The position numbers and the translations under genes are program-made. Under the pieces are notes generated by a model. That model was not told the DNA's origin, searched no databases, and saw only the letters and a list, made by a program, of their open reading frames with translations. A stretch of DNA of 41,787 nucleotides from Symploca sp. SIO1C2 (GTDB lineage Bacteria; Cyanobacteriota; Cyanobacteriia; Cyanobacteriales; Coleofasciculaceae), in NCBI GenBank assembly GCA_010672925.1, contig JAAHFP010000049.1, positions 1-41,787 on the forward strand. Direction: 5' to 3'. Within the stretch, counting starts at the first letter, position 1; each line of letters starts with the position of its first letter. Of the stretch, positions 1-41,787 are shown piece by piece.

Positions 1-79
1 GTTTTGCGATCGCTCTTTGAGGTTTTGCGATCGCTCTTTGGGGTTTTGCGAGCAGCTATTTACTTGTGGGTATAACCCT

Positions 80-160
80 TATACTTGGCTCAGGCAAGGC
101 GCTTATCTTAGTGCCATTCGCCTTAAGGCCCTTGTCCTAAGCGCCTTGGCGGTTACTATA
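80..160. mobile_element. miniature inverted-repeat element, family B (degenerate copy)
   Basis: The ends TATACTTGGCTC and GGCGGTTACTATA frame an imperfect inverted repeat that includes CAAGGCGCTTA. The right end (TTGTCCTAAGCGCCTTGGCG) matches the right ends of the elements at 12698-12799 and 22910-23010. No coding capacity. Membership of the family rests on the shared right end; the left end is diverged. Confidence 0.5.
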
Positions 161-166
161 ATACAA

Positions 167-237
167 ATTTTGGGCGGTGAGCTGTAGACCATCAGCTTTT
201 TTAGCTAGCTCATGGCCTATTGCCCACTGCCCAAAAT
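167..237. repeat. inverted repeat downstream of cpcG
   Basis: ATTTTGGGCGGT at 167-178 pairs with ACTGCCCAAAAT at 226-237 with one mismatch. It lies 41 bp beyond the cpcG stop codon. It could fold as a transcript-end hairpin, but there is no clear U-tract, so it may simply be another small palindromic repeat. Confidence 0.45.
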
Positions 238-278
238 TAAAATGCCTTAATAGTTAAGTTTAAACTACTTTAAACTGT

Positions 279-1028
279 CTACTTCTTAGGCACAGAAGCT
301 TCAATATTGATATTAGCAGTTGAAATTCTTGGGGTAGTGTTAATTTTTGGTGCAATTGACCGTGCCATATCCATAAACATAGCAGGACTTCCTGCTTTTG
401 CTTTCTTCTCCTGAGGAGTGAAACGGCGGACTTCTGTCTGCCAAACAACTTGGGGAAAGCCCAGTATTGACCGATGGTATTCGTTGTAAAATGGGGATTT
501 GATATTGAAGGGTGTTTCACCCTGAGCCCGACCAGGTAGGACTCGACGTCGCTGATAAGGAACAGTGTCGTACCCAAAATTGTCTAGGTACTCTTCAGAG
601 TCGAGTAGTTCATCGATGAAACCTTGGATACCCTTGGTCCCAACTACGACTGCCCAAGCAAGTTTTTCCCGCTCACCGTACACATCACGCCCCAATACTC
701 GCTGTACGCATTGCTCTACAAAGCGGTAGTTGCTGTTTTTCGCATAGAAGCCGTCTGTGAAAGTCGGAGAAAGCAGCAACCCACGAATGAAGTCTCGCAC
801 TGTGATTTGACCATAGCGGAGTTGAGACTCCAAGAAGGGGTCACGATCTGATGTAAAGGCATGGAAAAAGATCTGGCGGTATGCTGCTTCAATCAGATTA
901 TCCAAGTCCGTACCGGACAAGAGGTTTTCGGTCGAGTAAATTGTTGGTTGCTCTTCCCCTGGAACTTCATAGCCATCTATGCGTGAATTCTGAACCAGAG
1001 GGGCGTAGCTTAATAAAGGAATTGCCAC
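279..1028 (-). CDS. cpcG: phycobilisome rod-core linker polypeptide CpcG
   Basis: 249 aa. The N-terminus ([17 protein letters not shown]) and the conserved linker domain over about residues 18-150 (including [24 protein letters not shown] and [19 protein letters not shown]) are typical of CpcG, which joins phycocyanin rods to the allophycocyanin core on the thylakoid surface. The C-terminus (about 190-249) is hydrophilic and basic with no transmembrane helix. That argues for the rod-core CpcG1 type rather than the photosystem I-attached CpcL/CpcG2 type. The start is GTG at 1028, preceded at 8 nt by GGGAG; an ATG-type start is not available nearby. It is normally found at the end of a cpc operon; here cpcB and cpcA are not in the window. 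CpcS and nblA lie within 2 kb. Confidence 0.95.
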
Positions 1029-1193
1029 GTTTAAATCTCCCTAATCTTAGAAAATCTTACAAACCTTAATTTCCAACTATATAACAAATAGGGTTGGTTA
1101 TTTGTTTGCCAACTCCCAGATCTCGGAGATTCTGTAATTCTGTTCTTTTTTTCGGTAAATTAAAGCAACAATTCGTAATATTTCTTCATTAAA

Positions 1194-1766
1194 CTACCAA
1201 ATCTTGCCTAACCAAAAGTCTAAGTGATTTTTCGTTGACTGACAGTGTGGCCAATTGCGTAAGTAGTGTTCCAAGTCTGGTTGCCAGATGGGGGATGCTA
1301 ATCCTAATCCTAGACATAAATGACCAATGATCTGAAAAAATTGTTGATCGTGACCAGGAGCACCAATATGAGCGTGAGCATATTCATGAACCACTATACT
1401 TAACCAATCCTGGGGTGCAGTACGCCCCACATCAATCAAGATGACTACAGGATGGACTAGGATATTGCACAAACCATCAATACCAAACTCTTGAGCTAAG
1501 GGAGCTGCCATAATTTGCATTGGTTGTCGTACTGCGGCATGAAAGCAACTGTGACAAGCTTCTAGACAATCATTGAGGTTGGCATTAACGATATCTATGT
1601 GACTACCGATCCAAGTACAGAGTTGTTCATGCTCACTGAGATTATTAGTTACATCAACCATACTAGGTTCTAGGGCTAGCTGACGTACCGTCTGTAAATA
1701 CTGATAACCCTTGATGTATGGGTCATCAATACTAGACTGGAAACTAGTAGGTTTGTTCTGATGCAT
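1194..1766 (-). CDS. conserved hypothetical protein with HExxH metallopeptidase-like motif
   Basis: 190 aa, function unknown. The clearest signature is VVHEYAHAHIGAPGHDQQF at about residues 125-143: H127-E128-x-x-H131 plus H139 gives an HExxH(7)H zinc-site pattern like those of gluzincin/SprT-type peptidases. A cysteine-rich stretch precedes it (DCLEACHSC, residues 67-74) and could form a second metal or redox site. There is no signal peptide or membrane helix. It lies between cpcG and the cpcS-like gene on the same strand, 165 bp upstream of cpcG, so a phycobilisome-related role is possible but is only guilt by association. The start ATG at 1766 is followed directly upstream by a TTGTTTG tandem repeat. 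Confidence 0.7.
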   Translation of the reverse strand: MHQNKPTSFQSSIDDPYIKGYQYLQTVRQLALEPSMVDVTNNLSEHEQLCTWIGSHIDIVNANLNDCLEACHSCFHAAVRQPMQIMAAPLAQEFGIDGLCNILVHPVVILIDVGRTAPQDWLSIVVHEYAHAHIGAPGHDQQFFQIIGHLCLGLGLASPIWQPDLEHYLRNWPHCQSTKNHLDFWLGKIW

Positions 1767-1780
1767 ACTTAAGGGGGAAT

Positions 1781-1817
1781 TGTTGTTTGTTGTTTGTTGT
1801 TTGTTGTTTGTTGTTTG
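1781..1817. repeat. heptamer tandem repeat (TTGTTTG)n
   Basis: About five copies of a 7-nt unit directly upstream of the HExxH gene. One of many unrelated 7-nt-period tandem repeats in this window. Confidence 0.85.
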
Positions 1818-1850
1818 GGAATGGGGAATGGGGGATTGGTTAGTGTTTAA

Positions 1851-2465
1851 TTACCAACCTAGGAGGGACTCGAACTTTCTGGCATCTTGAGCAGGTTGTG
1901 CGGCTTGAAGTTGGACATCTGCACCGCTGGAATCATCTAACTCAGAGCCGATGCGGGTTTCCACACAAATAGATGAAGTGCTAAACCCACCGAAGCGCTT
2001 CACTGCACTAGTGCGCATCCGCACATCTGGACTGGCAAAGGAGAAACGCTCGTGAGAACTCATGGTTTCGTATTCTGTAATCAGCACTAATCCATCTTCA
2101 TCATCCATCAGGAAACGACCTGCTACTGGCACTATTTCTGCATAACCTTTTTCCCGCAGTAATCTACCTTGCTTGGAATTATCTGAATCTGGAACAATCA
2201 CCATGACTGTGGAGTCTTGGTGATTTTCATCTGTTTTATCCCAAGCCATTGTTCCCAACCAACTTATTTGAGCTCCCCCTACTGCCAAATTAGGGTCAAC
2301 TTGATGTAACTTACAAATTTCCACTACCCGAGGATCCTCTGCTGGCAAGGTTGCTACTGTGATTTCTGACTCTCCACTTTCCGCGCGTCGGAAAGGGAGG
2401 TGGTGAGTTGTGCGTTGCGAGCGCCACTTACCTGCACTTAGCTCAAAAAATTCCATTGCGTCCAT
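1851..2465 (-). CDS. cpcS: CpcS/CpeS-type phycobiliprotein bilin lyase
   Basis: 204 aa. The opening EFFELSAGKWRSQRTTHHL and the motifs GGAQISWLGTMAWD, SHERFSFASPDVRMRTS and SSICVETRIGS are those of the CpcS/CpeS/CpcU lipocalin-like lyases. These attach phycocyanobilin to Cys-84-equivalent positions of phycocyanin beta and allophycocyanin subunits. The family is usually about 170-200 aa, so this is full length with a short variable C-terminal tail (about 178-204). The assigned start (ATG at 2465) leaves MDAM before the conserved start; the internal ATG at residue 4 is an alternative. Whether it is CpcS proper, CpcU or a CpcS-III type cannot be settled by eye. It fits the phycobilisome neighbourhood formed by cpcG and nblA. 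Confidence 0.88.
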   Translation of the reverse strand: MDAMEFFELSAGKWRSQRTTHHLPFRRAESGESEITVATLPAEDPRVVEICKLHQVDPNLAVGGAQISWLGTMAWDKTDENHQDSTVMVIVPDSDNSKQGRLLREKGYAEIVPVAGRFLMDDEDGLVLITEYETMSSHERFSFASPDVRMRTSAVKRFGGFSTSSICVETRIGSELDDSSGADVQLQAAQPAQDARKFESLLGW

Positions 2466-2668
2466 GTTGTATAACCTCTGAGTCGAGAATATGTTACAGA
2501 TTGTACTTCTTTTGATATTTCCTCATGATAAAGTCCCTGCAACCAGGAATGGTTTTTCATTCGCGGGAACTCACCTAAAAAGAGGTAGAGGTGTTCTAGC
2601 TCCTCAGCTTGATTAGTCAATTGAGGTTATGACATTTATAAACTTTTGTTACTTTGATTAATTATAGC

Positions 2669-2674
2669 TTGACA
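2669..2674 (+). promoter_or_regulatory. possible -35 box upstream of nblA
   Basis: A perfect TTGACA lies 115 bp upstream of the nblA ATG. No convincing -10 hexamer is seen at 16-18 nt, so this is a weak prediction. No clear NtcA site (GTA-N8-TAC) was found in 2621-2788, although nblA genes are commonly nitrogen-stress regulated. Confidence 0.25.
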
Positions 2675-2788
2675 ATGTGGACATTTTATTGGGTAGGTGC
2701 TACATTGTTCAACAACGGCCAATAGATAAGCAGTAGAAGCACTTGTTCTTCTGCGCCGTTCAACCTATTTGCTCAGAGGAGTGATCTT

Positions 2789-2956
2789 ATGGAAATGCCT
2801 GGAAAGCTAAGCTTAGAGCAGCAATTCAAATTGAAGGTTTACCACAAGCAGGTCAAGGAATTAAGTCAGGAGCAAGCTCAGGATTATTTGATGGAAGTTC
2901 TACGGCAGATGATGGTAAAAGATAATCTAGTCAAGCATTTACTCAAAAGAGCTTAA
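2789..2956 (+). CDS. nblA: phycobilisome degradation protein NblA
   Basis: 55 aa, short enough to be missed by length filters. The translation starts MEMPGKLSLEQQFKLKVYHK and ends DNLVKHLLKRA. LSLEQQFKLKVYHKQV and LSQEQAQDYLMEVLRQMM are the two conserved helical segments of NblA. NblA is a small adaptor that binds phycobiliproteins and recruits the ClpC-ClpP protease to dismantle phycobilisomes under nitrogen or sulfur starvation. The ATG at 2789 is preceded by AGAGGAG at 5 nt. It is transcribed divergently from the cpcS-like lyase 323 bp away, so bilin attachment and phycobilisome breakdown sit back to back. A short inverted repeat follows the stop codon. Confidence 0.93.
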   Translation: MEMPGKLSLEQQFKLKVYHKQVKELSQEQAQDYLMEVLRQMMVKDNLVKHLLKRA

Positions 2957-2961
2957 AATGT

Positions 2962-2990
2962 AGTCTTGGCCGTAACCATCACCCAAGACT
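2962..2990 (+). terminator. stem-loop after nblA
   Basis: AGTCTTGG (2962-2969) pairs perfectly with CCAAGACT (2983-2990) across a 13-nt loop, beginning 6 nt after the nblA stop codon. It is followed by an A-rich rather than a T-rich run, so it is not a textbook intrinsic terminator; it could instead stabilise the 3' end of the mRNA. Confidence 0.4.
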
Positions 2991-3004
2991 CACAAAAAAT
3001 TTAA

Positions 3005-3679
3005 ATGACCATAATCCTTACTAACGACGATGGAATTGATGCTCCCGGTATTCGAGCCCTTCAACAAGCAATCAATGGTGAGGGTGTAATCGTTGCTCCT
3101 AAAGAACATCAATCCGGTTGTGGTCATCAAGTCAACACTAAGAAACCAATTCACGTCCAGTGTCGCTCAGATAGGGAATACGCTGTTGCTAGTACTCCAG
3201 CTGATTGTACCCGTATCGCCTTATCTATATTTCCAGATACCAAATACGTGATTTCTGGTATTAATGCTGGAGGTAACCTAGGAGTTGACTCCTACATTTC
3301 CGGCACCGTTGCCGCTGTAAGGGAGGCAGTAATCCACGGAATTCCAGGAATTGCGATTTCCCACTACATGAAAAAGCCCCTGGCTATTGATTGGGAGATA
3401 GCAATACAATTGACAGTTACAGTGTTGCATAAATTACAATTTCAACCCCTACCTCCTGGAACTTTCTGGAATGTAAATCTGCCCCATCTTGAACCAGGTG
3501 CCCCTCACCCAGAATTAGTCTTTTGTAAACCTAGTAACTCACCTCTACCAATCAATTACCGAGTCGAGGGAGACAAATACTACTACCAAGGAGATTATTC
3601 TAAACGCGATCGCACTCCTGGAACCGATGTTGATATTTGTTTCTCCGGCAATATTGCTATTACTCAATTACGGGTTTGA
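3005..3679 (+). CDS. surE: 5'/3'-nucleotidase SurE
   Basis: 224 aa. The N-terminal TNDDGIDAPGI gives the metal-binding pair D8-D9. S37 in HQSGCGH and N87 in SGINAGGNLG complete the divalent-metal site of the SurE fold. SurE dephosphorylates nucleoside 5'- and 3'-monophosphates and is linked to stationary-phase survival. The length is slightly below the 250-270 aa common in other bacteria but includes all catalytic blocks. The start is ATG at 3005; no strong Shine-Dalgarno sequence precedes it. It runs in the same direction as nblA 48 bp upstream, so weak co-transcription is possible. Confidence 0.93.
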   Translation: MTIILTNDDGIDAPGIRALQQAINGEGVIVAPKEHQSGCGHQVNTKKPIHVQCRSDREYAVASTPADCTRIALSIFPDTKYVISGINAGGNLGVDSYISGTVAAVREAVIHGIPGIAISHYMKKPLAIDWEIAIQLTVTVLHKLQFQPLPPGTFWNVNLPHLEPGAPHPELVFCKPSNSPLPINYRVEGDKYYYQGDYSKRDRTPGTDVDICFSGNIAITQLRV

Positions 3680-3700
3680 ATTTTTAAGGAACAAGGTATG

Positions 3701-3734
3701 AGATTTTAGATTTTAGATTTTAGATTTTAGATTT
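3701..3734. repeat. heptamer tandem repeat (ATTTTAG)n
   Basis: About five units of a 7-nt repeat between surE and the family A element. The same unit recurs at 22250-22285, 26692-26713 and 33254-33270. Confidence 0.85.
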
Positions 3735-3752
3735 GAATCAATCTTTACTTGA

Positions 3753-3859
3753 TACAGCGCTTACCGCTGCAATGAGGTACACCTGAATAAGTTGTCAAGA
3801 TTTGATATATTTCTTCCTAGTCGATTTTACTGTACCTCGTAACAGCGCGAAGCGCTGTA
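3753..3859. mobile_element. 103-bp miniature inverted-repeat element, family A, copy 1
   Basis: Core 3755-3857 flanked by TA on both sides. The left end CAGCGCTTACCGCTGCAATG and the right end (read inward, CAGCGCTTCGCGCTGTTACG) form terminal inverted repeats of about 27 bp that continue into GAGGTACA. Each end is itself a small hairpin. The inverse-orientation copy at 11801-11907 has exactly the same length. It contains no ORF. It ends 5 bp from the stop codon of the ABC exporter and could supply its transcript end. Confidence 0.82.
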
Positions 3860-3864
3860 TAAGT

Positions 3865-5886
3865 TTAAACTTCAGTTTTTGAGCTTTCTTCAAAATACTC
3901 TAAGGTTTTGAGTAGGCGAAGGGCAGAATTATAAGCATCCTTTGTAAAAGATAGTTGTTCTTCTCGGTTATCTACCAAACCATCAGCCACTAGTTGCAAG
4001 AAACCAATCATGGGGTTGAGACGAGTGCGCACTTCATAAGAGGTGCGGACTAAAGCATTATTCACAGCTTGAGTAATAACGTCATCAGGACCTCGGTCAA
4101 ATTGCATGGTATACAAACGACTGTAGTGACCGTTTTGTTGGAGAAGTTCTTCATGAGTACCAATCTCCACTACCTGCCCTTTGTCCATCACTGCAATTTG
4201 ATCAGCTTTCTGAATAGTCGAGAGCCTATGAGCAATTACAATAGTTGTGCGATCGCGGCAAAGTTCATCGATTGCCTGTTGCACTAATCTTTCCGATACT
4301 GTATCTAAGGCGCTAGTAGCCTCATCCAAAATTAAAATATCTGGATTACGCAGCAAGGCACGAGCAATGGCAATTCTTTGTCGCTGTCCCCCAGAGAGCA
4401 TGATACCCCGTTCACCAATTTCTGTATCGAATCCTTGGGGTAAGTCGAGGATGAACTCGTAGGCATTGGCTCTTTTGGCAGCTTCGATAATCTCTTCCTC
4501 AGTAGTATTGTCCCGACCATAGGCAATATTGTCCCCCACTGAAGTATTGAATAAAAATGTATCTTGGCTGACAATTCCCATCGCTTGTCTGAGCGATCGC
4601 AAATCATATTCTCTCAAATCCTGTCCATCGATGGTGATTTTACCTTCAACAGGATCATAAAATCTGGGGAACAAGTCTGCTAAGGTGGACTTTCCTGCTC
4701 CCGAAGAACCTACTAAAGCCAGGGTTGTGCCTTTCGGAACCCATAAATTTATCTGACTTAGGACTAAATCTTGATGTTCAGGATAGGCAAAAGAGACATT
4801 TTTGATGCTAATTCCTTGTTTTATTTTGTGATAAGGCTGATTGCCATTAGTCATAAAAGGTTTATTGTCCCTTCTCAAGAAGTTGGCGGTAATTTCCGTA
4901 CTGGGAGCAGCATTAGCAAATTGACTTCTTTGACCATTCAATTTTCCCACCACTGGAATTAATCTATTAAGCACAAATAAGTAAATACCCAGAACAGCTA
5001 TTAGGGCTTTGGGAGTAACATCTTGGAATAAAAAAGCTTTTCCTAAAAAAACGATTGCTAATATTGCTAAAATGCCTAAAATTTCATTGATTGGCCCTAA
5101 GATAGCAAAATTGGCTTGGGATTGATATTCTGCTTGTTCCCGTTCGTCAAGGAAATTCTTGATCCGCTGATACTCTACTTCCTCATTGCCAACAGCTTTA
5201 ATCAGTCGTATCCCTGTCAGTATTTCCAGTAAACTTGTGGAATAAACTCTTGATTTATCTGATAGTACTTTGCCGAATTTGCTGGAACGCTTCACAAAAT
5301 ACTGATTAATCCACGTTACCAGCATTAATAAAATAGTGGCTGCTACGGTTAATTTCCAGGAAATAGTGATTAAGATAGCAACAAAAATTAAGATAGTAAT
5401 AAATGTAATAAATAACTGAATGGCTGTTTTAATGGCACTAGCTGCTCTACCAACTTCTTGGTTGACTTTGTTAACTAAATCTCCAGTTTTGATTTTAACA
5501 AAATAGTCTAAATCAACTTCTAAAATTAGCTTAATGCCAGCTTTTCTAATATCATTTACTAGCCTTTTAGCTAAAGAAAAGGAAACTAAAGAAGTAACAT
5601 AACTAGTCAAATTTTTTAGAATTATTGCCAGGATAACTGCGGCAAACATCAGTATAATCCCGTTATCCGATTCACTATTACCAAAAAAAGACAGCATGTT
5701 GCGAATCAGGGGGGGTCCGGCATCTAAATCAAGGCTGTCTTTACTTAAAAATCCGATGACTAGGGGTACAATTAATGTGACACTAATGCCATTAAAAATC
5801 GCGCTGGAAAAACCAAGAATAATGGTTAAGACAATCCAAACTGGATAACGTGATGCATAGCTCAAAAGTAGCTTATTAGGAGACAT
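3865..5886 (-). CDS. ABC exporter (MsbA/HepA-like) with degenerate HisKA-like C-terminal tail
   Basis: 673 aa half-transporter. An N-terminal six-helix transmembrane domain (about 1-330) is followed by a nucleotide-binding domain: Walker A GSSGAGKST at 393-401, signature LSGGQRQR near 497-504, Walker B ILILDEATSALD and H-loop IAHR near 551-554. The fold and sequence resemble MsbA/HepA-type exporters of lipids or polysaccharide precursors. Residues 605-673 go beyond a normal exporter and resemble a histidine-kinase dimerisation helix hairpin (SYEVRTRLNPMIGFLQL...), with Tyr617 where the phospho-accepting His would be. The glycosyltransferase at 6139-7293 is on the same strand upstream, 252 bp away, suggesting a shared envelope or exopolysaccharide role. 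The substrate is unknown. Confidence 0.88.
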   Translation of the reverse strand: MSPNKLLLSYASRYPVWIVLTIILGFSSAIFNGISVTLIVPLVIGFLSKDSLDLDAGPPLIRNMLSFFGNSESDNGIILMFAAVILAIILKNLTSYVTSLVSFSLAKRLVNDIRKAGIKLILEVDLDYFVKIKTGDLVNKVNQEVGRAASAIKTAIQLFITFITILIFVAILITISWKLTVAATILLMLVTWINQYFVKRSSKFGKVLSDKSRVYSTSLLEILTGIRLIKAVGNEEVEYQRIKNFLDEREQAEYQSQANFAILGPINEILGILAILAIVFLGKAFLFQDVTPKALIAVLGIYLFVLNRLIPVVGKLNGQRSQFANAAPSTEITANFLRRDNKPFMTNGNQPYHKIKQGISIKNVSFAYPEHQDLVLSQINLWVPKGTTLALVGSSGAGKSTLADLFPRFYDPVEGKITIDGQDLREYDLRSLRQAMGIVSQDTFLFNTSVGDNIAYGRDNTTEEEIIEAAKRANAYEFILDLPQGFDTEIGERGIMLSGGQRQRIAIARALLRNPDILILDEATSALDTVSERLVQQAIDELCRDRTTIVIAHRLSTIQKADQIAVMDKGQVVEIGTHEELLQQNGHYSRLYTMQFDRGPDDVITQAVNNALVRTSYEVRTRLNPMIGFLQLVADGLVDNREEQLSFTKDAYNSALRLLKTLEYFEESSKTEV

Positions 5887-5894
5887 ATAAATAT

Positions 5895-5994
5895 ATAGCG
5901 TTTCTCATTGGAATGAGGTACAAAGTTTCTGGTTTTCGGGAATGGGGAATAGGGAATGGAAAATGTACCTCACTAAACTGATAAATGTTGTAGA
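5895..5994. mobile_element. miniature element related to family A
   Basis: The left arm TTTCTCATTGGAATGAGGTACA and the inward-read right arm TTTATCAGTTTAGTGAGGTA form imperfect inverted repeats that share the TGAGGTACA core with family A. TA dinucleotides lie at both borders. It is about 100 bp and sits in the leader of the ABC exporter. The middle contains the GGGAATGGGGAATAGG tract. Boundaries are approximate. Confidence 0.5.
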
Positions 5995-6138
5995 ATATCT
6001 ACTACTAGTTCTCTGATAGCAGGAGACACAAACCCACCCCTAACCCCTCCCAAGAGGGGAATAGGGGAACAGGAGGAGCTAAGGGAAGAAAGCTTTTCTA
6101 TCATTTTTAACTAGCAGGTTATTTTCATGCCCGCTGCA

Positions 6139-7293
6139 CTAGGAAAGACCAGCAATAACATCTGAAAGAATTACTGCCATTGTATCAGTACTATAATATT
6201 TAATACATCGTTCTCTAGATTTTACTCCCTTAGCATTAGCCGCATCGATATCCTGAAAAATCAATTGAATTGTTTGAGCAATTTGTTCTGGAGCTTCAGC
6301 ATCAACTAGATAACCTGTATCGCCTAAAATTTCTGGGATATCACCAATATAGGTGGATAAAATAGGCTTGGCCATTGCCATACCATCTGTTAGCTTGAGA
6401 GGAAACTGTGCTCTAGCTACCGTTGTATCTCGTTGAGGAACAACTACAAGATGAGCCGCAGCTAAAACTTCAGGCATTGTTTCCACAGGTAGTCTTGGTA
6501 GCTTAATAATCCAGCGCCCCCATTTTTCCATGAGTTGCTCATCATAGTTATCATAGGGACTACCACCAACAATCACAAGTCTAAAGTCTGGCTCTTGGAG
6601 AAGATCTAGGGCAGTTAGTACATCTTCAACTCCCTTGTGGGGTCTTGGTGCCCCAGGAAACATTAAAATTCGATATCCAGAAAGATGATAACGCGCTCTG
6701 CTGGTTTCTGGGTCATACTGTTCCGGATTAAACAGGGAAGTATCCTTGCCGTTGGGAAGGTAAACACCACCAAAGCGTTGTTGGAGAAACTGAGTATCTA
6801 TAGTTAGGGCATCAGCACGAGACACTAAACTTTCGAGCCATTTGAGATACAATGGATGGTCTGGATATCTCAATTGGCCATTATTTTTGAACATATCCCT
6901 AGCTAACTGCTTGAAACTAGGACGATAGCTCCATTCATCTCCACCGTGCCAACTAAGTTCCCAATCGTCCATATCTAAGAGTACCGGACGTTTAGTTTGG
7001 AGTTTCCTAATTAAAGATATACCAAAGCTGGTGGGTTTGGGTTTGACTGCATAAATCAGATCTCCGTCGATTTTGTTTAAAGCGGTTCTAGCAGTTGGCA
7101 AAAACTCTGGGTAATTCTTACCAGCTATCGATATGATCGGGATGTTATCAGGAGGAATGGCATATAATTCTTTCCCGAAAAGAAAACCTACTATCTCAAC
7201 ATCGTAGCTCAGTTGCTTGAAAACTTGAGCTAACAGAAAGGCTCTAACTGAACCGCCACCAGATAAATCACTAACAACTAATGAAACCTTCAA
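6139..7293 (-). CDS. GT4-type (group 1) glycosyltransferase
   Basis: 384 aa. It begins MKVSLVVSDLSGGGSVRAF, the donor-independent N-terminal Rossmann motif of GT-B enzymes. The C-terminal half has GAPRPHKGVEDVLTALDLL and the sugar-nucleotide loop MAKPILSTYIGDIPEIL followed by GDTGYLVD, typical of glycosyltransferase family 4. No signal peptide or membrane helix, so cytosolic, acting on a lipid- or polysaccharide-linked acceptor. It lies upstream of the ABC exporter on the same strand, which suits synthesis and export of a glycan or glycolipid. Donor and acceptor cannot be told from sequence. Confidence 0.88.
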   Translation of the reverse strand: MKVSLVVSDLSGGGSVRAFLLAQVFKQLSYDVEIVGFLFGKELYAIPPDNIPIISIAGKNYPEFLPTARTALNKIDGDLIYAVKPKPTSFGISLIRKLQTKRPVLLDMDDWELSWHGGDEWSYRPSFKQLARDMFKNNGQLRYPDHPLYLKWLESLVSRADALTIDTQFLQQRFGGVYLPNGKDTSLFNPEQYDPETSRARYHLSGYRILMFPGAPRPHKGVEDVLTALDLLQEPDFRLVIVGGSPYDNYDEQLMEKWGRWIIKLPRLPVETMPEVLAAAHLVVVPQRDTTVARAQFPLKLTDGMAMAKPILSTYIGDIPEILGDTGYLVDAEAPEQIAQTIQLIFQDIDAANAKGVKSRERCIKYYSTDTMAVILSDVIAGLS

Positions 7294-7594
7294 ATTTGTT
7301 CTACTCCACGGTAGTCAATAATTTACTGAAGCATTGCGTCTTTTGAGTTGAAAATAGACGCGAGGACACGGAGACGCGGGGACGGGTCGAGAGGGATTTT
7401 CATGCATGGTGGTGAAAAAAAATCTTTCATTGGGACTACCTTCTGCCTCCGGATGAACGAAATTTTGGGTGGGATTTCTTGAGCGTTGTATCCAAAAATT
7501 ATCAGTTCCCTCTTCTTCCTCCGCTCCTCCGCTCCTCCGCCCCCCACCCTTTTTTTCGCTCACCCTTCTGCCCCCTGCACCCTGCACCAAAATG
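7294..7594. other. non-coding spacer with simple-sequence tracts
   Basis: About 300 bp between the glycosyltransferase and the small hypothetical gene. It holds purine/pyrimidine-rich tracts (runs of CTCCTCCGCTCC) and a CATGGTGGTGAAA ... TTTCATTGGGACT segment that recurs in similar form at about 29299-29330. The open frames here are low-complexity and look like repeats rather than genes. Confidence 0.6.
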
Positions 7595-7798
7595 CTAGTC
7601 TATTAGCTTGAAACGACCAGTCTGTAAGTTGTCAAATATCAGATTAATTTTGCTCCGTTGCTCATCATTGACTTTGTAGTCCGAAAGGAGAGTGCTGACC
7701 AATTGTAGATGTTCCAGACGACTCAATTGACCCGTATTAAGAATACCATCTACGATTGAGTTATTGGTTTGACTGGAGTGATAGTGATTTCCTGCCAT
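7595..7798 (-). CDS. small conserved hypothetical protein
   Basis: 67 aa. The body (QLSRLEHLQLVSTLLSDYKV ... INLIFDNLQTGRFKLID) looks like a compact helical protein with balanced amino-acid use, unlike the low-complexity frames downstream. I do not recognise the family. It is divergent from gloB (110 bp apart) and could share its promoter region. Start ATG at 7798. Confidence 0.6.
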   Translation of the reverse strand: MAGNHYHSSQTNNSIVDGILNTGQLSRLEHLQLVSTLLSDYKVNDEQRSKINLIFDNLQTGRFKLID

Positions 7799-7908
7799 TA
7801 GCTAGTACTCTGTCAGTGGCTAATCTATCATATTCATGATTATCTCTCATCGACAATAAGATCTTCACTGGTTGAGGGCAAATTTAATTTAAGGGGGTTA
7901 ACATATCT

Positions 7909-8682
7909 ATGCAGGTAAACCGGATTCCAGTACTTTCCGACAACTATATCTTTTTGCTACATGAGCCTCAGCAAAATATTGCTGCTGTCGTTGATCCAGC
8001 AGTAGCACCGCCAGTATTGCAGCTTCTGGAGGAACTCGGAGCAAAATTAGTTAGCATCTTCAATACTCACCACCACTCAGATCATGTGGGGGCTAATCGG
8101 CAACTGATGCAACGGTTTCCAGAAGTCTGTGTCTATGGGGGAGCAGAGGATCGAGGCAGAATCCCCGGACAACAGGTATTTTTGAAAGAAGGCGATCGCG
8201 TCGAGTTTGCTGGTAGAGTTGGGGAGGTATTCTTTGTACCTGGCCATACCAGAGGACATATTGCTTACTATTTTCCCCCAGTAGTGGAGGGTGAAACAGG
8301 GGAACTGTTTTGTGGTGATACCTTATTTGCTGGAGGATGCGGCAGATTGTTTGAAGGTTCCCCAGCCCAAATGGTAGATTCCCTGAGTAAGTTGCGAGCT
8401 TTACCAGATGCAACGCGGATTTGGTGTGCTCATGAATACACTCTGAAAAATTTGCAGTTTGCCTTAAGTGTAGATGGAGAGAACCCAGATTTACAAACTC
8501 GATATCATCAAGTCCAAGAAGTTCGTCGTCGTGGAGAAGCAACAGTGCCATCTCAGGTAGGGATAGAAAAGCTCACCAATCCCTTTTTGCGCTGGGAGCA
8601 ACCATCTCTACAGGCTGCGGTTAAAGCTAAAGAACCGGTGCAAACCTTTGCACGGCTGCGAGAGATGAAGGATCAGTTTTAG
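7909..8682 (+). CDS. gloB: hydroxyacylglutathione hydrolase (glyoxalase II)
   Basis: 257 aa, metallo-beta-lactamase fold. The binuclear zinc signature is H54-x-H56-x-D58-H59 (THHHSDHVG); further ligands are in [23 protein letters not shown] and [13 protein letters not shown]. The latter three are hallmark glyoxalase II blocks, and the C-terminal NPFLRW with the REMKDQF end matches the glutathione-binding domain. It hydrolyses S-lactoylglutathione to D-lactate and glutathione in methylglyoxal detoxification. The family length is about 250-258 aa, so it is complete. The ATG at 7909 is preceded by AAGGGGG at about 10 nt. Confidence 0.95.
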
Positions 8683-8720
8683 AGTTGAGGGGGCTGAGGA
8701 AGCTGAGGGAGGCATTTACC

Positions 8721-8795
8721 AAATGACAAATGACAAATGACAAATAACCAATGACAAATAACCAATGACAAATAACCAATGACAAATGACAAATA
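8721..8795. repeat. heptamer tandem repeats (ATGACAA)n and variants
   Basis: About ten 7-nt units (AAATGAC / CAATAAC variants) between gloB and the truncated antitoxin. The array ends 4 bp before the antitoxin stop codon, that is, precisely where the missing C-terminal domain would begin. Confidence 0.85.
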
Positions 8796-8798
8796 AGC

Positions 8799-9017
8799 TC
8801 AAATTCCTTGATTACGACTTTCTAAATGGTATAAAATTGCTTCAATAGGAGAAGGCGGTTCTATAGGATAATGTTGCTGTTCATAAACCTCTACTAAAGT
8901 GGTTAAAATGTCTAGCCTTTCCCATTCTGGAGTATGAGCTTCTACTGCGAAAAGTGACTCAATCTCTCTTAAGGCTTGTTGATAATCAATTTCGGTCTTA
9001 ATCGGTTTCAAGTCCAT
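8799..9017 (-). pseudogene. truncated HigA-type antitoxin (N-terminal domain only)
   Basis: 72 aa. MDLKPIKTEIDYQQALREIE ... TPEWERLDILTTLVEVYEQ ... IEPPSPIEAILYHLESR is the N-terminal region of HigA-family antitoxins. In those proteins it is followed by a Cro/C1 helix-turn-helix of about 50-60 residues. Here the frame stops after SRNQGI, at the edge of a heptamer repeat array, so the DNA-binding domain is missing. No HigB-like toxin is visible next to it: the upstream 450 bp are repeats. It is either a remnant or a free N-terminal domain still able to bind a toxin made elsewhere; the first is more likely. Confidence 0.7.
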
Positions 9018-9250
9018 AATTCAAATCCTTTAAAGATTGCTTTCTTTCAGTAGCGGGAGTCCCCTGGATGCTTGGGTGTAATTTTAGGGAGCAAGATGTT
9101 TGCGCTACGCGCACGCTACGCGAACCCACTACAACCATCTGACTTAACCGGATGCTTCTTGTCAGCACTATTAGCAATGGGTACTAGGACATCAAATTCT
9201 CTTCATCAATTTCTTGTGGAACAGGCATCTTGCCTGTCAGATATCCCAAT
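9018..9250. other. non-coding stretch with hairpin repeats
   Basis: No supportable gene. It contains a palindromic GCGCTACGCG/CACGCTACGCG motif near 9101-9124 and a GGAACAGGCATCTTGCCTGTC hairpin at about 9219-9240. The latter belongs to a dispersed family also seen near 26880, 38372 and 38753. Confidence 0.55.
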
Positions 9251-9473
9251 AGGGCGCACGTCGGTCATTGGTGTCAACTTAAGCCACAACTCTTGCCAAT
9301 TGATGGTGCCGTGAGACGTTCTACTTCAACCGAGTGTGTAGCCAAACCCGACCTGATTAACAGAAGAAAGAGTCAGCGACAGCAGCATTCTCTTGCTCCT
9401 CCGCTCCTCCGCTCCCCAGCTTCAAACGTTTTTCACCTTAAGTTGACACCAATGCACGTCGGTGCGCCCCTAC
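9251..9473. mobile_element. about 223-bp inverted-repeat element, family E
   Basis: The left end AGGGCGCACGTCGGTCATTG, continuing GTGTCAACTTAAG, is mirrored at the right end by CTTAAGTTGACACCAATGCA, continuing CGTCGGTGCGCCCCTAC. This gives imperfect terminal repeats of about 32 bp. No transposase. A lone end with AAGTTGACACCAATG also occurs at 27351-27366. The right end abuts the antitoxin-like gene and supplies its TAG stop codon (9470-9472). Confidence 0.7.
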
Positions 9474-9724
9474 AAACAATACTCGACATCGATACCATCC
9501 CACATTTGTGCTAAAGGAATTGTGTTTCCTGTGAGTGCTTCATGCAGACCTTGGCGAAGTCCTTCTAAAACAACTTCTGTAGGAGTATCATCGGGATCAG
9601 TCTCGTCATCTTCAGGGATAAGAACAATAACTCGAACACGTTGGTTATGGTTCAATTCGAGGGGAAGATCAAGGTGCAGTTGTCCTTCGTCGTTGATGAG
9701 TGCAGTTGTTTCGATCGCTTTCAT
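9470..9724 (-). CDS. orphan antitoxin-like small protein
   Basis: 84 aa. MKAIETTALINDEGQLHLDLPL looks like the AbrB/MazE-like N-terminal strand region of a cyanobacterial small-protein family often found upstream of RelE- or PIN-type toxins. The middle is acidic (EDDETDPDDTPTE) and the C-terminal part (LEGLRQGLHEALTGNTIPLAQMW) is helical, as in toxin-binding tails. No toxin gene follows; immediately downstream is the family E element, whose terminal CTAC provides the stop codon after VEYCL. Either the toxin was lost or the product acts on a distant partner. Family assignment is from memory and moderate. Confidence 0.6.
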   Translation of the reverse strand: MKAIETTALINDEGQLHLDLPLELNHNQRVRVIVLIPEDDETDPDDTPTEVVLEGLRQGLHEALTGNTIPLAQMWDGIDVEYCL

Positions 9725-9922
9725 TAGTCAGATACTCTAATAGCCATATTTATCTAGGTTCAGCCCTATTATTACAGTCTAAAACTTACCTGTGAGCGAT
9801 CGTTTCGCTGCTGCTGAAAGCGATCGCTATCATTTTGTGCTATTATTCTATATTATGGGAAAGTGTGCGCTTATATATAAAGTCTCGAAAAACATCCACA
9901 CCAGGGAAGGATAGCTATCAAG
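9725..9922. other. AT-rich leader region
   Basis: No gene seen. It holds two HIP1-type GCGATCG motifs (9796-9826) and the block CTATTATTCTATATTATGGG followed by AAGTGTGCGCTTATATATAAA (9840-9881). A similar block lies at about 38436-38481, so this is a dispersed non-coding repeat, possibly promoter-bearing. Confidence 0.5.
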
Positions 9923-10039
9923 ATGTTTGCTCAAGACTATTCAGAATTCATCCGAGATGTAACCATACTTGATGGCTCACTTATAGCTCCTCTACAAACA
10001 ATATTAGATACTGGTCTTTGTGTCTTTGTGGTTCACTAA
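9923..10039 (+). pseudogene. 38-codon remnant resembling the start of an NBR1/Ig-like domain
   Basis: The frame begins MFAQDYSEFIRDVTILDGSL and then IAP. FxxDVTIxDGxxxAP is the first strand pair of NBR1-like Ig domains found in bacterial conflict and scaffold proteins (from memory). After IAP the reading continues through sequence resembling dispersed repeats (CTACAAACAATA also occurs at 9470) and stops. It sits 39 bp upstream of the STAND NTPase and may be the relic of a partner gene. The identification rests on about 20 residues and is tentative. Confidence 0.35.
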
Positions 10040-10078
10040 ATCCAAAAATAACTTCAGATTTCCTCAATAAAAGGATAA

Positions 10079-12550
10079 GTGGCATCAGTGGTTGAAGCAA
10101 GAATACATGCTCTTAATCAGCTTAAATGCCTCCTACCGGCTCAATTTAATGAAGTGATTTTCCGCTATGGCGTTGATGAGTCTCAACTGCCAATAAATGG
10201 GACGCAAGCTGAAAAAGCTATAGATGTTATTAAATTAGCTAGTCAACAAGAAGGAGAATCTCTTTGTCGATTGTTGGACTTGATTGCTCAAATAGCTCCT
10301 CATTCCAGACCGAAAGCGGGTATTTTTCAAGCACCACCCTTACCAACTTACTATGTCGAGCGTCCCCAAATCACCCAAGAAGTAAAACAACGCCTATTAG
10401 GAGAAGCAACTAGAACCGGAACCTTAGTCATTAGTGCAATCTACGGTTTAGGAGGAATCGGTAAATCCACCGTAGTTGGGGCTTTAGCCCATGATCCAGA
10501 TGTTAGATCCTATTTCCCCGACGGAATTTTTTGGGCAACCCTAGGTCAACAACCCGATATCCTATCCTTTTTAAGTACCTGGATACAGGCATTAGGGGAT
10601 TATGATTTCAAGCCGATTAACTCAGATAGCGCTTCGTTACAACTAAGAACCTTATTAGCTGACAAAAAAGCCTTGTTGGTAGTCGATGATGTTTGGCATC
10701 CTGAGCATGTGGAACCCTTTCGAGTCGCCGGTGCTGGTTGTCGAGTCTTAGTAACTACTAGGGAAGCGCCGGTTCAAGGTGCGACGCGCTATGATTTGGA
10801 TGTGATGACTCCAGAACAATCCTTGGAGTTATTGACTTCTTGTTTAAACCAGGAGTTAACTGAGGTAGAGCGAGAAAGTGCGGAAACTTTAGCCAAAACC
10901 GTCGGCTACTTACCTTTGGCATTAGAATTAGCAGCTGCTCAAGTTAGTGATGGTATCTCTTGGGCAGAGTTACTGGGGGACTTAGCAGCGGAAATTGCGG
11001 ATTTAGAAACTTTAGACCGATGGGAAGCAGAGGATGCCATTAGTGAAGCTAAGCGCAAAAACTACAGTCTCGTGGCTTCTTTCAACCTCAGTTTGCAGCG
11101 ATTATCTGATAAAAGGTTGAAATGCTTTGCTTGGTTAGGAGTATTGCCAGATGATGTCACTATTACTGAAAACCTGGCGGCAACTTTATGGGAGTGTAAC
11201 TTAACTCAAGCTAGAAAGACTTTACAAAACTTACGACGAAAAGCTTTATTACTACCTGGTGTCTCTAGTACACAAAAAACTAATTATCGCCTCCATGACT
11301 TGTTACATGATTTAGCCCGTAATCTGCTGCAAAGCCCTACTACACTAGAAAAAGCCTTTCAATTACCAGGGCTAGGACTATCAATCCCAGAAGCTCATCA
11401 GCAATTATTAGCACGTTATCGCCAACAGACAACCAATGGATTGTGGCATACCTTAACGGATGATGGTTATATCTATAATCAGTTAATCTGGCATCTGGAG
11501 AAAGCTCAAAAGATTGAGGAAATTCACCGACTCCTGCAAGAAGAAACTCCAGAGGGTTACAACGGCTGGTATTGGCAGTGTGAAAGAGAGGGAAAAACTG
11601 CTAATTTTGTTAAGGATATATCGAGAGCTTGGGCAATAGCGGAAGGTAATTTTAGAGAAAATAGAACAGAATCGATTGGTTTACAGTGTCGGTATGCATT
11701 GATATTTACCTCACTTAACAGCTTGGCAAGCAATATTTTTCGAGAGCTAATGGAAGCATTACTGGAGAAAAAAATCTGGAAGCCAGCCCAGGCATTAGCT
11801 TACAGCACTTCCCACTGTTACGAGGTACAGTAAAAACAACGAGGAAGAAATCTATCTAATCTTGATAACTGATTCAGGTGTACCTCATTGCAGCGGTAAC
11901 CGCTGTATGTTCGACAGAGCAAGAATTCTTTCAGTCAAGCTGAGGGCTTGGAGGTAATTATTGAATATCTCCTACCTTTTTTATTACCCGAAGCCTTGGA
12001 AATCGCCAGAGTTATTGGGGAGAAAAGATACCGAGCCGAAGCATTAGTGAGATTAGCACCCCACTTACCCCAAAGTTTATTACCCAAAGCCCTAGAAACT
12101 GCCATAGCCATTGAGTCTGAAGACAACCGAGCCGAAGCATTAGTGGGATTAGTACCCCACTTACCCCAAAGTTTGTTACCCAAAGCCTTAGAAACCGCTA
12201 GAGCTATTGGGGATAAAGAGAACCGAGTCAATATCTTACGAGTCAATATTTTAGTAGGATTAGCACACCACTTACCAGAAGTGTTACCAGAAGCCCTTGA
12301 TACCACCAAAGCCATTGGGGATGAATACGAACGAGCCGATGTCTTATGGGATTTAATTGAGAGTTTAACTCCTTCGTCGGTTGATTATCCTCTTTGGCAA
12401 AAAACTCTTCATACTTTAGCTAGTCTAACCCGCCCCAATTTTCTTAGAGCTCTTCCTCATTTAGCTCCTTTCATCATCCACTTTGGAGGTGTTGAAGCCC
12501 TAAGAGAAACGGTGAAAGCGGTGAAAGATGTTAGTCGATGGTGGAAGTGA
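10079..12550 (+). pseudogene. STAND NTPase (EAD-like + NB-ARC + helical repeats), split by a 103-bp element
   Basis: Two in-frame open segments, 10079-11833 (584 aa) and 11909-12550, belong to one gene. Residues 10-70 look like a death-like effector-associated domain (EAD). The NB-ARC core has P-loop GLGGIGKST (123-131), Walker B ALLVVDDVW (198-206), sensor RVLVTTRE, GYLPLALELA and an MHD-like RLHDLLHDLA. The second part has repeats of about 36-38 residues (PKALETARAIGDKENR ... VGLAPHLPQS type), a helical sensor array. The family A element at 11801-11907 inserts stop codons. Removing 105 bp (element plus one TA) restores a continuous frame through AQALAYVRQSKNSFSQAEG. Such proteins are suspected invader sensors whose EAD recruits effectors. 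The start is GTG at 10079 with AAGGA just upstream; another GTG lies at 10090. A truncated EAD-NB-ARC protein could still be made. Confidence 0.85.
11801..11907. mobile_element. 103-bp miniature inverted-repeat element, family A, copy 2
   Basis: Core 11803-11905 with flanking TA on each side, inverted relative to the copy at 3753-3859 and of the same total length (107 bp). The ends are CAGCACTTCCCACTGTTACG and (inward from the right) CAGCGGTTACCGCTGCAATG, both running on into GAGGTACA. The reading frame on each side of it belongs to the same NB-ARC gene, so the insertion is direct evidence of past mobility. Confidence 0.9.
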
Positions 12551-12653
12551 AGTAATGAGTAATGAGTAATGAGTAATATCAATTCCGGCTACATTGGGAT
12601 AATGTTCATGATGTAGGGGCGCAATGCTTGCGCCCGCTTCTTGTCGAGAAAGC
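12551..12653. other. non-coding spacer after the STAND gene
   Basis: (GAGTAAT)n heptamers at 12551-12577 are followed by a GTAGGGGCGCAATG/CTTGCGCCC hairpin at about 12614-12635. No gene seen. Confidence 0.6.
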
Positions 12654-12900
12654 GAGTATGATTAAAATTACTTAATTAAAGAGGGAAATTTTTGGTATAG
12701 CAAAAGGCAGAAGGCAGAGGGCAGAAGGCAGAAGGGAAGAGGTTGACAGGTAAAGATTTCAGCATAAGGCAATTGTCCTAACCGCCTTGGCGATTGCTAT
12801 AATTCGCAAGGTTATCGATAGGGCGGGTTTTGTATGACAGTTATCTTGAATGGGTTAAGATTTCCCTAAACCTGCCCCTACGGGTATACATAATTTGAGG
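12654..12900. repeat. family F repeat, copy 1 (interrupted by a family B element)
   Basis: It opens GAGTATGATTAAAATTACTT and ends GGGTATACATAATTTGAGG. In between are GGGCGGGTTTTG and CCCTAAACCTGCCCCTAC, which can pair. Copies lie at 14428-14548 and 14916-15050, with an inverted partial copy at 37467-37530. Copy 1 carries a 102-bp element between GG and ATTCGC, where copy 2 has only TA. Confidence 0.8.
12696..12801. mobile_element. 102-bp miniature element, family B, with TA target duplication
   Basis: TA-TAGC...GCTA-TA borders, core 12698-12799. It holds (GGCAGAA)n heptamers on the left and TTGTCCTAACCGCCTTGGCG near the right end. The empty site is preserved in the family F copy at 14446 (CGGTAATTCGC), which proves insertion with duplication of TA. 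The homologous copy is at 22908-23012. Confidence 0.88.
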
Positions 12901-12911
12901 GTTGGATTCAA

Positions 12912-13289
12912 TCAATCCCATTTTCCATAAACGTAATTTGCCAAAATATTTGGATCTTTGCTCAGTAAGATATTTTGATTAAGCTGGGCATTGGCCACAA
13001 TCCCACGGTCAAATGGATCACGAGTCCAATTTATCCCTAAAGCTTGAGCAATAATCAAATTGAAATCCTTCTGACAAACTCTCAAGCCGATTCGATTAGA
13101 TAAATCCATGATAATCACATCGGACTCATCCCTTACTCGCCCAATTTCATACAAATATTGCAACTCCAGCCGCACGATGGGTGAAACATAAATCTCATGG
13201 TCATTAATTAACGATTTTGCCAAATCACTCAACTTATTCCCCAAACCTCCATAAAGCCATACGACTACATGGGTATCAAGGTAAATCAA
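12912..13289 (-). CDS. vapC: PIN-domain ribonuclease toxin (VapC family)
   Basis: 125 aa. MIYLDTHVVVWLYGG carries the first PIN acidic residue (D5). Further acidic positions are in VSPIVRLELQYLYEIG (Glu) and WTRDPFDRGIVANAQ (the DPFDR motif). This D-E-D-D set binds Mg2+/Mn2+ for RNA cleavage. The usual VapC length is 120-140 aa. It overlaps the 3' end of the antitoxin gene by 14 bp, the classic antitoxin-first coupled arrangement. The C-terminus ends in AYNV-like text replaced by ILANYVYGKWD, within normal variation. Probably an intact toxin. Confidence 0.9.
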   Translation of the reverse strand: MIYLDTHVVVWLYGGLGNKLSDLAKSLINDHEIYVSPIVRLELQYLYEIGRVRDESDVIIMDLSNRIGLRVCQKDFNLIIAQALGINWTRDPFDRGIVANAQLNQNILLSKDPNILANYVYGKWD

Positions 13290-13512
13290 GACTAACCTCC
13301 TGGTTCCAACTGATCTCCACTAGTTCTTCAGGATTTCCCACAATCACCTCTGGACGAGAAATCAACCCCTGTAATTTATCCACCTTCTCGACGGGAACGA
13401 TTTGTAAACGCTTTCCCCCCCGGTCTATTTCTAGAGGGATACCTGTCTCTAGGATTTCATCCAATAATTTGTAGAGATTTCCCCGTAGTTCCGTTGGTGT
13501 AACCCGTTTCAT
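13276..13512 (-). CDS. Phd/YefM-type antitoxin paired with VapC
   Basis: 78 aa. MKRVTPTELRGNLYKLLDEI plus the strand GIPLEIDRGGKRLQIVPVEK is the DNA-binding half of Phd/YefM/VapB-type antitoxins. The C-terminal half (VIVGNPEELVEISWNQEVSLDLP) is the disordered toxin-neutralising tail. It precedes vapC with a 14-bp overlap, giving translational coupling. An inverted repeat 16-42 bp upstream of its ATG is a likely autoregulatory operator. Confidence 0.87.
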   Translation of the reverse strand: MKRVTPTELRGNLYKLLDEILETGIPLEIDRGGKRLQIVPVEKVDKLQGLISRPEVIVGNPEELVEISWNQEVSLDLP

Positions 13513-13527
13513 AATTTTGGTGGGTAA

Positions 13528-13554
13528 ACGTACATATAACTATTATATACGTAC
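13528..13554 (-). promoter_or_regulatory. probable operator of the vapC antitoxin-toxin operon
   Basis: ACGTACATATA (13528-13538) and TATATACGTAC (13544-13554) form an imperfect inverted repeat around a 5-nt centre, upstream of the antitoxin start at 13512. Position and symmetry fit conditional-cooperativity autoregulation typical of type II systems. It could also influence the divergent toxin-like gene at 13638. Confidence 0.6.
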
Positions 13555-13637
13555 AGATAGGAGAGGAGAACTGGTAAAATAGCCTGCACTAGAGGAAAAG
13601 TGTGGGAAGAGAGAGTATTTGGCTCGACATAAACTGA

Positions 13638-13973
13638 ATGACTAGGAAGACAAACTCGGTACACTCAAAGTATGCAGATGGAACACCTGTTTATAAAAGC
13701 CAGAAACCGCGAGGATTTGGCGAAGCCAAACCAGATCCGGATGCCATCGGTTCGCACTTGCGGTTGAGATGGGATACTCATAATAATAGGATTTACCAGG
13801 TACGAGAATTCAATGAATCTGGGCAACCGGTAAAAGACATTGACTTTACCAGTCCTACTTATCCCAACGGTAATCTCCGTCCCGACCATTTGCCGCCTCC
13901 CCATCAACATCGGTGGTTACCAAATCCTACAGGCGGCACTCCCATCAGAAGTAAAACACCGGAGCCATTATGA
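13638..13973 (+). CDS. free-standing polymorphic-toxin-type C-terminal domain protein
   Basis: 111 aa. The C-terminal 75 residues (GSHLRLRWDTHNNRIYQVRE, then VKDIDFTSPTYPNGNLRPDH, then PPPHQHRWLPNPTGGTP) resemble toxin domains normally found at the C-terminus of very long secreted polymorphic toxins. The nearest match I can recall is the bacterial toxin 24 (Ntox24-like) group, with the DxDFT...H...PHxHxW pattern supplying likely catalytic or metal-binding histidines. Here it stands alone: an in-frame stop lies directly before the ATG, and there is no signal peptide, RHS or filamentous delivery region. Its last codons overlap the next gene by ATGA. It may be a displaced toxin cassette or a chromosomal toxin-immunity pair. 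The exact family is uncertain. Confidence 0.65.
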   Translation: MTRKTNSVHSKYADGTPVYKSQKPRGFGEAKPDPDAIGSHLRLRWDTHNNRIYQVREFNESGQPVKDIDFTSPTYPNGNLRPDHLPPPHQHRWLPNPTGGTPIRSKTPEPL

Positions 13974-14404
13974 AACCTGACAAGTGGGCTATTACACTCT
14001 GCTGTAAGCCACAAGAAAAACTAGAGAATAGAGTCTCTAACATCGTAGAATATTTGGTACAAAATTATCAGCAGACTCAATGGATAATCTCCGATATTGA
14101 CGCTACAGGTAGCTGTGGCGACAAATTAACCTCGCATTTTAATGACGAGGGAATACTCTATCTATCCTCTAAAGAACTTTTAACTGTTTTACAGGAAGAT
14201 GGTCAAGTTATCGACCTTGAGACAACCTTAATAAAAGATGAACAAGAATTATTCAGCATAATAGTTCAAGATGGAATTTCTATTGATGTCCTTGGAGTAG
14301 GAGATATCTTACCATTGACAGTTCTTGGAAAATATGTCCCTACTGATATCAAATTGTTTATGGGGCAAGATAGGGAAGTCTTACCTTCAATAACGAGAGT
14401 TTAG
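13970..14404 (+). CDS. probable immunity protein for the adjacent toxin-like gene
   Basis: 144 aa, start overlapping the upstream stop by 4 bp (ATGA). It is acidic, with alternating strands and helices (VSNIVEYLVQNY, EGILYLSSKELLTVLQ, ISIDVLGVGDILPLTVLG), a cytosolic globular profile usual for immunity proteins. I do not recognise the family. Its function is inferred from the strict coupling to a polymorphic-toxin-like gene. The sequence after it is repeat-rich and non-coding, so the pair is an isolated cassette. Confidence 0.55.
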   Translation: MKPDKWAITLCCKPQEKLENRVSNIVEYLVQNYQQTQWIISDIDATGSCGDKLTSHFNDEGILYLSSKELLTVLQEDGQVIDLETTLIKDEQELFSIIVQDGISIDVLGVGDILPLTVLGKYVPTDIKLFMGQDREVLPSITRV

Positions 14405-14427
14405 ACTCGTACTACCGACAAATTTTT

Positions 14428-14548
14428 TTAAGAGGGAAATTTTCGGTAATTCGCAAGGTTATCGATAGGGCGGGTTTTGTATCACAGTTATTATCGAATG
14501 GGTTAAGATTTCCCTAAACCCGCCCCTACGGGTATACATAATTTGAGG
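14428..14548. repeat. family F repeat, copy 2 (empty site)
   Basis: AAGAGGGAAATTTTCGGTAA ... GGTATACATAATTTGAGG. Within it GGGCGGGTTTTG and CCCTAAACCCGCCCCTAC can form a long hairpin. It retains the uninterrupted GGTAATTCGC that is split in copy 1. Confidence 0.8.
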
Positions 14549-14915
14549 AATATACTTTGTGCCCTACCCTTCGGAGAATGTGTCTTTGTGGTTATTACTT
14601 CAGAATAAATGCGATCGCGCCCTCACTCCCCGTATCAGATAATCAACATCATGTCAACTAGGAGAATTTAGTTGTGCTAATTTTTTAGTCATCGAGGCAC
14701 TTTCTCTAAATTCCTCTGCCCTCAAAATTTTCCCATTTTTTCACGCCATTATCAGGGTTATAGGGATTAAATTGCCTGTTCCAGATAAAAAAAGTTATAA
14801 AAAGGTTATTGTAACACTTTTATATCATTTTGCGTTTCTTCAGTCAAGGGCTCAAACAACGTAATATCGTAAAAATTGAGCATCACAATCATCAACTATT
14901 TATTTAACTTGAAGG
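14549..14915. other. non-coding AT-rich stretch
   Basis: No gene or recognisable RNA seen. It contains GCGATCGC near 14611 and an AT-rich segment (14790-14830) that could hold a promoter. Probably eroded accessory DNA between the toxin cassette and rplI. Confidence 0.5.
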
Positions 14916-15050
14916 GAGTATGATTAAAATTACTGAATTAAAGAGGGGCATTTTCGGTAATCCGTAAGGTTATCGATAGGGCGGGTTTTGTCCGGTAGTT
15001 ATCGTCGAATGGGTTAAGATTTCCCTAAACCAGCCCCTACAGGTATACGG
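14916..15050. repeat. family F repeat, copy 3
   Basis: GAGTATGATTAAAATTACTG ... CCTAAACCAGCCCCTACAGG. It is the same repeat as copies 1 and 2 and lies just upstream of rplI. Confidence 0.8.
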
Positions 15051-15153
15051 AAGACATTCACAAAGGACAAAGGACAAACAACAAATTGCTTGCGATCGCG
15101 CAACAGATTTTCGTATGATGAGATGTTTTGAAGTCTGTAGCCGAGAAAGGATT

Positions 15154-15612
15154 ATGTCGAAACGAGTGCAAGTAGTTCTTAACCAAGATATTAGAAAACT
15201 AGGCAAAAATGGTGACCTAGTGGAAGTAGCTCCTGGCTATGCCCGTAATTATCTCATTCCCAGAGCTATGGGCTCACTAGCTACTGCTGGTATTATCAAG
15301 CAAGTCGAACAGCGCAAAGAAAGAGAGCGGCAGCGCTTGATCGATATTCAAAAGCAAGCTGAAGCTCGTAAAACTGCTCTGGAAACCATCAGTCGCTTTA
15401 CTATCCGCAAACAAGTGGGTGAAGATGAAGCCATCTTTGGTACTGTTACTGCCTTAGAAGTAGCTGAAGTAATTCAACAGGCGACAGGTCAGGAAGTAGA
15501 CAGACGAGGAATCACTGTACCCGATATTAGCAAACTTGGTTTCTATAAGGCAGAAGTCAAGCTACATCCAGAGGTTACAGCGACTATCGAAATCCATGTT
15601 GCACCAAATTAA
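15154..15612 (+). CDS. rplI: 50S ribosomal protein L9
   Basis: 152 aa. [20 protein letters not shown], then [20 protein letters not shown], is the L9 N-terminal RNA-binding domain. It is followed by the long connecting helix (rich in K/E/R, about 45-80) and the C-terminal domain ending [13 protein letters not shown]. It binds 23S rRNA domain V. The ATG at 15154 is chosen over an in-frame ATG at 15115 because it has AAAGGA at the right distance and matches the conserved N-terminus. In many cyanobacteria dnaB follows directly; here it lies 3.7 kb away beyond three opposite-strand genes. Confidence 0.96.
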
Positions 15613-15620
15613 GGTATGTA

Positions 15621-15803
15621 GTGGCGCGACACAGCAAAATGGTGGAATACGAAGTAGTGAGTAGTAAGTAATGAGTAATGAGTAATGAGTAATGAGTAAT
15701 GAGTAGATATAGATTTTGTCCCTATCTCCGCAGCTCCCTCAGCTTCCTCAGCTCCCTCAGCTCCCTCAGCTTTCTAACCCACCATTTTAGTTGTGTCACA
15801 GCA
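15621..15803. mobile_element. inverted-repeat element, family C, copy 1
   Basis: GCGACACAGCAAAATGGTGG (15625-15644) is mirrored by CCACCATTTTAGTTGTGTCA (about 15779-15798). The interior is (GAGTAAT)n heptamers and CTCCCTCAGCTTCC tracts. Copy 2 lies at 33222-33336; both sit just after a gene's stop codon. No transposase. The remaining 15804-15955 holds GTTAGGT repeats and a GCGATCGC octamer. Confidence 0.72.
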
Positions 15804-15955
15804 GTAGGTGTTAGGTGTTAGGTATGGGGAGAAGAGAATCTTCCCCATCACCTTACGGTAATGACTATGATCGGAGAAGCTTTGACAGAGTAAGCGATCG
15901 CTTTAAGTAACTATCTGAACTTGATATTAGACCAAATTTCTCAATTCGACCTTCT

Positions 15956-16765
15956 CTACCGTATTCCTGAAGCCCGATAGATTGTAACAGTTGCAACACT
16001 TTCTGGCTGTGTAGAAAGATTTCGGATAAATTCTAGACCAGCCCTTAAACGTTCTAGATCCTTGCCTAGTTTTTCTACCATTGTCAGCAAAACTGGTTCT
16101 ACACAAGCATAAAAATACTCTCCCCAATTATGTAGATCTTGACTTCCGGCATGACGAAAGCGATAGAAACCCCAAGGGATATTAGTAACATCCTGAAAAC
16201 CAGCTGAAGTTAAAAGTGGTGCCATAATTCGCCCGATATAGGGATTACCATTGGCATACAAAAAAAGCTCACACTGAGCATCTAATAAGTATTGATAATC
16301 GGGGGATTCAGGCCAAATAAAATGACTTTTGTAATCCGTTTCCGTTAAAGTGATTCTCCCTCCCGGTTTAAGAACACGGTAAGCTTCCTTGAGAATTGCC
16401 TTCGGGTCTGAGACATGCTCTAGGAACCAGATAGCATAAATATGCTCAAAACTTGCATCAGGCCAAGGAAGTTGAGCTGCATCACCTACATGCAAGTCAA
16501 TATTAGAAAAACCCTGAGTACTCAAGTATTGATGAGCACAATCAATTTGACTAGATTCTAAATCAATTCCGGCTACTGTGAGGTCTGGAAATTTTTCTAA
16601 AATTACCCCTAAGACAGCTCCTACTCCACAACCGAGTTCCAGTAAATGTTCACCACAAGCAAAGTGTAAATCCCGCAGAATCAAGTCATCTCGCCAATAT
16701 TGAGCTTGTTGGATTAGACGTTGCTGCTCTTGAGTAGAATAACCATGTATGTACTCTTTAGGCAT
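15956..16765 (-). CDS. class I SAM-dependent methyltransferase
   Basis: 269 aa. Motif I is HLLELGCGVGAVLG (about 40-53), the acidic loop is VAGIDLES, and WPDASFEHIYAIWFLEHVSD with RVLKPGGRITLTETD are motifs II/III of UbiE/Methyltransf_11-type enzymes. Small-molecule methylation is likely; the acceptor is unknown. It follows the flavin monooxygenase with a 4-bp gap on the same strand, so the two are almost certainly co-transcribed. The C-terminal third (LLTSAGFQDVTNIPWGFYRF) is typical of methyltransferases acting on lipids, quinones or natural products. Confidence 0.88.
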   Translation of the reverse strand: MPKEYIHGYSTQEQQRLIQQAQYWRDDLILRDLHFACGEHLLELGCGVGAVLGVILEKFPDLTVAGIDLESSQIDCAHQYLSTQGFSNIDLHVGDAAQLPWPDASFEHIYAIWFLEHVSDPKAILKEAYRVLKPGGRITLTETDYKSHFIWPESPDYQYLLDAQCELFLYANGNPYIGRIMAPLLTSAGFQDVTNIPWGFYRFRHAGSQDLHNWGEYFYACVEPVLLTMVEKLGKDLERLRAGLEFIRNLSTQPESVATVTIYRASGIR

Positions 16766-16769
16766 ACTA

Positions 16770-18674
16770 TTAAGTAATTGTATTTGATGAACGCCAGGTA
16801 GTATTGCGTATTAAGCCCTGGATAGGCCAGATCCAGAAGTGAAGTCCAATGTAGGTTAATATTTCGCTAAGTTGGTGCATTCGGGGAAGCTTCATCACCG
16901 TTTCCCAGGATGTCTGAGAAGCTCCAGGTCCTTGCAAACGGTATTGTGCTCCAGTCATTGGTCCAGCACACAATTTCCATAAGAGCCGAGGTCGAGTTAG
17001 TAGATATTGAGCAGTAGGACGACAGCCGATCAAACTCGCTAATTTGTCCATGTAGGGAATCCATCTGACAAGTACGTTTGGTTGTGACTGAGTTGGAAAG
17101 TTCTCTGCATTTTCTTGCTTAGCTTGGACTATATCACAGGCCATGACCCTTGGTTCCGGAAGCCCAAGTTTTCCACTTGCCAAGAGTGCAAAGAGACGAG
17201 CCTGTAGTTCTCCTATTGGTGGAATTGCTCCAATTGTCGGGCGAGCAAACCCACAAAAAGCCAGTGAATCCCCGAGCTCAGGATGGAACATATTCAGATA
17301 CAATTCAGAGGGGTGAAGAGCTTGCACACCTTCGGGGTACTTCAGAAATGGAAACGAAGGAGTGTAGCCATGAGCGAAGATGACTACGTCAGCGGGATGA
17401 CGAAGGCCATCCTCAAAAATGACATCATCCCGATCCAGGCTGACGATATTGGTGCGTAGTTTGAGTTTGTCCTCCATTACACGGTAAATGAAATCATCAG
17501 ACTTAGTTGCTGTCTGGGATACAGGGCCAACGGAAGACTGCTTCAGCAGCTGGGCTCGAAAAGCGGTTTCAGGCTGATGCTCTCCGCTGTAGAAACAAAG
17601 ACCACGCCGGAAGCTCATAAACCAATTCTGCAAAACAATAGGCGAAGCATTTCGGATTCGATTGGTATCGTAGTCATTGGGCATACCATTGAGAGGATTA
17701 ATACGAGGGATGATAAACTTGCCTTTCCGAAGGCTTAAGTATGTCTCGCGAGCAACTTGAGAGACTTCCGCCGCAATATCCACACCAGATTCTCCCGCAC
17801 CAGAGACAACTACGCATTTATCTTTCAACTCCTCTGTGCCAAAATAACTAGCCGAGTGACGTACTTGTCCTTTAAAGGTATTGAGTCCTGGTAAATTAAT
17901 CGACTTGGGGTTGAGATTGAGCCCAACACAAATGGCCACGCGATCGCACCAATAGCGAGTTGTCTTACCTGTATCCCGATCAACCGTAATTACACACCAA
18001 CCACCGTTGTCTGGCTCAACAGAAATCACAGTTTGACGAAAGTGCAAGCAGTTACGGAATCCAAAGTGCTCCACATAGTCTTCCAAATATTCAAGGTACT
18101 CCTGTGCTGTTTGGTGTTGGCAAGACGAACTCTTGGGTGGAAAATCCGAGTAGGCTGTTACCCAAGGTGATGAGGTCAGTTTGACAGTAGGCCAACAACC
18201 ACCAAGAAAATCGCGATTTGGACGGTAAACCCCACCCAGGTCATTCTGTCGTTCAAAACACTTAACATCAAGCCCCTGGGTCAAACACTCTTTGACGACT
18301 GCCAGACCAACGGGTCCAGCGCCAATAACAATAACTGACCCACGGCGACCTAGTGCCTGAGATACCGGTTGCCTACCAAACAGTCGAAATTGGTCAACTA
18401 GGAAAAGTCCAAACCATAAGGAAAAAATACCTGCTGACCACTTTACCCAGACTGGCACTCCGACAATAAGGAGCAGAATGCCAGACAATAGCACGAGGGG
18501 TAAAGGTAATAAAGCAACCAGCAAAATAGTCCAATTAATTAGTTTTGCACCTACCACAGACCACCAAGGCTGGTCTCTAAGAGCCTGCTGTACAGCGTGG
18601 TGAACACCAAATGGATCGTAATCATTATCAGGTATTGCCTGCACTGCAAATGGAAAATTTCTAATAGTTACCAC
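16770..18674 (-). CDS. membrane-anchored flavin-containing monooxygenase
   Basis: 634 aa. Residues 44-95 contain two hydrophobic segments (WTILLVALLPLPLVLLSGIL and the following helix), a membrane anchor. The FAD site is VIVIGAGPVG (114-123) and ERQNDLGGVYRP follows. TFKGQVRHSASYF matches the FMO fingerprint FxGxxxHxxxY/F. VVSGAGESGVDIAAEV is the NADPH-binding Rossmann motif and FAHGYTPSFPF the FATGY-like motif. The enzyme should oxygenate N, S or a carbonyl group using NADPH and O2. Typical FMOs are 450-550 aa; the extra length is the N-terminal anchor. The GTG start at 18674 lies inside a (GGTAGGT)n heptamer array. Operon with the EF-hand gene upstream and the methyltransferase downstream. 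Confidence 0.9.
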   Translation of the reverse strand: MVTIRNFPFAVQAIPDNDYDPFGVHHAVQQALRDQPWWSVVGAKLINWTILLVALLPLPLVLLSGILLLIVGVPVWVKWSAGIFSLWFGLFLVDQFRLFGRQPVSQALGRRGSVIVIGAGPVGLAVVKECLTQGLDVKCFERQNDLGGVYRPNRDFLGGCWPTVKLTSSPWVTAYSDFPPKSSSCQHQTAQEYLEYLEDYVEHFGFRNCLHFRQTVISVEPDNGGWCVITVDRDTGKTTRYWCDRVAICVGLNLNPKSINLPGLNTFKGQVRHSASYFGTEELKDKCVVVSGAGESGVDIAAEVSQVARETYLSLRKGKFIIPRINPLNGMPNDYDTNRIRNASPIVLQNWFMSFRRGLCFYSGEHQPETAFRAQLLKQSSVGPVSQTATKSDDFIYRVMEDKLKLRTNIVSLDRDDVIFEDGLRHPADVVIFAHGYTPSFPFLKYPEGVQALHPSELYLNMFHPELGDSLAFCGFARPTIGAIPPIGELQARLFALLASGKLGLPEPRVMACDIVQAKQENAENFPTQSQPNVLVRWIPYMDKLASLIGCRPTAQYLLTRPRLLWKLCAGPMTGAQYRLQGPGASQTSWETVMKLPRMHQLSEILTYIGLHFWIWPIQGLIRNTTWRSSNTIT

Positions 18675-18690
18675 CTACCACCTACCATCT
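18668..18690. repeat. heptamer repeat (TACCACC)n over a translation start
   Basis: Three units span the GTG start and Shine-Dalgarno zone of the flavin monooxygenase. Changes in unit number would alter spacing or frame, so this is a candidate for translational variation. Confidence 0.7.
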
Positions 18691-18700
18691 AATCCAAGCC

Positions 18701-19249
18701 TTACCTGCCTGTACCAAAGACCCAATTACCAGGTGCTTCAGGATCATTACTACGGAAGAATTGATCGATCAACTCCAAATGCTTTTCTTTAGAAATATAG
18801 TCATCATCTTTGAAATTGAGTTTTTTGAATACTTCATTAGCAGAATTTTCATCCAGATCGACAGTTCGATAAACCTGTCTGTATTCAGACAAATCAAGCT
18901 GATCATTGCCATCAACATCAAATAGGCTAAAGACGAAAGATACAATACCATTTATTTCTGCTTCATAAGCTTGTTGGTCACTGAGTAGATTATCGATATA
19001 TACTAACCATTCATCCAAAGATATTTTATTGTCACTATTGGTGTCTGCAAATTTTTGCATACTGTTCCAACGAGACATTAATTTAGATTCCAAAGACTTG
19101 TATTCCGATGAATCTGGTGTCCAATTGCCAACTTGAGAGTAGAATTGAAGGAATCTCTCAAAATCTTCTTGCTCAATGAAACCATTATTGTCCGCATCAT
19201 ACATAGAAAACAATCTTGGTAACTTTTGTTTTTGTAATTCTGTTAACAT
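18701..19249 (-). CDS. EF-hand calcium-binding protein
   Basis: 182 aa. Three canonical EF loops are visible: DADNNGFIEQED, DTNSDNKISLDE and DVDGNDQLDLSE, plus a degenerate fourth (NFKDDDYISKEK), arranged like calerythrin/sarcoplasmic calcium-binding proteins. It is soluble, with no signal peptide, so likely a cytosolic Ca2+ buffer or sensor. The ATG at 19249 is preferred over an upstream in-frame GTG that would overlap dnaB by 9 bp. It lies 26 bp upstream of the flavin monooxygenase on the same strand. EF-hand proteins next to oxygenases and methyltransferases are seen in some natural-product loci (general knowledge). It is divergent from dnaB with only 45 bp between. Confidence 0.9.
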   Translation of the reverse strand: MLTELQKQKLPRLFSMYDADNNGFIEQEDFERFLQFYSQVGNWTPDSSEYKSLESKLMSRWNSMQKFADTNSDNKISLDEWLVYIDNLLSDQQAYEAEINGIVSFVFSLFDVDGNDQLDLSEYRQVYRTVDLDENSANEVFKKLNFKDDDYISKEKHLELIDQFFRSNDPEAPGNWVFGTGR

Positions 19250-19294
19250 TAATCTACCCAAAACACAATCATGAAAATTTAATTTTAAAATATT

Positions 19295-20647
19295 ATGGCA
19301 CAAGAACCTAATTTTTCTGCATTGAGCAGTAACTCTCTACCCCCCCAGAACATTGACGCTGAAGAGTCAATTCTGGGAGGTATTCTCCTAGACCCGGAAG
19401 CTATTGGTCGGGTTGCTGATATTCTGGTGGCAGAAGCTTTTTATATCAATGCGCACCGAGATATTTATCAAGCTGCTTTATTGCTCTACAGTCAGGGTAA
19501 ACCAACAGATTTGATGAGTGTTACATCCTGGCTATATGACCATGAATCATTAGAAAAAGTTGGTGGCCAAAGTAAGTTAGCCCAGTTAGTTGAGCGTACT
19601 GTATCTGCTGTCAATATTGACCGGTACGCTACCTTAGTCATGGACAAGTACCTGCGTCGCCAATTGATTAAGGCGGGTAACGAGATTGTACAGCTGGGCT
19701 ATGAGACATCTACTGAACTCGAACAAGTCCTCGACCAAGCAGAACAAAAAATCTTCAGCCTTACCCAGTCTCGTCCCCAACAAGGCTTGGTAGCAATTTC
19801 AGAAACTCTGAGCCAGACTTTCCAGGAAATAGAAACCCGTCATGAAGGGGTGGCTTTACCTGGTCTTCCTTCTAATTTCTATGACCTAGATGCCTTAACT
19901 GGTGGTTTTCAGCGTTCAGATCTAATTATCGTTGCTGGTAGACCGGCAATGGGTAAAACCAGCTTTGCTTTAGGGATTGCTCGCAACATTGCGGAAAGTT
20001 TACCCGTAGCCATTTTTAGTTTGGAAATGTCGAAGGAGCAACTAGTGCAGCGACTCTTTGCTAGTGAAGCAGGCATTGAAAGTAACTATCTACGGACGGG
20101 GCGCATTAGTCAAAATCAGTGGGGACCTTTGAGCCATGCTTTGGGAACCTTATCAGCATTGCCGATTTTTATTGACGATACTGCTAATCAGACAGTGATG
20201 CAAATACGAGCTCAGGCAAGGCGTCTTCAGGCAGCACAAGGGAGCAAATTAGGTCTAATTTTAATTGATTATTTGCAATTGATGGAAGGAACGAGTACAG
20301 AAAATCGAGTGCAAGAATTGTCTAGGATTACCCGAAGTCTTAAAGGATTAGCCAGAGAACTAAATGTTCCCATTATTGCCCTTTCTCAGCTGAGTCGAGG
20401 GGTTGAAACTCGTACTAACAAGCGACCGATGATGTCGGATTTGCGGGAAAGTGGCAGTATTGAACAGGATAGTGATTTAATTATGATGCTATACCGAGAC
20501 TCTTACTATAATCCTGATTCTCCAGACCGGGATGTCGCCGAGGTCATAATTGTCAAACATCGCAATGGCCCTACTGGAACCATCAAACTGCTATTCCAGT
20601 CCGAGGTAACCAAATTTTTGAATTTAGCCAACAAAGCAAATTATTAA
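19295..20647 (+). CDS. dnaB: replicative DNA helicase DnaB
   Basis: 450 aa. The N-terminal domain starts LPPQNIDAEESILGGILLDP and is followed by the RecA-like ATPase with Walker A GRPAMGKTSF, FSLEMSKEQL, Walker B LILIDYLQLM, ALSQLSRGVE and the arginine-finger region DLRESGSIEQDSDLIM. Hexameric 5'-3' helicase at the replication fork. No intein, although cyanobacterial DnaB often carries one; the ATPase motifs are contiguous. Full length. Followed after 11 bp by a class IV aminotransferase, so probably co-transcribed. Confidence 0.97.
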   Translation: MAQEPNFSALSSNSLPPQNIDAEESILGGILLDPEAIGRVADILVAEAFYINAHRDIYQAALLLYSQGKPTDLMSVTSWLYDHESLEKVGGQSKLAQLVERTVSAVNIDRYATLVMDKYLRRQLIKAGNEIVQLGYETSTELEQVLDQAEQKIFSLTQSRPQQGLVAISETLSQTFQEIETRHEGVALPGLPSNFYDLDALTGGFQRSDLIIVAGRPAMGKTSFALGIARNIAESLPVAIFSLEMSKEQLVQRLFASEAGIESNYLRTGRISQNQWGPLSHALGTLSALPIFIDDTANQTVMQIRAQARRLQAAQGSKLGLILIDYLQLMEGTSTENRVQELSRITRSLKGLARELNVPIIALSQLSRGVETRTNKRPMMSDLRESGSIEQDSDLIMMLYRDSYYNPDSPDRDVAEVIIVKHRNGPTGTIKLLFQSEVTKFLNLANKANY

Positions 20648-20658
20648 ATTAAATTAGT

Positions 20659-21492
20659 ATGAATGTTTTCTCTCATAATGGTCAAATCAAGCCAGCTTCT
20701 ACAGCCGTTATTACCTTAAGTAATATCGAGTATGCTTACGGTTTTGGCGTCTACGAGAGTATGAAGCTCAGGAAAGGCGTATTATACTTTTTAAACCAAC
20801 ATGTCCCGAGGTTATTACAATCAGCTCAAGAAATTGAACTGGAACACCCTTTCACTACTGAACAAATATCTACTTGGATTCAATCTCTAGTCAATAATCT
20901 GGAAACTGACTCCTGCAACTTAAAAATCATGCTGATTGGGAGCAAGCGACCAGAGGATTGCAACCTCTATATTATCCCTTTGGCTCCATTATATCCTGAC
21001 CGCAAGCTTTATAAAAAAGGTGCAAAAGCTATCTGCTTTAATTATGAACGCTGGAAGCCCAGCAGTAAAAGCTTAAATATGCTGCCTAGTTATCATTATT
21101 ACAGTAAAGCCAAACAAGATGGTTGTTATGACTGTTTATTTGTGGATAATGATGGTTTTATTTGCGAAGGCTCTCGCACTAATTTTTTCTGCATTAAGGA
21201 AAAGACATTATATACACCACCCCTCAAGAAAATATTGGAAGGGGTTACCTATCAAACAATTATTTATGTAGCCCAGGAAAATAACTATAAAGTTGTCGAA
21301 CAGGATATTAATCCCCAAGATTTACCCAACTATGAGGGAGCATTCTTAAGCAGCACCAGCTCAAAAATTATGCCTCTGATACAGATTGACGAGTTTGAAT
21401 TCGACGGTATATCGGAAAAATTGAAAGAATTAATGCAGCTCTATAATGTTTTTTTGGAGCAATGTAACGGAGAATTTAAAGGCGTTAGATAA
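20659..21492 (+). CDS. class IV PLP-dependent aminotransferase
   Basis: 277 aa, fold type IV. YGFGVYESMKLRKG near the N-terminus, the likely catalytic lysine in SSKSLNMLPSYHY, the phosphate-binding EGSRTNFFCI and GVTYQTIIYVAQ are hallmarks of branched-chain aminotransferases, D-amino acid aminotransferases and 4-amino-4-deoxychorismate lyase (PabC). It is cytosolic. The length fits PabC/DAAT (270-290) better than BCAT (over 300). Substrate choice cannot be decided by eye. Tightly follows dnaB. Confidence 0.85.
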   Translation: MNVFSHNGQIKPASTAVITLSNIEYAYGFGVYESMKLRKGVLYFLNQHVPRLLQSAQEIELEHPFTTEQISTWIQSLVNNLETDSCNLKIMLIGSKRPEDCNLYIIPLAPLYPDRKLYKKGAKAICFNYERWKPSSKSLNMLPSYHYYSKAKQDGCYDCLFVDNDGFICEGSRTNFFCIKEKTLYTPPLKKILEGVTYQTIIYVAQENNYKVVEQDINPQDLPNYEGAFLSSTSSKIMPLIQIDEFEFDGISEKLKELMQLYNVFLEQCNGEFKGVR

Positions 21493-21531
21493 AAGATTAG
21501 ATATATTACAAAAGTCGATAATTGACTGTAG

Positions 21532-21597
21532 GGGCGTAGCATTGGCGCTGGCAGATTGCCCATAAAACCAAGGTTTTTGTTCGCAAATGCTACGCCC
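21532..21597. repeat. inverted repeat after the aminotransferase gene
   Basis: GGGCGTAGCATT (21532-21543) pairs perfectly with AATGCTACGCCC (21586-21597) across a 42-nt loop. A strong hairpin 39 nt after the stop codon, without a T-run; it may end transcription or be another dispersed GTAGGGGCG repeat. Confidence 0.6.
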
Positions 21598-21630
21598 TTG
21601 AGGGGATTTACACAAAAGGTATATTGTGTA

Positions 21631-21776
21631 CCCGCGCAAGTTAGTAAAGCTTGGTCATATTAGTGCTCTATCCAGTTGAGCTACAGCTGCACTTAAAGCA
21701 GCTGGCGGGACTCGAACCCACAACCTCTCGCTTAGTAGGCGAAAATGTATGTAAGCTTTACAGGTAAGGGCGCGGG
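21631..21776 (-). tRNA. circularly permuted tRNA gene (tRNA-Arg-like backbone) within a closing stem
   Basis: On the minus strand the order is anticodon stem-loop, variable loop, T arm and 3' acceptor (21743 down to 21698), a 7-nt linker TTTAAGT (21697-21691), then 5' acceptor, U8-A9, D arm and base 26 (21690 down to 21664). Rejoined at 26/27 they give 73 nt: acceptor GCAGCTG/CAGCTGC (7/7 pairs), D stem GCTC/GAGC, anticodon stem TTCGC/GCGAG, T stem GTGGG/CCCGC with loop TTCGAGT, U8, A14, G18-G19, G53-C61 and an A15-U48 Levitt pair. The anticodon loop CTACTAA gives ACU; A20, C35 and U36 are arginine identity bases, and bacterial tRNA-Arg(UCU) differs mainly at position 34. Outside, CCCGCGC/GCGCGGG (7 bp) and GTAAAGCTT/AAGCTTTAC (9 bp) bring the ends together. 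CCA is not encoded. Transcribed behind the ORF at 21791-21991. Confidence 0.72.
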
Positions 21777-21790
21777 ATAAAAATATTTGT

Positions 21791-22003
<213 letters not shown>

Positions 22004-22113
22004 TCATAGAGATAAGAGGGAGGGGAAGTATTGGGGAGATATTTCTAGTGCCCAATTCTTCGTCAAACCAATCAATAAGATGACAGGTTGAACCCTTTGT
22101 TGGTTACATATTT

Positions 22114-22142
22114 ATACTACACAAATAATACAAGCATGTCAA
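22114..22142 (-). promoter_or_regulatory. sigma-70-type promoter for the small ORF and permuted tRNA
   Basis: On the minus strand, TTGACA (22142-22137), a 17-nt spacer, then TAGTAT (22119-22114). The predicted start near 22107 gives a leader of about 115 nt before the ATG at 21991. It is one of the best -35/-10 pairs in the window. Confidence 0.7.
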
Positions 22143-22381
22143 GGGATTAGGGAAAATTGAAATATCTCAGAGGGTAAAGGAGGTTTTGTGAGCCACTCCC
22201 ACGGTTAGAAGTGCTTGGGATTCAGGAAACCTAAAATCTCTCTGGTCAATCAATTTTAGATTTTAGATTTTAGATTTTAGATTGACCTCATGTCTAAAGC
22301 CAGGGGCTTGGAATAATGATAAAATCTTTGTTTTTTCCACGGATAAATCCGGGGGCTTGTATCCTTGTTTTTTTCGCTCAA
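22143..22381. other. non-coding region with heptamers and hairpin tracts
   Basis: (ATTTTAG)n at about 22252-22285, then CCAGGGGCTTGG and CGGATAAATCCGGGGGCTTG (22340-22360). The latter resemble the ends of IS200/IS605 tnpB elements and may be a remnant. No gene. Confidence 0.45.
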
Positions 22382-22550
22382 GGTGTGGCGTGTAGTTTGT
22401 TTGAGTAGAAACAGCTACAGTAGCACCGTGCTATTGCAGACATAAATTGGGTAGCTTGGGAATAGAATCGTACTAGTTGAGAAGCCTGTAGAGGCTCTTT
22501 CATTGATGTTGAAGTGGCAATGATTTCACTCAAACCCTACGTGCCACACC
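22382..22550. mobile_element. inverted-repeat-bounded segment (169 bp)
   Basis: GGTGTGGCGTGTAGTTTG at the left pairs imperfectly with CAAACCCTACGTGCCACACC at the right (22531-22550). An inner hairpin AGCCTGTAGAGGCT lies at 22482-22495. Non-coding; a likely miniature element or structured remnant. Confidence 0.5.
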
Positions 22551-22602
22551 CTACACCCTGTTTCTTGTTTAGTTTGGTGGTCATTCTGTCAGCAGTCCGG
22601 TT

Positions 22603-22800
22603 CTAAGCCAGGAGACCTAGCACTTTACCATTAGACTTGGCTAACTTGATCAACTTTTGACGCTCTTTGCTTTCAATACCAACAGCATTGCAGAACTTGG
22701 TGATGGCTTGGCAGTGGAGACCGATCATCTTACCTCTGAGTTGGTTGAACTCTTTCTTACCAATTAAGCGACTAGCGGTAGTAACGATTGGTGCAAACAT
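22603..22800 (-). CDS. small basic conserved cyanobacterial protein
   Basis: 65 aa. MFAPIVTTASRLIGKKEFNQ, LRGKMIGLHCQAITKFCNAV and ERQKLIKLAKSNGKVLGLLA. Amphipathic helices with many Lys/Arg. I recall homologous short proteins across cyanobacteria, including the end NGK(R/V)LGxLA, but no established function. The start ATG at 22800 is clear. Single gene, neighbours non-coding on both sides. Confidence 0.75.
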   Translation of the reverse strand: MFAPIVTTASRLIGKKEFNQLRGKMIGLHCQAITKFCNAVGIESKERQKLIKLAKSNGKVLGLLA

Positions 22801-22907
22801 GGTTAAGTTCTGGTTGTGTGTGCTCTTGTAAACAAATATAACGCAATAAAAAGTTTTGTGACAATAGCTTTACTTATGCAAACTTGATAGTCTATATAGA
22901 TGTTTCT

Positions 22908-23012
22908 TATAGCAGAAGGCAGAAGGCAGAAGGCAGAAGGCAGAAGGGAAGAGATTCACAGGTAAAGGTTTCAGGATTTTGTGTTGTCCTAAGCGCACTG
23001 CGCTTAGCTATA
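22908..23012. mobile_element. 101-bp miniature element, family B, copy with TA borders
   Basis: TA-TAGC...GCTA-TA borders (core 22910-23010). The interior is (GGCAGAA)n followed by GGGAAGAGATTCACAGGTAA, homologous to the element at 12698-12799. It lies downstream of the GIY-YIG gene. Confidence 0.85.
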
Positions 23013-23053
23013 TCTTTCTTCGATACACTCCCCACACTCCAGTTGAATCGGGT

Positions 23054-23950
23054 TTATACCGAATCCTCCTGCACAATTGCTAACTCTTCAGCACTGAGGA
23101 CTTTCCTTTCCATCTGGTAGAGGTCTTGCCATACTGGTTCTACTGCCGAGAACTTGAAATATTCCGTTAGTGAGCCAATTGGGTAGTTAAATGCTTGATA
23201 CCGGTGCTTAAAGTACAGTTCTACATTCCCCCGATGCTCCCAAGTGCCCAACACCTGAATCTCAATGTGTTGGTAGTGTTTTCGTAAGTCTCGCTCTACC
23301 TCTGCCACCCTTTCGGAGATTGAGCGTCGTGTTACACCAATTTTGTGCAATGTTTCGTGTTCAGTCTTTACCTGCAAAAAGTACAATTGAAGCTGTAGGA
23401 TGCGCCTCAATTGTGCCCGGTAGAGCCGGAAATCAGCCAGTCGTTCTTCTAAGGATGAAGAGTTGAGGATTTGAGCACGCTCTGCTGCTCCTTTGAGCTT
23501 CGTGAACTCCTCCAACAGCAAGGGTTCTTGCACCTGGTTAAATTGCGCTAGAGGCAGTGCTCCCACAGGAATTTTGCCTAGAGAGGTGAAATCATAACCA
23601 TCTTGTTGACTATTCATGACAAACAACTTTCGCAAAACCAAGCGAAAAGGTACGGTAGGAAGAGAATAGTCAGTGTTGCCATACTCTCGCCAAAGCTGCT
23701 TTAATTGCTGCAACTCTTTGCCCGATAGACGAATGTTGAAGTTGTCATACAAGGGCAGAGTGGGGAAGCTGCGATTAGCAACGGGATAGCAGGTTTCTTC
23801 AGTATGAGCAAAGTGATGAGCTTTGATTTTGCCCTTCTTAGCAGTCAAGAAACCCCCGCAGTAGATGCAGGTTAAATCGGTTTTACCACTTGGGACATCT
23901 TCAATCGTAACCAGGTTGTTATCGGCATTGACGCCAAACTTGAGCCACAT
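23054..23950 (-). CDS. CoiA-like zinc-ribbon / GIY-YIG (T5orf172/MUG113-like) nuclease-family protein
   Basis: 298 aa. N-terminus: a CIYCGGFL zinc-ribbon pair, then KAHHFAHTEET, as in competence protein CoiA and related predicted nucleases. A central helical region (about 75-180) is followed by YFLQVKTEHETLHKIGVTRR ... RVAEVERDL ... HRGNVELYFKHRYQAF. That is the T5orf172/MUG113 version of the GIY-YIG endonuclease fold (Y, K-I-G, R and E catalytic positions). Probably a DNA-processing enzyme; natural transformation or mobile-DNA roles are possible. Divergent from the C39 exporter, 135 bp apart. Confidence 0.75.
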   Translation of the reverse strand: MWLKFGVNADNNLVTIEDVPSGKTDLTCIYCGGFLTAKKGKIKAHHFAHTEETCYPVANRSFPTLPLYDNFNIRLSGKELQQLKQLWREYGNTDYSLPTVPFRLVLRKLFVMNSQQDGYDFTSLGKIPVGALPLAQFNQVQEPLLLEEFTKLKGAAERAQILNSSSLEERLADFRLYRAQLRRILQLQLYFLQVKTEHETLHKIGVTRRSISERVAEVERDLRKHYQHIEIQVLGTWEHRGNVELYFKHRYQAFNYPIGSLTEYFKFSAVEPVWQDLYQMERKVLSAEELAIVQEDSV

Positions 23951-24085
23951 CTAAGGTTTAAAATTTTTCTAATCGTTCTTTTCTCTAGTGTGCCTATTCT
24001 GTTGAGCAGAAAAAATCCGAGAACCTCAGCCAGACAAACCAGCGCTGAACAGGGATAATTGTGTGGGCTTTAATCAACAACAACG

Positions 24086-26230
24086 GTGAGAACTCCAATT
24101 GTCCTCCAGCATAGTGAAGAAGATTGCGGTGCGGCTTGTCTTGCCACCGTAGCCAAACATTATGGTCGTACTTTTGCCCTCAGCCGCACCAGAGAAGCTG
24201 TTGGTACAGGAGCACGAGGGACAACATTGCTAGGCTTGCGGCGAGGAGCAGAGGCTTTGGGCTTCAATGCCAGTCAGGTAAAAGCAACCCCAGAGTTACT
24301 CAAGCGCATAGAGCGGATTCCCTTGCCAGCCATTATCCACTGGAAAGGTTATCACTGGGTAGTGCTCTATAACCAACGGCGTAGAGGTTTTGTAGTTGCA
24401 GATCCGGCAGTGGGGGTATACTACCTCAGTCGTCAGGAACTACTAGAAAGCTGGAGTAACGGAGTGATGCTGCTCTTAGAACCCAATAAAGAGCGGTTTC
24501 ATCAGCAGCCTAATGACAAAATTGAGGGGTTTGGTCGCTTTCTCAAACGAGTCTGGCCTTATCGTTTTATTTTACTAGAAGCGATCGCTATCAACATTGC
24601 CATTGGTTTACTAGCTTTAGCCATGCCGGTAATGATGCAAATCCTTACCGATGATGTACTGGTGCGGGGGGACACTCAACTACTCACCACTGTGGTTATT
24701 GGGGTAGTAGCAATTAATCTGTTTCGCAGTGGTATTGACTTAGTGCAGTCTCACCTAGTGGGGCATTTTGCTGAGCGATTGCAGCTAGGGCTCTTGCTGG
24801 ACTATGGCTATAAGCTACTACGGCTACCACTAGCTTACTTTGATGCCCGCCGCAGTGGAGAAGTAGTTAGTCGCATTGCCGATGTGCGCCGGGTGAATGA
24901 CTTAGTAGAAGAGGTGGTGTTGGAACTACCCAGCCAGTTTTTTATCGCTATTATTTCCTTGGCTGTAATGTTGCTCTACAGTTGGGTACTCACCCTAGCA
25001 TCGATTGTGGCATTTTTACTGGTAATTGGCGTTAACCTGCTCTTCTTACCTGCCTTACGCCGCAAAACTCGCCAAATCATTATTGAAGGCTCGGAGAACC
25101 AAGGATTTTTGGTAGAAACTTTTCGCGGTTCTATGGTGCTGAAAACTACCCAAGCTACTCCCCAAGCCTGGGATGAATACCAGCGGAACTTCAGCCGCTT
25201 AGCCAACCTCAACTGGAGTCAGTTTAAGCTAGATCTGTATAGCGGTTTGGCTACTGACCTGCTCTCTGGTCTGACTAATATTGGTTTACTGTGGTTAGGC
25301 AGCTTTTTGATTATCAATGGCAGCCTTAGCATTGGTCAATTGATTGCTTTTAGTGGTCTGAGTGGTAACTTTTTAGGTTTTCTCGATTCGGTGGTGGGGC
25401 TAGTTAATGAGTTTATTACTGCTCAGGTGGTAATTCAGCGTCTGTCAGAAGTGCTAGATGCTACCCCTGAAGATGGGCAAATGGAGAACAAACCCTGGGC
25501 AACTCTTTCCGGCACTGCTGATATTGTTTGCAAAGACCTGAATTTTCACCATGCTGGTCGGGTAAATTTGTTGCAAGACTTTAACTTGACAATTCCTGGT
25601 GGTCAAGTAACAGCACTAATTGGACAATCGGGTTGCGGTAAGAGTACTTTGGCGAAACTGCTGGGAGGATTGTATCCACCCCAGTCGGGGAATATTCGTT
25701 TTGGTTCCTACAACCAGCAGGATCTTTCTCTGGAATGTCTGCGCCAGCAGGTAGTGTTAGTACCCCAAGAACCCCATTTTTGGAGCCGGTCGATTCTAGA
25801 AAACTTTCGATTCTCGTTTCCCTATGTAACTTTTGAGCAGGTAGTGGCAGCCTGTCAAGTAGTGATGGCGGATGAGTTTATCAGTGAACTGCCGGACAAA
25901 TATCAGACAGTGTTAGGGGAATTTGGGGCAAACATTTCCGGTGGACAACGACAACGATTAGCGATCGCTAGGGCAATAGTAACAGATCCTCCTGTATTGA
26001 TCCTAGATGAATCCACAGGTGCCCTCGATCCAGTGTTGGAAGCTAAGGTACTGGATAAGCTACTGTTTTCCCGTCAAGGTAAAACTACTATTATCATCAG
26101 TCATCGCCCAAGGGTAATTTTGCGGGCTGATTGGGTAGTGTTTATGGATAAAGGTGAATTAAAGGTTCAAGGAACTCCCAGTGAGTTAGAGCAAATACCT
26201 GGCGAACATTTAGATTTTTTGACACCGTAG
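24086..26230 (+). CDS. peptidase-C39-containing ABC exporter (bacteriocin/RiPP type)
   Basis: 714 aa. An N-terminal C39 cysteine protease (1-125): Q8, catalytic C14 in EEDCGAACLA, H90 in KGYHWVVLY, D106 in VVADPAVG. Transmembrane domain about 150-430. ATPase domain with Walker A GQSGCGKST, signature ISGGQRQR, Walker B VLILDESTGALD and H-loop IISHR. PCAT exporters cleave double-glycine leader peptides and export the core. All catalytic residues are present. The start is GTG (24086); an in-frame stop lies 15 nt upstream, so no longer form exists. No double-Gly precursor or HlyD-like adaptor was found in the window. Confidence 0.93.
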   Translation: MRTPIVLQHSEEDCGAACLATVAKHYGRTFALSRTREAVGTGARGTTLLGLRRGAEALGFNASQVKATPELLKRIERIPLPAIIHWKGYHWVVLYNQRRRGFVVADPAVGVYYLSRQELLESWSNGVMLLLEPNKERFHQQPNDKIEGFGRFLKRVWPYRFILLEAIAINIAIGLLALAMPVMMQILTDDVLVRGDTQLLTTVVIGVVAINLFRSGIDLVQSHLVGHFAERLQLGLLLDYGYKLLRLPLAYFDARRSGEVVSRIADVRRVNDLVEEVVLELPSQFFIAIISLAVMLLYSWVLTLASIVAFLLVIGVNLLFLPALRRKTRQIIIEGSENQGFLVETFRGSMVLKTTQATPQAWDEYQRNFSRLANLNWSQFKLDLYSGLATDLLSGLTNIGLLWLGSFLIINGSLSIGQLIAFSGLSGNFLGFLDSVVGLVNEFITAQVVIQRLSEVLDATPEDGQMENKPWATLSGTADIVCKDLNFHHAGRVNLLQDFNLTIPGGQVTALIGQSGCGKSTLAKLLGGLYPPQSGNIRFGSYNQQDLSLECLRQQVVLVPQEPHFWSRSILENFRFSFPYVTFEQVVAACQVVMADEFISELPDKYQTVLGEFGANISGGQRQRLAIARAIVTDPPVLILDESTGALDPVLEAKVLDKLLFSRQGKTTIIISHRPRVILRADWVVFMDKGELKVQGTPSELEQIPGEHLDFLTP

Positions 26231-26362
26231 CTAAAAGAAATATTTAATTAAATTAATAATTAATAATTAATTTAGCAATTTTCGCATCCTTGAGGTATAT
26301 TTCCTATTCCCAAAGACTAATAACTAATGTACCTCACAAGTATGATCAACACTATCGTTATT

Positions 26363-26662
26363 ATGACTTATCGATATACTTTGGATGGTAGTTGGTTAAA
26401 TAAAATAAGAACCATATATACTCGATCGCTTTCAGTTTTACCAACCAACTCCAGATTCTTTACGTTACAAAATCATACATGGTGGCTGGATTGTGATTCT
26501 GCTGGTGAATTTGAGCTGATCCAGCAACAGGTAGAAGCACTACCAGGTCGAAAATTTGTTGCTCCTCGCACGGAAACTGAGAAAGCTATCCTGGGGCTTT
26601 ACTCTGTGGGGGTTAGTTTTGACTATGGTTTGAAATTAGGAACTTTCACAGGAGACTCTTAA
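26363..26662 (+). CDS. hypothetical protein downstream of the C39 exporter
   Basis: 99 aa from the ATG at 26363 (MTYRYTLDGSWLNKIRTIYT). Upstream in-frame starts at 26327 and 26342 would run through a GTACCTCAC repeat tail and are less likely. HTWWLDCDSAGEFELIQQQV and RKFVAPRTETEKAILGLYS suggest a small alpha/beta protein; no recognised domain and no double-Gly leader. Lies 132 bp after the exporter on the same strand; a functional link is unproven. Confidence 0.55.
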   Translation: MTYRYTLDGSWLNKIRTIYTRSLSVLPTNSRFFTLQNHTWWLDCDSAGEFELIQQQVEALPGRKFVAPRTETEKAILGLYSVGVSFDYGLKLGTFTGDS

Positions 26663-26950
26663 CATATATTATTTTACTTGATACTTTTTCAATTTTAGAT
26701 TTTAGATTTTAGAATGTTACCATTAATAATTACCCTGTACCCTAAAACTTACCGGCTAAAACCTGAGAAATTTTCAATTTCAACCCTGAAAAGTAGGAGA
26801 AACAATTGCCATTTCTCCGGTCAAGAAAATCTCATAATAGCGTCCTTCATTAAGGAGTAAAATAAGTGTGGAATTCGGGGTGGAACTGGCATCTTGCCAG
26901 TTCAGAGTTAAAACAGGCTAGAAGCCTGTTCCACGGTTCATTAGTGAGTA
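26663..26950. other. non-coding region with hairpin repeats
   Basis: (ATTTTAG)n at 26692-26713; TGGAACTGGCATCTTGCCAG (about 26880-26900) and AGAAGCCTGTTCCACGG form hairpins of a dispersed family. No gene seen. Confidence 0.6.
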
Positions 26951-27350
26951 ATATCAAGTTCGGATAAACAGTTATAATTCCCTTCTCTCTTGCAACTTTC
27001 TTTCTTCCCTCCTGCTTCCGGTTCCCCTCCTTGGAGGGGTTAGGGGCTGACAAGGGTAGGTTTTTTACTTTCGGGTTGGGACAAGACAAGGAGGACAAGG
27101 AAGACAAGGTGACAAGGGAGTAAAACCGTACAAAATCCTGTTCGGTTCGCCAAAATTGTTGATGTTGAAAAGCCCAGTTTTTCGTAAAAAATCCTCCTTG
27201 TCTACTGCTCCCCTCCAAGGAGGGGTTGGGGGTGGGTTCCTTCCTTGTCTCATTTTCACCTAAATATTAAAAACCTACCCTTGTGAGGGGGTTAGGGGTG
27301 GGTTATGCCTTCTTGCCACCGAAGTGTAAGTATTCAACCGAACTTGATAT
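26951..27350. mobile_element. inverted-repeat element, family D, long copy
   Basis: ATATCAAGTTCGGATAAACA at the left and, from the right, ATATCAAGTTCGGTTGAATA. The interior holds CCCCTCCTTGGAGGGGTTAG-type palindromes and GGACAAGGAAGACAAGG tracts. The short inverted copy at 39420-39561 shares both ends and the inner GTGTAAGTATTC and GTTATAATTCCC blocks but lacks about 260 bp. No convincing coding sequence. Followed at 27351 by a lone family E end. Confidence 0.75.
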
Positions 27351-27385
27351 AAGTTGACACCAATGGCAGACGTGCACTCTCACTC

Positions 27386-28255
27386 CTACAGATCACTATG
27401 AGCTTGAGTGATTAATCTACGAGCAACCGTTTGAATACCAGTATGCTCAAAATAATTGGTGCTTGAATCCAAAAAAGCTGCCAAATAATCCAATTTGTCA
27501 TCAGCAATCTCTATAAAAACCCCTAGATTTTGAGAAAGGGAGCTAGGGTTTAAACCTACAGATTGGGCTAAGTTAGCCATCCAATCTCCAATAGCATCAA
27601 AACTTTCATTGATAAAGCTGGTGGCATCAGTATCAGGAAGAAATTGACTAACTGCTCCAAAAGCCGGACTTCCAGTAACATCCTCATCCGCAAGCTCTTC
27701 CCTTATTTTGGAAACAAAGTCTGCACCAAGGGGAAGTACTCCATCTAGGGCAATTAAGCCTGCCATACGCATTAATGCTTCATTCTGATAGTTCTCCTTG
27801 AGGGAACTTACCAACTCACTAGGATTGAGGGTCAAACCATTGAGCTTGCTATAAGCGATTAATTCCCCCACCAGTTTGATTTTTAAGTCAACGCTTTGAA
27901 GGGAGTCTGCTTTGGGAGTTAGTTTATCTAAGAAAGGGATAAAACTGAAGGTATCACCAATTTTGTCGGCTAAAGCTGCTGCGGCGACAGCTTTGTCTGC
28001 ACCATCTAGGGTGCGATAAAGCCAGATAGCTGTTTGGTATCCCTGACTCTTGTCATCGTACAAAGCAATAGCACGTTCACGAATGTTCTCAATCGTTGCT
28101 GAGTCAGTCTCCCCTGTAATCGCACTGATGGTGTTGTCGAAGCCTACTAAGTTTTCCCACTGACCAGGTACAATAAAATCAAGGGCTTTGAGAACCTTGA
28201 CGGTGAGGTTGTCGGTAGGCAGGTTATCAACCAATTCAACAATTGAGCCACTCAT
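27386..28255 (-). CDS. conserved hypothetical protein
   Basis: 289 aa, predominantly helical and acidic (MSGSIVELVDNLPTDNLTVK, then VPGQWENLVGFDNTI). Motifs such as RERAIALYDDKSQGYQTAIWLYRTLDGADK look like a helical repeat or globular bundle. No signal peptide or membrane helix. I do not recognise a named family. It follows mntC on the same strand (86 bp), so it may be read through from the same promoter, but a metal-related function is not shown. Length and codon use look like a genuine gene. Confidence 0.75.
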   Translation of the reverse strand: MSGSIVELVDNLPTDNLTVKVLKALDFIVPGQWENLVGFDNTISAITGETDSATIENIRERAIALYDDKSQGYQTAIWLYRTLDGADKAVAAAALADKIGDTFSFIPFLDKLTPKADSLQSVDLKIKLVGELIAYSKLNGLTLNPSELVSSLKENYQNEALMRMAGLIALDGVLPLGADFVSKIREELADEDVTGSPAFGAVSQFLPDTDATSFINESFDAIGDWMANLAQSVGLNPSSLSQNLGVFIEIADDKLDYLAAFLDSSTNYFEHTGIQTVARRLITQAHSDL

Positions 28256-28341
28256 GATCTAAGCTTCTTGTACTAGAATTTACAGTTATGTTCAAGATTA
28301 CCAGAGCTTGTAGGGATTGATTGAGCGAATAAGTCTGGATT

Positions 28342-29301
28342 CTATCTCTCAAAAGCGGTAAAATCTCCCCCCAGTGCTTCGACAATGGTGCGAGTATTGG
28401 CTGCCAGCATCTTGACATAGGTGTCGCCATCACTACCCGCTGCGCCAATTGAATCAGAATAAAGTTCTTCTGGTGCTAACTTTACTCCAGCTTCTTGGGC
28501 TACAGTTTTGATCAGATCAGGATTAATGGTGGTTTCAGCAAAAATCGCTGGAACTTTAGTCGCTTTAATCCCATCAGCTAAACTTTTAATTGTCCGAGCA
28601 CTAGGTTGTTCTTCGGTACTCATACCAATTAGAGTACCTGTAACTTGTAATCCGTAAGCACTAGCATAGTATTGAAAGGCATCGTGGGTAGTAACCAGCT
28701 GGCGCTGCTGAATGGGGATAGTTTGAATCTGTTGAGAAATCCAGCTATCCAGCTGCTGCAATTCCTCGGTAAGTCGTGCCGCATTTTGGTTAAATTCTTC
28801 CTCGTCTTCCGGAGAGAGGGCAATCAACTGGTCACGAATACTATTGACCATCTTAATCCCATTTTCTGCATCACCCCAAACATGAGGGTCTGGCTGTTTT
28901 GTCCCTTGGTAGTCGAAATCTAAGGGGGTCACAACTTCCCCAACGGCAAACTTATTGGCATTGACCCCAGCAGCATTCATCTGTTTAATCAACCCTGGCT
29001 CCAGATTGTAACCGTTGTAGAGAATCAAATCTGCTGCTTCCAATGCCTGACTATCTGCGGGCACTGGTTCATAAACATGGGGATCGGCTCCTGGTTGTAG
29101 AATGCCTGTTAGCTCAATCTCGTCTCCTCCTACTTGTTCTGTCAAGTCTTGAATAATTGTGCTCGTGGCAACGACATTAGGTCTATCATCATTATCACTA
29201 TTTTGGTTGGTGCTGTTGACCTCGCAACCGCTTAGCCAAAATCCCAGGAAGACAGCAGCGGCTAGTTGTAGGTAGATGCGGAGAGATGGATTTCTATTCA
29301 T
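28342..29301 (-). CDS. mntC: Mn/Zn-type ABC transporter substrate-binding lipoprotein
   Basis: 319 aa. Signal peptide with lipobox WLSGC, lipid attachment at C26, so periplasmic and membrane-tethered. Cluster A-I fold: VVATSTIIQDLTEQVGGDEI, LQPGADPHVYEPVPADSQAL (metal-binding His), GTKQPDPHVWGDAENGIKMV, THDAFQYYASAYGLQ and FAETTINPDLIKTVAQEAGV. There is no His/Asp-rich loop between the two halves, which favours manganese (MntC/PsaA-like) over zinc (ZnuA), though by eye this is not proof. Divergent from mntA and mntB, whereas the Synechocystis genes I recall form a single mntCAB operon. Confidence 0.87.
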   Translation of the reverse strand: MNRNPSLRIYLQLAAAVFLGFWLSGCEVNSTNQNSDNDDRPNVVATSTIIQDLTEQVGGDEIELTGILQPGADPHVYEPVPADSQALEAADLILYNGYNLEPGLIKQMNAAGVNANKFAVGEVVTPLDFDYQGTKQPDPHVWGDAENGIKMVNSIRDQLIALSPEDEEEFNQNAARLTEELQQLDSWISQQIQTIPIQQRQLVTTHDAFQYYASAYGLQVTGTLIGMSTEEQPSARTIKSLADGIKATKVPAIFAETTINPDLIKTVAQEAGVKLAPEELYSDSIGAAGSDGDTYVKMLAANTRTIVEALGGDFTAFER

Positions 29302-29418
29302 GGTGGTGAAATTTTTTCATTGAGACTTACTTATGCTTTTTCATATTCTTCTCATTTTTTAGGTTATAGTATTTTAATCAGAAAAATTGGGGAAATAAAC
29401 CCCATCCTTAAGCCTCGA
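29302..29418. promoter_or_regulatory. divergent control region of the metal transporter
   Basis: Only 117 bp separate the outward-facing mntC and the chosen mntA start, so promoters for both must lie here. An AT-rich stretch with TTATAGTATTTTAATC (29362-29377) may contain a -10. No recognised Mur/Zur-type palindrome was found. Confidence 0.4.
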
Positions 29419-30213
29419 ATGAAAACTTTCACTTTCCGTACTGCCAGGGCAATCCCCAGACAAGCTGAAGAAATCCATAACAATACCGCTTCTGTTGGCA
29501 TATTGAGCATTCAGCAACTGGGGGTACAGTACCGTTTGGTAGAAGCTTTGAGGAATATTAACTGCCAGATCAAACCTGGACGACTGACAGGAATCATTGG
29601 ACCGAATGGTGCTGGCAAAAGTACTCTGATGAAAGCCATGCTGGGATTAATTCCCACTACTACCGGCAGAGTATGGTATCAGGGAAAGCCTTTGATGGAG
29701 CAATTAACCAAGGTAGCTTATGTACCCCAGCGCTCACAAATTGATTGGACTTACCCTGCTATAGTCTGGGATGTGGTGTTGATGGGTAGAGTGCGAAAAA
29801 CTGGCTGGTTTCGTCGTTTTTCCACAGTATCCCAACATCGAGCAGCAGAAGCTTTAGACCGGGTAGGGATGAGGGATTTTAGTGAGCGCCCTATCGGACA
29901 GTTATCGGGAGGGCAACAGCAGCGAGTTTTTCTGGCTAAAGCCCTAGCTGAAGAAGCGGAAATTTTCTTGTTTGATGAACCGTTGGCTGGGATTGATAAA
30001 AAAACCGAAGCAGTAATTTTTGATATTCTTCATGAACTAGCTGAAGCTGGCAAAATTGTACTAGTAGTTCACCATGATTTGGGAGTCGCGATCGCTAATT
30101 TTGATGACTTGATTTTGCTGAATCGGGAGTTAATTATTTATGGTTCCCGGCAATTGGTAATGAGTACAGACAATTTGCAACAAGCTTATGGGGAATTAAG
30201 AATTAAGAATTAA
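29419..30213 (+). CDS. mntA: Mn/Zn-type ABC transporter ATP-binding protein
   Basis: 264 aa. Walker A GPNGAGKST, Q-loop VPQRSQIDWTYP (the DWxxP is typical of metal-chelate importers), signature LSGGQQQRVFLAKAL, Walker B IFLFDEPLAGID and H-loop VVHHD. The ATG at 29419 is chosen over an upstream TTG at 29320 because the extra 33 residues are not family-like; the conserved domain starts near VGILSIQQLGVQYRL. Followed by mntB after 88 bp of heptamer repeats. Confidence 0.9.
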   Translation: MKTFTFRTARAIPRQAEEIHNNTASVGILSIQQLGVQYRLVEALRNINCQIKPGRLTGIIGPNGAGKSTLMKAMLGLIPTTTGRVWYQGKPLMEQLTKVAYVPQRSQIDWTYPAIVWDVVLMGRVRKTGWFRRFSTVSQHRAAEALDRVGMRDFSERPIGQLSGGQQQRVFLAKALAEEAEIFLFDEPLAGIDKKTEAVIFDILHELAEAGKIVLVVHHDLGVAIANFDDLILLNRELIIYGSRQLVMSTDNLQQAYGELRIKN

Positions 30214-30291
30214 GAATTAAGAATTAAGAATTGATAATTGGGAAATCCCTACCACCTACCACCTACCACCTAACACCTAACACCTACCACC
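30193..30291. repeat. two heptamer arrays between mntA and mntB
   Basis: (AGAATTA)n at 30193-30231 overlaps the mntA stop codon; (CACCTAC)n and variants at 30249-30291 end just before the mntB start. Expansion here changes the intergenic spacing of an operon. Confidence 0.8.
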
Positions 30292-30301
30292 CAAATGAGA
30301 T

Positions 30302-31150
30302 ATGTGGGATATATTAATTGAACCTTTGCAATCTGGCTTTATGCAGCGAGCGATAGTTACTGCTGTTTTAGTCGGTATTGTCTGTGCCTCGGTGGGTAGC
30401 TATTTGATGGTGCAGCGGTTGGCGTTACTGGGAGATGCGATTAGTCACTCGGTATTGCCGGGACTCGCGATCGCGTTTATTATTGGTGCAGATCTGTTTT
30501 TAGGGGCATTTATTGCCGGTATTTTCAGTACAGTGGTGATTACTTGGATTAGGACGCGATCGCCAATCAAGGAAGATGCAGCAATGGGTATTGTTTTTTC
30601 TGCTTTCTTTGCCCTTGGTATTACTTTAATTACTATCGTCCAAAAAGACAATAAAATTGACCTCAATCACTTTCTCTTTGGCAATATTTTGAGTGTTAGT
30701 CAAGAAGATGTAAGGAATACAGCCATTATTACCGGGATTGTCTTGGCAATAGTTGTGCTGCTTTACAAGGAATTGATGTATTACACTTTTGATCCCCTAG
30801 GAGCTAAAGCGGCTGGTTTGCCTACCAATCTGCTGGACTTTGGTTTAATGATTTTGATTGCTCTAACTATAGTGGCCAGTCTCCAGGCAGTGGGAGTGAT
30901 CTTAGTTCTAGCAATGTTGATTATTCCCGGAGCAACGGCTTATTTATTAGTGAAGCGACTGCATCAGATGATGATTTTGGGTTCAGTAATTGGAGTAGTG
31001 GCTAGTGTCAGCGGTATGTATCTCAGCTACTTTTTCAATTTACCTTCTGGTCCGGCGATTGTTTTAGTAGCTTTCGGGTTGTTTATGCTAGCGTTTTTGT
31101 TTAGCCCTACTCAAGGTGTATTGACTCATCCTGCTTCTAAATCCAGTTAG
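30302..31150 (+). CDS. mntB: Mn/Zn-type ABC transporter permease
   Basis: 282 aa with eight or nine hydrophobic segments. MQRAIVTAVLVGIVCASVGS, GDAISHSVLPGLAIAFI and the EAA-like ALQAVGVILVLAMLIIPGAT are hallmarks of the FecCD-related ZnuB/MntB permease family. Inner-membrane partner of the preceding ATPase and the divergent lipoprotein. The start ATG at 30302 overlaps the end of a heptamer array with GAG at suitable distance. Full length for the family (270-290 aa). Confidence 0.92.
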   Translation: MWDILIEPLQSGFMQRAIVTAVLVGIVCASVGSYLMVQRLALLGDAISHSVLPGLAIAFIIGADLFLGAFIAGIFSTVVITWIRTRSPIKEDAAMGIVFSAFFALGITLITIVQKDNKIDLNHFLFGNILSVSQEDVRNTAIITGIVLAIVVLLYKELMYYTFDPLGAKAAGLPTNLLDFGLMILIALTIVASLQAVGVILVLAMLIIPGATAYLLVKRLHQMMILGSVIGVVASVSGMYLSYFFNLPSGPAIVLVAFGLFMLAFLFSPTQGVLTHPASKSS

Positions 31151-31230
31151 GGCTTGCTGAATAAGTAACGGGAAACACGAGGCAAGGGGGATGGCAGCCC
31201 CTTGTCCTAATCCCCTTGGCGGTGGCTATA
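31151..31230. mobile_element. family B-related element after mntB
   Basis: The right end CCTTGTCCTAATCCCCTTGG, then CGGTGGCTATA, matches family B. The left end is diverged (GAATAAGTAACGGG). Begins directly after the mntB stop. The following 31231-31360 carries CCGGAAAT repeats and no gene. Confidence 0.45.
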
Positions 31231-31360
31231 ATCAAAAAAATTCACCACCGTTACAATAATGAAAATTACTCCGGAAATTAAACATACTTCCGGAAATAAA
31301 AACATCTCCGGAAATTGAGAGGGAAGTTATGTACACCTATATAACAATCCCAACCTATTT

Positions 31361-33220
31361 ATGTCGCGCTTAAAGAGTATGATTTTGGGGTTTAGCGCTT
31401 CTATTCCCAGCGCTATCCTGTTTGCTAACCTTTATCCCAACAATGGACTTGCTGCTGTACCAGCAAGGGAACCAGAAATCGGTGAGGCGATGGAAGCTGC
31501 TATCCCAAGGGAAATAACTGCTCCACAATCAAACTCTATTTCTATACTCGAAGAGGATTCAGAAAAACTAGCACAACAAACTGACCCCAACCGGGAGCGT
31601 TTTCTACAACCGCCTCCGGTACTTGAACCTTTACCCGCTGAATCAACGGAAAATGAGCCTGTTATCAGTCCTCCTACCCAAGAATCTCCTAGCAATTCTT
31701 CGGATATTGAACCATCGGAAGTGACATTTTTTATTCGTAAAATAGAGGTAATTGGTTCTACAGTTTTTTCTCCAGAGCAGTTTATACCTTTTACTGAACC
31801 TTTCGAGGAACGCTCTGCTACCCTTACTGAACTTCAAAGCGTCACCGATGCCATTGACCAACTTTATTTGGATGCTGGTTATATTACCTCTAATGCTGTC
31901 CTAGCAGATCAAGAAATTATCGATGGTGTGGTCAAGATTCAGATAATTGAAGGTAGCTTGAGTGAGATTCAGGTGGAAGGGACTCAAAGACTCAATCCTA
32001 GTTATATTAAAGACCGTATTGGCTTAGGAGTAACGACACCACTGCGAGTTGATAGGATTGAAGATCAACTGCGTTTACTCAGAGCTAACCCCTTATTAGA
32101 AAATGTAGAATCAAGTCTACGCTCTGGTGACCAACTAGGTGAAAGTATTTTGATTGTGCGAGTTAAGGAAGCTAAGGCTTTTTCTGGTAATGTGAGTATA
32201 GATAACTATTCTCCCCCCAGTGTAGGTTCCGAGCGCTTGGGAGTTTCCCTAGGCTACCTCAACTTAACTGGTACTGGAGATGACCTTGCTGCTTCCTATT
32301 ATCGTTCCACCACCGGCGGGTCGAATATTTGGGACTTGAGCTATCGGATTCCCCTTAATCCGATGAACGGAACCCTACAACTGCGTACTGTCATCGACCG
32401 CAACAAGATCACAGACCCCCAATTCGCTGAGTTGGGTATTACAGGGGAATCGGAACTCTATGAATTGAGCTTTCGCCAACCTTTGATTCGTACTCCCCTA
32501 GAAGAATTGGCTCTTTCAGTAGGATTTAGCTACAAGGAAGGTCAAACTTTTATCTTTGATAATATTCCTCAGCCTTTTAGTATTGGTGCTGAAGCAGATG
32601 GGGTAACTCGCACCAGTGTGTTTCGCTTTGGACAAGATTATCTCAGACGGGATTCCCAGGGAGCTTGGTCTGCGCGATCGCAATTTAGCATTGGTACTGG
32701 CTTGTTTGATGCTACAACTAATCCATCACCGATTCCTGATGGTAACTTTGTCAGCTGGCTGGGTCAAGTACAACGGGTACAACGTCTTGATCAGAATAAC
32801 CTGTTGCTAATGAGTTTGGATGTGCAACTTACTCCTGATAGTCTCTTACCATCGGAACAGTTTGTCATTGGAGGTGGACAATCCCTTAGAGGCTATCGCC
32901 AAAATGCTCGTTCCGGGGATAATGGATTTCGTGTTTCCGTTGAAGACCGCATCACTCTACAACGGGATGAAGGAGGAATTCCCATTGTCCAACTAGTACC
33001 ATTTATAGATCTCGGACAAGTTTGGCATGACTCGGATAATCCTGATCCACTACCAAGGCAAACTTTCCTTGTTAGCGCAGGTTTGGGATTATTGTGGGAG
33101 CCAACACCAGGTTTGAATATCAGCCTCGGTTATGGCTATCCCTTGATTAATTTAGATGACCGTGGCACTAATGCTCAGGATGAGGGCTTTTTCTTTGGTG
33201 TTAATTTTAAGGCATTTTAG
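31361..33220 (+). CDS. TpsB-family outer-membrane transporter (ShlB/FhaC-like)
   Basis: 619 aa. N-terminal hydrophobic signal (about 1-33) and a Pro/Glu-rich linker (60-115). A POTRA domain (FFIRKIEVIGSTVFSPEQFI, about 124-200) is followed by a second (LSEIQVEGTQRLNPSYIKDR). The C-terminal 16-strand barrel includes the hallmark VIGGGQSLRGYRQN, equivalent to the conserved RGY/F tip of loop L6. These proteins secrete TpsA haemagglutinin/haemolysin-like exoproteins through the outer membrane. No TpsA gene is in the window, so the partner lies elsewhere. Ends FFFGVNFKAF, with the C-terminal aromatic Phe recognised by BamA. Confidence 0.92.
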   Translation: MSRLKSMILGFSASIPSAILFANLYPNNGLAAVPAREPEIGEAMEAAIPREITAPQSNSISILEEDSEKLAQQTDPNRERFLQPPPVLEPLPAESTENEPVISPPTQESPSNSSDIEPSEVTFFIRKIEVIGSTVFSPEQFIPFTEPFEERSATLTELQSVTDAIDQLYLDAGYITSNAVLADQEIIDGVVKIQIIEGSLSEIQVEGTQRLNPSYIKDRIGLGVTTPLRVDRIEDQLRLLRANPLLENVESSLRSGDQLGESILIVRVKEAKAFSGNVSIDNYSPPSVGSERLGVSLGYLNLTGTGDDLAASYYRSTTGGSNIWDLSYRIPLNPMNGTLQLRTVIDRNKITDPQFAELGITGESELYELSFRQPLIRTPLEELALSVGFSYKEGQTFIFDNIPQPFSIGAEADGVTRTSVFRFGQDYLRRDSQGAWSARSQFSIGTGLFDATTNPSPIPDGNFVSWLGQVQRVQRLDQNNLLLMSLDVQLTPDSLLPSEQFVIGGGQSLRGYRQNARSGDNGFRVSVEDRITLQRDEGGIPIVQLVPFIDLGQVWHDSDNPDPLPRQTFLVSAGLGLLWEPTPGLNISLGYGYPLINLDDRGTNAQDEGFFFGVNFKAF

Positions 33221-33221
33221 G

Positions 33222-33336
33222 GGAGCGCGACACACCTAAAAATGTGTAATAAATTTTAGATTTTAGATTTTTGGTAGTGCGATCGCGTAGCGTGCACACT
33301 ACATCTATTCCACCATTTTAGCTGTGTCACGCCACA
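33222..33336. mobile_element. inverted-repeat element, family C, copy 2
   Basis: GCGCGACACACCTAAAAATG at the left and TTCCACCATTTTAGCTGTGT, then CACGCCAC, at the right form imperfect inverted repeats. The interior has (ATTTTAG)n and GCGATCGCGTAGCGTGCACA. It starts 2 bp after the tpsB stop codon. Confidence 0.68.
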
Positions 33337-33392
33337 ACGATAGGTAAATTTTTTCGGAACTGGTCTCCCCCTAACCCTTGCTACTTCAAGTT

Positions 33393-35981
33393 TCACTCTT
33401 GGTTAGGCGTAGATTCTTCTTCCTCTTTTTCCTCTGACTCCTCCTCTTGATCTGATATCGGTACTAGGGCTACAGCTGCAATCGCATCATCTTCATCTAA
33501 CCGCTGTACTCTCACTCCTGTTGCCATACGAGACTGGGGTGAAATGGCATCGACTATCTGACGAATAATAATCCCTCGACTGGTTACCATCATCAGTTCA
33601 TCTCCCTGATTGACCACCCGCAGCGCTGCTAACTGATCCTTTGGTAAACGGAACTTAGTGGCGAGTAATCCCATACCTGCTCGATTTTGCAACCGGAATT
33701 GAGATACTGGCACTCGCTTACCGTAACCCCCCATGGTCACTACTAGTATCCAGGGTTCTTCACTAGTTGTGGCCACAACTTCTTCCCCTGGCAATTCTTG
33801 TGAATCATCTTCAGCACTAGCAGCTGCTAGGTTAGCAACCACTTGACTCGACAGAATATCCATACTGATCAACTCATCATGCTCCCGCAATTTCATTGCT
33901 TTGACTCCTCTAGTTGCTCTTCCTAGAGGACGCAGTTGCTCTTGATCTGCTTTGAAATGAATTGCCATCCCCTGACGGGAACCAATAATCACACTATCTT
34001 CTGCCTTGGCGCGGCGCACCCACCGTAATTGATCTCCCTCTGCTAAGGAAATAGCGATTAAGCCATTGGTTCTGATATTGCTGAAGGCATCCAGAGCAGT
34101 TTTCTTGATGTAACCTTTACAAGTCAACATCACTAGATATTCATTATCAGTGAACTCAGATACCTGTACTATTGAAGTAATTTTTTCCTCATGGGGAATC
34201 GGCAACATCTGCACAATCGGCACTCCTCTGGCAGTGCGGGATGATGCTGGTATTTGGTAGGCTCGTAGGCAATAAACTACACCGCGATCGCTAAAGAATA
34301 AGACGCTATCATGGTCGCAGCAAGTGAAGAAATGCTCAACCCCATCATCATCCTTCATCCTAGCTGCTGCTTTACCACGGGTTGCCCTGGCTTGAGCACT
34401 AAACTCACTGACTTGCATCCGCTTAATATAGCCCTGTTCCGTCAGTAAAATTACTACTTTCTCATTGGCAATCAGGTCAATATCCCCGATATCCCCTTCC
34501 ACCGGTAGAATTTCCGTGCGTCTGGGGCTAGCATGGGTAGCTTTGAGCTGAGCCACCTCTGTTTCGATAATTTCTAAAACACGACTTCTGCGAGCCAGAA
34601 TATCCTTTAGGTCAGCTATTCTAGCTTGTAACTCCTCGTGTTCTGCTTGAATTTTCTCTGCTTCTAGAGCCGTCAGCCGTCGTAGTTGCATTTGTAAGAT
34701 AGCATCAGCTTGAGCAGAAGAGAGTCCAAATTGCTCAATTAACTGCTCCCTGGCAATAGCAGAGTCGGCGGCTCCACGAATCAAGGCAATCACCGCATCC
34801 AAGTTATCCAGAGCAATTAAGAGACCCACTAATAGGTGATCTCGTTCCTCTGCTTTGCGTAGTTGATATCTTGTTCTTCTCGCGATCGTTTCGATGCGGA
34901 AATCCAAGAAGACTTGCAGGAACTGCTTGAGGGTAATCAGCTGTGGATCATTACCCACCAAGGCCAGCATATTCGCCCCAAAATTGGTCTGTAGGGGTGT
35001 TTGCTTGTAGAGATTATTCAAGACTACCCGGGCGTAGGCATCTCGCTTGAGTTCAATGACTACTCGCATCCCATCGCGATCGCTTTCATCCCGAATATCG
35101 CTAATCCCTTCTAATCGCTTTTCATTGACCATTTCCGCAATTCTTTCAATCAATGCCGCCTTATTGGTTTGGTAAGGCAGTTGAGTGATAATAATTGCAT
35201 CTTTATCGGGACGTCCTCGCTGTTCTATGGTCTCAATTTCTGCCATACCCCGCATCGTTATCGAACCGCGACCGGTGGTGTAGGCTTCTTTAATCCCCGA
35301 TGTGCCGAGGATCTGGCTGCCAGTGGGAAAGTCTGGACCAGGGATATACTGCATCAACTCTAGATCAGTAATCTCCGGATTATGGATGAGAGCGACCAAA
35401 CCATCAATCAATTCTCCCAAATTGTGAGGTGGGATATTGGTTGCCATCCCCACAGCAATTCCTGATGAGCCATTAAGCAGCAACTGAGGAATCCGCGCCG
35501 GTAAAACCGTTGGTTCTTGCTGGGAACCGTCAAAGTTATCAATAAAGTCTACAGTTTCTGACTCAATATCCCGCAGTAAGGCATCTGTAGCTATAGCTTG
35601 CAAGCGACATTCTGTGTAGCGCATCGCCGCTGGTGGATCATTGTCTACCGACCCAAAATTACCGTGGCCATTGATCAGGGGTAAGCGCATGGAAAAATCT
35701 TGAGCCATGCGTACCAAAGCATCGTATACCGCTGTATCTCCGTGGGGGTGATATTTACCCAACACTTCTCCCACGACACGGGCACATTTCCGGAACGGGC
35801 GGTCTGGTGTCAGACCCAACTCATGCATAGCGAACAGAATTCGCCGGTGTACTGGCTTGAGTCCGTCCCTAGCATCCGGTAGTGCCCGACCTACAATAAC
35901 GCTCATCGCGTATTCCAGGTAAGACCGGGACATTTCATTCCGCAGATTTGTTGGGACAATCCGTTCCTGGGGTGTACTCAT
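33393..35981 (-). CDS. gyrA: DNA gyrase subunit A
   Basis: 862 aa. Start chosen at ATG 35981 ([20 protein letters not shown]); an in-frame ATG at 36107 would add 42 unconserved residues. [20 protein letters not shown], the quinolone-determining region [20 protein letters not shown], the catalytic Tyr in [11 protein letters not shown] and six C-terminal beta-pinwheel blades are present. The GyrA-box position reads QARATRGK instead of QRRGGKG, which I recall as usual in cyanobacteria. The C-terminal tail is strongly acidic ([13 protein letters not shown]). No intein. Confidence 0.96.
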
Positions 35982-36194
35982 TTTAGAACGAAAAACTCCA
36001 TTAAAATCATGATTTTGGCAACTATAAGGGTTAAAATCGCAAAAAATGCAGTTTTTTGCGCTAATACTTGCCAAATATTTACACTTTACTTTAAAATTAT
36101 AGCACAAATACTATGCTTTCAGCTGTGCAGCAGGAAGCAGTTAATGCTCAACAGTGGTAGGATTGGCACAAAGCAGCCTTCTCGGAGAGTTCTA

Positions 36195-36335
36195 ATGAAA
36201 ACAGTTATTGCTTTGATCACCGTTGGTGTTCTGATTCTTCTACTAGCCCCTGGCTTATTTGCTTCAGATCAAGTAATTGCCATAATTGCTCTGAGTGTAT
36301 TATTTGTGCTGGTAATGCCTAAGATACTTAGTTAG
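36195..36335 (+). CDS. 46-aa hydrophobic peptide
   Basis: MKTVIALITVGVLILLLAPG, then LFASDQVIAIIALSVLFVLV. Two membrane-spanning segments. The ATG at 36195 has GGAGAG at about 6 nt. The longer frame from 36009 is low-complexity and overlaps the gyrA leader, so it is not used. Small two-helix membrane proteins of this kind are common in cyanobacteria; function unknown. Divergent from gyrA. Confidence 0.65.
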   Translation: MKTVIALITVGVLILLLAPGLFASDQVIAIIALSVLFVLVMPKILS

Positions 36336-36393
36336 AGTGTGGGGTTTAGGAAAATTACTCATGACCAATCCTGAGCCACGAGATAAAATTGTC

Positions 36394-36412
36394 AGCTAAG
36401 ACGCATTTAAAT
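36394..36412. repeat. 19-bp inverted repeat, left arm
   Basis: AGCTAAGACGCATTTAAAT. Its perfect reverse complement is at 38593-38611, flanking the deacetylase-like gene and the following gene. Confidence 0.8.
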
Positions 36413-36478
36413 GACTTGCTCGAGATCTCCGCGTCCAGTCCGTCGGTATTAATCCACCATTTAAATGCTAAACAGCTT

Positions 36479-37399
36479 ATGTTGCCGATTATTTACTCTG
36501 ATGAGTTTCTCGAACACGACAATGGTCGGTTTCACCCAGAAAGACCAGAAAGACTGACGGCAATTGTAGAAGCGATACAAGCTGCACCTTGGGCTAGTCA
36601 AATCCAATGGCAGCTCCCAACAACTGTGGAAACTCGCTCTGTAATGCCCCTACTGCAACAAATTCATGCTCCAGACTATATCAAGCTAGTTGAGCAAATT
36701 GCTAGGGGTGGTGGTGGTTTGCTCGACGCTGATACCTCCATTTCTCCCCGCAGTTATGATATTGCTTTGCTGGCGATAAATGCCTGGATAGATGGGGTTG
36801 AACAAGTCCTAGCTCAGAATAACCCAGCCTTTGTTTTGGCTCGTCCCCCTGGACATCATGCTGAGGGTAAACTTGGCATGGGGTTTTGTTTATTTTCTAA
36901 TGCCGCGATCGCAGCTTATTATGCTTTAGAGCAACCAGGGGTAGAACGAGTTGCCATTTTGGATTGGGATGTCCATCATGGTAACGGCACACAGAACATT
37001 GTTGAAAGTAACCCCCAGATTGCCTACTGTTCCCTACATCAATTTCCCTGTTATCCCGGCACTGGTAAAGCTAGTGAGCGAGGTTTTCACCACAATGTCC
37101 TCAATTTGCCTATGACACCAGGCAGCACATTGGTTGATTATCAGCCAATATTTGAGCAAAAAGTCATGCCATTTTTAACCAATTTTCAGCCAGATTTATT
37201 AATCATCAGTGCTGGATACGATGCCAATGAAGCTGACCCCTTAGCTGGGATTTCTCTACAACCACAAGATTATGCCATCTTCACCAACTACTGCCTCCAA
37301 CTGACTCGTAGAATTATGTTTGGCTTAGAAGGCGGTTATCACCTCACTGCTTTGGCTCAATCAGTTGTGGCAACGATTGAAAGCTGCATGGAGAATTGA
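36479..37399 (+). CDS. histone-deacetylase-superfamily hydrolase
   Basis: 306 aa from the ATG at 36479 (MLPIIYSDEFLEHDNGRFHP); a TTG start at 36389 would add 30 unconserved residues including the 19-bp repeat arm. Active-site blocks: RPPGHHAEGKLGMGFCLFSN (tandem His), ILDWDVHHGNGTQ (Zn ligands D and H), DLLIISAGYDANEADPLAGI (Zn ligand D) and GLEGGYHL. This is the arginase/deacetylase fold of AcuC/HDAC-like enzymes, which remove acetyl groups from lysines, polyamines or small molecules. Substrate unknown. Confidence 0.93.
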   Translation: MLPIIYSDEFLEHDNGRFHPERPERLTAIVEAIQAAPWASQIQWQLPTTVETRSVMPLLQQIHAPDYIKLVEQIARGGGGLLDADTSISPRSYDIALLAINAWIDGVEQVLAQNNPAFVLARPPGHHAEGKLGMGFCLFSNAAIAAYYALEQPGVERVAILDWDVHHGNGTQNIVESNPQIAYCSLHQFPCYPGTGKASERGFHHNVLNLPMTPGSTLVDYQPIFEQKVMPFLTNFQPDLLIISAGYDANEADPLAGISLQPQDYAIFTNYCLQLTRRIMFGLEGGYHLTALAQSVVATIESCMEN

Positions 37400-37453
37400 G
37401 AATTGAGAATTGAGAATTGAGAATTGAGAATTGAGAATTGGGAATTGGGAATT
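37391..37453. repeat. heptamer array (GAGAATT)n overlapping a stop codon
   Basis: Eight or so 7-nt units beginning at the stop codon of the deacetylase-like gene (ATGGAGAATTGA). Confidence 0.85.
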
Positions 37454-37466
37454 AAATTTTACATAT

Positions 37467-37709
37467 TGTAGGGGCGGGTTTAGGGACAATTTAGGCCATT
37501 TTACCCAAAAATTCCGACAAAACCCGCCCAACGCCATCTCTTACCAATGACCAAGGACAAATGACGATCTTTTTGTTCTCCATTTGGTGAGTTTTGTATA
37601 AATTTATACAAGATTCTGTAAAGATCCTGTGAAGATAGGGTTTTATGAATATCTGTTCTTTACAAAGAAATAATAATTAAAAATAGCCGCCGGTTTCTGC
37701 TATTTTTTC
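37467..37709. other. spacer with inverted family F copy
   Basis: GTAGGGGCGGGTTTAGGGAC ... GACAAAACCCGCCC (37470-37530) is family F in inverted orientation. Then an AT-rich leader including TACAAGATTCTGTAAAGATCC, possibly holding the promoter of the next gene. Confidence 0.6.
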
Positions 37710-38396
37710 ATGACAGATCAAGCCCTAAGCCACAGACCAATCACTCAACCTACAGACATCTTGAATCAATTGCAGAGTGGTCAATTGCTTCGAGTGTATG
37801 GTAGGCGTGGCAATGCGCTAATCATTGTTCATCGTCACCACGCAGAATTAGCAGGACCTGGTGCTGCTGTCGGTAGTGTTTTTGACTTCGACTGTTGTAG
37901 AGTGATTCCTATTGGCAGAGTATCGATAATTTATCCCGAATCTTCCGCCAAGCGCCAGCAAGCTTGTGCAATGAGGCAACGATGGATTCGTTTCACTCAA
38001 AAAGCAATGGAGACTTATGTACCCTTGGAACGTGCGCAAAGACTCTTGATTTTACTCCACAAATACTTCGCTCCTGAATTGATTGACTCCCTATCGGATG
38101 AAGTATTGGCTCAGTTGGTAGGAGTTTTGCCCCGCACGATTGAGATGGTACGTTGTGTAAAAAGGCAGGAGGCAGAACCCACCCCTAACCCCTCCCAGAA
38201 ACCCACCCCTAACCCCTCCTTGGAGGGGAATTGGAGGCAGAACCCACCCCTAACCCCTCCTTGGAAGGGAACGGTCGAAAGTCCCGACGAAAAAAATTTC
38301 ACGACAATAAATGAAAATCAATCTCTGGTACATCCGGTGCGTTTCCCGTGTCCCCACATCGAGAAACAATTGTGGAACTGGCAGGATGCCAGTTAG
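37710..38396 (+). CDS. conserved cyanobacterial protein with repeat-derived C-terminus
   Basis: 228 aa. Residues 1-152 look like a genuine protein: LLRVYGRRGNALIIVHRHHA and AELAGPGAAVGSVFDF suggest a beta-rich domain, and PLERAQRLLILLHKYFAPEL with LAQLVGVLPRTIEMVRC suggests a helix-turn-helix-like end reminiscent of Crp-type regulators (inference). From about residue 153 on, the sequence is translated dispersed repeats: PTPNPSQ, PTPNPSLEGN and PPLTPPWKG come from CCACCCCTAACCCCTCC units, and the last residues WNWQDAS come from a GGAACTGGCAGGATGCCAGT hairpin. The ancestral protein probably ended near KRQ. A regulatory function is possible but unproven. Confidence 0.7.
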   Translation: MTDQALSHRPITQPTDILNQLQSGQLLRVYGRRGNALIIVHRHHAELAGPGAAVGSVFDFDCCRVIPIGRVSIIYPESSAKRQQACAMRQRWIRFTQKAMETYVPLERAQRLLILLHKYFAPELIDSLSDEVLAQLVGVLPRTIEMVRCVKRQEAEPTPNPSQKPTPNPSLEGNWRQNPPLTPPWKGTVESPDEKNFTTINENQSLVHPVRFPCPHIEKQLWNWQDAS

Positions 38397-38832
38397 CAAA
38401 TATGAGTGTTGGTTGTAATTATCATGATTTTTTTGCTATTATTATTTAATAATAGGATAAGTGTGCGCCTGTAATATATAAATTACTATTTGATATCTTT
38501 TAAGCAATTCTAAGCCGTTCAGCATTTAAACTGTGATATCGATTTTGACAAAAAGATTGTGGATAATCGGCCATAGGATTTAGGTAATCCCAATTTAAAT
38601 GCGTCTTAGCTTAAATTCTCCATTCTCCATTCTCCATTCTCCATTCCCTATGACCTACACACCTGTAAAACTTACTTTTGAACAATACCTCGAATATTAA
38701 GCTTAAAATTGTGGATAAATTTTCTGCTCATGGGAATTGAAAATTGATTATGTGGAACAGGCTTCTAGCCTGTGGCAGTTTCGCCAGGTGTTACACTTTA
38801 CCTAGGGTATCCAGAAAATCAAGAGTATCCAT
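38397..38832. other. repeat-rich non-coding region
   Basis: Holds the TATTATTTAATAATAGGATA/AGTGTGCGCC block also seen near 9840, the right arm of the 19-bp inverted repeat (38593-38611), (CTCCATT)n heptamers (38615-38647) and a GGAACAGGCTTCTAGCCTGT hairpin (about 38755-38776). No gene. Confidence 0.65.
38593..38611. repeat. 19-bp inverted repeat, right arm
   Basis: ATTTAAATGCGTCTTAGCT, the perfect reverse complement of 36394-36412, 2.2 kb away. Confidence 0.8.
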
Positions 38833-39420
38833 ATGGTTATTCAAACGGAAACAAGATACTATACGCCTGAAGAGTACTTGACATTAGAAGAGAAGGCGGT
38901 AGACAAGCATGAATATCGAGATGGAGAAATTATCCTGATGTCAGGAGGGACGACCAATCACAATCAAATTGCCCTTAATTTATGTCGCAAATTTCCTTTG
39001 GCAATTGACGAGCAAGATTATTATACCTATATCAATGATGTTCGCTTGTGGATAGCGAAATATCGCTTCTATACCTATCCTGACGTGATGGTCATTAAAG
39101 GAAAACCAATTTATGAAGGAACGGGAAAGACAACTGTAACCAATCCTTCCGTCATTGTGGAAGTCCTTTCTAAATCAACAAGGGATTACGATTGGACAGA
39201 TAAGTTCAAATATTATCGTTCTATACCTGAATTTCAGGAATACATCTTGATCGATAAGTATCGATTTTATGTAGCTCAATATTCTAAGCGAGAGGATAAA
39301 CAATGGCTTTTCAATGATTATGAAGGAGAAGAGGCAATTTTGAAATTGGCTTCAGGTGATTTTGAAATTTCGTTTCAAGATTTGTATGAAAGAGTAGATT
39401 TTGATTTAAATGAAGAGTAA
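38833..39420 (+). CDS. Uma2-family (DUF820) PD-(D/E)XK nuclease-fold protein
   Basis: 195 aa. YTPEEYLTLEEKAVDKHEYR, DGEIILMSGGT, RFYTYPDVMVIKG, NPSVIVEVLSKSTRDYDWTD, then KFKYYRSIPEFQEYILID, is the standard Uma2 architecture, with D (YPDV), E (VEVLS) and K (the DKFKYYR region) as the nuclease-like triad. Uma2 genes are hugely expanded in filamentous cyanobacteria and their role is unknown; many are thought to be mobile-element-associated. Complete length. A family D element begins at its stop codon. Confidence 0.92.
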   Translation: MVIQTETRYYTPEEYLTLEEKAVDKHEYRDGEIILMSGGTTNHNQIALNLCRKFPLAIDEQDYYTYINDVRLWIAKYRFYTYPDVMVIKGKPIYEGTGKTTVTNPSVIVEVLSKSTRDYDWTDKFKYYRSIPEFQEYILIDKYRFYVAQYSKREDKQWLFNDYEGEEAILKLASGDFEISFQDLYERVDFDLNEE

Positions 39421-39561
39421 TATCATGTCCGGTTGAATACTTACACTTCGGTGGTAATAAGGCAGAAGGCAGAAGGCAGGAGGCAGAAGGCAGGAGGCAG
39501 GAGGGAAGAAAGAAGGTTGCAAGGTATCCGGGAATTATAACTGTTTATCCGAACTTGATAT
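39420..39561. mobile_element. inverted-repeat element, family D, short copy
   Basis: ATATCATGTCCGGTTGAATA at the left; inward from the right ATATCAAGTTCGGATAAACA. The interior is (GGCAGAA)n / (GGCAGGA)n heptamers. Inverted relative to 26951-27350. Confidence 0.78.
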
Positions 39562-39631
39562 AATCCTCAAATCGAAGACAATTTTGCGATCGCTTAGACT
39601 TATACTAAATCCAGTTACTATCTTCAGAACA

Positions 39632-40501
39632 CTAGCCAGCAACCTGCCAATCGCGCTCCATTACGAAATCACAGAACCAGTTCACCGCTTCTAGCCCTTG
39701 TTTACTGCGCCACTGCAAACCAATAGTACGGCTTAAACTCAGGTCAGTCATCGGCACATAGGTGACATTTGCCAAATCACTCCAAATGGGCATAATACTC
39801 ATACCCATTCCTGCTTGAATTAGTGAGATTACCCACTCTTCATTGTTGGAGGAATAGACAATTTTGGGTTTGACGCCAGCGGATTCAAACATTTTGGGGC
39901 AAGTTCGCCAAAATTCGCAGTTGATCCGCTCAATGTAAGGTTGTCCATCTAAATCTGCTAAACAAACGCTACTAGCTTTAGCCAAGGCATGATTTTGGGG
40001 AACAGCTAAGGTTAGAGCCTGGTGAAATAAAAACTGAGACTTTCGAGGATCATCTTGTTCTCTTAGCCAGGTGATGGTTAAGTCAACCTCTCCTTGCTCC
40101 AACCAGTCTTGAAGATCTTGGAGATAACCGTTGCAAATTTCAATCACGACTTTCGGATATTGCTGATGAAACGCACCAATAATCTTCGCCATACTGTTAG
40201 CCCGAAGGGTGTGGAGAGTGGCAATTCTTAGGGTAGGTTGAGCTTTCAACTTTTCCAAGTCTTGGCGAATGGATTGGTACTCGGCTAGGATAGCTTGGGC
40301 TTTTTCTTGAAATAGGCGACCCGCAGAGGTGAGTAAAATGCGCCTTCCTCCCCGTTCAAACAGCATTACATCCAATTCTTGCTCCAGTTTTTTGATGCCT
40401 GCCGAAAGGGATGGTTGGGATACATATAATTGCTCAGCTGCTTTAGTAAAGCTGCCGAATTCTGCAATTGTCAGGAAGTAGCGAATCTGGTAGAGATCCA
40501 T
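39632..40501 (-). CDS. LysR-family transcriptional regulator
   Basis: 289 aa. N-terminal winged helix-turn-helix MDLYQIRYFLTIAEFGSFTK, then AAEQLYVSQPSLSAGIKKLE; the C-terminal periplasmic-binding-like effector domain is about 90-289. LysR proteins usually control a divergent gene from the shared intergenic region; here that gene is the membrane protein at 40748, 246 bp away. No clear T-N11-A operator was identified. The effector ligand is unknown. Confidence 0.93.
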   Translation of the reverse strand: MDLYQIRYFLTIAEFGSFTKAAEQLYVSQPSLSAGIKKLEQELDVMLFERGGRRILLTSAGRLFQEKAQAILAEYQSIRQDLEKLKAQPTLRIATLHTLRANSMAKIIGAFHQQYPKVVIEICNGYLQDLQDWLEQGEVDLTITWLREQDDPRKSQFLFHQALTLAVPQNHALAKASSVCLADLDGQPYIERINCEFWRTCPKMFESAGVKPKIVYSSNNEEWVISLIQAGMGMSIMPIWSDLANVTYVPMTDLSLSRTIGLQWRSKQGLEAVNWFCDFVMERDWQVAG

Positions 40502-40747
40502 AACTATAGATATTGTTTATTAATTTCATTCAGAAAAACAGCTTGCTCAAACCTTAAGGCTACCTGATTATGGTCAAAAGTAGCTTCTTCCGAAGTTGCC
40601 TGTCGCCTGTCGCCTACTTTCAAGTCAGAAGACACCAACCCACCCCTAACCCTTCTAAGGAAAGGAACAGAAGCCTCCAAGGAAAGAAAGCTTGTGTAGT
40701 CAGCTTTGCAGTATCCAGGTCGTATTAACGTTTAGAAACAATCTATA
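40502..40747. promoter_or_regulatory. divergent regulatory region between lysR and the membrane protein gene
   Basis: 246 bp shared 5' region, partly filled by an ACCCACCCCTAACCCTTC repeat and a CCTGTCGCCTGTCGCC tract (40600-40615). Expected to hold the LysR binding site, by family knowledge only. Confidence 0.4.
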
Positions 40748-41479
40748 ATGCCAGGACTAGGTTTCGTGTTAGCAGTCGGTTTAGCATTAATTCATGCTTT
40801 TGTCTCCAAGCTGAATGTCTTTGCCTTTATCCCGGAGCATCGATGGCTTTCATTTGCAGGTGGTGTCTCGATTGGGTATGTCTTTTTGGAGGTTTTACCA
40901 GAGTTAAGCCATGCTCAAAAGGAACTGGAACATTCTGCCATGTTCCTAGTGGCTTACCTAGAAAACCATGTTTATCTCCTCGCCCTCTTAGGACTGATCA
41001 TATTTTATGGTCTAGACATTTGGGTGCTAACTTCTCGGAGAAAAAATCTCATAGCCAATCTTACCGCTAGTCAAGGTTCCGCTGTGTTTTGGATTCATAT
41101 TACGGCCTTTGCTCTGCTGAATGGGATTGTTGGCTATCTACTCCAAGACTTGGGAGGGCATTCTCTACTTCAATGCATTTTATTCTTTGTAGCGGTTGCT
41201 CTGCACCTTTTCATTATGGATCAAGGTCTGCGAGAACATCATAAAACCCTATATGACAAAAAGGGTCGCTGGATCTTAACAGCCGCAATTATAGTAGGAG
41301 CGATCGCAGGTCAAGTATTTCACCTCAAGGAAGCTGCCATTTCGATTATTTGGTCATTTTTGGCAGGAAGCCTTATCCTCAATATTTTAAAGCGGGAATT
41401 ACCGGATGAGCAGAAGAGTTGCTTCTGGTCTTTTGTCGGAGGAACTTTGCTTTACACTGGACTGTTGCTATCGATATGA
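40748..41479 (+). CDS. ZIP-like multi-pass membrane protein
   Basis: 243 aa with about seven hydrophobic helices. FAGGVSIGYVFLEVLPELSH (helix 2), then VAVALHLFIMDQGLREHHKT (helix 5, His-containing) and SFLAGSLILNILKRELPDEQ resemble the metal-binding helices of ZIP-family divalent-metal transporters, though the canonical HxxxE motif is degenerate. A role in metal or ion transport is inferred. Divergent from the LysR regulator, which is a plausible controller. Start ATG 40748. Confidence 0.7.
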   Translation: MPGLGFVLAVGLALIHAFVSKLNVFAFIPEHRWLSFAGGVSIGYVFLEVLPELSHAQKELEHSAMFLVAYLENHVYLLALLGLIIFYGLDIWVLTSRRKNLIANLTASQGSAVFWIHITAFALLNGIVGYLLQDLGGHSLLQCILFFVAVALHLFIMDQGLREHHKTLYDKKGRWILTAAIIVGAIAGQVFHLKEAAISIIWSFLAGSLILNILKRELPDEQKSCFWSFVGGTLLYTGLLLSI

Positions 41480-41490
41480 GTGCTGAGAGA

Positions 41491-41570
41491 AGGCAGAAGG
41501 CAGGAGGCAGGAGGCAGAAGGCAGGAGGCAGGAGACAGGAGGCAGGAGGCAGGAGGCAGGAGGCAGGAGG
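41491..41570. repeat. heptamer array (GGCAGAA/GGCAGGA)n
   Basis: About eleven 7-nt units, the longest array in the window, then GGACAAGGGGGACAAGG tracts to 41650. Confidence 0.85.
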
Positions 41571-41694
41571 AAAATAACTACCTAGGGTCTACTGAATAAG
41601 TCAGACAAGGGGGACAAGGGGGACAAGGAAGACAAGGAAGACAAGGGAGAAGAAGAAAGTGTAAGGATTCAGGTATGTGTCTAGCTGACCAATC

Positions 41695-41766
41695 AGCCTG
41701 GGTGTACTCGCCGTAAAAAAACGTAGCAAAGGGAATTAGCGGTTGAGCGGCGAGTGCGCCCAGGCT
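41695..41766. repeat. large inverted repeat at the window end
   Basis: AGCCTGGGTGTACTCGCCG (41695-41713) pairs with CGGCGAGTGCGCCCAGGCT (41748-41766): 19 positions with two mismatches that are G-T compatible in RNA, around a 34-nt loop. It may be a structured RNA, an element end or a terminator; the window ends too soon to tell. Confidence 0.6.
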
Positions 41767-41787
41767 CTTTTCCCCTGTATAGGGCTT

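What the first reader, a model, noticed from the sequence alone, without database searches (positions are those of the whole stretch)
21631..21776. Circularly permuted tRNA gene in a bacterium
Seen: minus-strand order is anticodon arm - variable - T arm - 3' acceptor - TTTAAGT - 5' acceptor - D arm. Rejoining base 26 to base 27 gives a 73-nt cloverleaf with perfect acceptor (7/7), D (4/4) and T stems (one U-G), T loop TTCGAGT, U8-A14, G18-G19, G53-C61 and a non-standard but matched A15-U48 Levitt pair. Flanks CCCGCGC/GCGCGGG and GTAAAGCTT/AAGCTTTAC pair across the whole unit and hold the two ends together. Known: permuted tRNA genes occur in red/green algae and some archaea, maturing through a circular intermediate. 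I know of none established in bacteria. Inference: the transcript is cut and ligated at 26/27, then opened at the linker by RNase P and a 3' nuclease; alternatively it stays unligated as a tRNA mimic.
Basis: partly seen in the sequence, partly recalled or inferred. Interest (0 to 1): 0.93.

Follow-up and report, generated by a model that had tools for sequence, protein, structure and literature searches.

The report
Permuted tRNA mimic of Ro-like RNP
The apparent permuted tRNA gene is most likely one of a family of small cyanobacterial RNAs that share one stem, usually sit near a gene for a distant relative of the human Ro60 protein, and carry imitations of tRNAs or of key ribosome parts, perhaps to lure or recruit whatever acts on the real ones.

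Summary
In detail: minus-strand 21631-21776 has the order anticodon hairpin, T arm, closed acceptor stem, D arm inside a two-part outer stem, conserved with compensatory changes. The tRNA-gene reading is not supported. The core matches the bacterial Y RNA family YrlA, a known circularly permuted tRNA mimic, but below Rfam's cut-off (39.6 of 69 bits). The outer stem is a shared handle: 425 predicted units in 103 of 106 loci carry different heads, namely permuted tRNAs, tRNAs in normal order, 23S sarcin-ricin loop plus GTPase-associated centre (32 heads, both in each), 23S helix 69 (32 heads), short hairpins, and 45 unclassified. The units usually lie near a ~480-aa protein whose predicted fold matches Ro60, though Pfam TROVE misses it, and a 66-aa protein. 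In 97 genomes, handle motif and Ro-like gene occur together in 35, motif alone in 1, Ro-like alone in 4, neither in 57. Three viral records carry all three parts. The window has only the 66-aa gene and the RNA; the Ro-like gene is on another contig of the same genome. Function (bait or tether) is inferred; there are no expression or binding data, and three key earlier papers could not be read.

The parts
21631..21776 (-). Handle RNA unit: Y-RNA-like RNA with permuted tRNA head
   Evidence: found by the unit finder as 21627-21780, head class permuted, best doubled-tRNA score 76 against 52 for single tRNAs
21770..21776 (-). Outer handle helix, 5' strand CCCGCGC
   Evidence: pair types across units
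21631..21637 (-). Outer handle helix, 3' strand GCGCGGG
21753..21761 (-). Inner handle helix, 5' strand GTAAAGCTT
21644..21652 (-). Inner handle helix, 3' strand AAGCTTTAC
21727..21743 (-). Anticodon-like hairpin, loop CTACTAA, triplet ACU at 21736-21734
21705..21721 (-). T arm, loop TTCGAGT
21684..21704 (-). Acceptor-like stem of 7 bp closed by loop TTTAAGT
   Evidence: compensatory changes
21665..21681 (-). D arm
21791..21991 (-). 66-aa protein gene directly upstream of the RNA; found in 18 of 21 loci and 68 of 80 Ro-like loci; family unknown
   Evidence: no Pfam match at E up to 1; no significant fold match

Best explanation
The element encodes a non-coding Y-RNA-like RNA. Its paired ends form a handle that most likely binds a divergent Ro60-like ring protein (encoded on another contig of this genome), and its head is a circularly permuted tRNA mimic rather than a tRNA to be matured. 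It belongs to a repertoire of RNAs with the same handle whose heads imitate tRNAs in two topologies and two 23S rRNA sites (sarcin-ricin loop joined to the GTPase-associated centre; helix 69). Shown here by sequence: the common handle, the head classes, the conservation, and the linkage and co-occurrence with the Ro-like and 66-aa genes. Inferred: that the protein binds the handle, and that the heads are presented as baits or docking sites for factors acting on tRNAs and ribosomes. For purpose I think a bait or decoy against RNA-attacking agents during translational stress somewhat likelier (about 0.45) than a tether recruiting a nuclease such as PNPase, as described for YrlA (about 0.3). The confidence given is for the identity, not for the purpose.
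For: YrlA is the best Rfam match of the window RNA (E 9.8e-8), and 13 of 17 three-kb loci have a YrlA match with E up to 0.01 (16 matches, 30.9-40.1 bits, all below the cut-off). The ~480-aa neighbour (16 of 21 loci) has Ro60/TROVE structures as its 12 best Foldseek matches (E 6.3e-10 to 1.7e-7, TMq 0.58-0.64) and a phmmer match to two TROVE chains (E 5.6e-5); residues D303, S305 and S307 of a vWA MIDAS-type motif are invariant in 14 sequences. Handle units: 425 in 103 of 106 loci, 3 in the reversed control. Of 84 heads classed as permuted, 76 have a T loop followed by a closed hairpin, against 3 of 168 linear and 0 of 64 23S-type. 23S-type heads: 32 GTPase-centre plus sarcin-ricin, 32 helix 69; both kinds have compensatory changes. 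Co-occurrence of motif and Ro-like gene in 97 genomes: 35/1/4/57, p 9e-21 without correction for phylogeny. Units in 78 of 80 Ro-like loci of named genomes. 66-aa gene, RNA units and Ro-like gene together on three viral records.
Against: YrlA scores stay below Rfam's cut-off. Pfam does not match TROVE in the ~480-aa protein, and the profile search of PDB sequences is weak (E 0.054). The window copy has no Ro-like gene beside it. Four genomes have a strong Ro-like match without the exact motif and one the motif without Ro-like; two of the 39 counted Ro-like matches are fragments (G006 and G007, the latter with a stop). Forty-five of 394 heads are unclassified, and 54 of 85 structurally permuted heads lacked a recognisable 7-nt anticodon-like hairpin. 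No binding or expression data.
Confidence: 0.83

Rival explanations
1. A true circularly permuted tRNA gene: the transcript is cut and ligated at 26/27, opened at the acceptor loop by RNase P and a 3' nuclease, and used in translation.
For: Complete tRNA-like arms with perfect acceptor pairing; ARAGORN accepts the rotated sequence; U33-like T in 25 of 31 recognised loops.
Against: The handle is shared with non-tRNA and normal-order heads; triplets vary; identity Ser(ACU) without long variable arm; linkage to a Ro-like protein.
Confidence: 0.05
2. A tether, as described for YrlA: the handle binds the Ro-like ring and the heads recruit PNPase or RNA-modifying enzymes to structured substrates, each head class recruiting a different partner.
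For: YrlA similarity; published roles of YrlA with PNPase and as substrate of DusA and TruB (passages of PMC8394870).
Against: Does not by itself explain heads copying the sarcin-ricin loop, the GTPase centre and helix 69. Not tested here.
Confidence: 0.3
3. A decayed or chance tRNA-derived repeat without function.
For: The window copy lies apart from the Ro-like gene; some copies carry insertions inside the head.
Against: Compensatory changes in acceptor, T and handle stems and in 23S-type units; conservation and linkage across many genera and on viral records.
Confidence: 0.03

Closest known systems
YrlA, bacterial Y RNA (Rfam RF02553), with Rsr/Ro60
   Same: Permuted T arm, closed acceptor stem, D arm; 5' and 3' ends pair into a stem; linked in other loci to a protein with Ro60-like predicted fold.
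   Different: Scores below the family cut-off; the handle has its own conserved loop; in the window type an anticodon-like hairpin is present besides the handle; the handle also carries normal-order tRNA and 23S heads; the Ro-like protein is not matched by Pfam TROVE.
Circularly permuted tRNA genes of algae and archaea
   Same: The 3' half precedes the 5' half across a short linker.
   Different: Handle shared with non-tRNA heads; no consistent decoding identity; linkage to a Ro-like protein.
Canonical Ro60/TROVE loci of cyanobacteria (Pfam PF05731)
   Same: tRNA-like RNAs beside a Ro-type gene.
   Different: In the one sequence I looked at (L043) the tRNAs are in normal order with full acceptor stems and an insert near the anticodon; TROVE and the handle motif are not associated (6 genomes with both of 97, p 0.32).
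Anabaena trn operon and TrcR regulon (PMC10272220, passages read)
   Same: Several of these loci lie near large tRNA arrays (12 of 80 stretches have 8 or more tRNAs; arrays in L066, L068, L073, L075).
   Different: The passages read mention no Ro-like protein or mimic RNAs; no regulatory link was tested here.

Membership tests
YrlA (RF02553) | Permuted tRNA-like core (T arm, closed acceptor, D arm) | tested here: met
   model positions 24-84 matched, E 9.8e-8
YrlA (RF02553) | Score at or above the curated cut-off of 69 bits | tested here: not met
   39.6 bits in the window; best 40.1 bits in 17 loci
YrlA (RF02553) | Gene near a Ro60/Rsr gene | tested here: inconclusive
   Relatives near a Ro-like gene; not so for the window copy, whose genome has the gene on contig C101
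YrlA (RF02553) | Stem bound by Ro60; PNPase bound by the tRNA-like domain | not testable with these tools
   Needs biochemistry; described for YrlA in PMC8394870 (passages)
Circularly permuted tRNA gene | 3' half upstream of 5' half, cloverleaf after rotation | tested here: met
Circularly permuted tRNA gene | Coherent decoding identity, stable between relatives | tested here: not met
   Ser(ACU) without long variable arm (rule recalled); 18 triplets among 31 recognised loops of permuted heads. The window copy and its nearest relative in G001 do share ACU
Circularly permuted tRNA gene | Bulge-helix-bulge at the junction (as recalled for algae and archaea) | not tested
   No motif search was run; the fold shows long outer helices with an internal loop
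Circularly permuted tRNA gene | Ligated, CCA-tailed, aminoacylated product | not testable with these tools
   No RNA data
Ro60/TROVE (the ~480-aa protein) | Pfam TROVE match | tested here: not met
   No TROVE match at E up to 1 for two members
Ro60/TROVE (the ~480-aa protein) | Ro60 fold: helical-repeat ring plus vWA domain | tested here: met
   12 best Foldseek matches are Ro60/TROVE; phmmer E 5.6e-5. Predicted model, pLDDT 79.9

The most novel reading that the evidence does not exclude
Cyanobacteria and some large phages run a modular RNA-mimic machine: a divergent Ro60 ring carries an interchangeable set of RNAs with one handle and heads copying tRNAs in two topologies, the sarcin-ricin loop joined to the GTPase-associated centre, and 23S helix 69. 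The set decoys or senses RNA-cleaving toxins, antibiotics or translation factors when translation is attacked, and phages carry the same module in that conflict.
Probability: 0.45. Interest if true: 0.96.

Novelty: new variant of a known kind. Interest (0 to 1): 0.86.

Why it matters
Bacterial Y RNAs are known as permuted tRNA mimics on a Ro60-binding stem. Here one handle family carries many heads, among them mimics of the ribosomal factor-binding site and of helix 69, near a Ro60 relative that Pfam does not recognise and, in 32 of 80 loci, an L7/L12-like protein. Each head suggests its own partner, which makes the old question of what Ro RNPs are for directly testable. Its presence on viral records points to a possible part in phage-host conflict over translation.

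Tried and rejected
Canonical Ro60 as the partner: Pfam TROVE is in 22 of 97 genomes and shares only 6 with the RNA motif (p 0.32), so rejected as main partner. IMPDH and L25-leader matches: weak, discarded. The first alignment A1 mixed strands and was replaced. The first unit finder (360 units in 101 of 106 loci, 0 in the reversed control) missed the sarcin-ricin/GTPase-centre heads; the one is looser (3 in the control). The first tRNA reference set (462) held tRNA-like units; cleaned to 432. In one search no head reached the rRNA class because the 23S there was largely masked; E. coli 23S was used from then on. Helix 69 heads as circular permutations of 23S: not supported (10% of tails above the shuffled 95% level). 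16S mimicry among unclassified or short heads: best 30 against 26 for shuffled, not claimed. The numbers of loci per 23S kind used too narrow a test and are not used; one search gives the head counts. One unclassified head (L070:356) has a changed sarcin-ricin sequence and one (L136:8206) a helix 69 motif below threshold, so both kinds are slightly undercounted and the sarcin-ricin dodecamer is not invariant. The 66-aa protein as ubiquitin-like: best fold match E 0.13, left open. Protein scan of viral contigs: 1 relative of 25 stretches. Of 24 viral stretches with the motif, 2 (L236, L242) had convincing units; I take the other 22 as chance. The three loci of 106 without units are L079, L182 and L205. 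A census beyond the order, and phylogeny-corrected statistics, were not run.

Full report
Observation. One search shows the described order at the stated coordinates. Both outer helices and the tRNA-like hairpins are in the minimum-energy fold, z -4.61, 0 of 200 shuffles as stable. ARAGORN and Rfam at curated thresholds report nothing in the window. With permissive thresholds on 201 bases the best match is YrlA, 39.6 bits against a cut-off of 69, E 9.8e-8. After rotation and joining, ARAGORN calls tRNA-Ser(ACU).

Relatives. Blastn with 171 bases finds matches in 27 of 97 genomes of the order, several of them with more than one. In a 22-sequence alignment 15 of 27 predicted pairs have changes on both sides in at least one sequence. 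Among 17 three-kb loci searched permissively, 13 have a YrlA match (16 matches, E 1.8e-5 to 8.2e-3, 30.9 to 40.1 bits), none at the cut-off; L013, L019, L021 and L215 have none.

Neighbours. In 21 loci (part of the window and 20 fetched stretches) a 66-aa protein occurs in 18 and a ~480-aa protein in 16, one of them partial. In the window the 66-aa gene ends at 21791, 14 bases before the outer stem begins. The ~480-aa protein has only sub-threshold vWA matches in Pfam for the two members scanned. Phmmer with one member hits two TROVE chains at E 5.6e-5; the 14-row profile is weaker, E 0.054. Its predicted structure (pLDDT 79.9, pTM 0.74) has Ro60/TROVE as its 12 best PDB matches, E 6.3e-10 to 1.7e-7, TMq 0.58-0.64, rmsd 6.0-7.2 A. 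I call it Ro-like. By tblastn, of 80 Ro-like stretches 68 have the 66-aa protein, 32 an L7/L12-like protein, 44 a 245-aa protein of unknown family and 19 a 145-aa protein; some stretches end at contig ends, so these are lower bounds.

Handle and heads. Folding units and scanning shows a common handle: a variable outer helix, an internal loop CCC-N2-A / ACTT, an inner helix ending AGC/GCT, then TACANAC. The final finder reports 425 units (403 distinct) in 103 of 106 loci, against 3 in reversed sequence. The finder itself requires pairing and the core letters, so the pairing percentages are partly built in; the variety of pair types is not. Some loci come from the same genome fetched twice, so distinct heads (394) are the better count.

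Head classes, against 432 tRNAs and E. coli 23S, beside 132 shuffled heads: 168 match a tRNA in normal order, 84 match a doubled tRNA clearly better than a single one (permuted), 64 match 23S, 33 are short, 45 are unclassified. The cuts for the permuted class (score 50 or more, gain 12 or more) touch the shuffled extremes (50 and 18), so a structural check was added: a T loop followed by a closed hairpin is found in 76 of 84 permuted heads, 3 of 168 linear, 0 of 64 23S, 6 of 45 unclassified and 0 of 33 short. The window head is permuted, best doubled score 76 to a tRNA-Arg(CCU), single 52. An anticodon-like 7-nt hairpin was recognised in 31 of these 85 heads, with T at the U33 place in 25 and 18 different triplets; 54 lacked it by that test.

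The 64 23S heads fall into two kinds. Thirty-two align within E. coli 23S about 1037-1114, the GTPase-associated centre, and all 32 hold AGTACGAGAGGA, which lies at 2654 in E. coli 23S, the sarcin-ricin loop; two sites far apart in 23S are joined in one small RNA. Thirty-two align to the helix 69 region, about 1909-1941, and none of those holds that dodecamer. One further unclassified head has a changed dodecamer. Independently, the Rfam LSU model scored such a stretch just beyond the Ro-like gene of G018 at 52.7 bits; its sequence was read. Alignments of whole units, handle included, show compensatory changes in 17 of 49 predicted pairs (32 sarcin-ricin units) and 18 of 35 (30 helix 69 units). 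At least 74 of 103 loci hold two or more of the main head kinds (an undercount because of a narrow test there). The names of these ribosomal sites and their roles are recalled.

Co-occurrence. The handle motif occurs in 36 of 97 genomes (143 matches by my sum of the table; 2 for the reversed motif). A Ro-like match at E up to 1e-3 is in 42 of 97; I dropped three weak ones (G034, G048, G058), leaving 39, of which G006 and G007 are fragments. Both: 35; motif only: G024; Ro-like only: G006, G046, G069, G092; neither: 57; Fisher p 9e-21, not corrected for phylogeny. Canonical TROVE is in 22 of 97 genomes, 6 with the motif, p 0.32. In named genomes a scan found 182 relatives of the Ro-like protein; the best 80 were kept and their titles are cyanobacterial. 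Units were found in 78 of these 80. Twelve of the 80 stretches also hold 8 or more tRNAs outside units.

Window genome. G000 holds the motif three times: the window copy and two on contig C101, where its Ro-like gene lies. It also has a canonical TROVE gene on C112 and a 26-tRNA array there. The window copy is thus an outlying copy with its 66-aa gene; if it works with the Ro-like protein it does so in trans.

Phages. One of 50,697 phage records, 595 kb, encodes a Ro-like protein 47% identical. Two viral contigs, L236 and L242, were found by the RNA motif alone and then proved to encode Ro-like and 66-aa proteins. For the three records the Ro-like matches are 48% over 498 and 507 columns and 56% over 97 residues, and the 66-aa matches have E 1e-12, 4e-12 and 2e-10. 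L236 has a tRNA-like head in normal order; L210 and L242 have short heads. L218 has a partial Ro-like gene and no unit was found there. Among plasmids two cyanobacterial records match.

Literature. Passages read: PMC11472068 (Y RNA 6CU1 as circular permutation of tRNA), PMC8394870 (YrlA, RYPER, DusA, TruB), PMC7790460 (YrlA as possible competitor of an anticodon nuclease), PMC10272220 (Anabaena tRNA array and rtcB derepressed by translation inhibitors), PMC7824862 (TROVE in jumbo phages). Chen 2014, Sim and Wolin 2018 and Burroughs and Aravind 2016 are not held, so an earlier description there cannot be excluded. Ten searches listed no title on cyanobacterial Y RNAs or on Y RNAs that mimic rRNA; of the listed papers other than the five above I saw only titles and abstract starts.

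Mechanism. Shown: one handle, many heads copying tRNAs and ribosome sites, linked to a Ro-like gene. Inferred: handle binding by the Ro-like ring, by analogy with Y RNAs. Less certain: the heads are baits. They copy tRNA arms, the sarcin-ricin loop, the GTPase-associated centre and helix 69, which I recall as targets of ribotoxins, antibiotics or translation factors. The tether reading stays open.

Noticed in passing
L043:104-688 (+); similar tRNA matches of 107-140 nt in 14 of 20 TROVE loci: Beside canonical TROVE genes of cyanobacteria lie tRNA-like RNAs; in L043, the only one read, they are in normal order with full acceptor stems and a different ~50-nt insert near the anticodon. A second, distinct Ro/Y-RNA arrangement.
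   Followed up: partly
L210 (LR756511.1), L236, L242: Viral records carrying 66-aa gene, handle RNA units and Ro-like gene together, with outer stems TGTCCCC/ACTTGGACA unlike the cyanobacterial ones.
   Followed up: partly
L066, L068, L073, L075, L111: Large tRNA arrays (17-32 ARAGORN calls per stretch, some of them units) near or in genomes with the handle loci.
   Followed up: partly
L066:2345-2731 (-): Extra L7/L12-like protein (Pfam E 2.9e-25) between RNA units and Ro-like gene; matches in 32 of 80 loci.
   Followed up: partly
L066:2967-3707 (-) and L075:7571-8008 (-): Two proteins without a convincing family match that recur near the Ro-like gene, in 44 and 19 of 80 loci.
   Followed up: no
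window 23054-23950 (-): Protein with sub-threshold CoiA N-terminal match and a T5orf172 match just over its cut-off.
   Followed up: no
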